From contig NZ_JAQFFK010000001.1 of the NCBI RefSeq assembly GCF_027594145.1, positions 1 to 64,000 of the forward strand: a DNA stretch of 64,000 nucleotides, read 5' to 3'. The notes beneath the pieces were generated by a model. That model made no database searches and was not told the DNA's origin. It saw nothing but the letters and a program-made list of their open reading frames with translations. Shown one piece after another: positions 1 to 64,000 of this stretch. How positions within the stretch are numbered: the first letter of the stretch is position 1; every line of letters starts with the position of its first letter. A program made the translations under genes and the position numbers. Source of the DNA: Methanococcoides alaskense (GTDB lineage Archaea > Halobacteriota > Methanosarcinia > Methanosarcinales > Methanosarcinaceae).

Positions 1-893
1 TCCAAGAATTGTTCAAGTCCTTTTCTCAAACTCTCTTTCGGGGCGAATCCCAGTTTCTCAGCCTTTGAAATATCGGCCACACTATGTTTTATATCTCCTG
101 CAATTGGTTCTTTATGGTCTGGCTTGACATCCTTTTCGAATAGTTCTATTATGATCTCTGCAAGCTCATTGATAGTTGTGGCTTTGCCTGTAGCTGCATT
201 GAAAACATTTCCAATGGCCGCTTTCTTCGAGATCATAAGATCCACCAGATCCACAACATCCTGGACATGGATGAAATCCCTGGTCTGCTCTCCGTCACCG
301 AAGATAATCGGGACAGTCCCTCCTGAAACTTTATCCATGAACTTTGAGATAACTCCTGAATACGGATTCGAGGGGTCCTGTCTGGGGCTGTATATGTTGA
401 AAGGCCTTATACAGGTCGTTGGTAGTCCGTATGCCTTGTTATACATAAGGCAATATTTTTCTCCTGCAAGCTTACTGGCACCATATGGTGATAATGGCTC
501 TTGCGTATGTGTTTCAGGTATTGGCAACTCAACAGGGTTTCCGTAGGTAGCAGCTGAACTGAAATACACAAATCTTTCAATATCCGCATGGCGTGCTTCC
601 TCAAGCAGGTTCAACGTACCCATAATATTGTTTTGTGCATCGAAAAGAGGTTCGTTCATCGACCTTACAACGCTTATCTGGGCGGCAGTATGTATGATCA
701 CATCTGCATCTTGTACGTATTCTGAAACATCTTCCCTTATATCTGCTTTTATCACAGGTACATCTTCAGGAAGCATCTCTCTTGTCGTGGAGGAATAGTT
801 ATCGAGTACAGTCACTTCGTTATCTTCATGGAGGTGATCGACAAGATAGCTTCCGACCTGGCCCAAACCACCGGTAATAAGAACTCTTTGCAT
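1..893 (-). CDS. NAD-dependent sugar-nucleotide epimerase/dehydratase (GalE-like), 3' end outside window
   Basis: Extended short-chain dehydrogenase family, probably a UDP-sugar 4-epimerase or related dehydratase making activated sugars for glycans. The N-terminus MQRVLITGGLGQVGSYLVDH is a GxxGxxG Rossmann NAD-binding loop, and the catalytic YxxxK lies in SPYGASK at about residues 155-161. The FNIYSPRQDPSNPYSGVI and FGDGEQTRDFIHVQDV blocks are typical of GalE/RfbB-like enzymes. About 297 codons are present and the C-terminus runs off the left edge. The ATG at 891-893 is the natural start. A decayed copy of its first ~30 codons lies at about 1205-1306. The exact substrate cannot be told from sequence. 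Confidence 0.9.
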   Translation of the reverse strand, partial: MQRVLITGGLGQVGSYLVDHLHEDNEVTVLDNYSSTTREMLPEDVPVIKADIREDVSEYVQDADVIIHTAAQISVVRSMNEPLFDAQNNIMGTLNLLEEARHADIERFVYFSSAATYGNPVELPIPETHTQEPLSPYGASKLAGEKYCLMYNKAYGLPTTCIRPFNIYSPRQDPSNPYSGVISKFMDKVSGGTVPIIFGDGEQTRDFIHVQDVVDLVDLMISKKAAIGNVFNAATGKATTINELAEIIIELFEKDVKPDHKEPIAGDIKHSVADISKAEKLGFAPKESLRKGLEQFL

Positions 894-959
894 ATCTCTG
901 AAAATGGTTTTCTTTTATATGGACTTTGTGAATCTGGGTTTAATATGTGAATATTTCAT

Positions 960-1190
960 TATTATGAGTATAATCACTTATGCAAGTCTTTCATAATGTT
1001 AATATAGTATTGTGTCACTTGTATATTTTGAGGGCCATTGTAGTTCTCTCCTCTCTACATTACATGTGGTGTGGTACAAAATCGAAACAAAGGTTGCGGT
1101 GGTACGTCCTTTGTTGATGTCGATATTATTGAAACCAAAGCGGGCTTTGTGGTGAGGCCCGCTTACATCCCCTCTTTCTCATTCTTTGTT
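960..1190 (+). ncRNA. Candidate small RNA unit 1 (promoter, hairpins, terminator)
   Basis: Non-coding unit with a TATA-like box at 1000-1009 and a predicted start near 1030. Three hairpins follow: AACAAAGG/CCTTTGTT (1085-1114), TCGAT/ATTGA (about 1120-1132), and a strong AAGCGGGC/GCCCGCTT stem (1138-1164) followed by a T-rich tract that looks like an intrinsic terminator. Unit 2 (1360-1600) is a close copy in which base changes in the first two stems keep pairing through G-U wobbles. No coding capacity looks genuine. Structure and copy number are seen in the sequence; transcription is inferred. Confidence 0.55.
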
Positions 1191-1204
1191 ATGGATTATT
1201 TTCG

Positions 1205-1306
1205 GTCATCAAATTGTGGTCACCATGTTCTTTCGAATTTTCTGGCGATCGACAAGATCGCTCCCGACCTGATCCTCAACAATACCCCATTGAATATCTC
1301 TCAAAA
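1205..1306 (-). pseudogene. Decayed copy of the epimerase 5' end
   Basis: The stretch gatcgacaagatcgctccc (about 1247-1265) and the segment around 1296-1335 match the first codons and upstream region of the epimerase (about 835-940) with substitutions and a short deletion. The equivalent start codon CAT has become AAT. It lies between RNA-like units 1 and 2, so the ancestral duplication appears to have included the gene's 5' end together with the RNA unit. Confidence 0.6.
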
Positions 1307-1359
1307 TAGTTCTCTTTTCTATGGTCTCTGTGCATTTGAGATTAATATGTGAATATTTC

Positions 1360-1605
1360 ATTATTATGAGTATAATCACTTATGCAAGTCTTTCATAATG
1401 TTAATATAGTATTGTGCCATTTGTATATTTAGAGAATAATTGCAGTTCTCTCCCCTCTACATTACATGTGGTGTGGTACAAAATCGAAACAAAGGTTGTG
1501 GTGGTACGGCTTTTGTTTGTGTCGATATTATCGAAACCAAAGCGGGCTTTGTGGTGAGGCCCGCTTACATCCCCTCTTTTTCTCATTCTTTGTTATGGCT
1601 CATTT
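1360..1605 (+). ncRNA. Candidate small RNA unit 2
   Basis: Direct repeat of unit 1 about 400 bp downstream: same TATA-like box (about 1400-1411), same conserved block gtggtacaaaatcgaaac, and the same AAGCGGGC/GCCCGCTT hairpin (1540-1566) before a T-rich tract. In the first hairpin the 3' arm is CTTTTGTT rather than CCTTTGTT, giving a G-U pair; in the second, ATCGA replaces ATTGA, restoring a G-C pair. Such consistent changes suggest selection on RNA pairing. Function and transcription are unknown. Confidence 0.55.
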
Positions 1606-1684
1606 CCTGTCCAATTTGTTCAAGCAGATATCTTATTATCTCGGTTGGGTGCTTTTCTCGCTTTCAATTTTCACTTTGGTATCA

Positions 1685-1905
1685 AAAAGCATCATTATGA
1701 TTGTAATCATAACTTCAAAAATTCATTCCATAAGTTAATATGCCATTACTGTGTGTTTCATTTGATTGTACGCTTAAAGCTACTGAATTGACCCGGTGGT
1801 GATGTCGTACAAGAAAAACGATTTGGTTTGTGTCATTACTATGCACCGGACCAGGGGGCACACTGTGCCCCCATCATCCCCTCTACTTTTCTCAATGTCC
1901 TTTAC
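1685..1905 (+). ncRNA. Candidate small RNA unit 3 (diverged)
   Basis: Diverged third copy. The AT-rich upstream block (catcattatgattgtaatca and the following ttaatatgcc) resembles the promoter region of units 1 and 2. The terminal hairpin has a different sequence, GGGGGCACA/TGTGCCCCC at 1854-1872, but it is again followed by an atcatcccctct-like tail and T-rich sequence. Structure is kept while sequence has changed. On the opposite strand the same hairpin could also end nikR transcripts. Confidence 0.4.
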
Positions 1906-1971
1906 TCTCAATAACGCTCAGAAACATAATTCTGATCGAAAATATGTCAAAAAAGAAATGTGGCAGTATCT

Positions 1972-2394
1972 TCAAATCTTCTCTGCCGGAGGTGCGGTGT
2001 TCAATTTCACGTACTTAACACCCTTTAGTGCCATTAATCTCTCGTCCATCTCCTTGACAAGTTCTCCTTCTCCATCAAAGATAACGACCTCAAGGCAGTT
2101 ATCATGGTCAAGGTGGATATGCACTGAGGACTTGATCAGGTCTGAATAATCATGCTGGATATCCGCGATAGCATTTGAAAGTCCTCTTTTGGTATGGTCG
2201 TAGATAACGGTAATAGTTCCTACGCGCCTTCCCCTTATGTCGCTCATCCATTCATACTGAGTGATGTAGTTGCGTATCGCATCCCTAATACCTTCTGAAC
2301 GTGAAGAATATCCTCTGCTCTCTATAATTGAATCAAATTTATTCAACAGATTGTCGGGAAGTGAAACTCCTATTCTCATTAGTTCATGTTCCAT
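1972..2394 (-). CDS. nikR: Nickel-responsive regulator NikR
   Basis: Ribbon-helix-helix repressor of 140 residues with a C-terminal ACT-like nickel-sensing domain. The N-terminal [15 protein letters not shown] segment is the DNA-binding fold. The high-affinity nickel ligands of the family are all present: a histidine in IQHDYSDL, then [10 protein letters not shown] with two histidines and the cysteine. I place the start at the ATG of [10 protein letters not shown] because the SD AGGTGA lies four to five bases before it; a longer frame would add 17 unlikely residues. In methanogens NikR would control nickel uptake for F430, hydrogenase and CODH enzymes. It is divergent from purC, so its target is not obvious here. 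Confidence 0.93.
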
Positions 2395-2570
2395 GATTTC
2401 ACCTGCACTAAAATAGACATAAAAGGTAATAACATTTTGTACCATTCTTATTATTTTAGTTGTTATTTAATCTCGAAAAACGCACTAGAATATATATTTA
2501 TATTTAAGTGTGCTATATGGTATTCATAATTAACAAAATATAGACTATCCATATTTGGAGACCAAATTTC

Positions 2571-3287
2571 ATGAAAACGGAAGAACTTTACTCAGGCAAA
2601 GCAAAGACCATCTATAAGACCGAAAACCCAAATGAACTTATCTCAGAGTTCAGGGACAGCCTCACAGCTTTTGACGGCAAGAAGAAAAGTGAAGCAAAGA
2701 ATAAAGGTTATTACAATGCTCAGATATCAAAGAAGATCTTTGAGATGCTCGAAGAAGAGGGTATTAAAACACACTACCTCGGTATGGTGTCTGGCAATGA
2801 GATGCTCGTAAAGAAGGTTGAGATAATTCTCATCGAAGTAATTCCAAGGAACATTGCAGCAGGTTCTATCACTCGTAAATATCCTGTTGAAGAAGGTACG
2901 GTCTTCAAAGAGCCCGTTCTTGTATTCGATTACAAGAGCGATGAATTCGGTGATCCTATGATCAATGATGATATCGCAGTTGCGATGGGTGTTGCAACAC
3001 GTGAAGAGATCGATTTCATTCGTAGCATGGCATTGAAGATCAACGCTATTCTCAAGAGCTATCTTGAGAGCAATGGCTTCCTGCTTCCTGACTTCAAACT
3101 TGAGTTCGGTAGGGTGGACGGTGAGATCGTCCTTGCTGACGAAATTTCTTGTGACACCTGCAGGTTCTGGGACGTTGAGACCGGTGAATCCATGGACAAG
3201 GACCTGTTCAGATTCGATAAGGGTGACCTTTCAAAAGCATATGAAAAAGTTGCGCACAGACTTGTCCCTGAAATATTCGAGGAGTAA
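2571..3287 (+). CDS. purC: Phosphoribosylaminoimidazole-succinocarboxamide synthase
   Basis: SAICAR synthetase, 238 residues, cytosolic, joining CAIR and aspartate with ATP in purine synthesis. The N-terminus [19 protein letters not shown] is the family's ATP-binding entry motif, and [18 protein letters not shown] and SCDTCRFWD match conserved blocks. Length is normal. An AT-rich promoter lies at about 2490-2540. Its TAA stop is followed directly by the ATG of the flavoprotein gene, so the two are probably translated from one message although no pathway link is known. Another purine gene, purL, lies about 7 kb away. Confidence 0.96.
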
Positions 3288-4718
3288 ATGGATAAATATG
3301 ATGTTATTGTGGTCGGAGCCGGTGTGACCGGTCTTCTGGCCGCACTTACATTATCAAAGCACGGCAAAAAAGTGCTGGTGCTTGAAAAACAGGACTCTGT
3401 GGGGGGAAACTGTAACAGTTACACAGTGGATGGTTATCAAGTAGACACCGGTCCGCATGCGATCACTCATCTTGCAGAAGGTCCGCTTAGGCGGCTCATG
3501 GACAATTATTTTGATTACCAGCCGGTATTCGAGGACTACGGTCAGTATTATGTAAGGACCGAGGAACGTTTTGTAAAAGTTCCCTCAACGATCAAAGAAT
3601 TCGTCACATTTGACGTTTTTCCCAAACTTGACCGCCTTGCAATTACTCAGGCCATCACGAAGTCTCTCACAATGGCTTCCTTTGGTATCGATCTCTCGGA
3701 CCAATCGGTCTATGATTCCCTTCCTGCAAACCTTTCAAAGGACACTTACGACTTCGCAGATGCTATATCCTACTTCCTTTCCGGACGTTGTATGAAAGAA
3801 ACATCTGCACAGAGGGTGCTGGCAGGAAGCAGTTTTGTAAGGGATAGTGTGACTCAGGAACAGTTCGAAGAGATCATCAAACAGGAATCCACTCCTCAAA
3901 CCGAATCCATACTCCAGTCTGTCCTCCCATCCAATCTCCATCTCTCACTTCATTCAAGGATAAACCTATCTTGCCTCGGAAGACTTGCTTCCAACAAGGT
4001 CAGTCTTTCCCAGGGATATCCGCGAAAAGGCCTAAAATCCCTGCTCAATGCAATTCTTTATTCTCTTCCCTCGACCGTGGAAATTAAGACCGGATGTGAG
4101 GTCCATAAGATATTCACTGATAATGGAAAGGCCTGGGGTGTCGAAGCGGACAATGCATATAGTGCTGATCTTGTGATATACACAGGATTTGCAACATCCC
4201 TTCCCACTCTGGTCGAAGACCTTCCGGCATCTTACAAAGAGCTGCTTGACGGTATCGTTCATTCTAAAAGTCTCACATTATGGCTTGGCCTTGACAGGAT
4301 GATGGATGAGTTCAAATATGTCGGGTCTGAGATATGGTTCAAGGACACCCCTTACTGGGCGATGCCCACAAGCAATTATGATCCTTCCCTTGCACCTAAA
4401 GGAAAACAGCTGATAGGGTTTGCTTTCTTCATGGATGAGGACAATGATGAGTCCAAAGATCTAAAGAACGCCTATGAGACGATCTACCGTGCTATCCCAA
4501 ACATCGAGGATCGCATAGAAATGAAGCATCATCAGGTGATCGTTCCTGAAAAAGCTGCAGTGACGCTCAATGGAAAATTTGCTGATATCCGTACTCCGGT
4601 AAAGAATCTTTATGTTGCAGGGACGGATACCGATAAACGCAGCATGGGAGTGACCCGGGCTGCATATTCTATACTTGAAATGTTAAAAGTGTTGAACGAG
4701 GACGGTAATCTTCACTGA
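3288..4718 (+). CDS. FAD-dependent oxidoreductase, phytoene desaturase-like
   Basis: Flavoprotein of 476 residues in the CrtI/amine oxidase superfamily. The N-terminal YDVIVVGAGVTGLLAAL is the FAD-binding Rossmann motif, followed by VLEKQDSVGGN. The C-terminal NLYVAGTDTDKRSMGVTRAA is the second FAD-contact block. Family members desaturate or saturate isoprenoids such as carotenoids or archaeal lipid chains; the substrate here cannot be assigned, and no other carotenoid gene is in the window. It starts at the base after the purC stop. Its TGA abuts the TGA of the convergent DUF47 gene. Confidence 0.8.
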   Translation: MDKYDVIVVGAGVTGLLAALTLSKHGKKVLVLEKQDSVGGNCNSYTVDGYQVDTGPHAITHLAEGPLRRLMDNYFDYQPVFEDYGQYYVRTEERFVKVPSTIKEFVTFDVFPKLDRLAITQAITKSLTMASFGIDLSDQSVYDSLPANLSKDTYDFADAISYFLSGRCMKETSAQRVLAGSSFVRDSVTQEQFEEIIKQESTPQTESILQSVLPSNLHLSLHSRINLSCLGRLASNKVSLSQGYPRKGLKSLLNAILYSLPSTVEIKTGCEVHKIFTDNGKAWGVEADNAYSADLVIYTGFATSLPTLVEDLPASYKELLDGIVHSKSLTLWLGLDRMMDEFKYVGSEIWFKDTPYWAMPTSNYDPSLAPKGKQLIGFAFFMDEDNDESKDLKNAYETIYRAIPNIEDRIEMKHHQVIVPEKAAVTLNGKFADIRTPVKNLYVAGTDTDKRSMGVTRAAYSILEMLKVLNEDGNLH

Positions 4719-4733
4719 TCACCGTCTGATTAT
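4712..4733. terminator. Hairpin at two abutting convergent stop codons
   Basis: The flavoprotein TGA (4716-4718) and the reverse-strand TGA (4719-4721) form the palindrome TGATCA with no base between them. Flanking GACGGT and ACCGTC arms can pair across this junction, giving a candidate bidirectional terminator that partly overlaps both reading frames. Confidence 0.4.
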
Positions 4734-5405
4734 CATTGTTCTGAGTCTGTCGGCTGCATGTTCGGTCTTATCTGCAATGTCTGCAATAGTTCTGACAAGT
4801 TCGATAAAATAGAACACCCCGACAGCCCCTAGTTCCTTTTCATGAGCATATATGTCTTTGACAAGGTCCTTCTCGATAAGGTCTGTGATATGTTCCATCT
4901 CTTCTATCTGCGGAACAAGGGCCAGGGTCTCCTCGACCTCACGTTTGCTAAAGGATGTTTCAAGGAGTTCGCTCAACGAATCTACCAGCTTTTCGTATAT
5001 TTCCACTGTTTTCACTGTCTCTGCACTCAGTTGACATAGCTGGTCCTTTATCCCCTCGGGCATATCGCATTGTCTCAGGGTAAGCATATATGCCGCTTCC
5101 TGTGCCACATCGGCGATGGAATCCTGTGGCTTTAAAAAGTTTAGCAGGTCCTCTGCGTTCACAGGCAGCATTATCGAAGACGAAAGCTGTCCTCTTATCG
5201 TCTGTTTGATAATATCCGCTTCATGCTCGATGTTGTCGATCTCATGGCTAAGCTCTTCAACAAGGGGCATATTGGTGCAATATGCATTGACCGCCTGATC
5301 GAGCTTTCTTACCGTCTCCACACCTTTTGATGCGTGCAGGTAAAGTGGCTTAAAAGGCGATTTCGCAAATACGCTAAGTACCGAACGAATGTATTCCCTT
5401 TTCAT
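4719..5405 (-). CDS. DUF47 family phosphate-transport accessory protein
   Basis: PhoU-like helical protein of 228 residues (DUF47, TIGR00153-type). It is almost entirely alpha-helical, with conserved acidic pairs such as EEMEHITDLIEK and a C-terminal IADIADKTEHAADRLRTM. DUF47 proteins are regularly encoded next to PiT phosphate permeases and are thought to control them. Here the ATG at 5403-5405 overlaps the pit stop codon (TAATG), which fixes the start and argues for translational coupling. A longer frame into pit is rejected. Confidence 0.9.
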   Translation of the reverse strand: MKREYIRSVLSVFAKSPFKPLYLHASKGVETVRKLDQAVNAYCTNMPLVEELSHEIDNIEHEADIIKQTIRGQLSSSIMLPVNAEDLLNFLKPQDSIADVAQEAAYMLTLRQCDMPEGIKDQLCQLSAETVKTVEIYEKLVDSLSELLETSFSKREVEETLALVPQIEEMEHITDLIEKDLVKDIYAHEKELGAVGVFYFIELVRTIADIADKTEHAADRLRTMIIRR

Positions 5406-6445
5406 TATAATCCAACTCCCCTTAATCCCAGGAATATAAGTGCTGATGTTACTGCTGCTATCGGCACTGTGATTATCCATGACATGGCTATCTTTCCAAT
5501 AACACTAAGATCGACTGCAGCAAGACCGCCTGCAAGTCCGACCCCTATCACAGAACCAACTAGTGTATGCGTTGTAGAGATTGGTATTGAACTGTAGCTA
5601 TGAAGGACAACAACGGATGCTGTAGCGAGTTCTGCAGAGAATCCCCTTGTAGGTGTCAGTTCAGTTATCTTTGTACCTATCGTCTCTATAACGCGGTATC
5701 CCCATGTAGCAAGTCCGATGACCATTCCGACACCACCGACCATTAAGACCCATGCGGGTATGGTCAGGTCTGCGAATCCGAGGGCGTTAAGTCCTGCGTA
5801 GAGTGGTCCGACAGCGTTTGCTACATCGTTAGAACCATGTGCGAATGCAATAAAACATGCAGTACCTATCTGAAGTATCACAAATTTCTTTTCTATATTA
5901 TATGGATTGTCCGTCTTCTGTAATAACGTCAGCCGTATGATCGTGAATATAATGTATGCGAGGACGGCACCTAATATGGGTGAGACCAACCAGCTGCCCA
6001 CGATCTTTGTGAGTACTATCCAGTTGATATCGCTATAAGCGATAATTCCCTGATATGCAGACACAAGTCCAAAACCAAGTACTGATCCAACAATTGAGTG
6101 TGTGGTGGAGACCGGCAGGTTGTAAAATGTAGCGAAAGTGATCCAGAATCCGGCTGCAAGGATAGCTGCCAGCATTCCTACTGCTACAAGGTTCGGATCT
6201 AACAGCTTAATACTGTCAATAGGTACGATGCCTTTTGCAATGGTCGATGTGACTCTCTGACCAAAAAAGATAGCACCCACGAATTCAAAGACAGCTGCCA
6301 CAAGTATTACCTGTTTCAGTGAGAGTGCTCCACTCCCTACTGATGTTCCCATTGCATTAGCAAGATCGTTCGCTCCGATATTCCAAGCCATGTAGAGGCC
6401 TGCGATTACCAAAAGAACCACAATTGGATTTAATAGATCTATCAT
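5405..6445 (-). CDS. pit: Inorganic phosphate transporter, PiT family
   Basis: Integral membrane permease of 346 residues with about ten hydrophobic segments. It carries the two PiT signature repeats: [20 protein letters not shown] near residue 24 and [15 protein letters not shown] near residue 202, plus two STTH motifs ([14 protein letters not shown] and [14 protein letters not shown]). It imports phosphate with a cation. It is first in a two-gene operon with the DUF47 regulator. Confidence 0.94.
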
Positions 6446-6502
6446 ATTTCCTTCCTTTGATCAAGTACTAAAGCTGATAATGTCACACTTGTGATAAATG
6501 TA

Positions 6503-7450
6503 TCAATCATTATTTTTTGCTATGGAAATAATCTCTTCACGTGCCTTTTTAGCATCCCCGTCCTCGGGGTCCAGCTCGATGAGCAGATCGTATGTCTTAA
6601 TGGCATCATTATAATTATCTTCCTGTACACTGAGTTCGGCAGCATTTGTCAGTATTGCGTTTGCTTCCTGTTTGTGCCCAAGTGTGTAAAGCAGTTTACC
6701 TCTTGTTCTCCACATGTCGATGTTGGCAACATCGAGTTCAAGGGCATTCTCTATCGCTCCGAGTGCCTTCTCGTATGTCTCAATACTCCTGCTCATAAGG
6801 GCTTTCAACTCCCACATCTCGGCTGCTTCCTGGAAACATTTTACTGCTTCCTTTGCCTGCCCAAGCTTCCTGTGAGCAATACCTGTGAAGAAGATGGGCT
6901 CGACAAAGTCTTCTGTCAGTCCCATTGTCTCCTCAAAAGCTGAAATGGCAGCACCGTATCTTTCAGATTCGAGAAGTAACATTCCTTTGCTGTGCCATAC
7001 ATGTGCAATGCTCGGGTCTATCTCTATGGAGCGTTCAAATTCCTCAATACCCTCTTGAGCCCTTCCCATTTCCGCAAGGATACCACCTTTTAGGAAATAG
7101 CTTTCAGCATCCTTTGGCGCTATCTCTGTGATATTCGTGAATATCTCCAGTGCTCCCTCAAGGTCATCCTTGATGGCAAGGATATTACCTTTCAATTTGA
7201 GTGCCTCGATATCTTCTCTAAGGTCCAATGCCTCATTGGTGGTCTCAAGGGCATCATCATAGAGATGAAGTCCGGTGAGTATCCGCGCTTTGATAAGCAG
7301 GGCATGAGTTGGGTCAGGTGCATGGTTGATCGCCTGTTCCACAACTTCCAGTGCCTGATCGAGATGGCTTTCCCTGCATAATGACATTACTTTGTTTATC
7401 AGAAAATCTGCCAGTTCTTGAGGTGACATATCACTTTTAGGTTCGGACAT
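6503..7450 (-). CDS. Tetratricopeptide-repeat protein
   Basis: Protein of 315 residues made of about eight TPR units, seen as recurrent A-x3-F/Y-x3-A and P-x-D patterns such as IDPSIAHVWHSKGMLLLESE and LDPEDGDAKKAREE. TPR arrays are protein-protein scaffolds; the partner is unknown. There is no signal peptide or membrane segment, so it is probably cytosolic. The start is the ATG of MSEPKSDM because SD GGTGA lies two bases upstream; the frame can be extended to a TTG, but that lies before the SD. Confidence 0.85.
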   Translation of the reverse strand: MSEPKSDMSPQELADFLINKVMSLCRESHLDQALEVVEQAINHAPDPTHALLIKARILTGLHLYDDALETTNEALDLREDIEALKLKGNILAIKDDLEGALEIFTNITEIAPKDAESYFLKGGILAEMGRAQEGIEEFERSIEIDPSIAHVWHSKGMLLLESERYGAAISAFEETMGLTEDFVEPIFFTGIAHRKLGQAKEAVKCFQEAAEMWELKALMSRSIETYEKALGAIENALELDVANIDMWRTRGKLLYTLGHKQEANAILTNAAELSVQEDNYNDAIKTYDLLIELDPEDGDAKKAREEIISIAKNND

Positions 7451-7493
7451 AATCACCAATTGTGCAATACCATTTTAATGTCTTGCGGAGGAT

Positions 7494-8714
7494 TCAGAAA
7501 AAAGAGTCAAGTGTTTTCTGGAAACGCATGTCTGAAAGCATCTTTGCCTTTGCTTTCCATTGCTCCGAAGGTGTTCTCACTCGTGTTGCCATGTCATCCA
7601 GTGCTTCTTCAATGGTCTCAAACGTGCGTGGGATGGAGGACAATGCATTTCTGGCAGCCTCGCGGACCACCCATACCCCAAGCGGTGCCCAGTATTCAGG
7701 CGTTATTTCCCGTATCATGAATACCGATGCTTGCTTTTGTATCTTCTCAAGATGTTCCAGGGCGGCCATACGGGCGGCATAATATCCTCCGGCAAGGTTC
7801 GAATATCCTTTTTTACCGTTAATGTCTTCCATGTCCTGCCCTATCCATGAAGAATCTCCTGACCAGGCCGAGCTTTTCATCCATATCTCGAGCAGCTCGT
7901 AAGAATATCTACGGGGGGTCATGAGTATCTCAAAATAGTTTCCGAAACATCCTCCGCTGAACACTGATATCTCACTGATGAGGGGCAGGTCTATCACACG
8001 GTCAGTAATGTCCTTCCCGACCATATCATCCGTGGCTGTAATTGCCCAGCGGGTAGGTACAAGTTTCCGTTCCTGTCCCAACAAGCCTATGGAAAGCAAT
8101 CTTGTGATATGTTCCGTGGGGATGTCCCCTTTAAAGAGTTCACACACAGCATCCTTTGCAAGGGCATCAGTGTCGTATGCCAGATGATCCACTTTTTTCG
8201 GGACCTTCGGATTCTCTGCAATATCAAAGTCCTTCATGGTTCCGGAAGGGCCCATGGGGGTAAGTACGCTGTCGAACTTCAGGTCCTGTTTCAATGGTTT
8301 TGTGAACCAGGCTTCTGTATCGATGGGTGACTTTGACAATGCGAGTTCCTGCGATTTTTCCAGGAGTTTATCTGGTCTGTTCGCATTTTTCACATCCATG
8401 GTCGTATTTGCCCGAACAAGCTGGCATCTGGCAGATATGATGTCCTGGATGTCCATGGAAAGCCAATGTTTGGGGTCTTCCAGTGCCATTGCATCCTTAG
8501 AATCCACCTGTGGTGGGATCATGGGTCCGGCCTTGACCTGGGGGTAACCATATCTTCCCACAAAGACCGCTGGCGGGGAAGCACCAAAAATAGAACCGTC
8601 TGAAGATATCGAAGTTGCAGTGCTCTCGGCAGATCTGAACTTCTCAAGAATAGGACACCGAGGTCTTCCGCAAAGTCCTTTTCCTTTACATTGGATGCAT
8701 AGACTTTTGCTCAA
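7494..8714 (-). CDS. nreA: Archaeal DNA repair protein NreA
   Basis: Nre family protein of 406 residues. The N-terminus CIQCKGKGLCGRPRCPIL is the four-cysteine zinc motif, followed by the conserved FVGRYGYPQVKAGPMIPP block. The C-terminus QKTLDSFF is a PCNA-interacting peptide (QxxLxxFF). NreA proteins act in repair of alkylation or crosslink damage in haloarchaea and bind PCNA. The likely start is a TTG at 8712-8714 that overlaps the TGA of the upstream HTH gene, giving a coupled pair; no ATG is available near the zinc motif. Confidence 0.88.
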   Translation of the reverse strand: MSKSLCIQCKGKGLCGRPRCPILEKFRSAESTATSISSDGSIFGASPPAVFVGRYGYPQVKAGPMIPPQVDSKDAMALEDPKHWLSMDIQDIISARCQLVRANTTMDVKNANRPDKLLEKSQELALSKSPIDTEAWFTKPLKQDLKFDSVLTPMGPSGTMKDFDIAENPKVPKKVDHLAYDTDALAKDAVCELFKGDIPTEHITRLLSIGLLGQERKLVPTRWAITATDDMVGKDITDRVIDLPLISEISVFSGGCFGNYFEILMTPRRYSYELLEIWMKSSAWSGDSSWIGQDMEDINGKKGYSNLAGGYYAARMAALEHLEKIQKQASVFMIREITPEYWAPLGVWVVREAARNALSSIPRTFETIEEALDDMATRVRTPSEQWKAKAKMLSDMRFQKTLDSFF

Positions 8715-9070
8715 TCTTCATCATCTTTACATAATATGCAATATTCTGCTTCCGGTGCATTTTTGAACAACCAACCTGAACGCTGTACGAACTTGCATAC
8801 ATTGCACATTCCCTCGTTCATGGCCTTTGCAGGCATCCCATTGACAAGGTTGGTGGCAAATTTCCTTATCTCTTCATTGGTCTCTTCTGAAAATCCTACT
8901 TCTGCTCCCCTTTTCTCACTCACGTACTGGGAAACGGCAGCTCTGGACAATCCGAGAATGTCGGCAACCTGTTGCTGTGTGCATCCGTGGTCGATCATCA
9001 TGGTACGTGCAAGTCCGGCTCGTATTGCTGGCAAAACTCTCTGAACCATTATCTCGCAGGTAGGTTTCAT
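8711..9070 (-). CDS. HTH transcriptional regulator with C-terminal cysteine motif
   Basis: Small regulator of 119 residues. The helix-turn-helix is in GCTQQQVADILGLSRAAVSQY (about residues 30-50). A C-terminal CNVCKFVQ...CILC pair of CxxC motifs probably binds zinc or an iron-sulfur cluster. It resembles the archaeal COG2522 regulators. The ATG at 9068-9070 opens the conserved MKPTCEIMVQR sequence; an extension to 9136 is poorly supported. It overlaps nreA and may regulate it. Confidence 0.8.
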   Translation of the reverse strand: MKPTCEIMVQRVLPAIRAGLARTMMIDHGCTQQQVADILGLSRAAVSQYVSEKRGAEVGFSEETNEEIRKFATNLVNGMPAKAMNEGMCNVCKFVQRSGWLFKNAPEAEYCILCKDDED

Positions 9071-9270
9071 AATATTATATCCTTCACTCGTCCTATTTGA
9101 TTTTTTTGGCAGCACTAATGATAAGCAGATCTGCACTCGAACGGACGCTCATAATTCAAAAAAAGGACATAGCATTCAATACCAGCATTGGTATGGCCAT
9201 GTTCCGTTCATTATTAATTTTTAATACGAACATCAGGTCTGTCTGACAGTCCTGTTATTCAAAGTCAATT

Positions 9271-9579
9271 TCAGTCCTTGATCTGTTCGGGGGAGAACCC
9301 TTTCTTTACAAGAACGGCTTTCATGCGACTCAGATGGTTGCCCTGCAATTCTACGGCACTACCTTTTACAGTTCCGCCACACGCAAACTTTGATTTAAGG
9401 TATGTGGACAGTTCGTGGAGGTCGATCTCATTAGCATCGAATCCTTCTACAACTGTAACTTCTTTACCGTATCTTCGTCTATTCACTTTCACTGTAATTC
9501 TTTGTTGCTCTTTTGCCACTTCTTCACAAATACATAGCTCTGATGGCAAACCGCAAACCGGGCACATTTCTGAACTCAT
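9271..9579 (-). CDS. Translation initiation factor aIF1 (SUI1 family)
   Basis: Protein of 102 residues. An N-terminal [13 protein letters not shown] zinc-ribbon-like segment precedes a SUI1/eIF1 domain with [20 protein letters not shown] and the FACGGTVK block. aIF1 binds the small subunit and checks start-codon selection. Divergent from the DUF192 gene across about 80 AT-rich bases that must hold both promoters. Confidence 0.93.
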
Positions 9580-9659
9580 CTTCTAGTTTTTCCTCCGCAA
9601 ATTTATTGCGTCATATCCATAAATTATTATAATGTATGTTATTTATAGGTAATAAATAG

Positions 9660-10034
9660 ATGTCTTTTATGTATCCCACTATGCTATTAAAATCTAATGG
9701 TGATGTTATATCATCTGATGTCGAATATGCAAAAAGCATGTTCAAGCAGGCTAAAGGCCTCATGTTCAGGCGCTCTGTCCCTGATAGCTATGCTATGGTC
9801 TTTATTTTTTCCTCTCTCAAGAAAATATCTCTCCACATGCTGTTTGTACCATTTCCTCTGGATGTCCTTTTTCTCAATGAAGATAAAAGGATAGTCAAGA
9901 CCACCACTCTCAGGCCCTGGATCGGTATCACTGATTCCGGTGAAAAGATCAGGTACGTCATAGAACTACCTTCAGGTACCATCTCTTCCAACGAGCTCAA
10001 GGTTGGGGATGATCTGATGTTCGATGAACCTTGA
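9660..10034 (+). CDS. DUF192 family protein
   Basis: Protein of 124 residues matching the DUF192 (UPF0127) fold, with AKGLMFRRSVPDSYAMVFIF, a KKISLHMLFVPFPLDVLFL central block and VIELPSGTISSNELKVGD near the end. The family is a small beta-barrel of unknown biochemical role, often extracytoplasmic in bacteria; this one has no obvious signal peptide. ATG at 9660. Confidence 0.85.
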   Translation: MSFMYPTMLLKSNGDVISSDVEYAKSMFKQAKGLMFRRSVPDSYAMVFIFSSLKKISLHMLFVPFPLDVLFLNEDKRIVKTTTLRPWIGITDSGEKIRYVIELPSGTISSNELKVGDDLMFDEP

Positions 10035-10116
10035 ACTTCTCTCTCGCTGGAAATCTTTATCTAATCTATGGTTTATTTAAGCCTAAATCATACTCCTTAT
10101 ATAATGAGGCGCACAA

Positions 10117-12264
10117 ATGTTACCTGAAAATGACCTGAAGATCATAACAGAAGAGATGGGCAGAGAACCAAACCTTGTTGAACAGGGATGCTTTTTGAAT
10201 CTTTGGAGCGAACACTGCTCCTACCGTTCCAGTGCTCCCCTGCTAAAAACCTTTACCACTGTGGGAGATCGTGTTATCATAGGTCCTGGCGACGATGCAG
10301 CGATCATCCGCTTCGGAGAAGGCTGGGTACTTGCCATTGGAATGGAAAGCCACAACCATCCTTCATATGTCGATCCCTATAACGGATCAGCAACCGGTGT
10401 TGGCGGAATTGTGCGTGATATAATTTCCATGGGTGCCCGCCCAATAGCGCTTATGGATCCATTGTATTTCGGTCCTCTGGACACTCCCAAGAACCTTTAC
10501 CTTTTTGAGCATATCATTGAAGGTATCGCAGGTTACGGTAACTGCATTGGTGTTCCTGTTGTCAGGGGTGAAACATACTTCGATGAATCCTACAGCGGAA
10601 ACCCTCTGGTGAACGTTGTCTGTGTGGGTCTGGCACGCGAAGAGAACATCGTGACCGCATGTGCACAGAAAGCAGGCAACAAACTTGTCCTCATAGGTTC
10701 GACCACAGGCCGTGACGGTCTTGGCGGTGCATCCTTTGCGTCCCGCGACCTTTCAGAAGAGGCTGAAGCCGAGGACCGCCCAAGTATACAGATCGGTGAC
10801 CCATTCACCGAAAAGCTTGCGATCGAAGCAACACTGGAAGCTATCGGTGCAGGCTATGTTCTCTCATGCAGGGACCTTGGTGCAGCAGGTCTTGCAGGTG
10901 CAAGTTCTGAAATGGCATCAAAGGGTAAACTCGGTATGCGTCTGGAAGCTGACAAAGTTATCCTCAGGGAAGACGGCATGACTCCTTACGAGATCATGAT
11001 CGCCGAATCTCAGGAACGCATACTAATGGAAGTCGAACCTGAAAATGTCGATGCTGTCCTTGCGATCGGAAAGAAGTACGACCTCCATGCAAGCATGATA
11101 GGTGAACTTACAGAACGTCTCTATTATACTGTTGAGTTCGAAGGTGAAATGGTAGCTGACATTCCGGTAATGCTGCTCACCGAAGGTGCGCCAACGTTCG
11201 AAAGACCATCCACTGCTCCTCCAGAGCGTGATATCGGTGAAAAACCAGACCTTCCTGCAGACCTGAAAAAGGTCGTTCTCGATATCCTCTCCTCCCACAA
11301 CATCGCTTCAAAAGAATGGATCTATCGCCAGTATGACCACGAAGTGCAGGTGCGTACTGTGGAAAAACCCGGCTCAGATGCAGCAGTTCTTCGCATAGGC
11401 GATGGAAAGGGACTTGCCATGTCATGCGGATGCAACCCGCGCCACACACTTCTTGATCCATACGAAGGTGGAAAAGGCACGCTCATCGAGAATAGTATGA
11501 ACCTTGCAGTAAAAGGTGCAGAAGGTATCGCACTCGTGGATTGCCTGAACTTCGGAAACCCTGAAAGACCTGACATCTACTGGCAGTTCAAACAGGCTAT
11601 CCTCGGTCTCGGTGACGCTGCAAGAAGCCTGTCCATTCCGGTGGTCGGAGGGAACGTTTCCCTTTACAACGAAAGCGGAGAATATGGCACTGCCATCGCA
11701 CCAACACCATCCATTGGTCTTATCGGTATCACCGGAGAGCTTGAAACAGTTCCTCAAAGCCACTTTACAGGAGAAGGCAACACCATCATCCTCGTAGGCA
11801 ACACCCTTGATGAGATGGGTGGCTCGGAATATTACAACATGGTCGGGCTAAGGCTCAACGGTAATGTGCCAAAGGTAACCGATGATTCAGTAAAGGTCAT
11901 TGAAAAGCTCATCAATGTGGTGAGGGATGGAAATGTAGTGTCTGCTCACGATGTATCTGCCGGTGGTCTTGTTGTGGCCCTCTCTGAGATGTGTGACTCC
12001 ATGGGTGCAGATATCGATCTGAGCACCGTAGGCGACAACCTGCGTGCTGACGATATCCTTTTCTCCGAATCCCATGCAAGAGCAATTCTTGTAACATCCT
12101 CTCCTGAAAAGGTCACAGAAATGCTTTCCGATGTATCGCATACTGTCATTGGATCCGTAGGCGGTAACAACCTGAGCATCAAAGGTGAAGGATTCGATAT
12201 TTCACTCTCCCTTGAGGAGATATCAGATGCAAGGACATCTCTTACAAAACTGATGATGGAATAA
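10117..12264 (+). CDS. purL: Phosphoribosylformylglycinamidine synthase subunit PurL
   Basis: Large subunit of FGAM synthase, 715 residues, the short archaeal/Bacillus type that works with separate PurQ and PurS. It shows [15 protein letters not shown] near residue 30, a nucleotide-binding [12 protein letters not shown] segment, [19 protein letters not shown] with the conserved histidine, and a second AIR-synthase-like half with [15 protein letters not shown] and [13 protein letters not shown]. It converts FGAR to FGAM using ammonia channelled from PurQ and ATP. purQ and purS are not in the window. Confidence 0.97.
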
Positions 12265-12289
12265 TTTCCATTATCTTCTTTTTCATTTT

Positions 12290-12317
12290 AGAACTTTATA
12301 TTGAAGTTCTATTTTTG
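12290..12317 (+). terminator. Terminator after purL
   Basis: A 7-bp stem AGAACTT/AAGTTCT with a TATATTG loop, followed by ATTTTTG, lies 26 bases after the purL stop. Confidence 0.6.
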
Positions 12318-12464
12318 TAAAACTTTATCCTTTTTGTCATTTGCCTTAAGGCGTTTCCACTCGATGTCTATATTTATATGAAGAATATAATTCAATACTA
12401 TCGCAGGTGAGAAGTGAGTTTGAAAAAAGAAGATGATCTCCCTGATATAGCTCCAGGTCCTGTC

Positions 12465-12499
12465 ATCCATAAAAGAAGATGCTGGTCTCATGCCAGCAT
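12465..12499 (-). terminator. Terminator overlapping the sufS stop
   Basis: The arms ATGCTGG/CCAGCAT (12479-12499) form a 7-bp hairpin whose loop contains the sufS stop codon. On the minus strand it is followed by CTTCTTTTA, as expected for an intrinsic terminator. Confidence 0.5.
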
Positions 12500-13666
12500 T
12501 GTGATCTGCTCAACTCCTTTTATCAAAGAATCGACCTCTTCTTTGGTATTGTACAGGGCAAATGAAGCTCTTACGGTACCTTCGACACCGATCAGGTCCA
12601 CTGATGGCATGGCGCAATGGTAACCGCTTCGAACACATATCTTTCTTGTCTCGTCAAGGATCATGGCGACATCATGCGGGTTCATGCTCTGCACATTAAA
12701 AGGCACGACTCCGGTCCTGTCCTTTGGTCCGTATACCTCCACCCCATCTATCTCTGCAAGGCGCGTTGCAGTATCTTGTGCCAGCTCTTTCTCATGTTTC
12801 TCTATGGCTTCCACGCCAATATCCTTCACATATTCCACGGCTCGTCCAAGACCTATGACCCCTGGGATGTTCGGGGTTCCGGCTTCGAACTTTGATGGGG
12901 ATGGCTCAAGCTCATAACTTTCAGTGGTCACTGCATGAACGGTTCCGCCACCTACATAAACGGGCTCAAGGATGTCCGGGTCCTTTATGCAGAGCACTCC
13001 AGTTCCCTGTGGTCCGAGCAAACCTTTATGACCTGGGGTAATGAAAAAGTCACATCCGATATCTTTGATATCCACTGGCATATGTCCGGCAGACTGTGAG
13101 CCGTCAACAAGTGTCAATACATCGGATCGGTGTGCTATCTGAGTTATTTTCTTGACATCCCTGACAGAACCGAAAACATTAGAAACATGGTTGACACTCA
13201 CCAGTCTTGTTCTGTCCGTAATGGCCTCATCGATATCCTTTGGATCAACATTTCCTTCCCTGTCCGATCCGACGACTGTGACTTCAACACCCTGTTCTCT
13301 TAGCCTCATCCAGGGGAGAAGATTTGAATGATGTTCGACAACAGTTGTCACCACATGGTCGCCAGCTTCCCATTTCAGTCCTATTGATACCATATTGATG
13401 CTTTCTGTGGCATTTTTGGTAAATATGGTTCCCTCTGACCCGATATTCAGGAATTCAGCGACTGTATCCCTTGCATCCTCATAGTGGTCAGTGGTCTGAC
13501 GGGCAAGCCTGTGAGCTCCTCTGCCATGATTTGCAGCATATTTGAAAAAATAATCGTTCATGGAGTTGACGGCTTGCACCGGCGTCTGTGTTGTGGCACC
13601 GCTATCAAGGTAGATAACTTCCTCAAGAACGGGGAAATCTTTGCGTACAGAAAGAATATCATACAT
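12488..13666 (-). CDS. sufS: Cysteine desulfurase, SufS type
   Basis: PLP enzyme of 392 residues taking sulfur from cysteine as a persulfide for Fe-S cluster or tRNA sulfur transfer. The N-terminal VIYLDSGATTQTPVQAV is family-typical. The PLP lysine is in ITPGHKGLLGPQG and the catalytic cysteine in VRSGYHCAMP. Length is normal for group II desulfurases. A 49-residue protein gene lies 46 bases upstream on the same strand and may share its message. Confidence 0.92.
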   Translation of the reverse strand: MYDILSVRKDFPVLEEVIYLDSGATTQTPVQAVNSMNDYFFKYAANHGRGAHRLARQTTDHYEDARDTVAEFLNIGSEGTIFTKNATESINMVSIGLKWEAGDHVVTTVVEHHSNLLPWMRLREQGVEVTVVGSDREGNVDPKDIDEAITDRTRLVSVNHVSNVFGSVRDVKKITQIAHRSDVLTLVDGSQSAGHMPVDIKDIGCDFFITPGHKGLLGPQGTGVLCIKDPDILEPVYVGGGTVHAVTTESYELEPSPSKFEAGTPNIPGVIGLGRAVEYVKDIGVEAIEKHEKELAQDTATRLAEIDGVEVYGPKDRTGVVPFNVQSMNPHDVAMILDETRKICVRSGYHCAMPSVDLIGVEGTVRASFALYNTKEEVDSLIKGVEQITMLA

Positions 13667-13712
13667 ATTCGTTTCATACGCAAGATTGCTAAAAATAGGT
13701 TTTGCAGCTTAT

Positions 13713-13862
13713 TTATTTAGATAGAAATCCACCGAGCATGAAATTGCAAAGTTCCCGCTCATCAGCATCCAGTCTTTCAGTGGTCTGGCCACTTACAACC
13801 GCAAAGTACCTGTCTTCTCCATTTCTGGCAGATATATCATCTATTTTCATGATATTTCTCAT
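13713..13862 (-). CDS. Small conserved-looking protein upstream of sufS
   Basis: Frame of 49 codons from ATG (13860-13862) to TAA (13713-13715). A strong SD AGGAGG lies nine bases before the ATG. The product begins MRNIMKIDDISARNGEDRYF and ends FMLGGFLSK; it is acidic to neutral, without membrane segment or cysteine motif. I do not recognise the family. Position and strand suggest co-transcription with sufS. Confidence 0.6.
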   Translation of the reverse strand: MRNIMKIDDISARNGEDRYFAVVSGQTTERLDADERELCNFMLGGFLSK

Positions 13863-14005
13863 AATTTAATTCCTCCTGTCTCTTCAATTGTAGTTATAGA
13901 ATTTGGCCTGCCTAGCAGAGCCGAACTCTTAACAACGAGTTAATCTTATTTATATTTTTCTATTTATATGGGAGTTTTTGTGTTGTTATTGTCGTAAGGA
14001 ATATA

Positions 14006-15310
14006 ATGTTACAAAAGAGTCACCTTACCATGTGTCACATCATGATCGATAGATCATTGCAATATATAGAAGGTACGCAGCGCGTTCTCGATGAGGGGGC
14101 TACTCTTGAGAATACTCAACCTCATCTTAAAAGAATAGGTGTAACCAGGATCGCAAGCATAACCGAGCTTGATCGTATCGGGATACCTGTTTTTTCAGCC
14201 ATAAGACCTTCCGCAGCCGATGGTGCGATATCCATCTATTCCGGCAAAGGAGCTTCAGAGGCACAGGCAAGGATCTCGGCCATGATGGAAAGCTTCGAAA
14301 GATGTCTTGCTGAACGTGTAAGTGTAAATGCGGATATCGATGAAGAGATCGCAGCCGATGAATTTATCGAGAGCTCAGATAAAGCAAGTGAAGGGCATGA
14401 GCTACTGGACGTAGATTCTTTACTTCTCTTTGAACCGATAGCCTCCGATAAACTGGTCGAATGGATCAAAGGCTGGGATATGTTGCAGGAGAAGGAGATC
14501 TATGTTCCCTCAAATGCTGTCCATCACCCATACGATTCACCGGGAATGTCAGCAAAACTTTTCCGAAGCAATACCAATGGACTTGCTTCCGGTAACGTTA
14601 TCGAGGAGGCCATTCTCCACGGCTTGCTTGAAGTGATAGAACGTGATGCTCTGAGCATATCTGAGTTTAACAGGAATCCGGGCAAGGAACTCGTTCTTAC
14701 TGAAAATGACGGTATCAACTATGAGCTCGTAAAGAAGTTCGAAGATACCGGCGTGCAGATAAAATTATGGTATCTGGGACATGATACCGCTATCACCACC
14801 ATCGTAGCGGCTACCGATGACCTTGAACTGAAAGATGCCGCATTGCTTGTCATGGGTGCAGGCTCCCATCTCAAGCCGGAGATCGCTGTACGAAGGGCAA
14901 TTACAGAAGCTGCACAATCAAGGGTCGTACAGATACACGGCGCACGTGAGGATACTGACAGGGAATCATTTGTGAGGCAGATCGGATATGACCGCATGAA
15001 AAGGATGAACCGGTTCTGGTATGACGAAGGTGAGTCCATAACGATCGACCAGATAAATGATATTTCCGCATCAACTCCTGCTGAGAACATTGATGTGGTC
15101 CTCAATGAGCTACGTAAAGTTACAGACAGCGCAATAGTGGTGGACCTGTCCCGTGAAAGTATCGGTGTTCCTGTGGTGAGGGTCATCATTCCCGGATTCG
15201 AACAATATACCCTTGACCGCGAACGTGTGGGTAAACGTTTAAGACAAGGTCGCAAGTCCCTGGCTTCATCTGAAAAGCCCTGGAAGAGAAAGTTCGGGCG
15301 TAACAAGTGA
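14006..15310 (+). CDS. ycaO: YcaO cyclodehydratase-like protein (methanogenesis marker 1)
   Basis: YcaO-domain ATPase of 434 residues. In methanogens this marker-1 protein, with TfuA, converts a glycine of methyl-CoM reductase alpha subunit to thioglycine. Visible family features are KRIGVTRIASITELDRIGIP, the glycine-rich SIYSGKGASEAQARISAMME block with the following ESFER (YcaO ATP/Mg site), and VIERDALSISEFNR. The ATG at 14006 has an AAGGA six bases upstream; a second ATG at 14042 is possible. A TATA box lies near 13947-13960. tfuA follows after 4 bases. Confidence 0.9.
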   Translation: MLQKSHLTMCHIMIDRSLQYIEGTQRVLDEGATLENTQPHLKRIGVTRIASITELDRIGIPVFSAIRPSAADGAISIYSGKGASEAQARISAMMESFERCLAERVSVNADIDEEIAADEFIESSDKASEGHELLDVDSLLLFEPIASDKLVEWIKGWDMLQEKEIYVPSNAVHHPYDSPGMSAKLFRSNTNGLASGNVIEEAILHGLLEVIERDALSISEFNRNPGKELVLTENDGINYELVKKFEDTGVQIKLWYLGHDTAITTIVAATDDLELKDAALLVMGAGSHLKPEIAVRRAITEAAQSRVVQIHGAREDTDRESFVRQIGYDRMKRMNRFWYDEGESITIDQINDISASTPAENIDVVLNELRKVTDSAIVVDLSRESIGVPVVRVIIPGFEQYTLDRERVGKRLRQGRKSLASSEKPWKRKFGRNK

Positions 15311-15314
15311 TCCC

Positions 15315-15959
15315 ATGAGAGCAGTGGTATTTGCAGGTACAAGTATCTGCCATGAAGATGCAAAAGCCATACTTGATGCTGTCTATCTGCCTCCTGTGGC
15401 AAGGGGTGATATGGAAAAGGTCGTGTCCCAGGGCTATGATATCATAGGCATTATAGATGGCATGTTCTTCGATAGGGCCGCTGTTGCACACAAAGAGATC
15501 CTCCATGCAATGAAGAAAGGCATCGCCGTAGTAGGTGGTTGCAGCATGGGTGCACTCCGTGCATCCGAACTTGATGTGCATGGGATGATCGGTGTCGGCA
15601 AGATATATGAATGGTATCGTGACGGTGTTCTCGAATCTGACGATGAGGTGGCTGTAACCACAAATCCCGAAACCTTTGAACCTGTATCTGTTCCCCTTGT
15701 TAACATCAGGGAGACCTTACAGGCAGCATACGATGAAGGTGTCATCGATGAGAGTATCCGTCTCTCCCTGCTTAATATAGCAATGGAGCTACACTATCCT
15801 CTCAGAAGTTATCTTGGTATTATAAAAACAGCTGTTGATAAAGGTATACTTTCCGAAAAAGAGCCGTTATTAAATTATTGTCTGAACAACGAGACCGATG
15901 TCAAAAGAGCTGATGCTATACTCGTTCTTGAAAAGATAAAAGAGCTTATGAAAAAGTAA
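15315..15959 (+). CDS. tfuA: TfuA-like protein, YcaO partner
   Basis: TfuA domain protein of 214 residues. The N-terminus MRAVVFAGTSICHEDAKAIL and the VGGCSMGALRASELD block are characteristic. TfuA is thought to deliver sulfide to YcaO during backbone thioamidation. SD GTGATC, spanning the ycaO stop codon, lies just before the ATG, so the two are coupled. Adjacent pairing with ycaO strongly supports a role in McrA thioglycine formation. Confidence 0.9.
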   Translation: MRAVVFAGTSICHEDAKAILDAVYLPPVARGDMEKVVSQGYDIIGIIDGMFFDRAAVAHKEILHAMKKGIAVVGGCSMGALRASELDVHGMIGVGKIYEWYRDGVLESDDEVAVTTNPETFEPVSVPLVNIRETLQAAYDEGVIDESIRLSLLNIAMELHYPLRSYLGIIKTAVDKGILSEKEPLLNYCLNNETDVKRADAILVLEKIKELMKK

Positions 15960-15961
15960 GC

Positions 15962-16399
15962 TCATGCGTGGTCTTCATGGTCAAGTTCGCAACCATCATG
16001 TTCTATCCTGCCACAAACCCCGAAAGTTGGATGTCCCATTGAATTGCAGATCGCATCAATGGCATCCTTTGATACAAAACCTTCAAAACGTGCAACCTCT
16101 TTACAGGATTCTTCCGGTGTAAATCCGTAATGGTTTAACATAAGGCTTAAAATACGGTGTCTTCTCAGAATGAAATGTGTGTATTTCTTCCCTTTCTCAG
16201 TAAGGCTGACACCTCTGTAAGGTATATGTTTCACATATCCTGTGGAATCCAGTTCATTGATAGCTTTCGTTGTCGTTGAGGGATCTACTTTCATGTGTCT
16301 GGAAATATCCGTGGTGCGCACATTATCGCCTTTCTCAAGCAGGAATTTCAGGTACTCTATCTTTTTCGGAGATAGCTCAAGCCCTGTTATGTTCTCCAT
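15962..16399 (-). CDS. DtxR/MntR-type metal-dependent transcription regulator
   Basis: Protein of 145 residues with an N-terminal winged helix (VRTTDISRHMKVDPSTTTKAI) and a helical dimerisation/metal-binding domain (FILRRHRILSLMLNHYGF, CKEVARFEGFVSKDAIDAIC). This is the DtxR/IdeR/TroR arrangement without the SH3-like C-terminal domain. The tail CELDHEDHA is rich in possible metal ligands. It probably represses a metal transporter; no target is adjacent. Convergent with tfuA with two bases between stops. Confidence 0.85.
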   Translation of the reverse strand: MENITGLELSPKKIEYLKFLLEKGDNVRTTDISRHMKVDPSTTTKAINELDSTGYVKHIPYRGVSLTEKGKKYTHFILRRHRILSLMLNHYGFTPEESCKEVARFEGFVSKDAIDAICNSMGHPTFGVCGRIEHDGCELDHEDHA

Positions 16400-16457
16400 A
16401 GACCTGATTGATCCCCTGTTTATTTAAAATTTGCGTACATACCAAAAATACCCATTC

Positions 16458-17303
16458 TCATTTTGGACCATGCTTTTCAATGAACAGTTCGATGAGTGAT
16501 CCCGTAATGCTTTTCTTGGAAGGGGGTGTGGGGATCTTATCTATGGGAAACCATTTTGCATCCTCTATCTCATTGGCATCTATCTCTATATCTCCGCTTT
16601 TATAGGTCGCGGTGAATCCTATCATCAAAGAAGAAGGAAATGGCCAGGGCTGGCTCCCAAAATATGAAAGTTCCTTTATGGATACACCAACCTCTTCTTT
16701 GACCTCCCTGTGTACTGCGTGTTCTATGGTCTCTCCGGCTTCCACAAATCCTGCAACAAGGCCGTACATACCTTCCTTGAAATGATGTGACCTTGCCATG
16801 AGCAATTGCTCTTCCTTTTCTATAAGGACCACAATAGCAGGACTTATCCTTGGATATGCGATATGTGCACAACTGCCACATTGCATCCCTGTTTCTTTGG
16901 GCACATAATGTGTGTAATTCCCACAGAGCCCGCAGTATTGGTGTGTGCGGTAGAAATCTGCCATCTGTACCGCTCTTGAAGTAATGCCAAGCATCTCTTC
17001 ATCGACGATACCATACAGATCATTCAGTTCAAGGAATTCCATATCCTCGAACTCTGCTTCTTCCGGTATTTCAAAACAATGGCAGGGTATGTCACCAAGC
17101 GTTCCGATGTAGATGATCTCTGTACTCTCAAGAACACTTCTTTCAGGGATGTACTTAAAATACTCTTCAGCATCGATACCGTTCTCGACCAGCACCTTCC
17201 GGCTTCGTACCGGGAAATATAGGGCTTTACTTTCTGGATTATCTTCCATTCCGTGGAATTCGAGTTCTTCGGTAGCAAAAGAAGGATTATAATATGGTTT
17301 CAT
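16458..17303 (-). CDS. nudC: NADH pyrophosphatase (Nudix hydrolase)
   Basis: Protein of 281 residues. A zinc ribbon (CGLCGNY and CGSCAHIAYPR) precedes a Nudix domain with a complete GX5EX7REUXEEXGU box at GFVEAGETIEHAVHREVKEE. The SQPWPFPSSLM motif immediately after is the signature of NAD(H) pyrophosphatases of the NudC type. It splits NADH to NMNH and AMP or removes NAD caps. The start ATG at 17301-17303 opens MKPYYNPSF; the upstream extension has no SD. Confidence 0.9.
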   Translation of the reverse strand: MKPYYNPSFATEELEFHGMEDNPESKALYFPVRSRKVLVENGIDAEEYFKYIPERSVLESTEIIYIGTLGDIPCHCFEIPEEAEFEDMEFLELNDLYGIVDEEMLGITSRAVQMADFYRTHQYCGLCGNYTHYVPKETGMQCGSCAHIAYPRISPAIVVLIEKEEQLLMARSHHFKEGMYGLVAGFVEAGETIEHAVHREVKEEVGVSIKELSYFGSQPWPFPSSLMIGFTATYKSGDIEIDANEIEDAKWFPIDKIPTPPSKKSITGSLIELFIEKHGPK

Positions 17304-17368
17304 AGTTTCACACCTGTATTTCTCATAGAAGTTCGGTCTCTGGACCATAGCCTTTCGGTTAAAGCTCC

Positions 17369-18676
17369 TTAAAGACCTGCAAGATCGAAGTAGCTCCAGA
17401 GGTAGAGTACGACCGTTCCAACTATTGCTATAAGGACAAAGGTATTCCTTGAATGGTAATAAAGTTCCTTTGAACCTGACATCTTTATAATCATTATTTT
17501 ATTAAGGGTGCTGATGATCCCTGCCATCACAGCGGTCTGGGCAGCCACAGTATAGGGAACATTGCCTGTAAAAGCCAATGCTGCAACGGATGCCACAACA
17601 GCGGAACTGCTTACAAGTCCTCCAAGAGCTGTAATGTAGATACCTGTACTTCCTGCGAACTCTCCTGCAAGGCTTGTGATCACCAGAAGGATGGAGAAAA
17701 GGGCACCGAACTTGAAGGCAGGTTTCAATGCGAAGGGTGAACCTATCTCCAGTGGTTCTGTCATTAGATCATAGCTCTTCCTTCGTATTGCTATGATCAT
17801 AAGAACAATAACAAGCATTGCGAGCTGTGGGGGGATCATTGCCAGCATTGTTCTTCCGGTGGGATCGACTATCAATGCAATAAGGGTGTTACTGATTATC
17901 ATTGATATGTTTGACATGAGGATGCCGATGTAAAGGGCATGGATAAGGCTGGACTGGTTCTTCGACATTGCAGCTAGTGCAGCAGTGGTGGCTTCGCTGC
18001 TGATAAATCCTCCAAAAAGACCTGAATAGGACATCCCGCCTTTAGTACCGAACCTCTTGAGCGATACATAGCTGATGAATCCTATGAACATCACAAGTAC
18101 CACAATGAGTATGGCGGATTTAAGGTTCAGTACACCCATTATAGGCTCTTCCGGCATGAGCGGGTATAGTATAAAAGCAACTGCGAGGAACTGAACACCA
18201 TTGAGTATCTCATCATCTGTAAGATGTTCGGCAAAAGAATGCAAAGGCTTCTTTTCAATAAGTAGGAACGTTATTATGACCCCTATAATTATGGCAAAGA
18301 GATAATGTCCCATTGCAACGAGCACTCCCAGAAGGTAGGTCAGAAAAAGGGCGATGGAACTTGTCATCCCCAGTTTACCACTGATCATATATACTCTGTA
18401 TATAAGGAAAAAACAAGAAACTGCAATGAGTGCAGTAGTTATCTGGAGGATCATTATATCTATCAGTTGGGCTACAAATGTCGCAAGCATGCCACAGATA
18501 CATACTATTGCGAAAGTACGTACTCCTGCAAACACTTCCTGATCCTGACGGTGGTGTTCACGCTCGATTCCTATAAGGATGCCTATCATTAAGGACAGTA
18601 CGACCTTTGTGAGAAAATCATACAGTATCGGGTCTATGCCCAGATCAAATGCCAACACTGTTACGACCCTCTTCAT
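17369..18676 (-). CDS. MgtC/SapB and DUF4010 membrane protein
   Basis: Multi-pass membrane protein of 435 residues. The N-terminal third matches MgtC/SapB: LSLMIGILIGIEREHHRQ followed by GVRTFAIVCICGMLATFVA. The remainder is a DUF4010-like domain with hydrophobic helices and SYSGLFGGFISSEATTAALAAM. About twelve membrane segments are expected. The molecular role of this fusion is unknown; MgtC proteins are linked to magnesium and acid stress in bacteria. Single gene, divergent from the MBL/rhodanese gene. Confidence 0.85.
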   Translation of the reverse strand: MKRVVTVLAFDLGIDPILYDFLTKVVLSLMIGILIGIEREHHRQDQEVFAGVRTFAIVCICGMLATFVAQLIDIMILQITTALIAVSCFFLIYRVYMISGKLGMTSSIALFLTYLLGVLVAMGHYLFAIIIGVIITFLLIEKKPLHSFAEHLTDDEILNGVQFLAVAFILYPLMPEEPIMGVLNLKSAILIVVLVMFIGFISYVSLKRFGTKGGMSYSGLFGGFISSEATTAALAAMSKNQSSLIHALYIGILMSNISMIISNTLIALIVDPTGRTMLAMIPPQLAMLVIVLMIIAIRRKSYDLMTEPLEIGSPFALKPAFKFGALFSILLVITSLAGEFAGSTGIYITALGGLVSSSAVVASVAALAFTGNVPYTVAAQTAVMAGIISTLNKIMIIKMSGSKELYYHSRNTFVLIAIVGTVVLYLWSYFDLAGL

Positions 18677-18847
18677 AAATATTCATATTATCAGTTTTCC
18701 GAAAGAGCAGGCATCTATATTCTACTATATGCTTTCCTGTATAGTAGTAATATATATCTCATGAACCTTTATATTATTTTTTAACATTGGTTACTTGTTC
18801 CCAATTTTAATTCTTATAAATCTCAAAGGGAAAAGTGGGGTTATAAT

Positions 18848-20284
18848 TTGATAGTTCAGCAGGTATTCGTAAAAGGAATAGCGCACAGTTCTTATTTGCT
18901 TGGTGGCGATAAATTCTGTGCAGTGATCGATCCGTCCCGGGATGTCGACGTATATCTCGATATGGCCTCTGATATGGGATGGAAAATAACCCACATACTG
19001 GAAACACATCTTCATGCGGATTTCATCTCCGGGCATATGGACCTGATGAAAGGGACAGGTGCGAACATTTTTGTTCCCGGTTCTGCGAATTGTGAATTCG
19101 ATGCAGTGGGTGTTTCAGAAGGCGATATATTCGAGATAGAGGATATGTCCATTAGAGTAATGGAAACTCCCGGTCACACCCCTGAACACGTTTCCTATGT
19201 GGTGACCGATCGTGCAAGGGGAGTTGAGCCAGTATGTGTTTTTTGCGGTGACACTCTTTTTGTTGGGGATGTGGGCAGACCTGATCTGTTCCCTGGAAAA
19301 GCTGAAGAACTGGCATCAGAACTCTATGATAGTCTTCATGACAAACTTCTCTGCCTCCCTGACTTTTGTGAGGTATATCCTGCACATGGTACAGGTTCTC
19401 TCTGTGGCAGGGCAATGGCTGCAAAAAGAAGTTCTACCATCGGTTATGAACGCCTTTATAATCATGCTCTCAACATCGGTGAAAAGGCCGAATTCATTTC
19501 ATCCTTGACCAATGAGATGCTTCCTGCACCAGATAATTTTAAACGGTGTAGTAAAGTGAATGCTACGGGTCCCGTTCTTCTTTCACAGCTTGCATCTGCT
19601 GAAGCGTTACCTCCTCTTGAGTTCAAAAAGATGAGTGAAGATACTGAAAATATGGTTCTTGATGCCAGGTGCTATGAAGCATTTGGTGGCCGACATGTTC
19701 CGGGTGCATACAGTATTGATATTAACAGCAATTTTGCAACATTTTCGGGCTGGCTTTTGCCTGAGGACAGGACCATTATGTTGGTGGTTGATTCTCCGGA
19801 TCAGGTTCGCAAAGCATCCCTGTGGCTTCACAGGGTAGGACTTGACAGGATTGGATATTTCCTCGAAGGTGGAATGGCCGCATGGTCCCTGGCAGGCCTT
19901 TCGACACAACATGTTTGCCAGCTTTCAGCTGAAGAGCTCCATGATCTTCTCTCCAGTGGTGAAGAACTGGTACTGATAGATGTAAGGTCGGAAGCAGAAC
20001 ACCGGGAAGGTCATATACAGAACTCCATCAATATCCCTGTTCCTGAACTGCGGAATTCCCACAAAAACCTTGATCCCGATACAAAGACCGTTGTTATCTG
20101 TGGAAGTGGGCAGCGTTCAAGTATGGGTGCCAGTATCTTACAGCAGAATGGATTTAGTGATGTCTACAATGTAGCTGGTGGAATGACCGGTTATAATGCT
20201 GCAGGTTATGGTCCTGAATGTATTATGTGTTCCCTCCCCTGGGCAGTTTCAGGTGATCGGGATAAAATAAATAAAATAAAATAA
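18848..20284 (+). CDS. Metallo-beta-lactamase with two rhodanese domains (persulfide dioxygenase-like)
   Basis: Protein of 478 residues. The N-terminal metallo-beta-lactamase domain carries THILETHLHADFISGH, METPGHTPEHVSY and FCGDTLFVGDVGRPD, the glyoxalase II-like pattern of persulfide dioxygenases. Two rhodanese domains follow. The second has an active-site cysteine loop VVICGSGQRSS; the first lacks the cysteine (LVVDSPDQVRKA) and is probably inactive. Likely role is oxidation or transfer of sulfane sulfur. The start is probably TTG at 18848; no ATG is nearby. Confidence 0.85.
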   Translation: MIVQQVFVKGIAHSSYLLGGDKFCAVIDPSRDVDVYLDMASDMGWKITHILETHLHADFISGHMDLMKGTGANIFVPGSANCEFDAVGVSEGDIFEIEDMSIRVMETPGHTPEHVSYVVTDRARGVEPVCVFCGDTLFVGDVGRPDLFPGKAEELASELYDSLHDKLLCLPDFCEVYPAHGTGSLCGRAMAAKRSSTIGYERLYNHALNIGEKAEFISSLTNEMLPAPDNFKRCSKVNATGPVLLSQLASAEALPPLEFKKMSEDTENMVLDARCYEAFGGRHVPGAYSIDINSNFATFSGWLLPEDRTIMLVVDSPDQVRKASLWLHRVGLDRIGYFLEGGMAAWSLAGLSTQHVCQLSAEELHDLLSSGEELVLIDVRSEAEHREGHIQNSINIPVPELRNSHKNLDPDTKTVVICGSGQRSSMGASILQQNGFSDVYNVAGGMTGYNAAGYGPECIMCSLPWAVSGDRDKINKIK

Positions 20285-20289
20285 AAAAG

Positions 20290-20670
20290 TCACAATTGAT
20301 GCTTTGTAAGTCCAAGGCCACGTTCCTTTTCAAGATTTATGGTCTTTGGCTTGTAGAGCTTTCCCGCTTTCCACGAAGTGATGGCCTCTTTCACAGTTTC
20401 ATCAGCACCCACGAATATCTCTATCCCGTTCTTGTCAAGAAGGTCAACGATCTTCTGTCCGACACCTGAACAGAGGACAATATCCACTCCTGCATCTTTT
20501 AGCAGTTCGGGAGGTATGCCTTTTCCACCCATATGCACACTTGTATTCTTGATTATCTCGACAGTTTCGGTCTCTGTATCATATATGGTATATGTAGGAG
20601 CTTTTCCAAAATGAAGTTCAACGTAGTCCTCTAATCCCCCGGTCTCTGAAGATGGTATGGCAACTTTCAT
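20290..20670 (-). CDS. NifX/NifB-type Fe-Mo cofactor-binding domain protein (copy 1)
   Basis: Protein of 126 residues of the dinitrogenase iron-molybdenum cofactor-binding family (COG1433). It opens MKVAIPSSETGGLEDYVELH, then FGKAPTYTIYDTET and the PPELLKDAGVDIVLCSGVGQ segment. Family members bind metal-sulfur clusters and include the orange protein of sulfate reducers. It is a close paralogue of the protein at 23728-24108. An 80-base gap separates it from the upstream metallo-beta-lactamase gene, so it may be the last gene of the cluster. Confidence 0.88.
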   Translation of the reverse strand: MKVAIPSSETGGLEDYVELHFGKAPTYTIYDTETETVEIIKNTSVHMGGKGIPPELLKDAGVDIVLCSGVGQKIVDLLDKNGIEIFVGADETVKEAITSWKAGKLYKPKTINLEKERGLGLTKHQL

Positions 20671-20752
20671 ATTTTCAACTCTTCATATCAATATGGAAAA
20701 CCTAATTGATATACCTCACCACTGCTCCGCTTCTTTAATATATAGGCATCAT

Positions 20753-21409
20753 TCAGATGGTTATACGATAACCTGCTTCAATATGAACATAACTTTTCTT
20801 ATACTTTTCTTTAATGGCATCAATGTTCGATGTGCAGTGTCCTGCACCTATGAGTTCGAGATCCTGCATCGCTTCAATATCCTGGCAGTCGTGTAATCCT
20901 CCGATGATGCCACGAACATTTCCAATTGAAGATGCAACCTCTATTATCGCTGGTAAGCCGGGATGCGCACAGCCGCTTATGATATAGACGCCTTTGTCAG
21001 TATCCAGCAATAGTGCCTGTTCCTTGATACTGTCTCCAAGTTCGCCGGTGGAATATACTCCTTCTGCGATCTTGCACATTCCGTTTATCTCATTGAGTTT
21101 TGCACGCTTTTGTATCTCGTTCTTGAGCTTTTTAGAGAACGATGCCAATGCGTATACTTCTATATTGGGATTCGCATTCAGAACGGTTGGTAATCCTCCG
21201 ATATGGTCCCAATGCTGATGAGATAATAGCAGAATATCGTATTCTTTTATATCAATTCCAAGAGCTGCCATGTTCTCTAACAAAAGCCCGCCATCCCAGC
21301 CGGTATCGAACAAGATCTTCTGTTCATCGGTCTCGATGGAACAGGAAAATCCCCAGCCTTTTCCCAATCCTCTTCCGGCATTGTTGTCATAGACAACAGT
21401 TATCTCCAT
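20753..21409 (-). CDS. Metallo-beta-lactamase fold hydrolase
   Basis: Protein of 218 residues with SHQHWDHIGGLPTV as the metal-binding motif and a C-terminal GGLHDCQD region. It resembles the group annotated as dihydropterin-phosphate synthase-like hydrolases in methanogens, but the substrate is unknown. The ATG overlaps the TAA of the DUF1847 gene, so it is translationally coupled to the ParA-NifX cluster. Confidence 0.82.
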   Translation of the reverse strand: MEITVVYDNNAGRGLGKGWGFSCSIETDEQKILFDTGWDGGLLLENMAALGIDIKEYDILLLSHQHWDHIGGLPTVLNANPNIEVYALASFSKKLKNEIQKRAKLNEINGMCKIAEGVYSTGELGDSIKEQALLLDTDKGVYIISGCAHPGLPAIIEVASSIGNVRGIIGGLHDCQDIEAMQDLELIGAGHCTSNIDAIKEKYKKSYVHIEAGYRITI

Positions 21410-21984
21410 TATTGCTTCCCCATTTTAAACACGTTCTTCATATAATAGTTTGAATAAAGGGCTCCTGCGGGGTTGTGTGCAAGTACCCTGTCCTTGACGA
21501 TGAATGTTGTAACAGGTGCTTCACTGTACTTGTTGAAAAGTATGTCGTGACCAAGACACAGGCCAATTATGATGTTCAGTTGTGTCCCTGCACGGTTCAG
21601 CACATTTGCCTGGGCTATAGGGTTGCAGGCTATCTCTATGCTTTCTTCCCGTATCTTATCCAGATCATAGGTATCTTTCTCCACACCACAGACCTTACAA
21701 CAAACAGATTCCACTGTAAGATGTTTCTCCATTATCTCACAGAATGACTTAGCTTCCTTTTCAAGACCTATACAAAAAGCAACTCCGATTTTTTCATATC
21801 CAAGTTCTTTTGTAAAAAGGAGGATCTCTTCAAGCCTTGTTTTCTGCATGTAGTATTTTGCTTCTATTCCTGAAGCAACTTTCATGATCTCCAAGTCTTC
21901 GTTTTCATAATCTGCAAGAATGTCCCTGGGGGCGCAATTCTTTCCCTGGTAACAATCCTTACTGTCACAATCAGCACATTTCAT
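21409..21984 (-). CDS. DUF1847 cysteine-rich protein
   Basis: Protein of 191 residues. The N-terminal MKCADCDSKDCYQGKNCA and the later VCCKVCGVEKD and GLCLGHDILF segments place it in DUF1847, a family of anaerobes with several conserved cysteines that probably bind a metal or cluster. Biochemical role unknown. Four bases after the upstream ATPase gene and overlapping the MBL gene. Confidence 0.85.
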   Translation of the reverse strand: MKCADCDSKDCYQGKNCAPRDILADYENEDLEIMKVASGIEAKYYMQKTRLEEILLFTKELGYEKIGVAFCIGLEKEAKSFCEIMEKHLTVESVCCKVCGVEKDTYDLDKIREESIEIACNPIAQANVLNRAGTQLNIIIGLCLGHDILFNKYSEAPVTTFIVKDRVLAHNPAGALYSNYYMKNVFKMGKQ

Positions 21985-21988
21985 TTTA

Positions 21989-22879
21989 TCATCTCGTTGG
22001 AAGCAGTGTTACTTCTTTCTGATCAAGCTCTGAAACGACACGTTCCCATAATGCTTTGACCCCTTCTGAAAGAACATTCTTCCTGTATTCAACAACGGTT
22101 GTCTCTTCCCTCATTGCCATATTGGGTGATGGGTCATAAGGAAGCTTTCCTACAACCTCTACCCCTCTTTCATTACAGAACTCTTCTATTTTCCCTGCGT
22201 TCTTCTCATTGATATCATACTTGTTGATGCAGACAATGGAAGGAATGTCGAAGTGTTCTGTAACCTGCAAGACCCTTTCGAGATCATGCATTCCCGATAA
22301 GCTGGGTTCGGTCACGATCAATGCAAGGTCTGCTCCTGTTATCGTTGCAAGTACAGGGCAACCTGTACCCGGCGGACCGTCCGTTATTATAAGTTCGGCT
22401 TTATTTTCCAGTGCTATCGAACGTGTACGTTCTTTGACAGCACTTACAAGTTTTCCGCTTGCTTCTTCCCCGATCTCCAGTTCTGCGTGGACCATTGTTC
22501 CATGGTCAGTGATGGATGAATGAACATCGCCTGATCGGCTTTTGATCATATTTATAGCACTGGAGTTGCAAACATATTCACATACTCCGCAGCCTTCACA
22601 TTTATGTTGATTTACGATCAGGTCATCATCGATAGCATTAAATTTGCAGGCAGTTTGACATCTGTAACATTTGATACATCTGTCAAGGCATATTTCTGCT
22701 TTATCCATGCCATAGAAAGGGTTCGTTTCTACAATCCTTGGTCTTAGAACAAGATGAAGGTTCGGTGCATCGACATCACAGTCAGCTATCACTGCATTTT
22801 GTGCCATTGCTGCAAATGAAGCTGTTATTGTGGTTTTACCGGTTCCACCTTTTCCACTGATAACTACGAGTTCCTTCAT
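21989..22879 (-). CDS. ParA/MinD-family ATPase with inserted ferredoxin domain (copy 2)
   Basis: Protein of 296 residues. The N-terminal VVISGKGGTGKTTITASFA is a deviant Walker A motif. A two-cluster ferredoxin insert follows at about residues 60-110 (CLDRCIKCYRCQTAC and CEGCGVCEYVC), then the GPPGTGCPV switch region. This is the COG1149 architecture, paired here with a paralogue as in orange-protein loci. Likely role is ATP-dependent assembly or transfer of a metal-sulfur cluster. ATG overlaps the upstream stop (ATGA). Confidence 0.9.
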   Translation of the reverse strand: MKELVVISGKGGTGKTTITASFAAMAQNAVIADCDVDAPNLHLVLRPRIVETNPFYGMDKAEICLDRCIKCYRCQTACKFNAIDDDLIVNQHKCEGCGVCEYVCNSSAINMIKSRSGDVHSSITDHGTMVHAELEIGEEASGKLVSAVKERTRSIALENKAELIITDGPPGTGCPVLATITGADLALIVTEPSLSGMHDLERVLQVTEHFDIPSIVCINKYDINEKNAGKIEEFCNERGVEVVGKLPYDPSPNMAMREETTVVEYRKNVLSEGVKALWERVVSELDQKEVTLLPTR

Positions 22880-23721
22880 GCCAGCTCCTTTTTGTTGACT
22901 ATTCTCTCAAATAAATTAGTGAATCTTTCTTTCCACTCAGGCATTTCCTCGACAAAGGGAATTCCATCTGAATATAGTTCTGCAATGCGTTTATTGAGGG
23001 GTATTCTCATTAGGACCTCAATGTTTTCCTGATTGCAATATTCATCTATGATACAATTTTCTTGTTCACTTCGGTTTATGATGACTCCGAATGGTATATT
23101 CATAATTTTTACCATTTTCACTGCAAGTTTCAGGTCATGTAATCCAAATGGAGTTGGTTCTGTTACGAGTATACAGTGATCCGTATCTTCTAATGTGGTC
23201 ATAACAGGGCACCCAGTTCCAGGTGGGGAATCGATTATTGTTGGAATTCCCGGTTCAATGCTTCTCTTTAGTTCAGTTATGACCGGGGATGCCATGCTTT
23301 CTCCAATATTTAGTACTCCTTCATAGAGCATGGGGTGATCTTTCTTATTGGAGGATCTGTTGATGATGCCTGTAATCTTTTCCTTTCCGGAAATGGCATT
23401 TTCCGGGCAAGCTAGAATACACCCTCCACAGCTGTGGCAGAGAGTTGGGAACAGAAGCACTTTTTCTGGTAGTGTCGCAATTGCATTGAAACGGCACATT
23501 TCGGAACATTTTCCGCAGTGTGTGCAAAGTTCTTCATCTATATTCGGAGCAGTGATAATTGATTCAGCGATGTGCTCCAACTCTTTGTTCAAAAATAGAT
23601 TGCAATTAGGTTCTTCGACATCGCAGTCGATCAGCTGTGCATCAGGTATTGAAAGTGCAAGGTTTACGGCAACGGTGGTTTTACCGGTGCCGCCTTTTCC
23701 ACTTGCGATAGCTATTTTCAT
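22876..23721 (-). CDS. ParA/MinD-family ATPase with inserted ferredoxin domain (copy 1)
   Basis: Paralogue of the next gene, 281 residues: IAIASGKGGTGKTTVAVNLA as Walker A, a ferredoxin insert with CTHCGKCSEMC and CHSCGGCILAC, and SPPGTGCPV in the switch region. It lies six bases after the NifX-like gene 2 and overlaps copy 2 by four bases. The pair probably forms a heterodimer acting with the NifX-like proteins. Confidence 0.9.
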   Translation of the reverse strand: MKIAIASGKGGTGKTTVAVNLALSIPDAQLIDCDVEEPNCNLFLNKELEHIAESIITAPNIDEELCTHCGKCSEMCRFNAIATLPEKVLLFPTLCHSCGGCILACPENAISGKEKITGIINRSSNKKDHPMLYEGVLNIGESMASPVITELKRSIEPGIPTIIDSPPGTGCPVMTTLEDTDHCILVTEPTPFGLHDLKLAVKMVKIMNIPFGVIINRSEQENCIIDEYCNQENIEVLMRIPLNKRIAELYSDGIPFVEEMPEWKERFTNLFERIVNKKELA

Positions 23722-23727
23722 ACTATT

Positions 23728-24108
23728 TCAGTGTTGGTGATGGTCTTCGTCATGTCCATGACCCTGACAGACATTTTCGCTGGTCGGGCTGACAAGATTT
23801 CCTTCTTTCCAGTCATTGATGGCTGTCTCCACAGTTCCCTGTGCACCGACAAAAACATCGATCCCATATTCGCAGAACATGTTCACGGCCTTTTGTCCAA
23901 GACCTCCGCAAAGCATTATGTTCACGCCTGCTTTTGAGAGAAGTTCTGGTGGTAATCCTACACCACCATTATGCTCGCTTGTGTTCTCTAATATCTCTAC
24001 TGAGTTATTTTCGATATCCAGTACTGTATATGTCGGAACCATTCCGAAGTGCTGACCTACGAGATCTTCTAATCCGCCATTATTTGCTGAAGGTACACAT
24101 ACTTTCAT
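23728..24108 (-). CDS. NifX/NifB-type cofactor-binding domain protein (copy 2)
   Basis: Protein of 126 residues with MKVCVPSANNGGLEDLVGQH, FGMVPTYTVLDIEN and PPELLSKAGVNIMLCGGLGQ, closely similar to the 20290-20670 gene. The C-terminus GHGHDEDHHQH is histidine-rich and could bind nickel, copper or zinc, a feature missing in the other copies. SD AGAGGT lies before the ATG. Confidence 0.9.
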   Translation of the reverse strand: MKVCVPSANNGGLEDLVGQHFGMVPTYTVLDIENNSVEILENTSEHNGGVGLPPELLSKAGVNIMLCGGLGQKAVNMFCEYGIDVFVGAQGTVETAINDWKEGNLVSPTSENVCQGHGHDEDHHQH

Positions 24109-24125
24109 TTTAATTACCTCTTATT

Positions 24126-24512
24126 TTATTTTGGTCCGGGAAGTTCCGGTCTTGATCCTGTGTGAGCAGAAGTGGTGGCATCTTCAATAAGATCCAGCTG
24201 TCCTTGCCTATATTGTGAAACCGTTTCCTCAACTGCGCCATTAATGCCTGTAAATACTTTGATCCCGGCTGCATTTAGCACTGATAATGCGTTTGGTCCC
24301 ATATTTCCTGTGAGAAGGGCATCAATGCCAAGGGTGGTCAATGCCTGTGCAGCCTTTATGCCTGCACCCCCATCTGCTAAGGGTCCCGGGTTCTCAAGAG
24401 CTTCAAAGGTCATGGTATCATCATCTACAATGACAAAATAAGGACATCTGCCAAAACGAGGGTCACACTGGCTGAAAAGGTCAGTTCCTCTGGATGTTAT
24501 GCATATTTTGAT
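24126..24512 (-). CDS. NifX/NifB-type protein (copy 3) with apparent AUC start
   Basis: The family homology runs through codons upstream of the first ATG (24411-24413): the frame reads KICITSRGTDLFSQCDPRFG and CPYFVIVDDDT before it. These match the normal N-terminus of the family, which begins MKI. The codon in the position of the initiator is ATC (24510-24512), preceded six bases earlier by SD GGTGA, and an in-frame TGA lies just upstream. Either AUC (or the adjacent AUU) initiates, or the gene has lost its start and makes a truncated product. Full length would be 128 residues, normal for the family. First gene of the minus-strand cluster. Confidence 0.75.
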   Translation of the reverse strand: MKICITSRGTDLFSQCDPRFGRCPYFVIVDDDTMTFEALENPGPLADGGAGIKAAQALTTLGIDALLTGNMGPNALSVLNAAGIKVFTGINGAVEETVSQYRQGQLDLIEDATTSAHTGSRPELPGPK

Positions 24513-24672
24513 AATTTCTCACCACTTTTATCCTAATGTATTATGCACATAAGTGAGAAATTATTTAATCTTATTGGAAAACACTTATATATTAATTCTC
24601 AATGGGCACAAAAAACTCTTCTTTTTTCAAACAGCGGATATTATTTATACAGATGAAGTATGTTTACTTCTC

Positions 24673-25470
24673 ATGTTATCCCTCTCCGAAGCTATCATAC
24701 TTGGCATTGTACAGGGTCTGGCAGAATGGCTTCCAATAAGTAGTGAAGGCATGACCTCGCTTGTTATGGTCACTTTCTTTGACCGTTCCCTTTCTGAAGC
24801 CATTCCTATCTCTATCTGGCTTCATCTGGGAACATTGCTTGCAGCCACTGTTTATTTCAGAGATGATGTGAAAAAGCTCCTTTCCGGAATACCTGATTAT
24901 GTTCGTAGCTTCTCTAAAAAAGAGCCTCATGACCCTATCATCAGTTTTCTCCTTATCTCCACGATACTGACGGGGATCGTGGGACTTCCTTTGTTATTGT
25001 TCGTCACCGACAAGGCTGAGATGTCCGGTGGCTCTGCAACAGCTGTGATCGGTATAATGTTGATATTTACGGGTCTTCTACAGAGGACGATCTCAAAGGA
25101 CGTATCCCTTGCCAGAATTCCTGGTATGTCCGATTCTCTTGTCGCGGGGATTTCACAGGGATTTGCAGCAATACCTGGGATCAGTAGATCGGGTGTCACG
25201 ATGTCCGCACTATTGCTGCGTAAATTCGATGCTGCGGATGCCATAAGGTTGAGCTTTCTCATGAGCATCCCTGCTGTCCTTGTGGCAGAGATAGGAGTTG
25301 GACTGATGGATATGGTAGAACTGGATGTCTACTCTTTTGTAGCTCTGTTCTTCGCTTTTGCTTTCGGTCTGGTCACCATCGACCTTTTCCTGAAAGTTGC
25401 GAAGAAAGTAGATTTCTCTTATTTTTGCATCGGGCTTGGTATTCTAAGTGTTCTGGCCATGTTCCTTTAA
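24673..25470 (+). CDS. uppP: Undecaprenyl-diphosphatase-like protein (UppP/BacA family)
   Basis: Membrane phosphatase of 265 residues that dephosphorylates polyprenyl diphosphate lipid carriers. IILGIVQGLAEWLPISSEGM is the glutamate-rich motif 1, and AAIPGISRSGVTMSALLLRK is the second signature with the catalytic serine-arginine. About eight membrane segments. The ATG of MLSLSEAIIL is chosen since a TATA-like ttatttata lies about 25 bases before it, implying a leaderless message; the longer frame adds 40 residues unlike the family. Confidence 0.9.
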   Translation: MLSLSEAIILGIVQGLAEWLPISSEGMTSLVMVTFFDRSLSEAIPISIWLHLGTLLAATVYFRDDVKKLLSGIPDYVRSFSKKEPHDPIISFLLISTILTGIVGLPLLLFVTDKAEMSGGSATAVIGIMLIFTGLLQRTISKDVSLARIPGMSDSLVAGISQGFAAIPGISRSGVTMSALLLRKFDAADAIRLSFLMSIPAVLVAEIGVGLMDMVELDVYSFVALFFAFAFGLVTIDLFLKVAKKVDFSYFCIGLGILSVLAMFL

Positions 25471-25514
25471 TGCCGGCCTTCCAAAAGCAAAGCTCAGGGT
25501 TAAACAAGTTTTGA

Positions 25515-25562
25515 CCGTCTAAAAAAAGAAAGAAAAGAAAAAGAATTGGACTTATTAAGTCC
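25515..25562 (-). terminator. Terminator after mtbA
   Basis: Hairpin GGACTT/AAGTCC (25548-25562) followed on the minus strand by a long T/C-rich tract, 30 bases after the mtbA stop. Confidence 0.6.
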
Positions 25563-25591
25563 ACTTCTCTACTTTTCAGAATATGATATGA

Positions 25592-26626
25592 TTAGTATTT
25601 GTAGCTCTTTGCGACTTCGACCATTGCACGAAGGTGTGCGGTTGGGGTCTGGCTTACAATACCACATCCAGGTGCGAGAAGTCCCTTGCCGTCGAGTTCC
25701 TTAAGTACTCTCTTGGACTCTGCTGTGACTGTCTCAACATCTGTGTTCCAGAGACAGTTTACTGGGTCGAGGTTACCGACAATGAGTGTTTTCTCTACCT
25801 TTGATACAGCGGTTGCAGCGTTTACGTTCTGGTCAACACTGATCGCGTCTATGCCTGCGAGCTCCATGATAGCAAGACCTTCGGTTGTGTCGCCACAGAC
25901 GTGGAGAACTACAGGAACATTGCGTGCGTGCATTGCTTCAACGAGCTTTGCATGGAATGGTACAACGAATTTCTTGTAGAATTCGCCGCCAATGAGTGAG
26001 TAGCTTGCTGTTGGGTCGATGATGGACAATGTGTCTGCACCGTTGTCGACCTGTGCATTTGCGTATGCGATTCCGAACTCGGTTGTGAACTCCATGATCG
26101 CAAGACCGTACTCTTCCTTTGTCATGATGTCCATGAACCAGGAGTCGCCGGTGATGTGCTGTGCAAGGGAGAAAGGACCGATCATACTGCCGATGATTGG
26201 AAGTTCAGCTCCATATTTCTCAGCGACGATCTTGATGGACTCGAGGATAATTGAGGTTCTCTTTGATGAATCATTGATGTCATAGCCTTCGAATTGCTTG
26301 AGGTCATCAAGGCTGTTTACAACGTGGTTGATGACGGATGGCTGCTGTACCTTTGTACCTTCCTTGATGCCACAGCCGAAGAACTCAGCTTCTGCGGTGA
26401 TGTCGAATGGAACGCGGATAGCTTCGAATCCGATTTCGGTGTGTGCAGCTGCTGCGAGTCCTGCAAGCATCTTTGCATCGTAGTTTGCTTCTGGCCAGAA
26501 TATGCCGGATGCTTCCATCAGGTCTACGGTACCGGTCTGTGTAACACAGACAGCTGGCATCCTGTCAACTTTCTCGGTCTGATTAAGTACAGCTGCTAAT
26601 CTTGTCTTTGGTGTGTATTCAGTCAT
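25592..26626 (-). CDS. mtbA: Methylcobamide:coenzyme M methyltransferase, methylamine type
   Basis: Uroporphyrinogen-decarboxylase-fold methyltransferase of 344 residues that moves the methyl group from a methylated corrinoid protein to coenzyme M. The zinc site is formed by VVLHVCGDTTEG (His-x-Cys) and a cysteine in LAPGCGIVSQTP near the C-terminus. MtaA, MtsA and MtbA share this fold; the adjacent pyl genes favour MtbA. SD AGGAG precedes the ATG, and a TATA box lies at 26691-26703. Codon use and strong signals suggest high expression. Confidence 0.88.
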   Translation of the reverse strand: MTEYTPKTRLAAVLNQTEKVDRMPAVCVTQTGTVDLMEASGIFWPEANYDAKMLAGLAAAAHTEIGFEAIRVPFDITAEAEFFGCGIKEGTKVQQPSVINHVVNSLDDLKQFEGYDINDSSKRTSIILESIKIVAEKYGAELPIIGSMIGPFSLAQHITGDSWFMDIMTKEEYGLAIMEFTTEFGIAYANAQVDNGADTLSIIDPTASYSLIGGEFYKKFVVPFHAKLVEAMHARNVPVVLHVCGDTTEGLAIMELAGIDAISVDQNVNAATAVSKVEKTLIVGNLDPVNCLWNTDVETVTAESKRVLKELDGKGLLAPGCGIVSQTPTAHLRAMVEVAKSYKY

Positions 26627-26662
26627 TTAAATTCTCCTATATATCAATCCTTTATAATCACT

Positions 26663-26706
26663 AAAAAGGTAATTACGCTATGTACTTAGCATATATATAC
26701 CTTTTT
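26663..26706 (-). promoter_or_regulatory. mtbA promoter with nested inverted repeat
   Basis: TATA box (ggtatatatatgc on the minus strand) with an outer inverted repeat AAAAAGGTA (26663-26671)/TACCTTTTT (26698-26706) and an inner GCTA/TAGC (26677-26690). The repeat surrounds the TATA and the probable initiation region, as an operator would. Confidence 0.5.
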
Positions 26707-26829
26707 ATTTGGGAAAAACGCTTGCAATAGTCGCATTAGACAAGTTTTGTGGTTTTGTCATGTCAACGTTTCTTTGAATTTTTTGCAAGCTTTCTTCCTG
26801 TTTGTGAACGTGAAATATTCTTCTCTTTT

Positions 26830-27609
26830 TCAGAACACTGAATAGAGCATTGCTGCGGCACCTATGACCAGTGGTTCCATGACCAGGTCTATATCACCGT
26901 TCTCAGCGAGTTCGGGTGGAAGCGCGCAGGGTATTCCCGGAGTCGATACAAGGCATCTTTCTGCGATCATTCCTTCTGATATCGTATTGGCGTTAGGGGT
27001 GGCCTCAAAGACCATGGAGAACTTCTTAGGGTCTGCACTATCATAAGCGTTAACCCCAAGCTCTTCAATTGCCTTTTCCATGAATTCGGTGTTCGGGTCA
27101 TAAGCATACACATTGAACCCTTTCTTCACCAGATGTTCGGTACCGGCATACCCTACACGACCAAGACCGATTACCAGCACATCCTTTGATCCTGCGTGTA
27201 TGAACCTTGAGGCTATCTCGGAATAGATCACACCTGTACATATATGGTTGGCCGCTATCTTTCTGCTTTTCAGGTTGTGGGCGATGAACATGTGGTCATC
27301 CGCCATTAGAAGTATGTCCGCACCATCGGAAACTGCCTGATGATACCCGGTTATGTCGGGATGTTCTGTAATATAGCCTTCAAGTCCGAAATATTCGGTT
27401 ATTGCGAGCAGCGATGAAGAAAAATTGCCTATTACCCCATTGCCTGCTGTTATGGGCACTATTGCAACCTTTTGCGAGGCTGGGCGTGTGCCATAGACAT
27501 CTTCACAGATCTCTGTTATGCCTTTTCCGGTAGATGCCTTGATCGTTTCATTGCTCTGCCTAAGTTTGTTCAAAAGATCTTCCAGATCCTCAGGTGTTAA
27601 TAATGCCAT
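26830..27609 (-). CDS. pylD: Pyrrolysine biosynthesis protein PylD
   Basis: Dehydrogenase of 259 residues that oxidises 3-methylornithyl-lysine so that it cyclises to pyrrolysine. The N-terminus MALLTPEDLEDLL matches Methanosarcina PylD; the Rossmann motif DVLVIGLGRVGYAG lies at about residue 150, and EATPNANTISEGMIAERCLVSTPGIPC is a conserved block. The ATG at 27607-27609 has SD GGTGAG four bases upstream; a few bases of leader separate it from the pylC stop. Last gene of the pyl run. Confidence 0.97.
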   Translation of the reverse strand: MALLTPEDLEDLLNKLRQSNETIKASTGKGITEICEDVYGTRPASQKVAIVPITAGNGVIGNFSSSLLAITEYFGLEGYITEHPDITGYHQAVSDGADILLMADDHMFIAHNLKSRKIAANHICTGVIYSEIASRFIHAGSKDVLVIGLGRVGYAGTEHLVKKGFNVYAYDPNTEFMEKAIEELGVNAYDSADPKKFSMVFEATPNANTISEGMIAERCLVSTPGIPCALPPELAENGDIDLVMEPLVIGAAAMLYSVF

Positions 27610-27614
27610 AAAGC

Positions 27615-28703
27615 TCACCACTCCCCATTAAAATGATCATCGATCCGCATCATGCCTCTGCTGCGAACCTCTTCTGTACTTTCCTTGTCCTTGCCCCTTG
27701 AGATAAGTGTGAACACATCGTTCTTTCCACTTGAATGGAATATTTCAAGGTTCTCTTCCTCATGGAATAGTTCGTATCGATCGCCCATGGAAAGTATGTG
27801 TTCTCCCACAGGTGTCAATCCCGGACTGTCCCATTTCAGATGTTCGAATATACAATATCCTTTCTCAGACGCCTTTTCGATCTCTTTCACGCCTTCGGTG
27901 AAAGCCTGCATAAGTAATTCTACAAGGTTCACACCACTTGAATGGTAGACCGCCGTAGGCGTCTGGCTTGGGAATCGTGCATCTATCTCAAGGACCTTCA
28001 ATCCTTTTTTAGAATCAATGGCTTCCACATCCATGATACCCTTAAGGTTGAGCCCTTGGGCAAGTTTGTATGATATTTCCCTGAACTTCGGATCATGCTC
28101 TACCGGGGTTATCCTGTGGCAGTCATAAGTATCATCTATATGGACTTTCGTTTCCTTCACCACTGCAAAATGTTTGCCGTCCCCGATTATCTCAAGGGAG
28201 ATAACATCGCCTTCAAGGTATTCCTCAACAAGCATATCCGGTCCGACATAGGCAAGTTCGCTATCATCATAGATTATACGTGTGCCAATACTGCTGCTCT
28301 CGCAGGGTGGTTTCACAAAATAGGGTGGTTGCGAAGGTCTGTCGCCAGGGGTCGGTATGTCGATGGAAACAAAATATTCCTTTGAGCGCTTCTTATCCAT
28401 ACTGATATGGTACGCATCAAAATCAAAAAGAACAGGACAATCAAGTTGGCTGCTGATGTCCCTTATAAAGTTCAGTGTATCAAGGTTCTCATTTACCGGA
28501 ATAATGGCATCGACATTCTTTGATACTTCGATGAACCTGTCCGGCTCCTGGGTTATGTCAAAGCATAGCAGCTCATCAACAACATTCCAAATAAGGGGCT
28601 TCTTGTTCCTGTCTATCAGAACAACTCTCATCCCCGCTTTCTTTGCAAGATAGGTCACTTCGAAGCCCTGAAGTTTCCCCCCTATAAGACATACTGTCGT
28701 CAC
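27615..28703 (-). CDS. pylC: Pyrrolysine biosynthesis ligase PylC
   Basis: ATP-grasp ligase of 362 residues joining 3-methylornithine to lysine. VCLIGGKLQGFEVTYLAKKA, YFVKPPCESSSIGTRIIYD and LEIDARFPSQTPTAVYHSSG match PylC. The start is GTG at 28701-28703, giving the family N-terminus, and it lies one base after the pylB UAG. The upstream SD is weak, so pylC translation is probably coupled to termination of pylB. Confidence 0.96.
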   Translation of the reverse strand: MTTVCLIGGKLQGFEVTYLAKKAGMRVVLIDRNKKPLIWNVVDELLCFDITQEPDRFIEVSKNVDAIIPVNENLDTLNFIRDISSQLDCPVLFDFDAYHISMDKKRSKEYFVSIDIPTPGDRPSQPPYFVKPPCESSSIGTRIIYDDSELAYVGPDMLVEEYLEGDVISLEIIGDGKHFAVVKETKVHIDDTYDCHRITPVEHDPKFREISYKLAQGLNLKGIMDVEAIDSKKGLKVLEIDARFPSQTPTAVYHSSGVNLVELLMQAFTEGVKEIEKASEKGYCIFEHLKWDSPGLTPVGEHILSMGDRYELFHEEENLEIFHSSGKNDVFTLISRGKDKESTEEVRSRGMMRIDDHFNGEW

Positions 28704-28704
28704 C

Positions 28705-29757
28705 CTATTGCCCCAACAACTTCTCAAAATCGCTTTGTTCGGCAGGTTCCATTCCCATCGTCTTAAGCCGTTTTATGACGCTCTTAACATCTCTGTCCCT
28801 CTCGGCATGTTCTCTGTCATAGTTCACAACGCCTTCAATGGCTGAATTGGATGATATTATAGAGGTGACCACATTTGCACCGGAGTTTAGTCTGTGCACC
28901 ATTCCGTCAATACCTTCAAGGTCTAAAGATGCCGGAATGAGCAGATTTGGATACATCAATCGAAGTATTGAGATTATCTTGAGCTCTGCTTCACTTCCCT
29001 CAACATCCTTTCCTTCCAGGGGTGTTCCCTTTTGAGGCAGGAATGTCATGACCCTCACCATGTCGGGATTGGATGTTCCAAGTCCTCTCAGTGAGACCAG
29101 TGTGGATTCTATATCCGGTTCCACTGCTGTCAGGATGCCGTCCTCAACGCAATAACCTATCTTCTTTGCATGGTTCCTGGAGTTGATCCTCTCTTCAAAG
29201 GATTGTTCCACCCTCAGCTTTCCAAAAAGGTCCTTATCATAGGTCTCCTGGTATAGTGCAAGGAAGTCTGCCCCGTTCTCCTTCAACAGCATAAGGGTCT
29301 CATTATCAACAACTCCCGGGGATACCATTATTGGTTTTCCTACTTCTTCCTTCACTGTTCTGACAAGTTCTACCAGACGTTCAGGATTGTTATGGAAATA
29401 GGGGTCCTCTCCCATGGTGAGGTCAACCATGTGTATCTCTTCTGTCTTGAGGACCTGGCATATCTTCTTTATGTCCTCAAGTGTCAGGCGATACCTCTCG
29501 ATGTCATTTTCACGGTTGTAATAACAGAAAGCGCAATTGTTCTTGCAGTGTGTGGAAAAGTACACGAAACTGTACATGAACACTTTGTTCCCAAAGAAAT
29601 TATCCCGTATATGGCGTGCCACATAATGCAGTTTTTCTATTTCAGAAGGATCGCTTATCTGCAGCATTTCCCTGAGGTTCTCATCGGAAATCTCAGATCC
29701 GGAAATTATCTGCTCAGCATAGTCTTCCAGATCATTTTGGTCCATTTTCTCAAACAA
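28705..29757 (-). CDS. pylB: Methylornithine synthase PylB, terminated by UAG
   Basis: Radical SAM enzyme of 350 residues that rearranges lysine to 3-methylornithine, the first pyrrolysine step. The cluster motif is CKNNCAFCYYN (CxxxCxxC). VDLTMGEDPYFH and ASLDLEGIDGM are typical. The start is probably TTG at 29755-29757, with SD GAGGTGA five bases upstream, giving MFEKMDQN as in Methanosarcina PylB. It ends in TAG (28705-28707), the codon this organism reads as pyrrolysine. Readthrough would add pyrrolysine and 42 residues to a TGA at 28576-28578. Confidence 0.96.
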   Translation of the reverse strand: MFEKMDQNDLEDYAEQIISGSEISDENLREMLQISDPSEIEKLHYVARHIRDNFFGNKVFMYSFVYFSTHCKNNCAFCYYNRENDIERYRLTLEDIKKICQVLKTEEIHMVDLTMGEDPYFHNNPERLVELVRTVKEEVGKPIMVSPGVVDNETLMLLKENGADFLALYQETYDKDLFGKLRVEQSFEERINSRNHAKKIGYCVEDGILTAVEPDIESTLVSLRGLGTSNPDMVRVMTFLPQKGTPLEGKDVEGSEAELKIISILRLMYPNLLIPASLDLEGIDGMVHRLNSGANVVTSIISSNSAIEGVVNYDREHAERDRDVKSVIKRLKTMGMEPAEQSDFEKLLGQ

Positions 29758-29767
29758 GATGTTCACC

Positions 29768-31030
<1,263 letters not shown>

Positions 31031-31062
31031 CTATTGCGAAACACTTCATTCTATTATCTTCC

Positions 31063-31088
31063 TTTTAAAAATTGATGGGTGTCCATCA
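31063..31088 (-). terminator. Hairpin between tRNA-Pyl and pylS
   Basis: Stem TGATGG/CCATCA (31073-31088) followed on the minus strand by ATTTTTAAAA. It sits between the tRNA and the synthetase gene and could act as a partial terminator, making more tRNA than pylS mRNA. Confidence 0.45.
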
Positions 31089-31131
31089 TCATAAATAAAA
31101 TATAATGTCCTAATGGAAAGCCATGTCCATT

Positions 31132-31203
31132 TGGCGGAAACTCCGGGAATCTAACCCGGCTGAACGGATTTAGAGTCCGTTCGATCTACATGATCAAGTC
31201 TCC
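31132..31203 (-). tRNA. pylT: tRNA-Pyl (anticodon CUA)
   Basis: A 72-nt tRNA with encoded CCA (complement of 31132-31134). Acceptor GGAGACT/AGTTTCC pairs with one G-U at position 4-69. The anticodon loop is CTCTAAA with CUA, in the long 6-bp anticodon stem typical of this tRNA, and the D-arm is small with only one base between acceptor and D stem. These odd features are known for Methanosarcina tRNA-Pyl. It decodes UAG. The flanks can pair to enclose the tRNA. Confidence 0.98.
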
Positions 31204-31489
31204 ATGTAGTTATGGGAACATCGGCTTTCCTGACATAATGGCAAGCACTTTGTATAGGGTAATACATGTGCCACCACGTTTGTAGTATCTTTGATAGATG
31301 CGGTCTATATTTAAGAATTTCGGGCTAATCTATACGACATCTTGTAATATTGCCTATGAATCATTTATGGTGATGATCATATATTGAAAGGTAATTACTG
31401 ACCAATGTGCCTATTAATCTCGTTTTTGTATATTCTTGTGCTGTTCAGTAATTTGTCTGACATCTCTCCTAAAGTAAACTTTACATAAC

Positions 31490-31498
31490 TTAATATAT
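31490..31498 (+). promoter_or_regulatory. TATA box of cobD copy 1
   Basis: aacttaatatat about 33 bases before the GTG start. The same sequence at the same distance precedes cobD copy 2, so the promoter was duplicated with the gene and messages are probably leaderless or nearly so. Confidence 0.6.
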
Positions 31499-31527
31499 GT
31501 TTTCTTCCTATCTTTGCACGATAAAGC

Positions 31528-33030
31528 GTGGCGATGAATGTGGACAAAAAAATCAATTTACCCCTCAAAAAGCACATAATCGGTCTTGTGCCTGCATCCC
31601 ATGGCGGTCTTGTCCGCAAGGCTTCGCAGGAATACGGGATCGCTGAATCTGATATTATCGATATGAGCGCAAGCCTCAATCCGTATGGCAGCCCGTTCGA
31701 ACATTCCGAATACGGTCTTGACCTCAAGGCACTTTTTATCAGTGCAAGGGACGGGATGTACAATTATCCTGACAACCGCTATCTCGACTACAGGGAAGCT
31801 GCAGCCGGTTTTCTGGGCGATGGGATAAGCGCTGATAACATCATACCTGGTAATGGCTCATGTGAGACCATCCGTCTTGTTGCAGAATGCATGATCAATA
31901 GCGGTGATGTTGTAGGTATTCCGCAGCCAACTTTCGATGAATATGAGCAGCAGTGCAGGATAATGGGTGCCAGTATCCGTTATTTTGAGCATGAAGGCTT
32001 GATGGATATTACCGATGAGGCACTAAAGGAAGTAAAGATCCTTTTCGTATGCAATCCAAATAATCCTACTGGCAAACTACTTTCAAGGGATTCCATCCTT
32101 GAACTTGCCAAAAGGTGTGAGATGAACTCCACCCTATTGTTCGTCGATGAGGCGTTCAGTGAACTTGCTGACCCGTCCCAGAGCGTCGCGGACGTGGCAG
32201 CCACTAATAACCATTTATTTGTCCTTCGTTCCCTTACCAAGAACTTCGCTATCCCCGGTATTCGTTTGGGGTTCGGTGTTGCATCCCTGGAGATGGCAAA
32301 AGCACTCAATACTGCCAGGCTATCGTGGAACCTGGGCTCAGTGCCTGATGTTGTGGGTACTGCTTTGCTGAACATGGAGGGTGGATGCTACAGCAAATAT
32401 TTCGTGGCTTCCCGTGAAATGATCGCAGAAGAGCGGGAATATCTGACAGAGCGCCTCTCTGGTATCTATGGGTTCGAACCGCTTCCAAGTACTGTTAATT
32501 ATGTTTTTGTGGATATAAGGGAACTTCTTATGGATTCCCAGGAGCTGACCTCCCGTCTTGCTTCCCATGGTATCCTTGTAAGGGATTGCAGTTCCTTCTA
32601 CCTGCTTGACAATGATTACATCAGGATCGCGGTCCGCACAAGGGGGGAGACCGACCGTCTCATACAGGCCATAGGTGATGTCCTTACCGAGGCTGGCAAG
32701 GATTATGCCGAGGAACGCCTGAAAAAGACCATAGAGTGTGCCGGGACTGGCCTGCCTGCCTGCAGGAATACATGTGAATATTACCCCTGTCATTTCAGCG
32801 GTCAGGATTGTACGTTCTGTTTCTGTCCTTTCTACCCTTGTGAAAACCCTAAAACAGGGGGTTGCTGGATTGAAAGTACTACCGGGAGTGAAGTCTGGAG
32901 CTGTGAGAAGTGCATAATATTACACAAACCTGAAGTTGTTCAGGAAGTTCTCCAGATTCTCATGAGTGACAGCGATACCGAGGATAACCTAAAAGTATCT
33001 TGGGAAAAGGTAGTAGTGCCTCATCTCTGA
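31528..33030 (+). CDS. cobD: L-threonine-O-3-phosphate decarboxylase CobD with cysteine-rich tail (copy 1)
   Basis: PLP enzyme of 500 residues supplying aminopropanol phosphate for the cobamide nucleotide loop. The aminotransferase fold spans about residues 1-395, with the PLP lysine in LRSLTKNFAIPGIRLGF. The C-terminal 80 residues are cysteine-rich (YYPCHFSGQDCTFCFCPFY and WSCEKC). In Methanosarcina mazei CobD this tail carries a metallocentre and the protein also phosphorylates threonine. Start is GTG at 31528 by alignment of promoter distance with copy 2; ATG at 31534 is an alternative. Confidence 0.93.
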   Translation: MAMNVDKKINLPLKKHIIGLVPASHGGLVRKASQEYGIAESDIIDMSASLNPYGSPFEHSEYGLDLKALFISARDGMYNYPDNRYLDYREAAAGFLGDGISADNIIPGNGSCETIRLVAECMINSGDVVGIPQPTFDEYEQQCRIMGASIRYFEHEGLMDITDEALKEVKILFVCNPNNPTGKLLSRDSILELAKRCEMNSTLLFVDEAFSELADPSQSVADVAATNNHLFVLRSLTKNFAIPGIRLGFGVASLEMAKALNTARLSWNLGSVPDVVGTALLNMEGGCYSKYFVASREMIAEEREYLTERLSGIYGFEPLPSTVNYVFVDIRELLMDSQELTSRLASHGILVRDCSSFYLLDNDYIRIAVRTRGETDRLIQAIGDVLTEAGKDYAEERLKKTIECAGTGLPACRNTCEYYPCHFSGQDCTFCFCPFYPCENPKTGGCWIESTTGSEVWSCEKCIILHKPEVVQEVLQILMSDSDTEDNLKVSWEKVVVPHL

Positions 33031-33101
33031 TGTGTTTGTAGTGTTCTAAGCGCCGATATCTTTAGATGTCGGTCTCATATTTTTGATTTTGGAGGACTAA
33101 A

Positions 33102-33716
33102 ATGGATGCTATTATTATGGCAGGCGGTCTTGCCCAGAGGCTTGGTGTGGAGGAAAAAGCATGTGTGATGCTTATCGACAGGCCACTTATCAGCTATCTT
33201 CTTGACTCGCTTCTTGGTGCAGAACACATCGAACGTGTTTTCGTTCAGACCTCTCCATATTCTCCTGAAACCGAATCGTGTGTCAGGGATCGCTATGGGG
33301 ATGATGTTCTCATTCTCCGTACTTCTGGTGATAATTATGTTGGGGATATGGTAAATGCTGTCAAAGATGCTGGCAGCACCGGTCCTGTCATGATATTGAT
33401 GCCCGACCTCCCTCTGGTCGAATCAGGACATATTGATACCATAGTTGAAAGCTATGAGGAACGTTCCATTCCGGCAATGTCCGTTTATGCTCCTATTGGG
33501 CTTTTCCGGGAGCTGGGGTTGCGGCCGGGTACAGTGTTCAACAAGAACGGCGAAATGCTGATCCCGGTGGGGATAAATGTCCTTGATTCTGCTAAGATAG
33601 AGGAAGAGCAGGTGGATTTCGATCATCTGACCACTATTCCTGAAGTTGCGATCAATGTGGACTCGGTCGTTGAACTGGCAAAGTGTGAGGAAATGCTATT
33701 GGCCAGAATGGTATAA
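33102..33716 (+). CDS. cobY: GTP:adenosylcobinamide-phosphate guanylyltransferase CobY (copy 1)
   Basis: Nucleotidyltransferase of 204 residues, the archaeal replacement for CobU. The N-terminus MDAIIMAGGLAQRLGVEEKA is the GTP-binding loop, and GDNYVGDMVNAV and VILMPDLPLVESGHID-like blocks match CobY. It transfers GMP to adenosylcobinamide phosphate. SD GGAGG lies before the ATG. A second copy lies at 37777-38397. Follows cobD copy 1. Confidence 0.92.
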   Translation: MDAIIMAGGLAQRLGVEEKACVMLIDRPLISYLLDSLLGAEHIERVFVQTSPYSPETESCVRDRYGDDVLILRTSGDNYVGDMVNAVKDAGSTGPVMILMPDLPLVESGHIDTIVESYEERSIPAMSVYAPIGLFRELGLRPGTVFNKNGEMLIPVGINVLDSAKIEEEQVDFDHLTTIPEVAINVDSVVELAKCEEMLLARMV

Positions 33717-33845
33717 AGGGATCGAATCAAACCAACCTGCTTTTCTTTTTTTTATTATTTTATTTATAATGTTGCCTTTTTATGTTCGCAGCATTGGTTT
33801 TTATTCAATTATGTATTTCCTTAAAGAAAGCTAAATTGAATAACT

Positions 33846-33854
33846 TAATATATT
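33846..33854 (+). promoter_or_regulatory. TATA box of cobD copy 2
   Basis: aacttaatatat about 33 bases before the GTG start, the same arrangement as copy 1. It drives the cobD-cbiB-cobZ-cobS-cobY run. Confidence 0.6.
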
Positions 33855-33881
33855 TTCGGTTCTTTACATTATTAGATCAGC

Positions 33882-35378
33882 GTGTCACAAGAAAAAGAAC
33901 TCCCTCTAAAAGAAAACATTATAGAATTGGCCTGTCCTTCACATGGTGGGCTTATTCGTGAAATGGCTGGCAAGTATGGCATCCCGGCATCGGAGATGCT
34001 GGAACTGAGCGCCAGCCTTAACCCCCTCGGAAGTCCCTTCGACCATCCTTTAGGCGGGCTTGACCTTGACAGCTTGCTAGAGCATGCCATGGAGCGATTT
34101 GGGCAATATCCTGATAACCGTTATTTTGAATTTAGAAAGGCTGCTGTTCGTTTTCTGGACAACGGGCTGTCTGTCGAGAACATAGTTCCGGGTAATGGTT
34201 CCTGTGAGATCATCAGGCTTGTGGCAGAGTCAATAGTTGATCAGGGCGATATTGTACTGATACCTCACCCTACGTTCACGGAATATGAGCAACAATGCAA
34301 CGTAGCAGGTGCCGACGTTCGTTACATAGGTCAGGATGATATCTTTGATCTCTCCGATGATGTGCTTGGGAGTGCAAAGATCCTTTTCGTATGTAATCCG
34401 AACAACCCTACCGGTAAGCTCCATAAAAGAGAGGATATTCTGTCACTGGCAAAAAGATGTGTTAGCAATAACACTCTCCTGTTCGTCGATGAAGCCTTCA
34501 TCGAACTTGCTGACGATCCTTCACAAACGATCACTGATACTGTGATAGATAACGATCATCTTTTCATTCTTCGCTCTCTTACTAAAGATTTTGCCATACC
34601 GGGTGTTCGTCTCGGGTTCGGCGTGGCTTCAAAGACAATTGCAAATGCATTGAACACTGCAAGACTTTCGTGGAACCTGGGTTCCATTCCCGAGGAAATC
34701 GGAATAGCAATGCTTAACATGGAAGGTGGTTGCAACAGTCCGTATCTTGTGGCATCACGCAAGGCCATTGTAAATGACCGCAATTATCTTACTGAGCGCA
34801 TCTCAAGGATACGCAAGTTCAAACCGCTTCCAAGCACCGTGAACTATATCCTCGTTGATATCAGTGCTTCCTCTCTCGATTCTGTTGAACTCTCACAGCG
34901 TCTGGCTGCACATGGGGTGCTTATTAGGGATTGCAGTTCTTTCCCGTCCATGGGTACGGATTTTATAAGGATCGCTGTCCGTCCCAAGGAGGAGACTGAC
35001 ATACTTTCACAGGCAATAGGAAATGTAGTTGTTGAAAAAGCAAGAGAGGATGCGAAGGCTGATCTTGTTTCAATGCTTGAAAGTGGGGATGCTTCTCCTT
35101 GTGGTGGGAATCTTGATTGCCCTTATTACCCATGTCACAGTTGTGAGGACCAGGACTGCACCTTATGCTTCTGTCCATTCTATAGATGTGAGGATGAACG
35201 TACGGGAGGTAAGTGGGTCGACCGCTCCAGTGGTGGTCAGGTCTGGAGCTGTGAGGATTGCGTCCTTGTTCATGAAAAGGATGTTGTAAAAGAGCTTCTC
35301 GATGTGCTTTCAGAGGATGGGGATATGGACCGTAAATTGAAAAAAGCGTGGGATAAGGTGCTGGAGCCTCGTTTATGA
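33882..35378 (+). CDS. cobD: L-threonine-O-3-phosphate decarboxylase CobD with cysteine-rich tail (copy 2)
   Basis: Paralogue of copy 1, 498 residues, same two-part build: PLP lysine in LRSLTKDFAIPGVRLGF, then a cysteine-rich tail with CPYYPCHSCEDQDCTLCFC and WSCEDC. All tail cysteines needed for a metallocentre appear kept, so both copies may be active. GTG start. First gene of a tightly packed operon: its stop overlaps the cbiB ATG (ATGA). Confidence 0.93.
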   Translation: MSQEKELPLKENIIELACPSHGGLIREMAGKYGIPASEMLELSASLNPLGSPFDHPLGGLDLDSLLEHAMERFGQYPDNRYFEFRKAAVRFLDNGLSVENIVPGNGSCEIIRLVAESIVDQGDIVLIPHPTFTEYEQQCNVAGADVRYIGQDDIFDLSDDVLGSAKILFVCNPNNPTGKLHKREDILSLAKRCVSNNTLLFVDEAFIELADDPSQTITDTVIDNDHLFILRSLTKDFAIPGVRLGFGVASKTIANALNTARLSWNLGSIPEEIGIAMLNMEGGCNSPYLVASRKAIVNDRNYLTERISRIRKFKPLPSTVNYILVDISASSLDSVELSQRLAAHGVLIRDCSSFPSMGTDFIRIAVRPKEETDILSQAIGNVVVEKAREDAKADLVSMLESGDASPCGGNLDCPYYPCHSCEDQDCTLCFCPFYRCEDERTGGKWVDRSSGGQVWSCEDCVLVHEKDVVKELLDVLSEDGDMDRKLKKAWDKVLEPRL

Positions 35379-36370
35379 TCGAACCTTTCCTGCCTGATGC
35401 GGGGCATCTGATATTCGTGCTCCTTCTGGCAACAGGTTTTGATCTGTTGATAGGTGAGCCACCTACAGCATTGCATCCGGTGGTCTGGATAGGCAATCTT
35501 ATCGGATTCTTCAAGAAAAAAGTGCCAGCCACACATAAAAAAGCATATGGTGTGGTATTTGCTCTCATTGTCATCTTATTTGCAGCTTCTATAGCTTATG
35601 TTGTGCTTCTTATCGCAAATCTATCGTTCATTCCGGAATTCGTAGTGCTTCTCATCGAGGCCTATTTCCTTAAATCCACGTTCGCCATTCGCAGATTACT
35701 GGAAGCTGCAATGGAGGTCTATGGTGAACTGGAAAAGGGTGATCTTGTATCTGCACGTAAAAAGCTCTCAATGTATGTGAGCAGGGATACTTCACAATTA
35801 ACCGAAAGCCAAGTGTCCTCTTCTGTCATTGAGACCTGCTCCGAGAACTTCGTTGACGGGATATTGAGTCCGTTGTTCTACTATGTGATATTCGGCCCTT
35901 ACGGCCTTATAGGTGCTTATATATTCAAAGCGGTAAGTACGCTTGATTCAATGGTGGGCTACATGAATGAGAAGTACAGGGACATTGGTTATTTCTCAGC
36001 AAAGACCGATGATGTGCTTAACTGGATACCTGCACGTATATGTGTGGTGTTCATCATGGCAGGTTCTTTCCTTTCAAGTGTTCTTCTAAAGAGCAAAGGA
36101 CTGGACCATATTGGGGCGTTCAGGTGTGCATCAACAGACTGTATGACAACGCCTTCTCCTAATTCCGGTTATCCAATGGCTGCAATTGCAGGGGCTCTTG
36201 GTGTCCGGCTTGAGAAACCCAATACCTATGTTATAGGCAAGGGCCTCTCATTGCCAAAGGCAGAAGATATTAAAAAGGCAGCAGAAGTTATCGGTATGTC
36301 TTCAATACTTGTTGTAATAATATTTGTAGCTTTAATCTATATAATATCGAATTTAATCAACTATCTATAA
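35375..36370 (+). CDS. cbiB: Adenosylcobinamide-phosphate synthase CbiB
   Basis: Membrane protein of 331 residues joining aminopropanol phosphate to adenosylcobyric acid. GFDLLIGEPPTALHPVVWIG near the N-terminus is the family signature, with VSRDTSQLTESQVSSSVIET and NYFVD-like and SPNSGYPMAAIAGALGVRLE later. Several hydrophobic helices. Overlaps cobD copy 2 by four bases and precedes cobZ. Confidence 0.95.
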   Translation: MIEPFLPDAGHLIFVLLLATGFDLLIGEPPTALHPVVWIGNLIGFFKKKVPATHKKAYGVVFALIVILFAASIAYVVLLIANLSFIPEFVVLLIEAYFLKSTFAIRRLLEAAMEVYGELEKGDLVSARKKLSMYVSRDTSQLTESQVSSSVIETCSENFVDGILSPLFYYVIFGPYGLIGAYIFKAVSTLDSMVGYMNEKYRDIGYFSAKTDDVLNWIPARICVVFIMAGSFLSSVLLKSKGLDHIGAFRCASTDCMTTPSPNSGYPMAAIAGALGVRLEKPNTYVIGKGLSLPKAEDIKKAAEVIGMSSILVVIIFVALIYIISNLINYL

Positions 36371-36392
36371 TCGAACCTTGTAAGTGATAATT

Positions 36393-36980
36393 ATGAAATT
36401 GTCAGATATAGACTCTCAGGATCTCAAAAAAGACCAACCAAAGGAATTGGAAGGCGATATTACTCATAATATCATCGAAATACTGGAAGAAGAAGGTATC
36501 ACCGTGGATATGCTTGTTGATACTGCTCTTGAGCTTTATGCTCCTCATCCCGGGCTTGAGACCCGTGAGATTGCAGAGGAACGCTTCAGGAGGGAACTGG
36601 ATATCGCTATCTCCGATGCTAACCTGTGTCTTCTGATATATTCCGGCATATTGCTGGAGAAGGAGGGCGAAAAAGGCAAACTTCCGAATATAAGCAGAAG
36701 TTCCTATGAGAAGGACCTGACGTTCATCATTGCCGATGAGGTCATTGGAATGAGCATTGCTAAATATATCAGTGGGGATAAGGGTATTTTCGAGTTTGTG
36801 AGGTTCGACAAACAAAAACCTGGTATCCTTTCAAAACTGGGGCCTTTCATGGATGATGTCATTGGAGGCCTTATCGGTGGTGTTTCTGCTAGCATGTACA
36901 CAAGGGGCATGGCAGAAGCAGCTGTAAATGAAAGGAAGCCAAAGAAGAATCTCGAGAATAGTGGTGTGATAGCAGGATGA
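36393..36980 (+). CDS. cobZ: Alpha-ribazole-5'-phosphate phosphatase CobZ
   Basis: Protein of 195 residues. CobZ is the archaeal replacement for the CobC phosphatase that dephosphorylates alpha-ribazole phosphate or adenosylcobalamin phosphate; its C-terminal region resembles phosphatidylglycerophosphatase A. Position between cbiB and cobS and the pattern LIYSGILLEKEGEK support the call. The ATG at 36393 follows GTGAT. Stop overlaps the cobS ATG. Confidence 0.82.
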   Translation: MKLSDIDSQDLKKDQPKELEGDITHNIIEILEEEGITVDMLVDTALELYAPHPGLETREIAEERFRRELDIAISDANLCLLIYSGILLEKEGEKGKLPNISRSSYEKDLTFIIADEVIGMSIAKYISGDKGIFEFVRFDKQKPGILSKLGPFMDDVIGGLIGGVSASMYTRGMAEAAVNERKPKKNLENSGVIAG

Positions 36981-37792
36981 GCGGATTTTTACTTGCCCTC
37001 AGGACAAGCTTTGGTTTTCTTTCCACAATACCTGTGGGTATGTCCATGGAAGGGCTCGATGAACTTGTAAAGCGCAGTTATCTCCAGACCTTTGCAGGCA
37101 TTGTCCTTGGGGCCATGATCGGGATTTTTGCATATTTGACTGAATCCTATCTCCCTTCGACCATAAGTGCGGTACTGATAATGGTGTTCATCTATTATAT
37201 TACAGGATTGAACCACCTTGATGGTCTGGGTGATTTTGGCGATGGCGCAACAGCACATGGTTCTTTGGAAAAGAAGGTCAATGCCCTTAAGGACCTGTCT
37301 CTTGGTATCGGGGGAGTCAGTTATACGGTTTTGGCATTGATCGCCTTGTATGCCTCGATATCTTCCCTGCAGGCAGAAGCCCTGTTCTTCTCGGACAATG
37401 CTGCACTCCTCGTTCCCATCTCTCTTCTTATAGCTGAGATCGGCGCAAAACAGGCTATGCTGACCGTGGCTGCGTTCGGCAAGCCTATCCATGAAGGTCT
37501 TGGTTCCATGATAATCAATAACACTACATTTCCAAGATATGCTGTATCCTTTGTGCTTGGTGCATTGGCATGTGTGCTGGCATTTGGAACCCTTGGTATC
37601 ATAGGTTATATCTCTGCGATCGTTACAGCTTTTGTAATACTGAACATATCCAACCGCCATTTCAAAGGTGTAAATGGGGATTGTATCGGTACTTCGAATG
37701 AAATTGCAAGGATTATCGTATTGATGGTGCTTACAGTTGCTATCACTGCGGTCAATAATGGTTACGGGGGTCTCTTTTGGACGCCGTTATAA
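36977..37792 (+). CDS. cobS: Adenosylcobinamide-GDP ribazoletransferase CobS
   Basis: Cobalamin synthase, 271 residues, multi-pass membrane protein that joins adenosylcobinamide-GDP to alpha-ribazole or its phosphate. FGFLSTIPVGMSMEGLDE, the acidic GLNHLDGLGDFGDGATAHGS metal-binding motif and GVNGDCIGTSNEIARI match the family. Its 3' end overlaps the start of cobY copy 2 by 16 bases. Confidence 0.95.
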   Translation: MSGFLLALRTSFGFLSTIPVGMSMEGLDELVKRSYLQTFAGIVLGAMIGIFAYLTESYLPSTISAVLIMVFIYYITGLNHLDGLGDFGDGATAHGSLEKKVNALKDLSLGIGGVSYTVLALIALYASISSLQAEALFFSDNAALLVPISLLIAEIGAKQAMLTVAAFGKPIHEGLGSMIINNTTFPRYAVSFVLGALACVLAFGTLGIIGYISAIVTAFVILNISNRHFKGVNGDCIGTSNEIARIIVLMVLTVAITAVNNGYGGLFWTPL

Positions 37793-38397
37793 TGGCTGGT
37801 GGGCAGGGACTTCGGCTCGGTATGGGTGAAAAACCCTGTGTCGAGCTTCTAGGCAAGCCTCTCATAAGTTATGTGATCGATTCGCTTGAGAGGTCCTCTT
37901 ACATTGATCGCATATTTGTAGCGGTCTCTCCCTCAACCCCTGCTACCGAAGAACTTGTGAATGAAAAATATGGGGATCACATACAGGCGATCAAAACCAA
38001 TGGTGACAATTACGTGGGTGACATGGTATATGCGGTGGAGAGCTCTAATATCAGGGAACCTGTTATGATAATCATGTCTGATCTTCCAATGGTGACCCCG
38101 AAATTAATTGATTCCATCATTGAGGCCTATCAGGATTGTGATAGTTCTTCGATGTCTGTTTTCGTTCCAATCTCCCTTTGCAAGAAAGTTGGTATCAGGC
38201 CTGATACCGTATTTAATTGGGAGGGGAATCTTATTGTGCCTGCAGGCATCAATATCCTTGATGGGAAATTCATTAACGAGGAGCAGGAATATCACAATTA
38301 TATGTTGGATGATCCTGAGGTCGCATTGAACATCAATACGATAGATGATATGAAGCGGTGTGAAGATCTCCTTATGAAGAATTTGTTCTCTAACTGA
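37777..38397 (+). CDS. cobY: GTP:adenosylcobinamide-phosphate guanylyltransferase CobY (copy 2)
   Basis: Paralogue of the 33102 gene, 206 residues, with MDAVIMAGGQGLRLGMGEKP, TNGDNYVGDMVYAVES and GINILDGKFINEEQ. The likely start is TTG inside the end of cobS, since the first residues are part of the nucleotide-binding loop. This is the last cob gene of the operon. Confidence 0.92.
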   Translation: MDAVIMAGGQGLRLGMGEKPCVELLGKPLISYVIDSLERSSYIDRIFVAVSPSTPATEELVNEKYGDHIQAIKTNGDNYVGDMVYAVESSNIREPVMIIMSDLPMVTPKLIDSIIEAYQDCDSSSMSVFVPISLCKKVGIRPDTVFNWEGNLIVPAGINILDGKFINEEQEYHNYMLDDPEVALNINTIDDMKRCEDLLMKNLFSN

Positions 38398-38411
38398 TCA
38401 GGCGGGGTCAT

Positions 38412-38783
38412 ATGGTCGAGTATACAACGATTGATAATAAGAAATATTCTTTGAAAAGTCTCCGATTGATAACAGGTGATCTGTCCCTAGATGCGGATGT
38501 TACTGAGATATCTGAGGAGCAATTGCTTCTTTGTGAAGCTATAGATGATCCATATATACTTCCTTATTTATTGGATCGTTTTTATTCCTTTGAACTAAAG
38601 GATGCTGAAGGATTCAGATTATGTCTGATACGTATTCAGGTGGATTCTGATCTTCGTCTTAATGAGGATATACAGAAACACCAGCATCGAGGATATGTTG
38701 CGAGGACGGTCGAGAAATTGTTGTTCAGGGATATTTTCCTTGAGGTTCTACAGGAAGGGGAGGCAGAAGTTGTGGAGGGCTAA
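38412..38783 (+). CDS. Uncharacterised protein (123 residues)
   Basis: Acidic, probably soluble protein not recognised as a known family. It begins MVEYTTIDNKKYSLKSLRLI and is rich in Leu and Asp/Glu, with no cysteines beyond two isolated ones, no membrane segment and no repeat. SD GGCGGGG precedes the ATG, 14 bases after cobY copy 2, so it may be transcribed with the cobamide operon. No function proposed. Confidence 0.65.
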   Translation: MVEYTTIDNKKYSLKSLRLITGDLSLDADVTEISEEQLLLCEAIDDPYILPYLLDRFYSFELKDAEGFRLCLIRIQVDSDLRLNEDIQKHQHRGYVARTVEKLLFRDIFLEVLQEGEAEVVEG

Positions 38784-38965
38784 GTTCCCATCATTTTTTA
38801 CATGGCATAAATCATTTTTTATATCATAACAAGACATATTGATGTTTCAATACAGTTGTTTCTAAGATGTTCGATCGATAGGGGTGCATCTTTTCATTGC
38901 TGTATGGTTCTCATAATTCTTTTAAAAATATTCAACATAATCTAATATAACTATCAGGTGTAAAT

Positions 38966-39697
38966 ATGGCTGATGAAGTAATTCAAGAAAGGGTCAGTAC
39001 GGGAATTCGTGGGCTGGATGAGATGTTGAAAGGTGGTTTTTTCAAAGGGACTGCTAATGTAGTTTCTGGAAAATCCGGTACCGGCAAAACCATTTTCGGC
39101 ACTCAGTTCCTGATGGAAGGTCTCAACAAGGGCGAAACTACGATGTGTATCATCACCTCTGAAGAGTCAAAGTCTCTTGTACGTGAAATGCAATCTTCTT
39201 TCGGATGGGATCTTGATGGTCTGGTAAAGGATGGAAAACTTGTATTTGTAGATATTACAGATCCAAGTCTTCGTCTTCAGAAAAGTGTGGAGATCGCTCC
39301 TACGGAACTTATCAAGAGCTTCAAGAAGCTTATTGAGAGCAAACTTGAGGAGATAAAACCTGATAGGGTCTTTATCGATTCCGTTGAGGCAATGTTCCTT
39401 GCTATCGAGTCCAATTATAAGCTTCGCACATTGATCGATGATGTCTTTGGTGTCTTCAGGAAACGCGAGGTCACTGCCCTTGTCACAGTAGGCTCAATGT
39501 TCGGTCTTGATGAGATGGTCGAGTATGGTGCTGATTCTGTTATCAAGCTCGGTCGTGAGATTATTGGAAGTAACTTGCAGCGCACTGTCTATGTTATGAA
39601 GCTAAGGGGTTCAGGCACTATCAATGAAGTAAGGGTGCTCAACATTTCCGACAGCGGAATGGCAGTACTTCCACAGTCTCCATACCTCGAGAAATAA
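38966..39697 (+). CDS. KaiC/RadA-like RecA-superfamily ATPase
   Basis: Single-domain COG0467 ATPase, 243 residues. Walker A is VSGKSGTGKTIFGTQFL, and the Walker B region is KPDRVFIDSVEAM. It carries STGIRGLDEMLKGGF, the usual opening of KaiC-like proteins. Archaeal single-domain KaiC homologues have roles in signalling or gene control but are mostly uncharacterised. TATA ctaatataac near 38940; a terminator follows. Confidence 0.88.
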   Translation: MADEVIQERVSTGIRGLDEMLKGGFFKGTANVVSGKSGTGKTIFGTQFLMEGLNKGETTMCIITSEESKSLVREMQSSFGWDLDGLVKDGKLVFVDITDPSLRLQKSVEIAPTELIKSFKKLIESKLEEIKPDRVFIDSVEAMFLAIESNYKLRTLIDDVFGVFRKREVTALVTVGSMFGLDEMVEYGADSVIKLGREIIGSNLQRTVYVMKLRGSGTINEVRVLNISDSGMAVLPQSPYLEK

Positions 39698-39714
39698 TAT
39701 TTTACAGAACAAGA

Positions 39715-39750
39715 AGGTACCTTTTAAGGTACCTGATTTTAAACTTTTTT
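39715..39750 (+). terminator. Terminator after the KaiC-like gene
   Basis: Stem AGGTACC/GGTACCT (39715-39734) with a TTTTAA loop and a following T-rich tract containing seven consecutive T. Confidence 0.7.
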
Positions 39751-39766
39751 TGATAATTGATCTGCT

Positions 39767-40453
39767 TTACAAAAGGTACCAGTCCATATCATTGGTGGAC
39801 AGGTCTTCGTGAACGCCAACAGTGCGTGCGTCGATGTTCATTTTTTCTGTGATGGAATCTGAAAAATCCTGAAGGTACTGTTGCTGGCTCAGGCTGCCAT
39901 AGACGAAACGCTTGTCAGGGTTGGCAAGTTCTTCCATTGTTTCTTTTTTAGGAATGATCGAGACTTCTATATTTGTCATCTCAACAGCTTTTTCCATTGC
40001 TGTTCTGAAGTCTCCTATGCAGTAGGCTACCCTGTGCTTGTAGTTATCACGTGTTTTTTCGAGATATCTTGCAAGCCTCTCGCTTTCCATCTTTATAAAA
40101 TCTCGTTTTATCTTTGCCACATTGCATTTTCCCATCATGAACTTGTAGTCTGTGAATGGATATTCTGTATCGATCTCTCGGGGTGTTATCCCGCAGGTCC
40201 CGAAAACGACCACATGTGCATCTTCCTGTTCGAGAATGCCAAAAATTATGCGGTCATACATTTTGTGTGACGGACTGGTATGGTATGGTTTTCTCATTGC
40301 ACATGGGACAAATATACAAAAATCCCTTGTCGGTGGCTTATATTCTGATAATACCCATTCATTGGCACGTATCATGTCCGGGTGATATATCAGGCGTTCG
40401 GTATCAAGGGGCTCATTGGAGCGTTCATCTTCAGGGATTATAGTTTTCAACAT
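39767..40453 (-). CDS. DUF5591 stand-alone protein, archaeosine-synthase-like domain
   Basis: Protein of 228 residues. FCIFVPCAMRKPYHTSPSHK resembles the DUF5591 core of archaeosine synthase ArcS (PCSxxKPYxxSxSH), but the TGT-like catalytic and PUA domains of ArcS are absent. A stand-alone version may act with other tRNA-modification proteins or have another role. TAA stop, ATG at 40453. The assignment to DUF5591 rests on one motif block. Confidence 0.65.
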   Translation of the reverse strand: MLKTIIPEDERSNEPLDTERLIYHPDMIRANEWVLSEYKPPTRDFCIFVPCAMRKPYHTSPSHKMYDRIIFGILEQEDAHVVVFGTCGITPREIDTEYPFTDYKFMMGKCNVAKIKRDFIKMESERLARYLEKTRDNYKHRVAYCIGDFRTAMEKAVEMTNIEVSIIPKKETMEELANPDKRFVYGSLSQQQYLQDFSDSITEKMNIDARTVGVHEDLSTNDMDWYLL

Positions 40454-40561
40454 GTGATGGATTCTAATAAACTATATATATAATTAACTACGTGAATGTT
40501 ATGGTTTTGTATAAACTATACAAAAGTACTCTCTAAGTTCTAATATATTAAGTGGTAAAAT

Positions 40562-40936
40562 ATGACAACATCGATCCGGGAAATGTTAAGGGCCAATTGT
40601 CAATGTGACGATGTGGCAAAGTGTATATTGGGGCTTAAAACACTTGATATGGAGGCATATAAATCCCTTCTTGCAAACGGCCCAATGACAGCTGAAAATC
40701 TCGGTGAGTTCCTTAACCGGGAGCGCAGTACAGCTTATCGTTCACTGCAGAACCTCATCTCCTGTGGTCTTGTTTATCGTGAGACCAAGACCATCGATAT
40801 AGGTGGCTATTTCTATGAATATGTGGCTGTTGATCCCACAAGGGTCAAAGAAATGATCCAGGAAAATATCGATAAGTGGTATGAAAAAGTGACCGGTCTG
40901 GTCGCAAATATCGATAAGGAACTCCTGGGTGAGTGA
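40562..40936 (+). CDS. TrmB-like HTH transcription regulator
   Basis: Winged-helix protein of 124 residues with the HTH in MTAENLGEFLNRERSTAYRS followed by the wing YRETKTIDIGGYFYEY. It has an N-terminal CQCDDVAKC cysteine pair, possibly metal- or redox-sensing, and a short helical tail. TATA-like ctaatatatt about 25 bases upstream suggests a leaderless message. It is divergent from the DUF5591 gene and may regulate it. Confidence 0.8.
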   Translation: MTTSIREMLRANCQCDDVAKCILGLKTLDMEAYKSLLANGPMTAENLGEFLNRERSTAYRSLQNLISCGLVYRETKTIDIGGYFYEYVAVDPTRVKEMIQENIDKWYEKVTGLVANIDKELLGE

Positions 40937-41021
40937 TCTGTATGGTTTGTAACAGATAATTGTAATAGATCATTGAAAGAACGTTGTTAAAATAAAGTTG
41001 TTGAAAAAAATATGGATTAAT

Positions 41022-42197
41022 TCATAATCCATCTACAAAATTACCGATCCTCTCAAGTGCTTCCTTGATATCCTCTCTTGATGCTGCGTATGCACATCTG
41101 AGGAAGCCCTCTCCTGTATCTCCAAAGATATTCCCCGGGATGGTTACGACCTTATACTCGGTAAGCAGCCTTTCTGCAAATTCATCCGCTGAAAGTCCTG
41201 TGCTGCTTATTGATGGGAATGCGTAGAATGCACCTCTTGGGTTGAAGCAATCAAGTCCGATGTTGTTCAGACCACTGACAATAAGTTTTCTGCGGCGATT
41301 GTACTCTCTGGCCATCTTCTCCACTTCTTCTTCGCCATTGCGAAGGGCTTCGATAGCTCCCACCTGGGCAGTTATCGGGGCACAAAGCATGGTGTACTGG
41401 TGGATAAGCATCATTGCATCAATGATCTCTTTTGGCGCAAGGGCGTATGCCATCCTGAAACCTGTCATTGCATATGCTTTTGAAAATCCATTAAGTAGAA
41501 TTGTGCGGTCGCGCATGCCTTCAAGTGAGGAGAAGCAGGTATGGGTTCCTTCGTAGGTAAGCCTTTCATACACTTCATCCGATATCATCAGGATGTCGTG
41601 TTCCACAATGACGTCTGCTATAGCCTCGAGGTCACTTCTGTCCATTGTAGCGCCGGTAGGGTTATTGGGATAATTGATGATGACCGCTTTTGTCTTGTTC
41701 GTTATTGAGGCTTTTATTTCATCTGCTGTGATCTTGAAGTCATTCTCTGGCCTGGCCCCAAGGGTCACAGGGACTCCGCCTGCAAAGATGATAGATGGCA
41801 CGTAGGCGACATATGAAGGCTGTACGACTATTACCTCGTCCCCGGGGTTGACTATCGCTCTGATCGCAAGGTCGAGTCCTTCGCTGACTCCAGTGGTGAC
41901 AAGGATCTCAGTCTCAGGTTCATAATAAACATTATGTCTTCGAGTATAGTGTTTTGAGAGCTCTTCGCGAAGTTCCAGAAGTCCATAGTTGGAAGTGTAG
42001 GAGGTTTCTCCATGCTCGATGGAATGTATGCACGCTTCCCTTATGTGCCATGGTGTCACATAATCCGGTTCTCCCACTCCTAGGGTGATCACATCTTCGC
42101 TATCGGATACCAGGTCAAAGAACTTTCGGATGCCCGATGCTGGTACCTTTTGCATACTGTTTGCTATGAATTGAGAGGGTTTGCATTGTGTTCTCAA
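41022..42197 (-). CDS. Class I aminotransferase (aspartate/aromatic type)
   Basis: PLP aminotransferase of 391 residues. The PLP lysine is in LLNGFSKAYAMTGFRMAYAL, and INYPNNPTGATMD is the cofactor-binding asparagine motif. It belongs to the AspB/Iγ group found in archaea; substrate specificity is not readable. Start is TTG at 42195-42197 with SD GGAGG seven bases upstream. Lies 48 bases after the Lrp gene on the same strand. Confidence 0.9.
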   Translation of the reverse strand: MRTQCKPSQFIANSMQKVPASGIRKFFDLVSDSEDVITLGVGEPDYVTPWHIREACIHSIEHGETSYTSNYGLLELREELSKHYTRRHNVYYEPETEILVTTGVSEGLDLAIRAIVNPGDEVIVVQPSYVAYVPSIIFAGGVPVTLGARPENDFKITADEIKASITNKTKAVIINYPNNPTGATMDRSDLEAIADVIVEHDILMISDEVYERLTYEGTHTCFSSLEGMRDRTILLNGFSKAYAMTGFRMAYALAPKEIIDAMMLIHQYTMLCAPITAQVGAIEALRNGEEEVEKMAREYNRRRKLIVSGLNNIGLDCFNPRGAFYAFPSISSTGLSADEFAERLLTEYKVVTIPGNIFGDTGEGFLRCAYAASREDIKEALERIGNFVDGL

Positions 42198-42245
42198 GAT
42201 CGATTCCTCCGATCTAATTAGAAAAAGCAGATCTACGGGGAGATC

Positions 42246-42737
42246 TTATGGTGAGACAACGAGCTTTTTCACTTGCTCTGGTTCATCAAGGATCAATCCG
42301 TCTTCCTTGTAGGTCTTCAAAACAAAGTGTGTGGAAGTGCTCTGGACCTGTTCCTGTGTCGCTATCTTCTCTGCTACAAAGAAGGCGACCTGTTTCATGG
42401 AATTGCCTCGCACTGTCATTGCTATGTCATGTTCACCCGAAAGTAATCTTACTGAACGTACTTCGGGGAACTTGTAAAGTCTCTCGGCAATTGCCTGATA
42501 TCCAAGTTTGCGTTCAAGGCTTATCTTAAGCTGGATGATGGCGTACACATAGTGATCTCCTGCTAGGTCCCAATCGATGATGGTCTTGTATTTGCGAATG
42601 ATCTTTGCTTTTTCAAGTTGCTCGATCTTCCTACTGACCTCATCGGCTGTCATGCCAGTGAGTGTTGCTATTTCTTCTGGGCTTGTCCTTGCATCGTCAT
42701 CAAGGATGTCCAGTATGTTGCGTGTTTGCTCGTCCAT
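42246..42737 (-). CDS. Lrp/AsnC family transcription regulator
   Basis: Protein of 163 residues with an N-terminal HTH (RTSPEEIATLTGMTADEVSR) and a RAM/ACT effector domain (YAIIQLKISLERKLGYQAIA, VRLLSGEHDIAMTVRG). Such regulators sense amino acids. Placement directly upstream of an aminotransferase gene, probably in one operon, suggests it controls that amino acid pathway. Confidence 0.92.
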   Translation of the reverse strand: MDEQTRNILDILDDDARTSPEEIATLTGMTADEVSRKIEQLEKAKIIRKYKTIIDWDLAGDHYVYAIIQLKISLERKLGYQAIAERLYKFPEVRSVRLLSGEHDIAMTVRGNSMKQVAFFVAEKIATQEQVQSTSTHFVLKTYKEDGLILDEPEQVKKLVVSP

Positions 42738-42781
42738 GCCTTGAACACCTTCGGGTGTAAAAAAAAGAATGATCGAGTAAT

Positions 42782-43159
42782 TTACTCGATCAATACTGCG
42801 TTGATCACTCCGTCCTGACCTGGACGGCTTGTGACACGTGCATTGCCAGCAGCGGTCTTGATGACTGCTCCCTTTGTGATGATGTTACGCCTGACGTAGT
42901 GCCCGCTTGCTGTGTTCTCTACAACAGTTTCGATAGCAGATACAACTGTTCTCCCATCAGATGGGTTTGTCACATTTGCGATGTTTGCCTGAAGGAGCCT
43001 TACTTTTCTGTTTCCGCCACGTGTTGGAACGTTCTTCCTCTTTGTGTCGTTCACGTGAGTAGCTGCAGGCTCACGGCCAAGCTCGAACTTCCTCTTTCCG
43101 CGTGCGGATTTGATCTTTGCTCCTGTGTATTTTCTTTTTGATCTTCCCTGGAATTGCAT
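42782..43159 (-). CDS. rps8e: Ribosomal protein S8e
   Basis: Archaeal/eukaryotic small-subunit protein, 125 residues, very basic. [20 protein letters not shown] and [17 protein letters not shown] are diagnostic. SD AGAGG precedes the ATG. It lies 44 bases upstream of the Lrp gene. Confidence 0.97.
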
Positions 43160-43343
43160 AATTAGTCCTCTTATTTATTATAAGTAATGTGAATTTTTAT
43201 TATTATAATATAGGTTAATAGGATTTCCTTTACTAATAGGATTCTATATGAACTTTTCGAGCCAGCGGCTTTGTCCATTCAATTGATCATTCCCTGTTAG
43301 TGGTGATAACAGATAAATAATTCTATCGCATAGTGATATGTAT

Positions 43344-44261
43344 ATGCTCAAAGTTACATTCTTAGGTACCGGTGGTTCTTTGCCGACAACGAACCGTAAT
43401 CCTTCAGCTATCATGGTCAACAGGGATGGAGAACTTCTAATGTTCGATTGCGGTGAGGGTGCCCAACAGCAGATGATGCGGGCAAAGACTGGAATGATGA
43501 ACTTATCTTCCATATTCATAACTCATTTCCACGCAGACCACATACTCGGGATACCCGGTCTGGTCCAGACAATGTCTTTTCAGGGGCGTACCGAACCCCT
43601 TACCATATATGGTCCTGAATGGGTGGAAGAATTCATAACATTTCTCACTGCAATGGGTTATTACAAATTGAAGTTTGAAATAAATGCAGTAAGGCTCAAA
43701 AGTGGGGAATCCATAAAGCGTGATGGTTATTCCATTGTAGCTTTAAAGACCGAGCATAACGTCCCAAGCATCGGCTATGCTCTTGTTGAGGATGAGCGTC
43801 CAGGAAGGTTCGATCGTGATAAGGCCATTGAACTTGGTGTTCCGGTAGGCCCTCTCTTTTCAAAACTGCATCACGGTGGCTCGGTCGAGGTGGATGGCAG
43901 GGTTATATCAGCTGAGGATGTAGTAGGTGAACCCCGGCCCGGTAGGAAAATCGTCTATTCTGGTGATACGCGCCCATGCCTTGACGTTCTCAAAGCAAGT
44001 GATGGCGCTGACCTGTTGATACATGACAGCACCCTTGCTGACAATATGATCGACTGGGCAAAAGAGTCCATGCATTCGACAGCAGGTGAAGCCGCTGCCC
44101 TGGCAAAGAAGGCCGGTGTCAAAAAGCTTGTCCTGACCCACCTGAGTTCAAGATATTCAGACGATGCAACTCCGCTCCTAAATGATGCAAAAGAGTTGTT
44201 TGAAGACGTGATACTTGCCGAAGACCTTCTGGTGATCGAAGTTCCTCTTAGTGATGATTGA
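43344..44261 (+). CDS. rnz: Ribonuclease Z
   Basis: tRNA 3' processing endonuclease, 305 residues. The metallo-beta-lactamase zinc site is FITHFHADHILGIPG, with KIVYSGDTRPC and LTHLSSRYSDD as further ligand blocks. It removes 3' trailers from precursor tRNAs lacking encoded CCA. The second ATG (43344) is preferred because GTGAT lies six bases before it; the first ATG abuts that SD. Confidence 0.95.
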   Translation: MLKVTFLGTGGSLPTTNRNPSAIMVNRDGELLMFDCGEGAQQQMMRAKTGMMNLSSIFITHFHADHILGIPGLVQTMSFQGRTEPLTIYGPEWVEEFITFLTAMGYYKLKFEINAVRLKSGESIKRDGYSIVALKTEHNVPSIGYALVEDERPGRFDRDKAIELGVPVGPLFSKLHHGGSVEVDGRVISAEDVVGEPRPGRKIVYSGDTRPCLDVLKASDGADLLIHDSTLADNMIDWAKESMHSTAGEAAALAKKAGVKKLVLTHLSSRYSDDATPLLNDAKELFEDVILAEDLLVIEVPLSDD

Positions 44262-44335
44262 TACGTGGGGACGTGGATTAAACTTTTTTACTAGACTGCC
44301 CAATAAAGTATCAGAGATCGGTTGGGGGGCAGCCT

Positions 44336-45115
44336 ATGCTAAATGAGGATCATACGTGTGAGTCTAAAAATATTCAAAATGGAGTTGAGGGGGGCAATGG
44401 GGAAACGATTCGAAAACAGATGGTCGATCCTTATCATATAGATGAGTTCAACGATATCATCTCAAAGATGGCATCTATGGGGGACAGGGATGTCCAGATC
44501 TCAAAAGGCATCAATAAACTTACTGTCAAAGTCTGTAACACTGCAGTAAAACTTGCAAAAGAAGCTGATGATATTCCTTTGAATCTTATCGATCAGGCTA
44601 TCACTCTGAATTTTGCCAGTTCGAAGGAAATTGAGCATGATATTAACAGGATGATATCCGAAAAGATGAATTTGGGACAGATGTTCCACTATCCTGAAAA
44701 GTTCCGCTATGATCGGAATCGTAAAAAAGATCTCGTTCTCCGTAAAGTACCGGAGAACAAGAAACTTGGTATAAACATCAATTATGCCATTGAAGCCTTT
44801 TTTGCACAACAAGCTTCTCAGGATAAATGGAACCTGATCATAAATCACGAATGGTTTGAGCTTAGCACAAGACCAAGATTTGAACTGGCGCCGGAAATGC
44901 TTTCTGCAGGACTGGAATATGGATCAAATGCAGGAGTTGTGAACATCAATGAGTTCTTTGATATGGATTCACTTATTCAGGGATGGGGTGGTGGTCTCAA
45001 CCTCTTCGATCCGGTCTGCTTCGATCTGCTAATGAAACACACTGTCCAAAAAATAAGTAGTGTGGATGAGAAAGGTATCATGCACACTTATGAGATCGAA
45101 TGGATCGATGAATAA
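44336..45115 (+). CDS. Uncharacterised protein (259 residues)
   Basis: Not recognised. Soluble, with a helical middle (DVQISKGINKLTVKVCNTAV) and a C-terminal part that includes EFFDMDSLIQGWGGGLNLFD. No cysteine cluster, nucleotide loop or membrane span. An ATG within ggggggcagcctATGCT context; SD-like GGGGGGC lies upstream. Convergent with the small protein at 45133 with 17 bases between. No function proposed. Confidence 0.7.
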   Translation: MLNEDHTCESKNIQNGVEGGNGETIRKQMVDPYHIDEFNDIISKMASMGDRDVQISKGINKLTVKVCNTAVKLAKEADDIPLNLIDQAITLNFASSKEIEHDINRMISEKMNLGQMFHYPEKFRYDRNRKKDLVLRKVPENKKLGININYAIEAFFAQQASQDKWNLIINHEWFELSTRPRFELAPEMLSAGLEYGSNAGVVNINEFFDMDSLIQGWGGGLNLFDPVCFDLLMKHTVQKISSVDEKGIMHTYEIEWIDE

Positions 45116-45132
45116 GATCTGTTCTCATACGT

Positions 45133-45402
45133 TCAAAGTATGGTCCAGTCAATTTCGGTATCATTCTCATCGTAAAGGTGGACCTCAATGGACATCTCTT
45201 CGATATCGTATGGTAGTTCCTTCACGCTAAGAAAGAGTGAATCTCCTATCTCCTTGGTGAACCCTTCTGCTTTGACCCTGGCAAAATAGACACGTCCGCC
45301 GGAGTCAATATCTTCGACAACGACACCTTTCCATCGTTTCAGATTATCAATTATGTTCACGATCTTGCATTCAAACCTGTCAGTTTCCTCTATGGTGCTC
45401 AT
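45133..45402 (-). CDS. Uncharacterised small protein (89 residues)
   Basis: Acidic protein with a predicted beta-rich pattern (KGVVVEDIDSGGRVYFARVK, SIEVHLYDENDTEIDWTIL), no cysteine or membrane segment beyond one Cys. SD GTGAT lies three bases before the ATG. It follows the AAA ATPase gene on the same strand by about 40 bases, so it may belong to that transcript. No family recognised. Confidence 0.65.
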   Translation of the reverse strand: MSTIEETDRFECKIVNIIDNLKRWKGVVVEDIDSGGRVYFARVKAEGFTKEIGDSLFLSVKELPYDIEEMSIEVHLYDENDTEIDWTIL

Positions 45403-45442
45403 GATATCACATTTGAGTTATAATGGTTGAAAGTTCCATCTT

Positions 45443-46558
45443 TCATATATAAAGTCTATCCAAGGCAGCAGTGTCTCCTTTTTTAGTCAGTTTGGAAATG
45501 ACACCCTCAAAATAATCCTGCCTTACAACTTCTTCATCATTCATTATTGCCTGGTGCAATGCGGTTTTCAGAACCTTCTCAACAATATCTCTTCCTGAAA
45601 GCCCCGCTGTGAGTTTTGCTATCTTTTTCATATCAATATCCTCTGCGGGTAGCGGGAACGTACTGATGTTCTTCTCTATTATCGCATAACGGTTCTGCTC
45701 ATCAGGAAGTGCAAACTCTATCTCTTCTTCGAACCTGCTCCTAACCGCCGGATCAAGGCTGTTGGGGCGGTTGGTCGCGCCAATGGTGCAAACTCCCCGG
45801 CGTTCCACGATCCCATCCATTTCCGTAAGCAATGCATTGACTATCTCTGCGACATCGCCTCTCAGTTCCTGGTTTCGCCTGTCCAGTGCTATTGCATCCA
45901 GCTCATCGATAAAAATGATGCATGGCTGCATCTCTTCAGCCCTTTCGTAAAGGTGATGGATCTGTCGGGCACCTTCTCCTACGAACTCTCCTATCAGTTG
46001 GGTTGCTTTGATGGGTAGTAATGGAACGTCCGTTTTATTTGCAAGGGCCTTTGCAAGCATTGTCTTCCCTGTGCCGGATGGTCCGAAGAACAGTACGTTC
46101 CTGGGAGCCCATTTGCCAAACTTCTCCGGCTCTTCCAGGAACCTCTCGATGAGTTTACATTTCTGTCTTGCTGAGCTCTGCCCCACCACATCATCAAAAG
46201 TGACGTCTGACTTGAGTCCGGGAATGATCGATGCTTTTTCTTCGTCATTGATGACTATGGTGGTTTTTATTCCTATGGCAGAATCCGGTGGTACTACTTC
46301 GATTATCTTATACGCAAAATCCGGATACATCCGGCGGTCGAACAAATATTCTCCTTCATTTGCCACAAAACCGTTCCACTGTTTCCTTGCATAGTGTTCA
46401 AAGACCTCTGCGTTGTCTATCTCCGGATATTCATCAAGCATGCTGCTAAGTGGATATCCCTGCGGTTTCAATATGACTAGCTCTGCAGTGTGTTCAGTAG
46501 GGTCTGAATTCTCTTCCCTATCTCTTTGTTGTGTGGTCTTCTGGGTTGATCTGACCAT
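45443..46558 (-). CDS. AAA family ATPase (classical type)
   Basis: AAA ATPase of 371 residues. A roughly 115-residue N-terminal domain of unknown fold precedes the AAA module: LFFGPSGTGKTMLAKALANK (Walker A), [15 protein letters not shown] (Walker B), TIGATNRPNSLDPAVRSRFE (second region of homology, arginine finger) and a helical lid. It resembles PAN/Cdc48-type unfoldases but lacks PAN's coiled coil and HbYX tail. Substrate unknown. Confidence 0.85.
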   Translation of the reverse strand: MVRSTQKTTQQRDREENSDPTEHTAELVILKPQGYPLSSMLDEYPEIDNAEVFEHYARKQWNGFVANEGEYLFDRRMYPDFAYKIIEVVPPDSAIGIKTTIVINDEEKASIIPGLKSDVTFDDVVGQSSARQKCKLIERFLEEPEKFGKWAPRNVLFFGPSGTGKTMLAKALANKTDVPLLPIKATQLIGEFVGEGARQIHHLYERAEEMQPCIIFIDELDAIALDRRNQELRGDVAEIVNALLTEMDGIVERRGVCTIGATNRPNSLDPAVRSRFEEEIEFALPDEQNRYAIIEKNISTFPLPAEDIDMKKIAKLTAGLSGRDIVEKVLKTALHQAIMNDEEVVRQDYFEGVISKLTKKGDTAALDRLYI

Positions 46559-46782
46559 GTTATCAGCTCTTTTTGTTATAAATATAAGAGATCTATTGGA
46601 TCGAATCTGTTTCCTGATGGTCTGCGAATTCTACCGAAGGTCCGTTTCAAATTATTATTTCTAAGGATGCGAACTATAACATCTCAATATATGACTTTAA
46701 CGGGATAATTAATATATATTGAGTTGGTAAATATATTATGTTATAATATCATTTATCAAATATAAATTGCTGGGAGTTGGTT

Positions 46783-46798
46783 GATCATGGTCATGATC
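46783..46798. promoter_or_regulatory. Inverted repeat upstream of the response regulator
   Basis: GATCATG-GT-CATGATC in the 350-base gap between the AAA ATPase and response-regulator genes. The gap is otherwise AT-rich, with TATA-like stretches near 46700-46740, and no gene is seen in it. The repeat lies about 115 bases before the regulator and could bind a dimeric factor. Confidence 0.35.
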
Positions 46799-46914
46799 CC
46801 TTTATCCACATTCCTGCTGATTTATTGTTTATCTTTCTAAATGCGGCACTTAAGGCTGTGTGCAATAGAAAACTCAACGGAATTTAAATCAAGATTATTA
46901 ATAAGGTGGCAATA

Positions 46915-47286
46915 ATGGCTCAAATATTGGTTGTAGAAGATAATCCCATGAACATGGAATTAACAGTTGATCTTTTAGAATCCTGGGGGTATGAAGTAGG
47001 TCAGGCAGAAGATGGTCCGGAAGCTCTTGATAAAGTAAAAGAGGTTAGATACGATCTGATTCTTCTGGACATGCAACTTCCGAGAATGGATGGACTTGAG
47101 GTGCTTTCTCACTTAAAGAAGGACCCGGATACCGCAGATATTTCGGTTGTAGCTCTTACTGCTCATTCAATGGCAGGGGATGAGGCTAAATTCCTTGATG
47201 CAGGATGTACTGGATATATTTCAAAACCTATCGATATCCACGAGTTCAAGAAGCAAATTCCGGAATATCTCGGTAAAACTGCTTGA
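46915..47286 (+). CDS. Stand-alone response regulator receiver
   Basis: CheY-like receiver of 123 residues. Acidic pair in LVVEDNPMN, phosphoacceptor aspartate in LILLDMQLPRMDGLEV, conserved Thr in ALTAHS and Lys in GYISKPID. No output domain. ATG at 46915 has SD AGGTGG upstream. Precedes a hybrid kinase gene by 15 bases; probably its phosphotransfer partner. Confidence 0.93.
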   Translation: MAQILVVEDNPMNMELTVDLLESWGYEVGQAEDGPEALDKVKEVRYDLILLDMQLPRMDGLEVLSHLKKDPDTADISVVALTAHSMAGDEAKFLDAGCTGYISKPIDIHEFKKQIPEYLGKTA

Positions 47287-47301
47287 TCTGAGGAGTTTGG
47301 T

Positions 47302-48786
47302 GTGATAATGCGCGGTGATACCGCTCCGAGGATACTGGTCGTTGATGACGAACCTTTGAATGTAGAACTGATGGAGATATATCTCTCCCCTGATTATGAA
47401 ATGATTTCTGCATATGGTGGTCTGGAAGGTCTTGAGAAGGTTGCAACTGAAGATGTGGACCTTATACTTCTGGACATAATGATGCCCGATGTCAGTGGTT
47501 TTGAAGTATGCGAACAGTTGAAGGCCGATCCGCGTTATCAATTGATACCTATTATAATGGTTACCGCACTTTCCGGTAAGGATGATAAGATCCGGAGCAT
47601 TGATGCGGGGGCTGATGATTTTCTTTCCAAACCGGTCGACAGACTGGAACTTGCTACCCGGGTGCGTTCTCTTTTAAGGATAAGGCAGTTGAATGACCGG
47701 TTGGTGCAACAAAGGGATCAGGCACAGAACTATCTTGATGTTGCAGGTGTAATTCTTGTGGTAGTTGATAAATCACAAAATATCACTCTTATCAACAAAA
47801 AAGGCTGTGAGATTCTTGGGGGCACTGAAGACGATATCCTTGGTAAGGACTGGTTTGATACTTTCATTCCCGCAGAACATGTTGAAAGTGCAAAGGCTAT
47901 TTTTTCCAGTTTGCTCGAAGGTGATGCAAATACCTACGAGTACACCGAAAGATCGATCCGTACCTTTGATGGTGAAGAACGCCTTATCAGTTGGCATCAT
48001 GTCCTTATATGGGATGAAGTGGGGGAAAATACCTCTATTCTGAGCTCTGGCGAAGATGTCACCGAACGTAGGAGGGCAGAAGTTGCTTTAAAGGGGTATG
48101 CGGTGGAACTTGAACATTCCAATGAGCTAAAGGATCTCTTTATTGACATTATCAGGCATGACCTGATGAATCCAGCGGGTGGTGTCAAAGGTTTTACCGA
48201 TATCCTTCTAAAAAGGGGTAATTTTGAAGGTGAGAACCTTAAGATGCTCCAGGCCATCAAGCGTGCAAATGCCAAACTTATCGATATGATCGAGAGTGCA
48301 GCTGCATTTGCAAAGGTGGAGTCGGTTTCACAGGTGAAGCTAAAGCCAATGGACCTGACTGTAATATTAAGAAATGTTGTACACTCCCTTGAGTCACAGT
48401 TGAAAGAGACTGGCATTGAGGTATCTCTGCCACAAGAGGGTGTTTATTCTGCATCAGTTGATACGACGATAGAAGAGGTGTTCTTTAATCTGCTTTCCAA
48501 TGCAGTAAAATATAGTCCAGAGGACACTCGTATTACTGTGGAAATATATGATATTGGCAAGGAGTGGAAGGTAGAGGTTCAGGACCAGGGATTCGGTATC
48601 TCCGATGAAGATAAGCCGTTGGTCTTCGAGCGGTTCAAGAGGCTGGATAAAGGCGGTATCAAAGGTACGGGTCTGGGTCTTGCGATAGTCAAGAGAATAG
48701 TTGACTTGCATGGTGGCAAAGTTGGGGTGGGTGACAATCCTTACGAAAAAGGAAGTGTGTTCTGGGTGACCCTTAATAAGGCATGA
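47302..48786 (+). CDS. Hybrid sensor: receiver-PAS-histidine kinase
   Basis: Protein of 494 residues. Receiver at about 10-130 (LVVDDEPLN, LLDIMMPDVSGFEV, FLSKPVD), a PAS domain at about 150-260 (ILVVVDKSQNITLINKKGCE), a HisKA helix with DIIRHDLMNPAGGVKGF and a HATPase domain (NLLSNAVKYSPED, VQDQGFGISDED, KGTGLGLAIVKRI). No membrane segment, so it is a cytosolic sensor. Starts at GTG 47302 with GGAG upstream, or ATG 47308. Confidence 0.92.
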   Translation: MIMRGDTAPRILVVDDEPLNVELMEIYLSPDYEMISAYGGLEGLEKVATEDVDLILLDIMMPDVSGFEVCEQLKADPRYQLIPIIMVTALSGKDDKIRSIDAGADDFLSKPVDRLELATRVRSLLRIRQLNDRLVQQRDQAQNYLDVAGVILVVVDKSQNITLINKKGCEILGGTEDDILGKDWFDTFIPAEHVESAKAIFSSLLEGDANTYEYTERSIRTFDGEERLISWHHVLIWDEVGENTSILSSGEDVTERRRAEVALKGYAVELEHSNELKDLFIDIIRHDLMNPAGGVKGFTDILLKRGNFEGENLKMLQAIKRANAKLIDMIESAAAFAKVESVSQVKLKPMDLTVILRNVVHSLESQLKETGIEVSLPQEGVYSASVDTTIEEVFFNLLSNAVKYSPEDTRITVEIYDIGKEWKVEVQDQGFGISDEDKPLVFERFKRLDKGGIKGTGLGLAIVKRIVDLHGGKVGVGDNPYEKGSVFWVTLNKA

Positions 48787-48933
48787 TCTTTCGGGATAAT
48801 TTATCTCTTGTTTTTTTTAGTTCGTGTAATTCTTTTCATTATCCGGTTTGTATACTGAAATTACCGGTTCCAATAACTTTAAGGTACATGTATCCAATGA
48901 GCTCTTGCTTTTAATTTACAATGAGGTACTAAT

Positions 48934-49710
48934 ATGAAACTGGATGAGGTCACGATTTCAAGAGCGATTATAGACGAGTTCTCAAAGGTCTTCCTTGATT
49001 ACACCGATGTTGATGTAGCGCTTGTGGGCGGCGGCCCTGCTAACCTTGTAGCAGCAAAATATCTCGCAGAAGCAGGCCTGAAGACGGTCATCTACGAGAA
49101 GAAACTGTCTGTTGGCGGCGGCATGTGGGCTGGCGGTATGATGTTCCCGCGCATTGTCGTACAGGAAGATGCACGTCACATTCTTGATGAGTTCGGTATC
49201 TCATACCATGAGTACGAAAAGGGCTATTATATCGCAAATTCTGTGGAATCTGTTGGTAAGCTCATCAGTGGTGCAACATCTGCAGGTGCTGAGATATTCA
49301 ACCTCGTAAATGTCGAGGATGTTATGATCAGGGAAAATGATGAGATATGTGGTCTTGTTATCAATTGGACTGCTGTTGAGATCGGAAAGTTGCATGTTGA
49401 TCCTCTGGCAATACGTTCTAAGGTCGTTGTCGATGGTACTGGTCATCCTGCAGTCATTTGTTCCACTGTCCAGCGCAAGGTTCCTGGGGCAAAGCTCGGC
49501 GAACTTGGTGTAGTGGGTGAGAAGCCAATGTGGGCCGATGTCGGGGAAAAGATGCTCCTGGAGACCACAAAGGAAGTCTATCCAAACCTTTACGTTGCAG
49601 GGATGGCCGCTAATGCTGTTGCAGGCGCACCTCGTATGGGCCCTGTCTTTGGTGGAATGCTTCTTTCGGGCAAACAGGTCGCAGAGCTTATCATCGAAAG
49701 GCTTGGATAA
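48934..49710 (+). CDS. thi4: Archaeal Thi4 thiamine thiazole synthase
   Basis: FAD/NAD-binding protein of 258 residues forming the thiamine thiazole from NAD and glycine, or ribulose-1,5-bisphosphate synthesis as annotated in some archaea. DVALVGGGPANLVAAKYLAE is the dinucleotide loop, and VAGAPRMGPVFGGMLLSGKQ the C-terminal block. The position of the sulfur-donating cysteine of yeast Thi4 appears to be histidine here (GKLHVDPLAI), as in methanogen enzymes that use sulfide and act catalytically. No TPP riboswitch seen upstream. Confidence 0.92.
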   Translation: MKLDEVTISRAIIDEFSKVFLDYTDVDVALVGGGPANLVAAKYLAEAGLKTVIYEKKLSVGGGMWAGGMMFPRIVVQEDARHILDEFGISYHEYEKGYYIANSVESVGKLISGATSAGAEIFNLVNVEDVMIRENDEICGLVINWTAVEIGKLHVDPLAIRSKVVVDGTGHPAVICSTVQRKVPGAKLGELGVVGEKPMWADVGEKMLLETTKEVYPNLYVAGMAANAVAGAPRMGPVFGGMLLSGKQVAELIIERLG

Positions 49711-49762
49711 TCTTTCTATGGCTGATTTGGACCAAAACGTTTATCTAATAAAAATACTAGTA

Positions 49763-49792
49763 TAGGGTGCTTCATATTGAAGCACTACCTAT
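49763..49792. repeat. Palindrome just before tRNA-His
   Basis: GTGCTTCA/TGAAGCAC arms separated by TAT, extended by TAGG/CCTA with mismatches. It lies between thi4 and tRNA-His and could be a thi4 terminator or a structure in the tRNA leader. Confidence 0.5.
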
Positions 49793-49797
49793 TCCGT

Positions 49798-49872
49798 GCC
49801 GGGGTAGGGTAGCGGTTATCCTGTAGCCTTGTGGAGGCTACGATCCGAGTTCGACTCTCGGTCCCGGCCCCA
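49798..49872 (+). tRNA. tRNA-His (anticodon GUG)
   Basis: Acceptor GCCGGGG/TCCCGGC, anticodon stem TAGCC/GGCTA around TTGTGGA (anticodon GTG), T-arm CCGAG-TTCGACT-CTCGG, discriminator C73 and an encoded CCA at 49870-49872. The base before position 1 is T, so the essential G-1 of tRNA-His is not encoded and must be added after transcription. Confidence 0.95.
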
Positions 49873-50164
49873 TTCTGATTCTGATTATTCTGTTTGATCT
49901 GATCATCACTACTAGTACTTTTAAGGGATTGTAACAAGTTTTAGAGCTCATGTTATCTCTAAATAAGTTACCACCTTGTTCTCCTCTTGCTTGCTCATCC
50001 TTATATGTACAATTGTTTCGTGGTCTTTTGGGATCTTACAAGTAAATCTCTATGGAATTGTAATTCAATAGCTTCGTGGTCTATAGGTCCGGGAAAAAAT
50101 TCTATATGTTTGATAAAAAGATCTGCAAATCACTGAAAAAAAGAAAAAAAGGTATCTTATCCTT

Positions 50165-50512
50165 TTAGATGTCGAATGTTCTATCAAACTCTGGATAAAG
50201 TTCAGAGCTTTCCAAAAGTTCTTCAAATGCATCGTGCCTTGGACTTACGATCACAACATGTGCAGGAGGATGTATCTTTCTCAACTTGCTTATTGCGGCA
50301 CCAGCATTCGTATCAAGTTCTACCAAAGCTGCAGAATTACATTTAGTTTTAAGTTCTACTCCTGAGACACTTACAAGAAGTTGATCTGCATAATTAGGCT
50401 CGATCCTTTTCGGGTTTGATCCGAATTTCATACTTCCATAGTGTTCTAGGTCGTGCAAAGCGATTTTGACCTTGTTCGGGTCCTCCGCTCGAATTACAGC
50501 AAAAGATTTCAT
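50165..50512 (-). CDS. Small methanogen protein, possibly DUF356
   Basis: Protein of 115 residues beginning MKSFAVIRAEDPNKVKIALH and containing HPPAHVVIVSPRHDAFEELL. The layout resembles the DUF356 family described from methanogens, but I am not certain of the match. No catalytic motif visible. The ATG at 50512 follows GGGGACTAAAA; the frame can be extended six codons. Confidence 0.65.
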   Translation of the reverse strand: MKSFAVIRAEDPNKVKIALHDLEHYGSMKFGSNPKRIEPNYADQLLVSVSGVELKTKCNSAALVELDTNAGAAISKLRKIHPPAHVVIVSPRHDAFEELLESSELYPEFDRTFDI

Positions 50513-50631
50513 TTTTAGTCCCCACACCAAACTTAATTAAAATTTAATGGAACGGTTTAAGGTTTCCAATTATATTAACGTTTGGATAATGTATGGTATT
50601 TTGTTACGTTTTTCAAAAAAGATCCTTGGGA

Positions 50632-51441
50632 TCAGTCCCCAAGTTCTTTTGAACGCGTTGAAGATTCAATGACCGCATTCATGAAAGCAGCTCTTATCCC
50701 GCTCTCTTCAAGAGTGCGTATTGCTCTGATGGTCGTTCCTGCAGGGGATGTTACCATATCCTTAAGCTCTCCGGGGTGCATTCCTGTTTCAAGTACCATT
50801 TTTGCAGCACCAAGGACTGTCTGTGCAGCCAGTGTGATCGCATTTGCACGGTCAAGTCCTTCATAGACTGCACCGTCTGCCAATGCTTCTATCACTGGGA
50901 ATATGTATGCAGGTCCGCTTCCGGATAGGCCGGTGACTGCATCCATGAGCTTCTCAGGGATCGTTATTGCACTTCCAATGGACTGGAACATCTCAAGTGC
51001 GATCTCCATATCCTCATCAGTGGCATTCGTACCTGCGCAAACAGCAGATGCAGCTTCTGCAACTGTTGCTGCGATGTTTGGCATGACTCGTACGACCCTT
51101 GTGCCCTCATTCAGTTCATCTTCAATTGCTGCTACTGGAACTCCTGCTGCGATGGAGATAACTAGCTTGTCAGCAGTAATGCTGTCCTTGATGGCTGCAA
51201 GCACGCCTTTTAGTATCTGTGGCTTGACTGCAAGTACAACAACATCAGAGTCTCCTATGGTCTCAGTGTTGTCAGTTGAGACGTTAATACCCAATTCATT
51301 GTTGAGTCTTTCAAGAGCAGGCTTGTAAACATCACTTGCATTCAGAGTTATTTCGCTATGTGATGCGAGAATTCCTCTTATAAGTGATTCTCCCATCTTG
51401 CCTGTGCCTATGAATCCGATCCTTTTTTCTGTAAGATGCAT
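50632..51441 (-). CDS. proC: Pyrroline-5-carboxylate reductase
   Basis: Last enzyme of proline synthesis, 269 residues. IGFIGTGKMGESLIRGIL is the NADP-binding loop, VVLAVKPQ the following strand, and the C-terminal MVTSPAGTTIRAIRTLEESG is the family signature. SD AAGGGA before the ATG. Single gene. Confidence 0.96.
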   Translation of the reverse strand: MHLTEKRIGFIGTGKMGESLIRGILASHSEITLNASDVYKPALERLNNELGINVSTDNTETIGDSDVVVLAVKPQILKGVLAAIKDSITADKLVISIAAGVPVAAIEDELNEGTRVVRVMPNIAATVAEAASAVCAGTNATDEDMEIALEMFQSIGSAITIPEKLMDAVTGLSGSGPAYIFPVIEALADGAVYEGLDRANAITLAAQTVLGAAKMVLETGMHPGELKDMVTSPAGTTIRAIRTLEESGIRAAFMNAVIESSTRSKELGD

Positions 51442-51519
51442 TTTAGTTCCCTTTTCTGTCTCTTGATATGGGCAGTGTACAATAGTTTATTTCAGCCATA
51501 GCTGGCTGAGATCACATTT

Positions 51520-52014
51520 TCATTTCCTTTTTATTGTGACGATGTCCCCAAGAGTTGTACCGCTGTTCAAACGGTCATCATTCCATTCATCTTTGCCCTG
51601 ACGCTCCATAAGATTCACATTGAGTGCTTTTTCTATCTTCTTCCTGACGGAATCTTCCGGGGTTATCTCTCCCCTTTCTATCTTTTTTATCAGGGAAGCC
51701 TTCTCTTTGATCTTAGTGGCAAGCACTTCTTGTGTCCATCCGCGTTTTTCACGAGCTTCACGCATGACGGTCTCGTACTCTTCCACGAGTTCGTCATCCA
51801 GCTCAGCAAAAGGATCGCGTCTTGATGTTGTCCTTTTTTGAACATTCCGAATTGGTTTTGCAGATACAGGTGATATCTTTCTGGATACAGGTGAGCGTGC
51901 TCTTGCTGCATTTCCATATTGTGAACACTTACTGCACACCTTAAGCTGGCTTCCGTCAATAGTGACATCTATCGGCTTTTCTTTGATCTCTGCACCACAT
52001 ATTTCACATTGCAT
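51520..52014 (-). CDS. Multiprotein-bridging factor MBF1 homologue
   Basis: Archaeal MBF1-type protein of about 164 residues: N-terminal zinc ribbon (CEICGAEI and CSKCSQYG), a basic linker, and a cro/C1-type HTH (REKRGWTQEVLATKIKEKAS, IKKIERGEITPEDSVRKK). The start MQCEICG at 52012-52014 is preferred; an ATG three codons earlier is possible. It shares a symmetrical TATA box with pan. Confidence 0.92.
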   Translation of the reverse strand: MQCEICGAEIKEKPIDVTIDGSQLKVCSKCSQYGNAARARSPVSRKISPVSAKPIRNVQKRTTSRRDPFAELDDELVEEYETVMREAREKRGWTQEVLATKIKEKASLIKKIERGEITPEDSVRKKIEKALNVNLMERQGKDEWNDDRLNSGTTLGDIVTIKRK

Positions 52015-52059
52015 CGGTATCATCTCTTAAAGGCTATTTTAATTGCCCTTTACGAAAGT

Positions 52060-52070
52060 GCTATATATCG
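52060..52070. promoter_or_regulatory. Shared symmetrical TATA box between MBF1 and pan
   Basis: CTATATATCG, nearly identical on both strands, is the only good TATA element between the divergent genes. It is about 34 bases before the pan ATG and about 45 before the MBF1 ATG. Confidence 0.5.
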
Positions 52071-52097
52071 TCTCTACTTAAATAATTATTCAGAGCT

Positions 52098-53378
52098 ATG
52101 ACAGAAACGATCGACGATAAGCCAAGAAGCAATGATTATAGCTTCAGTGGCATTGGTAATGGGGATATTGTTTCCGAAAGCGATGAGGATTTTTCAAAAT
52201 ATCTGCTGGATCGGATGAAGCAGCTTGAATCGCGAAACAATCTCCTGAAAGAACAATGTGAACAGATAGAATCCGATAAGCGCTATATCGAATCACAAAA
52301 ACTCAAGTATGAACGTGAGACGCACCGCCTTCAGTCAGAAATTGATAGGTTAAAGTCTCCTCCACTTGTGGTTGCGAGTATAGTGGATATGTTTGATGGC
52401 GATAAAGCTCTGATCAGGAGCAGTACAGGTCCTCAGTTCCTTGTGAAAGTTTCACAGGACCTCGATGATGGTGGTCAGCTTGTTCCGGGGGTCAGGGTGG
52501 GGTTGAACCAGCAGACTCTGGCAGTTGTCGACATCATTCCTGAATCAGACGAACCGCTTATCACGGCTATGGAGGTTATCGACTCACAGGAAGTAGACTA
52601 TTCGGAGATAGGTGGTCTGGACCAACAGATAATGGAGATAAGTGAATCTGTCGAATTGCCGATCACAAAACCGGAAGTTTTTGAACGCATTGGTATAACC
52701 CCTCCCAAAGGGGTCCTGCTTTTCGGACCACCTGGCACGGGAAAGACATTGCTTGCCAAAGCGGTGGCGCATAGGACGAATGCCACTTTCATAAGGGTGG
52801 TGGGTTCTGAACTTGTACAGAAATATATTGGCGATGGCGCAAAGCTTGTTCGTGATATCTTCGAGATGGCAAGGAAGAAAGCACCTGCAATCATCTTTAT
52901 CGATGAGCTGGATGCGATCGCAGCGACACGTCTGGAAGATACGAACGGTGCGGATAGGGAAGTTCAAAGGACCCTTATGCAACTTCTTGCTGAGATGGAT
53001 GGCTTTGACAACAGGGGTGACGTACGCATAATTGCTGCCACCAACAGAGCGGATGTGCTCGACCCGGCAATTGTAAGGCCGGGAAGGCTTGACCGTATCA
53101 TCGAGATACCATTGCCTGATAAGGATGGTCGTGAAACGATCTTCCGTATCCATACAGAGAGGCTTAACATCGGCAGCGATGTAGATGTCAAAAAGCTGTC
53201 AGATCTTACAGAAGGGGCAAGTGGTGCCGATATAGGGGCCATAGTCATGGAAGCTGGAATGCTTGCTGTACGCAATGATAGTGACCACATAGGCATGTCT
53301 GACCTGCTTGATGCAGTTACAAAGGTCATGGTCCCCAAAGCGAACAATGTCGATCATTCGGAGAACATGTTCTGGTGA
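52098..53378 (+). CDS. pan: Proteasome-activating nucleotidase PAN
   Basis: AAA unfoldase of 426 residues feeding the archaeal 20S proteasome. An N-terminal coiled coil (about 30-85) and OB-fold precede the AAA module with [30 protein letters not shown] and [20 protein letters not shown]. The C-terminus is NMFW: the HbYX gate-opening motif (hydrophobic-Tyr-any) has Phe in place of Tyr. DUF99 follows by 18 bases. Confidence 0.96.
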
Positions 53379-53396
53379 GCAAAAGGTCGTGTTGCA

Positions 53397-53981
53397 TTGG
53401 CATTTCATATCAAGCCTGAGATCAGGATACTTGGTATCGATGATTCAGCATTGATAAGTGATGATATTCTGATAGTGGGAGCTTTCTTTCGTGGCGGGCA
53501 ATGGCTTGATGGCGTGATGCGTTCCAGCATCCGTCGTGATGGTATGGACGCTACGGAAAGGATAGCTAAGATGGTGACCTCAAGCAAACACTATGGTCAG
53601 ATAAAAGTGATAATGCTTGATGGTGTGACATATGGTGGTTTCAATCCGGTTGACATCGTCAGTCTGTATGAAGGAACTGAAATACCTGTCATCGTCATAA
53701 TGCGTGAGGTCCCTGACCTTGAAAAAATAAAAGATGCCCTGTCAAATCTTCCTGATCCTGAAGAGAGGTCTCGGATCATACTCAGGGCAGGTGCAATTAC
53801 AAGAGTGGTCTCAAAAGACCTTTTGAATCCTATATTCATTCAGTGTGCCGGTATCGATACTGAAAAAGCAGGTGAGGTCGTACGTTTGTCTTCAACAAGG
53901 GGCAATGTTCCTGAACCTCTCAGAGTGGCACACATGATCGCCACAGGTATTATCTGTGGCGAATCACGCGGCAAGGCCTGA
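53397..53981 (+). CDS. DUF99 family protein
   Basis: Protein of 194 residues matching DUF99 (UPF0215), an archaeal family related to endonuclease V-like folds. ILGIDDSALISDDILIVGAF and VIMLDGVTYGGFNPVDI are typical. The start appears to be TTG at 53397; no ATG lies before the conserved region. Downstream of pan and probably on the same message. Role unknown. Confidence 0.85.
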   Translation: MAFHIKPEIRILGIDDSALISDDILIVGAFFRGGQWLDGVMRSSIRRDGMDATERIAKMVTSSKHYGQIKVIMLDGVTYGGFNPVDIVSLYEGTEIPVIVIMREVPDLEKIKDALSNLPDPEERSRIILRAGAITRVVSKDLLNPIFIQCAGIDTEKAGEVVRLSSTRGNVPEPLRVAHMIATGIICGESRGKA

Positions 53982-53983
53982 TC

Positions 53984-55330
53984 TCATTTTTGCATGCAAT
54001 TGTCTGTTAGCTTTACACCTTCTTCCATAAGGGTCTCAGCTCTGTCCAGTGTCTTTGCTTCTGCAAATATCCTTATGATAGGTTCAGTCCCTGATGGGCG
54101 TATAAGCATCCAGCCGTCGTTGTGCCATATCTTTACACCATCGGTAGTATCTACCTCCATTTCTCCTCCGACCACGCTTTCTTTTATCTTCTCCATGGTG
54201 GTGTCGAGGTCACTGCAATGGACCTTCGTCTTTGAGTTGAAATATGTCGGTACGTTCTCTGCAAGGTGTGAGAGCTTCCTGCCCGAGGCCATTATCTCAA
54301 GAAGTTTTGCACATGCCATGGCTCCATCGCGGCAATATTGGTGTTCCGGGAAAATAAGTCCTCCGTTACCCTCTCCTCCGAACACTGCACCTATTTCCAT
54401 CATCTTTCTCGCGACATTGATGGAACCGACAGCCGTCCAGTGAAGTTTAACTCCTGCTTCCTCTGCCACATCCAGCATGCGCTGTGATGAGCTGACAGGT
54501 GTGACGAGGTCTCCTTTCTTGTCTTCGAGGATGCACTTAGCCATCATCGCCAAAAGGACCTCTTCATCGATGAAATTCCCGTTCTCATCAAAGAACACCG
54601 CCCTGTCCGCATCTCCGTCCTGGGCAACACCCATGTCCGCACCCCTACTTTTCACAATATCGGAAAGCTCGGTCAGGACATCTTCGGTAGGTTCTGGATT
54701 GCGCCATGGGAACGTTCCGTCTATCTGGGCGTTGAGTGCCATTACCTCACATCCAAGTTTCTGGAGCAGGAAAGGCAATGTCAAAGAGCCGGCACCGCAA
54801 CCGGTATCCACCACTACCTTGAAGCGCTTTTCACGTATGCTTTCCGCATCCACGGAATTGATAATGGCATTGATATATTGTTCATTTGCGTTCGTATCTT
54901 TGAAGAGGTCGCCCGTCCTTTCCCAGCTGGCTGCTGCGAAATCCTTTGACATGTAGATCTTTTCGACCTCTTTCTCTCCTTCCCTTGAGAACTCGCTTCC
55001 GTCTCCGGCAACCAGTTTAATTCCGTTGTACTCCCTTGGGTTATGTGATGCGGTGACACCAATACCTGCATCGGCATGTTCTCTTACATAATATTGGATA
55101 GCCGGTATCGGTGCTATGCCGATATCAATTACAGTAACACCTGTGGACAACGCACCGGCGATAGCAGCCGATTTCAGCATGTCTCCTGATTTGCGGGTAT
55201 CTCTCCCGACAACGACTGTACCCTTTGAACCCATATATGTCCCAAGGCTCTTTGCGACATCTATCGCAAGCTGTGGTGTGATATATTCGTTAGCGATCCC
55301 TCTTACTCCGTTAGTTCCAAAAAAACCCAT
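53984..55330 (-). CDS. Phosphohexomutase (phosphoglucosamine mutase GlmM-like)
   Basis: Alpha-D-phosphohexomutase of 448 residues, cytosolic, probably converting glucosamine-6-P and -1-P or mannose/glucose phosphates. MGFFGTNGVRGIANE opens the protein; the phosphoserine loop is VTASHNPREYNG, the magnesium loop QDGDADRAVF and the C-terminal phosphate-binding RPSGTEPIIRIFAEA. ATG at 55330 with SD GGAGAT. Convergent with DUF99 by two bases. Confidence 0.9.
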   Translation of the reverse strand: MGFFGTNGVRGIANEYITPQLAIDVAKSLGTYMGSKGTVVVGRDTRKSGDMLKSAAIAGALSTGVTVIDIGIAPIPAIQYYVREHADAGIGVTASHNPREYNGIKLVAGDGSEFSREGEKEVEKIYMSKDFAAASWERTGDLFKDTNANEQYINAIINSVDAESIREKRFKVVVDTGCGAGSLTLPFLLQKLGCEVMALNAQIDGTFPWRNPEPTEDVLTELSDIVKSRGADMGVAQDGDADRAVFFDENGNFIDEEVLLAMMAKCILEDKKGDLVTPVSSSQRMLDVAEEAGVKLHWTAVGSINVARKMMEIGAVFGGEGNGGLIFPEHQYCRDGAMACAKLLEIMASGRKLSHLAENVPTYFNSKTKVHCSDLDTTMEKIKESVVGGEMEVDTTDGVKIWHNDGWMLIRPSGTEPIIRIFAEAKTLDRAETLMEEGVKLTDNCMQK

Positions 55331-55419
55331 TTTGTATCTCCTCTTCAAATATTTTACTAGTATGGTCGCTGAATCTATTTTATATTTTTGAGACATTCAC
55401 TTGACCAAGTTTAAATTAT

Positions 55420-55734
55420 ATGAGTTCTAATCTATTCAGCATGATGATGCGTGAAAAAGGCAAACTGGTCATTTGGCCTGCAAATCTGGACAAATCCCGA
55501 TCACGGAAAGGTGGTAGGATAATTTCCAGAAAGAGCTCTCTTGAAGCTCCGTTACTCAGGGAATTGACAGCAGCAGCTGAGAAATTGAACCTGAACCCTG
55601 AAGTGGAAGCTGATAAAAAGTATCCCCGTACATGGTGGGAATCAAGCGGTCGTATCCTTGTGGATAACAATGAAGCTAAGACCATGGTCGCAAGAAAGAT
55701 CGCAAAGGCCATCAAGGGAGCGCGTGGTGGCTGA
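55420..55734 (+). CDS. srp19: Signal recognition particle protein SRP19
   Basis: Basic protein of 104 residues binding SRP RNA and helping SRP54 assembly. LVIWPANLDKSRSRKGGRII, KYPRTWWESSGRILVD and a lysine-rich end are diagnostic. The start could be ATG 55420 or a later Met before REKGKLVIWP; TATA ttttatatttt about 40 bases upstream favours the first. Confidence 0.93.
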   Translation: MSSNLFSMMMREKGKLVIWPANLDKSRSRKGGRIISRKSSLEAPLLRELTAAAEKLNLNPEVEADKKYPRTWWESSGRILVDNNEAKTMVARKIAKAIKGARGG

Positions 55735-55882
55735 TCATCGGATCAGGTTCACTGCCTTTTTAATCTTTAAATTTAGTTAAAAATTATTTATGCTCTTTTA
55801 AATACGATAGTCTCAACTCTCTCTGAAGAGAACTAATCAGTGATTATGAAAAAGAACGAATTCAAAAAAAGATCTTATCAGG

Positions 55883-56059
55883 TTAGGGCCAGAGGCCAAA
55901 ACCTGCGCTAAGTGCAAGGATAACGATGCCGCAAATTGCGCCAAAGATGAAGACGGTCCTTGGTTGTACGTGAACAGCTCTTTTATCCGCATCATAGTAC
56001 GTCATAAGACCTGCAGATGACATCAATCCACTTCCACTTGTTTTCTTCTTTTCTGCCAT
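55883..56059 (-). CDS. secG: Preprotein translocase Sec61-beta subunit
   Basis: Short gene of 58 codons. It begins MAEKKKTSGSGLMSSAGLMT, has YYDADKRAVHVQPRTV and a single C-terminal membrane helix (FIFGAICGIVILALSAGF), the archaeal Sec61-beta layout of a cytosolic tail plus tail anchor. ATG at 56057-56059 after SD GAGGAAC; TAA at 55883-55885. Convergent with SRP19, another protein-targeting gene. Confidence 0.93.
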   Translation of the reverse strand: MAEKKKTSGSGLMSSAGLMTYYDADKRAVHVQPRTVFIFGAICGIVILALSAGFGLWP

Positions 56060-56101
56060 AGTTCCTCAATTAGTTCTTTAAATTTTTAAGCTTTGTGCCC
56101 G

Positions 56102-57121
56102 TTACATCAATATCTCATCAATAAGAACAGGTGGTTCAAATATGCCCTTTTCAGTAATAAGTGCTGTGATGTTCTCCATGGGAGTTGCATCAAAGGCCGG
56201 ATTATAAACATCCACATTCTTAGGTGCTATCTGGACATCACCAATATATCGTAACTCGTCCGCATCTCTCTGTTCTATTGTCACGGTATCCTCCCAGCCA
56301 TTAGGATCAAAGGTCGAGACCGGTGCTGCAACATAGAAAGGTATCTCATGTTCCCTTGCTACGATGGAATGGGTGTAGGTCCCTATCTTATTGAAAACAA
56401 CGTCCTGTGTTATCCTGTCGGCGCCCACTATCATCTTATCGACCATTCCATGTCTCATTACATGCCCTGACATGGAATCGGTTATCAGCTTTACCGGAAT
56501 TTTATCCTGCATAAGTTCCCATGTGGTTATACGGCCGCCCTGGTTCAGGGGTCTTGTCTCACAGGCTATGACACTGATCTCCTTCCCTTTCTCAACTGCC
56601 GATCGAATTACTCCCAGGGCAGTCCCCCAATCAACACAAGCCATTCTTCCTGCATTGCAGTGTGTCATCACAGTGTCGCCGTCATCCAGCAACTTCTGTC
56701 CATACTTTCCTATGGCCTTGTTTATCTCCACATCTTCGTCTGCTATCCTGATCGCCTCGAAGACAACGATGTCCTTGATGCTTTCAAGATCGTAGGAATC
56801 TTCTGTGGCCTTTAAGACCCTGTTCACGGCCCATGCAAGATTAACTGCTGTCGGGCGTGTGGCTATGAGAGTGGAAGCAGCTACTTTCAGGTCATTGAGC
56901 AGCTTTTCCATTGAGTCCGCACTGCTAAGTGTGACCGCAAGTGCCATTCCAAACCCTCCTGCGGCTGCAAGTGCCGGAGCACCTCTTACCCGGAGGGACC
57001 TTATAGCTTCACAAAGGGAAGCAAGGTTCTTACATTCAATGACATTAAGTTCTACTGGCAGTAATGTCTGATCGATCATCACGACACTTTTGGATTCATC
57101 GTTCCAGTCTATTGTTCTCAT
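56102..57121 (-). CDS. mtnA: Methylthioribose-1-phosphate isomerase
   Basis: aIF2B-related isomerase of 339 residues. The catalytic cysteine is in MTHCNAGRMAC, the aspartate in IVGADRITQDVV, with RVRGAPALAAAG and KIGTYTHSIVAREHEIPFYV as family blocks. It converts 5-methylthioribose-1-P to the ribulose form in methionine salvage. ATG at 57121 follows GTGATCC. It is distinguished from R15P isomerase by its N-terminal RTIDW and overall length. Confidence 0.88.
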   Translation of the reverse strand: MRTIDWNDESKSVVMIDQTLLPVELNVIECKNLASLCEAIRSLRVRGAPALAAAGGFGMALAVTLSSADSMEKLLNDLKVAASTLIATRPTAVNLAWAVNRVLKATEDSYDLESIKDIVVFEAIRIADEDVEINKAIGKYGQKLLDDGDTVMTHCNAGRMACVDWGTALGVIRSAVEKGKEISVIACETRPLNQGGRITTWELMQDKIPVKLITDSMSGHVMRHGMVDKMIVGADRITQDVVFNKIGTYTHSIVAREHEIPFYVAAPVSTFDPNGWEDTVTIEQRDADELRYIGDVQIAPKNVDVYNPAFDATPMENITALITEKGIFEPPVLIDEILM

Positions 57122-57270
57122 GTGGATCACTCAAGACCTTAACGAAGTTTCCGAATAAAAAAGTATTCAAGCTTGGACGTTTGTTCTGAATGGTCCATGC
57201 TTCTTCGCTCGGATTTCTTCTGTTACTTACCACACTTCATTTATATATCTCAGCTGACCTATTATCTCTG

Positions 57271-59121
57271 ATGACAAAAACTCTGGTAGTTCACGATCCA
57301 GTTCATAAGACCATCATCCTCTCTGAATTGGAACAGCTTCTTATCGGTACGCCTCAACTTCAAAGACTTCGTGGCATTCAGCAGCTTGGTCTTGCCGATG
57401 TAGTATTTCCGGGTGCGAACCACTCCCGTTTTGAACATAGTCTTGGAACAATGCATACGGCAGCTCTTCTGGGCAGGTCGGTAGGACTCGACAATGAAGA
57501 TATTATGAAACTAAGGCTTGCAGGCCTTCTTCACGATGTAGGTCATTCCGCTTTTTCACATGCTGTGGAAAGTGTATTGAAAAGGGATCCTGCGATACAG
57601 CTAAAGATGTGTGAGAATTGTTTTGTTGATCATGAAGCTTTTACAAAATATATCATATCAGAGGTAATTCCTGAGGACAACATAATTGCGAGATATGTTC
57701 GTGATGAACTGGGGTATGATCCCTTTGAGTTCTTCAATGAGGTGTCGAAGATCGCTACGGGTGATCTATCCATTGAAAAGCCCTATCTTTCTCAGTTGAT
57801 TTCAGGGGATATAGATGCTGATCGTATCGATTTTTTACTTCGCGATTCTTACCATACAGGGGTATCCCTCGGGCTTATTGATGTCGATCAGATAATGCAA
57901 AGTCTGTGCATTGTGAATGATAATGTGGTGTTCGGTTCTCCTGGCTCGGGTAGTTTTGATGAGGAACTTACATTGGCAGCAGCGGAATCGATGCTTATCG
58001 CACGTTCTCATCATTATACTGCGATCATTCATCATCCTCGTACTCAAGCTGTCAGGGTCATGCTTCTTTATGCGCTGGAGATGACCCTTCAGCAGCAGAA
58101 GGAGTTATTTGGGGATGAGGCCGTTGGAAATATGGTCGCGGATTTCTTTACTACCTATAATGATGCAGATCTGCTGAATTTTATCAATGCGAAGGGGGGT
58201 GAGGTGGCAAGGGGTCTGTTGCAGGATATTCGTGATGGGCAGATCTATGTTCCGGTTGCCCGGTCCAATCAGAAGACGCTATTTCCGGGTACAAGGATGG
58301 CACTTTCGACCATTGCACGCAGTGGCAAGGCTACAAGGATGTTCGAAAATGAGCTGGAAAAGAGGTTGGGGGATGTGCTTGTCGATCTGAGCATCGCAAC
58401 GGGGGTCCCTAAAAGTGCCAGGGTGATGGTTGGCGGGAGCGAGAATTTCTTCTACGATGAGTCTGCTCTGGCAAACGGTCTGGTCCGTGCGATATCCCGG
58501 CAGATGTCATTGACCGTTTTCACTCATCCCGATGTTGCCATTACCTCGGAACTCTCTTCTGCCCAGGTGGTAATGCATGATATTGTGGATGACCTCTCGC
58601 CGAAACTGCTTCATTTCATCAGGGGGGAGCAGTACCTTCCCATAGAGGGCTTGATCCTTCTTCTTTATGCTATTCATGAAATGTTCGAGGAAGTCCACGA
58701 TGGCTTTGTCTCTATCCCGCGTATAAGGAACATCACCTGGTTGTACAAGAAGGTTGCATTTTTCACAGAGGACATCAGGTTAAAATACCTGTTCGACTAT
58801 GAGTTCCACACAAGATATGGTTTCCTTTACAGCAACAAGGTCTATGAGGACATTCAGTTGCTGGTAGCTATGGGGATCGTGGATGAGGACCTGCGTTATT
58901 TTGAGAAGGATGGCAGGTTCAGGCAGCGGTATGAATATGTGTTGACAGATGCAGGTGTGCAATATGCGGCAGATCTTGTTGATCCCTATCAACGTGATTA
59001 TAAAATAATCACTTCCGATCTTACAATGAACAAACATTCCATTCCCCGTGATATCGTTACAATGCCATTGGCAAGATTTCAGAGCGATCGGGAAAAGAGA
59101 ACATCAGGTGCGAAAAAATGA
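57271..59121 (+). CDS. HD-domain phosphohydrolase (COG1078 type)
   Basis: Protein of 616 residues. HD motif: HSRFEHSLGTMHTA, then LAGLLHDVGHSAFSHAVE, and SGDIDADRIDFLLRDSYHTG. This is the SAMHD1-like dGTPase/phosphohydrolase group; substrate unproven. The C-terminal half carries a winged-helix-like segment. ATG 57271 is about 25 bases after a TATA (tttatatat), suggesting a leaderless message; a longer frame adds 27 hydrophobic residues without support. Overlaps trmI by four bases. Confidence 0.88.
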   Translation: MTKTLVVHDPVHKTIILSELEQLLIGTPQLQRLRGIQQLGLADVVFPGANHSRFEHSLGTMHTAALLGRSVGLDNEDIMKLRLAGLLHDVGHSAFSHAVESVLKRDPAIQLKMCENCFVDHEAFTKYIISEVIPEDNIIARYVRDELGYDPFEFFNEVSKIATGDLSIEKPYLSQLISGDIDADRIDFLLRDSYHTGVSLGLIDVDQIMQSLCIVNDNVVFGSPGSGSFDEELTLAAAESMLIARSHHYTAIIHHPRTQAVRVMLLYALEMTLQQQKELFGDEAVGNMVADFFTTYNDADLLNFINAKGGEVARGLLQDIRDGQIYVPVARSNQKTLFPGTRMALSTIARSGKATRMFENELEKRLGDVLVDLSIATGVPKSARVMVGGSENFFYDESALANGLVRAISRQMSLTVFTHPDVAITSELSSAQVVMHDIVDDLSPKLLHFIRGEQYLPIEGLILLLYAIHEMFEEVHDGFVSIPRIRNITWLYKKVAFFTEDIRLKYLFDYEFHTRYGFLYSNKVYEDIQLLVAMGIVDEDLRYFEKDGRFRQRYEYVLTDAGVQYAADLVDPYQRDYKIITSDLTMNKHSIPRDIVTMPLARFQSDREKRTSGAKK

Positions 59122-59870
59122 AATTAGGCGAGATAGTGCTGTTAAAGACCAGCCATAAGGGTAAGATCAGAGAATTTATCACATCGGTATCTGATGAGAA
59201 GTTCCACTCGGATTTTGGCATGATAGAAATGTCAGAGTTGCTGGAAAAGAACGAAGGGGATACGGTGGAATCTCATATGGGCCAGACCTTTGTCATCCAG
59301 CTTCCAAGGATGCCGGATTTCTTCAGGCATGCAAAACGTACTGGAACGCCTATCATGCCCAAGGATATTGGTATGATATTGGGCTATACCGGTCTCAACA
59401 AGAACGATACTGTACTTGATGCCGGCACAGGCTCCGGTATTCTTGCCATGTATCTGGGCTCTATTGCAAAAAGGGTGCTCAGTTTTGAGGTAAGGGATGA
59501 TTTCGCGGAGGTTGCTCGTGAAAATATCCGACGTGCAGGTCTCGATAATGTGGAAGTGCGATGCGGTAATATCGTTGATGAAGTTAAGGAACTCGATGAG
59601 AAATTCGATATTGTGACGCTTGATACCATCGATTCAGCGACAATTGTGCCTTATATTCCTTCTATACTGAATCCCGGTGGTTTTCTTGTCACGTATTCGC
59701 CTTTCCTGGAACAGACGGCACAGATCAGAAAAGCAATAGCTGAGATTGATTTCTTTGAGGTGAGGACGATTGAATGTATCGAACGTGCAATGTCCTTTTC
59801 AGATCGTGGTACACGTCCTTCAACATCCAGGGTCGGGCATACCGGATATATCACCATTGCCAGATTGTGA
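59118..59870 (+). CDS. trmI: tRNA (adenine-57/58-N1)-methyltransferase TrmI
   Basis: SAM methyltransferase of 250 residues. An N-terminal small domain precedes IGMILGYTGLNKNDTVLDAG and the SAM loop DAGTGSGILAMYLG, with FDIVTLDTID at motif IV. Archaeal TrmI methylates A57 and A58 in the T-arm. ATGA overlap with the HD gene shows one message. Convergent with radB. Confidence 0.9.
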   Translation: MKLGEIVLLKTSHKGKIREFITSVSDEKFHSDFGMIEMSELLEKNEGDTVESHMGQTFVIQLPRMPDFFRHAKRTGTPIMPKDIGMILGYTGLNKNDTVLDAGTGSGILAMYLGSIAKRVLSFEVRDDFAEVARENIRRAGLDNVEVRCGNIVDEVKELDEKFDIVTLDTIDSATIVPYIPSILNPGGFLVTYSPFLEQTAQIRKAIAEIDFFEVRTIECIERAMSFSDRGTRPSTSRVGHTGYITIARL

Positions 59871-59875
59871 GGATA

Positions 59876-60553
59876 TTATCTGACCCCATCTGCGGTTATG
59901 GTGAATTCGCAGGTGGTTCCTTCCGGGCGGGATCGATGTTTCCATATCTTTGCTCTGCGTCTTCCCGTTCCGGTCTTCTCAAACTGAATTATTGTTTTCG
60001 AGATATGCTCAAGACTACTGCCGCCTATTGGTTTTAATGAATTTGATTTGATGTCTGAATAGACCTGATTGGTTATGACCACAACTATGTCGCGTTTTCG
60101 TGCGAGACTGTGGAGGAATCCTATCTGATTTGAGAGCTCTCTTCTGGTCCTTATGCTTGAATCCTCATCATCAAGTTCGAACCTATAATATGCTGTTGCA
60201 GAGTCAACAATAATGACCCCGACGTTCTCTGTGCTTATCTTCTCGGTTTCCCTGACCGCAGAATACTGCTCTTCAAAGCTATGGGGCTCAAAAATGATTA
60301 TGTCCTGGGCGATCTTTCTTGCGTTCTCGCCGGCTATCTGTTTGAATCGATCTGCAGAGAGGCCTTCGGTATCGATGAATATTGCTTTTTTCCCTTTCTT
60401 AACACATTCGATGGCAAGTTGCAGACAAATATTGGTCTTTCCGCTACCTGCTTCTCCGAATATCTGAGTAACGACCCCTGATTCGAAACCGCCTCCCAGG
60501 AGCTCATCTAGAGGCTTGCAGCTTGATGGTAACTGTTCTTTTATTGTCTTCAC
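59876..60553 (-). CDS. radB: DNA repair and recombination protein RadB
   Basis: RecA-family paralogue of 225 residues, lacking RadA's N-terminal domain. Walker A TQIFGEAGSGKTNICLQLA, Walker B VGVIIVDSATAYY, and the FPIGG-like KPIGGSSLEHIS loop. RadB binds DNA and modulates RadA and Hjc. ATG at 60551-60553; its promoter lies in the shared region with nrd. Confidence 0.95.
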   Translation of the reverse strand: MKTIKEQLPSSCKPLDELLGGGFESGVVTQIFGEAGSGKTNICLQLAIECVKKGKKAIFIDTEGLSADRFKQIAGENARKIAQDIIIFEPHSFEEQYSAVRETEKISTENVGVIIVDSATAYYRFELDDEDSSIRTRRELSNQIGFLHSLARKRDIVVVITNQVYSDIKSNSLKPIGGSSLEHISKTIIQFEKTGTGRRRAKIWKHRSRPEGTTCEFTITADGVR

Positions 60554-60657
60554 CTCGATATGGATTAACTGCTATTATGGAATTTATGATATACATCTTT
60601 TGGCAAAGGGATGTTCTCTTATGGTAGTTCTGTTATGTAGATTGTGTACTCCTCTTT

Positions 60658-60773
60658 AACAAATATGGTTATCTATTCGATATTACATGTGGTAACAAAC
60701 ATGGTAATCAATAATTCAATTTTTTCATTATAATGATGAGTTATTCATGTATTCATTATCACATTTGTTACCA
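60658..60773. promoter_or_regulatory. Three copies of an operator-like motif between radB and nrd
   Basis: AACAAATATGGTTATC (60658-60673) and AACAAACATGGTAATC (60694-60709) are direct repeats 36 bp apart, and the reverse complement of 60754-60769 is a third, more diverged copy. TGGTAACAAA (60690-60699)/TTTGTTACCA (60764-60773) form a perfect inverted pair. They lie 55-170 bp before the predicted nrd TATA box (60829-60836). Confidence 0.5.
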
Positions 60774-60852
60774 GTTATGATCTATTAGTATCCAATCATG
60801 GGGGCAAAAAGCATTATTAAGTGAGAGGACTATAATGCTAATTTGCTCAAGT

Positions 60853-60937
60853 AGAGACCTTTCCCACATTATATGCGGGCTATTGGTGGCGTTTAATCAT
60901 TTAATGCCTTCATGGGGAATGGATGTGAAAGGTCTCT
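60853..60937 (+). ncRNA. Structured leader RNA upstream of nrdH (candidate riboregulator)
   Basis: Outer helix AGAGACCTTTC (60853-60863) pairs perfectly with GAAAGGTCTCT (60927-60937). Inside are CCCACAT/ATGCGGG (60863-60879), GGCGTT/AATGCC (60888-60908) and a small TTC/GAA stem, a multibranched fold. TATA at 60829-60836 places transcription start within a few bases of the outer stem. nrdH begins 35 bases after it. It is not a tRNA or known riboswitch that I recognise. Confidence 0.55.
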
Positions 60938-60972
60938 TGCTTACGTATTAAAATCTAATGGAAGGATGATCA

Positions 60973-61224
60973 ATGTCTGATATTATAATTTATACAACGG
61001 AAACATGCCCGAAATGCGTTCAATTGAAAAATGTATTGAAGTCCAACAACGTAGCTTTCACTGAAGCGGACATGTCAACTCCTGAGTCCCTTACAGAACT
61101 ACGCTTAAACGGTGTTTTCACTGTAACTGCTCCGGTATTACAGATAGATGATGACTTTCTTACGTATGAAGAGCTATTCAACAGTGATGGGGTCGATCTT
61201 GGATCACTGAAGAGTATATTATAA
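60973..61224 (+). CDS. Glutaredoxin-like NrdH protein
   Basis: Thioredoxin-fold protein of 83 residues with the CPKC redox pair in YTTETCPKCVQLKNVL and TAPVLQIDD with the cis-proline region. Such redoxins supply electrons to ribonucleotide reductase; archaeal class III enzymes of this type accept glutaredoxin/thioredoxin reductants rather than formate. SD AAGGATGATC before ATG. Precedes nrdD by 13 bases. Confidence 0.9.
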   Translation: MSDIIIYTTETCPKCVQLKNVLKSNNVAFTEADMSTPESLTELRLNGVFTVTAPVLQIDDDFLTYEELFNSDGVDLGSLKSIL

Positions 61225-61237
61225 GGGATGTGGTCAT

Positions 61238-63625
61238 GTGCAATCGGATACAAAAGCTATAGTTGATCCCGATAAGGGATTTGAGAACGGTGCAGTGGGA
61301 TCTGCACAGGATAAAGGGTCATTAGAGGCTACAATGATGCCACTTACAGAGCCACAGTCTTTGCAGCAGACTCTTGACGGTCATTTCATTTCGACCATGC
61401 CAAAGGTTCGTACCACTGATGGCCATATGGTGAACTGGGACCGCAACATCGTGGTCAATCAACTATTAAAAGAGACAACTCTTAGTGAGTGGTATCATAA
61501 CATTTCTTCAATTTCAAAAGATGAGGCACATGATATCGCAAAGGAAACGGAAAAGCGTATTCGTGGCATGAACATCAAGTTCCTCTCTGGTCCTCTTATC
61601 AGAGAACTTGTGAATATGATCCTGCTTGAACGTGGTCATCTTGAATGGCGTAATGTCTCTACAAGAGTAGGTTCACCTGTTTTCGATGCATGTGAGATCG
61701 ACCAAGGTTCAGGCTTTGAGGCCAATGAGAACGCCAACCTTCAGGAAAATGCGGAAACATCCCACAAGAAGAAGGCTGACAAGATCTCCAAGGAACAGTA
61801 TCTCCTATTGCTTCCTCCAAAGATAGCCGATCTTCACCTTAATGGTGATCTTCACATTCACGATCTTGAGTACTTTGGTACCCGTGCTTTCTGTCAGGAC
61901 TGGGACCTGAGGTATTTCTTCTACTATGGTCTGATGCCCGATGGATCAGGTGCAAAGGCAAGTGTTGCAGGTCCGGCAATGAAGGCCGAGGTCGCAATGT
62001 TGCACGCTGTCAAGGCTCTGGGAAGTGCCCAGACCAATTTTGCAGGCGGACAGGGATTCTACAATTTCCTGACTTTCTGTGCTCCGTTCTTCGAGGGCAA
62101 GCCCTACAAGGAGATCGAACAGTTGATGCAGATGTTCGTCTATGAGATGACACAGATGATGGTTGCCCGTGGCGGACAACTTGTGTTCTCATCGGTACAG
62201 CTATCTCCAGGTGTTCCAAAGATGTGGAGGGACAAGCCTGTTGTTTACAGGGGTCGTGTCTGGGATGGTACCAATGGTACCGACAAGCGTGTCTATGGTG
62301 ACTATGAACGTGAGGTAAGGCTGGGGTTCAAGGCAATGATGAACGTCATGCTCGAGGGCGATTACTGGGGCAAGCCGTTCAATTTCCCGAAACCTGAGAT
62401 CTCCATTGAACCGGATTTCATGGAAGAGGATGAGATGTTCAACCGTGCAAATCCGGAACTCCCAACCTATGATGAACTTTACACCATGACATTCGAACTG
62501 ACCGCAAAGTATGGTACTCCCTACTTTGATAATCAGCTTCCTGAATACCGTGGTGCTGGAGAAGGCATCTCCTGTTACCAGTGCTGTGCTTACCAGTTCT
62601 CAGCAAACGCAGATTCAGATTCAGATTTCGATGAGAAAATGTACTTCAATGAGGGAAAACATTTCTCAATGGGATCCTGGCAGGTAATTTCACTGAACTG
62701 TCCAAGAGCTGCATATCTGGCAGAGAACGATGATGAGAAACTGTTCTCTCACCTGAAACACCTCATGGATGAGGCCATGGAGATCTTCCAGACAAAGGTC
62801 AAATGGTTAAAGCCTATCATTGAAAATGGCAGGATGCCATTCGCAACCCAACAGCCAAAGGACCCTGTTACTGGTAAGAAAGGTGCGATAGCGGTCGATA
62901 TAGATTCACTGGTGTTCACCATTGGTGTTATTGGTATCAATGAAATGGTCCAATATCACACCGGTTCACAGATGCATGAATCCAGGGATGCTTTTAAGCT
63001 GGCTATCAGGGCAATGACCGAGATGGATATATATAGCAAGGAACTTTCCCAGAAATTTGGTATGGAGATAGCTCTTGCAAGGACACCTGCCGAGACTACC
63101 GGTCAGAGATTCTCTGTTTCCGATCTGCTTCATGAAGAGTTCAGGGACAAGGTTATCTCAGTCGTCAAGGGTGATGTAAAAGCAGCAGTTGAGGGTGTAA
63201 ATAATACTCATGACCTGCCCATCTATTACACCAATGGTACTCATGTGCCACCAGGAGCTGATGTTTCACTGGTCGACAGGATCAACATCGAACATGTGTT
63301 TTTCCCTATAGTGGACGGCGGAGATATCATGCATATCTGGATGGGTGAAGGTTCACCGGATGCTAAGGGTCTGAAAGATTTCGCTATGAACCTTGCGAAG
63401 AACACTCAACTAGGATATTTTGCCTTTACTAAGGATATGAGTGTTTGTATGGATGATTTCCATATGATGGCTGGCCTGAAAGATGTCTGTGAGAACTGTG
63501 GTTCTGATAACATCGAGCAGCTTTCAAGGGTCACCGGTTATATTCAGGCAGTGGGTGGCTGGAACGCTGCAAAGAAGCAGGAACTGGAAGACAGAAAACG
63601 CTACAATTCAGCCGATATGGTCTGA
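61238..63625 (+). CDS. nrdD: Anaerobic (class III) ribonucleoside-triphosphate reductase
   Basis: Glycyl-radical enzyme of 795 residues. N-terminal ATP-cone-like segment (about 50-145), central catalytic barrel with ISCYQCCAYQFS cysteines, a zinc site with CENCGSD near the end, and the radical glycine in RVTGYIQAVGGWN. Starts at GTG 61238 because the other ATG codons nearby are out of frame. Activated by NrdG, encoded next. The CYQC pattern resembles thioredoxin-dependent class III enzymes. Confidence 0.95.
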   Translation: MQSDTKAIVDPDKGFENGAVGSAQDKGSLEATMMPLTEPQSLQQTLDGHFISTMPKVRTTDGHMVNWDRNIVVNQLLKETTLSEWYHNISSISKDEAHDIAKETEKRIRGMNIKFLSGPLIRELVNMILLERGHLEWRNVSTRVGSPVFDACEIDQGSGFEANENANLQENAETSHKKKADKISKEQYLLLLPPKIADLHLNGDLHIHDLEYFGTRAFCQDWDLRYFFYYGLMPDGSGAKASVAGPAMKAEVAMLHAVKALGSAQTNFAGGQGFYNFLTFCAPFFEGKPYKEIEQLMQMFVYEMTQMMVARGGQLVFSSVQLSPGVPKMWRDKPVVYRGRVWDGTNGTDKRVYGDYEREVRLGFKAMMNVMLEGDYWGKPFNFPKPEISIEPDFMEEDEMFNRANPELPTYDELYTMTFELTAKYGTPYFDNQLPEYRGAGEGISCYQCCAYQFSANADSDSDFDEKMYFNEGKHFSMGSWQVISLNCPRAAYLAENDDEKLFSHLKHLMDEAMEIFQTKVKWLKPIIENGRMPFATQQPKDPVTGKKGAIAVDIDSLVFTIGVIGINEMVQYHTGSQMHESRDAFKLAIRAMTEMDIYSKELSQKFGMEIALARTPAETTGQRFSVSDLLHEEFRDKVISVVKGDVKAAVEGVNNTHDLPIYYTNGTHVPPGADVSLVDRINIEHVFFPIVDGGDIMHIWMGEGSPDAKGLKDFAMNLAKNTQLGYFAFTKDMSVCMDDFHMMAGLKDVCENCGSDNIEQLSRVTGYIQAVGGWNAAKKQELEDRKRYNSADMV

Positions 63626-63647
63626 AGTTCAGGTTGCTTGATATTAA

Positions 63648-64000
63648 ATGGATGTAAATTTTGGGGAGGTAATCCCCATATCAACCATTGACTGGCATGG
63701 AAAAGCGTCAGTCGTTCTTTTTTTACGTGGCTGCCCTTTCAGGTGTCCTTACTGTCATAACTATGAGATATTGACAGTTCCCGATATGGTCGATGTGAAA
63801 GAGCTTGAGAAAAAGATAGAGAATTCTCTTATTTTTGTAAGCAGTGTTGTATTTTCCGGTGGGGAACCACTGGCTCAGAAGAATGCAATTATGCATCTTG
63901 CTTCCTATGCAAAGAAAAAGAAGCTGTTCGTGGGTATCCATACGAATGGCTATTATCCTGATGTCGTGGAAGAATTGATGGATCTAGGTCTTGTGGACAA
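63648..64000 (+). CDS. nrdG: Anaerobic ribonucleotide reductase activating protein NrdG, 3' end outside window
   Basis: Radical SAM activase; 117 codons present. The cluster motif CPFRCPYC (CxxxCxxC) follows LFLRGC, then VFSGGEPLAQ and HTNGYYPDVV. It makes the glycyl radical on NrdD with SAM. The ATG at 63648-63650 lies 22 bases after the nrdD stop, and a GGGGAGG follows inside the frame. The remaining part lies beyond the right edge. Confidence 0.93.
   Translation, partial: MDVNFGEVIPISTIDWHGKASVVLFLRGCPFRCPYCHNYEILTVPDMVDVKELEKKIENSLIFVSSVVFSGGEPLAQKNAIMHLASYAKKKKLFVGIHTNGYYPDVVEELMDLGLVD

Follow-up and report, generated by a model that had tools for sequence, protein, structure and literature searches.

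To our knowledge, conserved structure has been described for few archaeal mRNA leaders, and the setting of ribonucleotide reductase levels in archaea has been little studied. In Mesoplasma, ribonucleotide reductase genes are preceded by a 2'-deoxyguanosine riboswitch, which resembles the nrdHDG leader described here in being a leader RNA ahead of a ribonucleotide reductase operon. The Mesoplasma element, however, is built on a purine-riboswitch core with conserved junction and loops, and nothing comparable is conserved in the nrdHDG leader. The archaeal L7Ae mRNA has a 5' leader fold that is bound by the L7Ae protein and regulates translation (PMC6298567), and as a folded leader of an archaeal mRNA it offers a protein-bound precedent. 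The L7Ae leader is a k-turn with a conserved sequence signature; no k-turn was identified by eye in the P1-P2 domain of the nrdHDG leader. Long 5' UTRs with a role in mRNA stability have been reported for mtaA and mtaC of a cold-adaptive methanogen (cited in PMC5378194); they come from the same broad methanogen group, concern other genes and are likened by description, not by sequence. Ribonucleotide reductase genes are also under control in bacterial nrd operons, where NrdR is described (PMC12176259, PMC12051234) as a transcriptional repressor acting on DNA, unlike the RNA leader considered here. The nrdHDG genes are described as forming an operon in M. mazei (PMC9694453). No nrd leader RNA in archaea was found in the literature searched, nor a published case of the known kind of structured cis-regulatory mRNA leader in this gene context.

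The window, that is the whole 64,000-nucleotide stretch of DNA analysed, is part of a Methanococcoides (g1) genome; among named organisms, M. seepicolus and M. vulcani are its closest relatives carrying the same nrdH. Between a RecA/RadB-like gene and nrdH lie, from 5' to 3', candidate operator half-sites, a BRE/TATA-like box, the predicted start and the leader. The features are as follows.

59876-60553, divergent from nrdHDG: gene for a RecA/RadB-like ATPase, named from its sequence.
60690-60709, no strand assigned: two TGRTAA(C/T)-type half-sites, TGGTAACAAACATGGTAATC, upstream of the promoter; probably a transcription factor operator and not part of the RNA.
60764-60773, no strand assigned: half-site TTTGTTACCA, probably of the same operator, conserved in the genus alignment.
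60806-60820, + strand: BRE/TATA-like promoter AAAAAGCATTATTAA, conserved in most Methanosarcinaceae genera and in outgroup families.
60842-60846, + strand: predicted transcription start (TTTRC), approximately 22-26 nt past the TATA-like box; TTTAC is conserved in other genera.
60853-60863, + strand: 5' strand of the outer helix P1, 11 perfect bp here.
60865-60868, + strand: 5' strand of P1b (CACA), following a 2-nt C bulge, from the genus alignment.
60884-60893, + strand: 5' arm of the inner hairpin P2, ending in GGCGUU; 9 of 10 bp form here, and a perfect 10 bp in genomes G002 and G009.
60888-60894, + strand: GGCGTTT, the local form of a TGYGTTTTT-like stretch, departing from the searched pattern (TGCG to GGCG).
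60903-60912, + strand: 3' arm of P2, on the same basis as the 5' arm.
60924-60927, + strand: 3' strand of P1b (UGUG), from the genus alignment.
60927-60937, + strand: 3' strand of P1, pairing perfectly with the 5' strand.
60960-60971, + strand: Shine-Dalgarno-like GGAAGGATGATC of nrdH, outside the P1 domain.
60973-61224, + strand: nrdH, an open reading frame for a glutaredoxin-like redoxin with its ATG at 60973; homologues occur in 110 of 112 family genomes.
61238-63625, + strand: nrdD, class III ribonucleotide reductase, an open reading frame assigned from sequence.
63648-64000, + strand, running off the window: nrdG, radical-SAM activase, an open reading frame assigned from sequence.

The TATA-like element CATTATTAA ends at 60820. 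In Methanolobus psychrophilus the BRE/TATA elements lie approximately 19-22 nt ahead of the measured transcription start (PMC5378194), and this spacing places the predicted +1 near 60840-60846. The initial annotation had put the fold exactly at the predicted start; it does occupy the 5' end of the predicted transcript, with P1 beginning some 8-11 nt downstream of the start. The BRE/TATA-like box keeps a constant distance to nrdH in most Methanosarcinaceae genera. Half-sites and palindromes related to those of the window, TGTTAYCANNNNTGRTAACA, also precede nrdH in further genera and in the order-level families f2, f4 and f5, and lie ahead of the nrdHDG promoter in most of the Methanosarcinales families seen (order-level loci L120-L138); one example is the palindrome GAGCATTTGTTATCAATATTGATAACAAATGCTC in G044 (L127). 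They are probably a candidate operator of an archaeal ribonucleotide reductase regulator, and when compared by eye the half-sites (TGTTAYCA) are unlike NrdR boxes. A search with the palindrome yielded 15 sites at up to 2 mismatches versus 4 for the control. A palindrome regulon was not borne out, as most of the ten sites inspected lay inside open reading frames and no nucleotide or replication gene stood out.

P1 is formed by the pairing of AGAGACCUUUC (60853-60863) with GAAAGGUCUCU (60927-60937), and 35 nt separate its end at 60937 from the ATG at 60973; the perfect 11-bp outer helix and its distance to nrdH are exactly as first annotated. G60927 may pair with either C60863 or C60865. The 85-nt domain has a minimum free energy of -28.8 kcal/mol with a z of -2.96, 2 of 200 shuffles being as good, and a z at or below this value is reached by 2.2% of 854 85-nt windows taken across the 64 kb. 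Ensemble probabilities are 0.9-1.0 for the inner pairs of P1, the end pairs being less certain, 0.2-0.6 for P1b in this genome and approximately 0.4-0.6 for most pairs of P2. Perfect 11-bp inverted repeats with loops of 20-100 nt occur at 2 places in the window versus 1.2 per shuffled window. The only other such repeat of at least 11 bp, of 12 bp, lies at 24511-24564 (ATAATTTCTCAC). Taken from a single sequence, the P1 fold is weak evidence and only mildly unusual. These modest statistics are what speaks for a hairpin formed by chance in AT-rich intergenic DNA, an explanation rendered highly improbable by the conservation and covariation found at the matching position in several genera and by the constant length of the leader. 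It is the comparative data across genomes and genera, set out below, that show the fold to be more than chance.

Two or three internal hairpins had also been proposed. P2 has counterparts in relatives, which supports this in part; another candidate hairpin, CCCRCA/UGCGGG, is in competition with the inner P1 pairs, and neither G007 nor G010 retains it. Masking of the nrdH ribosome-binding site by the domain was not seen in the predicted ensemble of this genome, where the site lies approximately 22 nt past P1 and is not sequestered. Accessibility of the site varies among the 13 leaders folded.

Within Methanococcoides, the outer helix is retained in 11 of 11 genomes. BLAST recovered the leader from 8 of the 10 other Methanococcoides genomes, and covariance model R2 detects it in all 11. 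In alignment A1 (11 genomes), where the structure comprises an outer helix of 10 pairs, a 2-nt bulge and an inner helix of 4 pairs, 92.9% of the P1 and P1b cells are paired versus 29-68% in slid controls. P1b is paired in all cells but one, and one of its pairs takes three forms (GU in 7 genomes, GC in 3 and AU in 1); since it is AU here and GC in close relatives, that pair differs on both sides. Pair changes in the genus are mostly AU/GU and CG/UG and nearly all one-sided. No excess of covariation was found in Methanococcoides alone, the score being reached by 367 of 500 letter shuffles, and the genus by itself is therefore no proof of the fold. In the second subclade a hairpin forms close to the position of P2, in another register.

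Upstream regions of nrdH were collected from 108 genomes of the family. We take g4 to be Methanolobus-like, g7 (with g11) Methanosarcina-like, g14 Methanomethylovorans-like and g8 Methanohalophilus. At the same place as in Methanococcoides, g4, g14, g3 and g7/g11 have a hairpin P2 enclosed by a helix P1, built from other sequences, and the sequence of P1 is different in each genus. Among the 26 genomes of g4, a helix P1a/P1b encloses a P2 that is 95.3% paired; over the whole structure 20 cells are changed on both sides, and the covariation score is reached by 0 of 500 shuffles. A 5' hairpin of g4, UUACCUU/AAGGUAA, was rejected as a switch partner of P1, being 69% paired with no excess of covariation. 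In the 33 genomes of g7/g11 the domain takes the form G(U/C)GGGG...CCCC(A/G)C around an inner hairpin; pairing amounts to 93.9%, and 4 of 500 shuffles reach its covariation score. Pairing amounts to 94% in the g3 domain and 85% in that of g14, versus 30-76% in slid controls for the g7/g11, g3 and g14 domains. Consensus folding against column shuffles yielded z values of -5.8 for g4, -5.5 for g14, -3.2 for g3 and -2.4 for g1, and of -2.2 for the anchored P1-P2 domain of g7/g11 (6 of 200 shuffles as good). The shuffle controls, here and above, retain the relatedness among sequences. No significant consensus fold against column shuffles was obtained in g8 and g12.

Conserved structure and covariation, by which a structured cis-regulatory leader is recognised, are thus present at the 5' end of a transcript whose start is predicted. 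The structured leader RNA with which, according to the initial annotation, the nrd transcript begins is conserved in homologous Methanosarcinaceae leaders, and the covariation that it proposed to look for in them is present, g4 being an example. Because no model crosses genera, the architecture common to them could partly be convergent or consist of loosely matched hairpins. Leaders of the Methanosarcina-like group are longer, at approximately 290-385 nt from the box. In g7 (e.g. L101, L096 and L089) a second conserved hairpin with a constant loop, GGGTTGGCTAAGGAATGGTACCC, stands just before the P1-P2 domain, and could be the recognised element there.

The end of the TATA box lies 151-158 nt from the nrdH start codon in g1, g3, g4, g5, g12, g13 and g14, with the exception of two g14 genomes at 165 nt. 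A TGYGTTTTT-like stretch, a pattern picked after inspection of the sequences, starts 66-69 nt past the box in these seven genera, though not in every genome. Such a stretch would also read as Cys/Tyr/His-Val-Phe, and a translated upstream reading frame, starting near TATA+55 or in genus-specific frames, might control nrdHDG as a leader peptide in two or three genera. The g3 genomes and most of g4 share the position of the start codon, and substitutions in the g3 frame are of a conservative kind (z = 2.5, 300 shuffles). An open frame, MIVDSFLSSLALLMVFIVTRMEYHV, is conserved in most g8 genomes (L093, L097, L092 and L098), its TGA stop overlapping the nrdH start region. Within g1 and g4, however, the frame is interrupted by one-base indels, no coding signal was found in any frame of g7/g11, g4 or g8, and the g14 value is a modest z of 2.3 from 4 sequences. 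The frame through the stretch lacks a start codon in g14, g5 and part of g1, and U-rich RNA reads Val/Phe/Leu by itself; a leader peptide is accordingly considered quite unlikely.

The sister families f2, f4 and f5 possess the same operator half-sites and promoter approximately 40-45 nt before nrdH, an interval too short to hold a leader. The nrdHDG leader is thus probably confined to Methanosarcinaceae, as far as these sequences indicate, and would have arisen after the family split from these sister families, which have the promoter without it. In two f3 genomes, G041 (L124) and G053 (L134), a putative tRNA-like sequence, GGGCGTGTGGCCTAGCCAGGA...TCACGTCC, is directly upstream of nrdH.

The g1 and g4 leader models each gave one strong match per genome, solely before nrdH. 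In the 112 family genomes, covariance models R1 and R2 recovered leaders of their own genus and otherwise chance-level matches only, and BLAST with the leader gave no match outside the genus. One marginal match of a model across genera was to g14 (E 0.23). Searched against Rfam 15, the leader of the window matched no family at the gathering threshold; at E up to 10 the matches were of chance level only, and 17 related loci gave none. These searches bear upon the suggestion that the fold has the look of an aptamer, as a metabolite riboswitch that alters nrdHDG expression on binding a nucleotide, dNTP, cofactor or redox compound. The gene context would suit nucleotide feedback, the compact domain lies just past the transcript start, and Mesoplasma provides the 2'-deoxyguanosine precedent before ribonucleotide reductase genes. 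Natural riboswitch aptamers, however, retain a sequence core over large distances, and here there is none: the models of one genus miss the leaders of every other genus of the same family, neither P1 nor P2 keeps its sequence from genus to genus, and the inner loops are not alike either. A riboswitch with a conserved core is thereby disfavoured, and with no Rfam match and a ribosome-binding site outside the fold, a metabolite riboswitch appears markedly improbable. Of the annotated choice between an aptamer and a protein-binding leader, it is the latter that fits better.

We put at approximately 50% the probability that 60853-60937 is a folded domain of an nrdHDG 5' leader of approximately 130 nt, acting as a cis-acting RNA control element in several genera of Methanosarcinaceae. 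Comparison of the sequences establishes that the predicted P1 encloses P2, that this architecture recurs in several genera with different sequences, that seven genera keep a near-fixed spacing from promoter to nrdH, and that the element occurs once per genome, ahead of nrdH. The shape of the leader, perhaps with the U-rich part of P2, would be recognised either by a protein or by the machinery of RNA decay or translation, and recognition would set the amount of NrdHDG made per messenger after transcription has started. Since the ribosome-binding site is unmasked and lies beyond P1, an effect upon mRNA life or upon access of a bound protein would be expected, and not direct masking. Alternatively, P1 may simply close the 5' end of the messenger and block 5'-3' decay by aRNase J, perhaps in a temperature-dependent manner, with no specific ligand or protein. 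The conservation of shape and not of sequence is consistent with such a stability element, which leaves the fixed leader length and the fixed position of the U-rich stretch unexplained and is regarded as doubtful. The preferred reading is of a cis-regulatory leader that evolves fast, is probably recognised by a protein or stability factor, and would set nrdHDG translation or mRNA life.

The nrdHDG leader is a concrete candidate that is genetically testable in Methanosarcina and Methanolobus. It also illustrates a type of RNA element, missed by standard covariance-model searches, that preserves its shape but exchanges its sequence from one genus to the next. It is unlikely, but conceivable, that the leader is a family-specific archaeal RNA reporting dNTP or redox state, through a ligand or through NrdD or NrdH binding to its own leader. 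If true, this would constitute RNA-level feedback on DNA-precursor synthesis in archaea.
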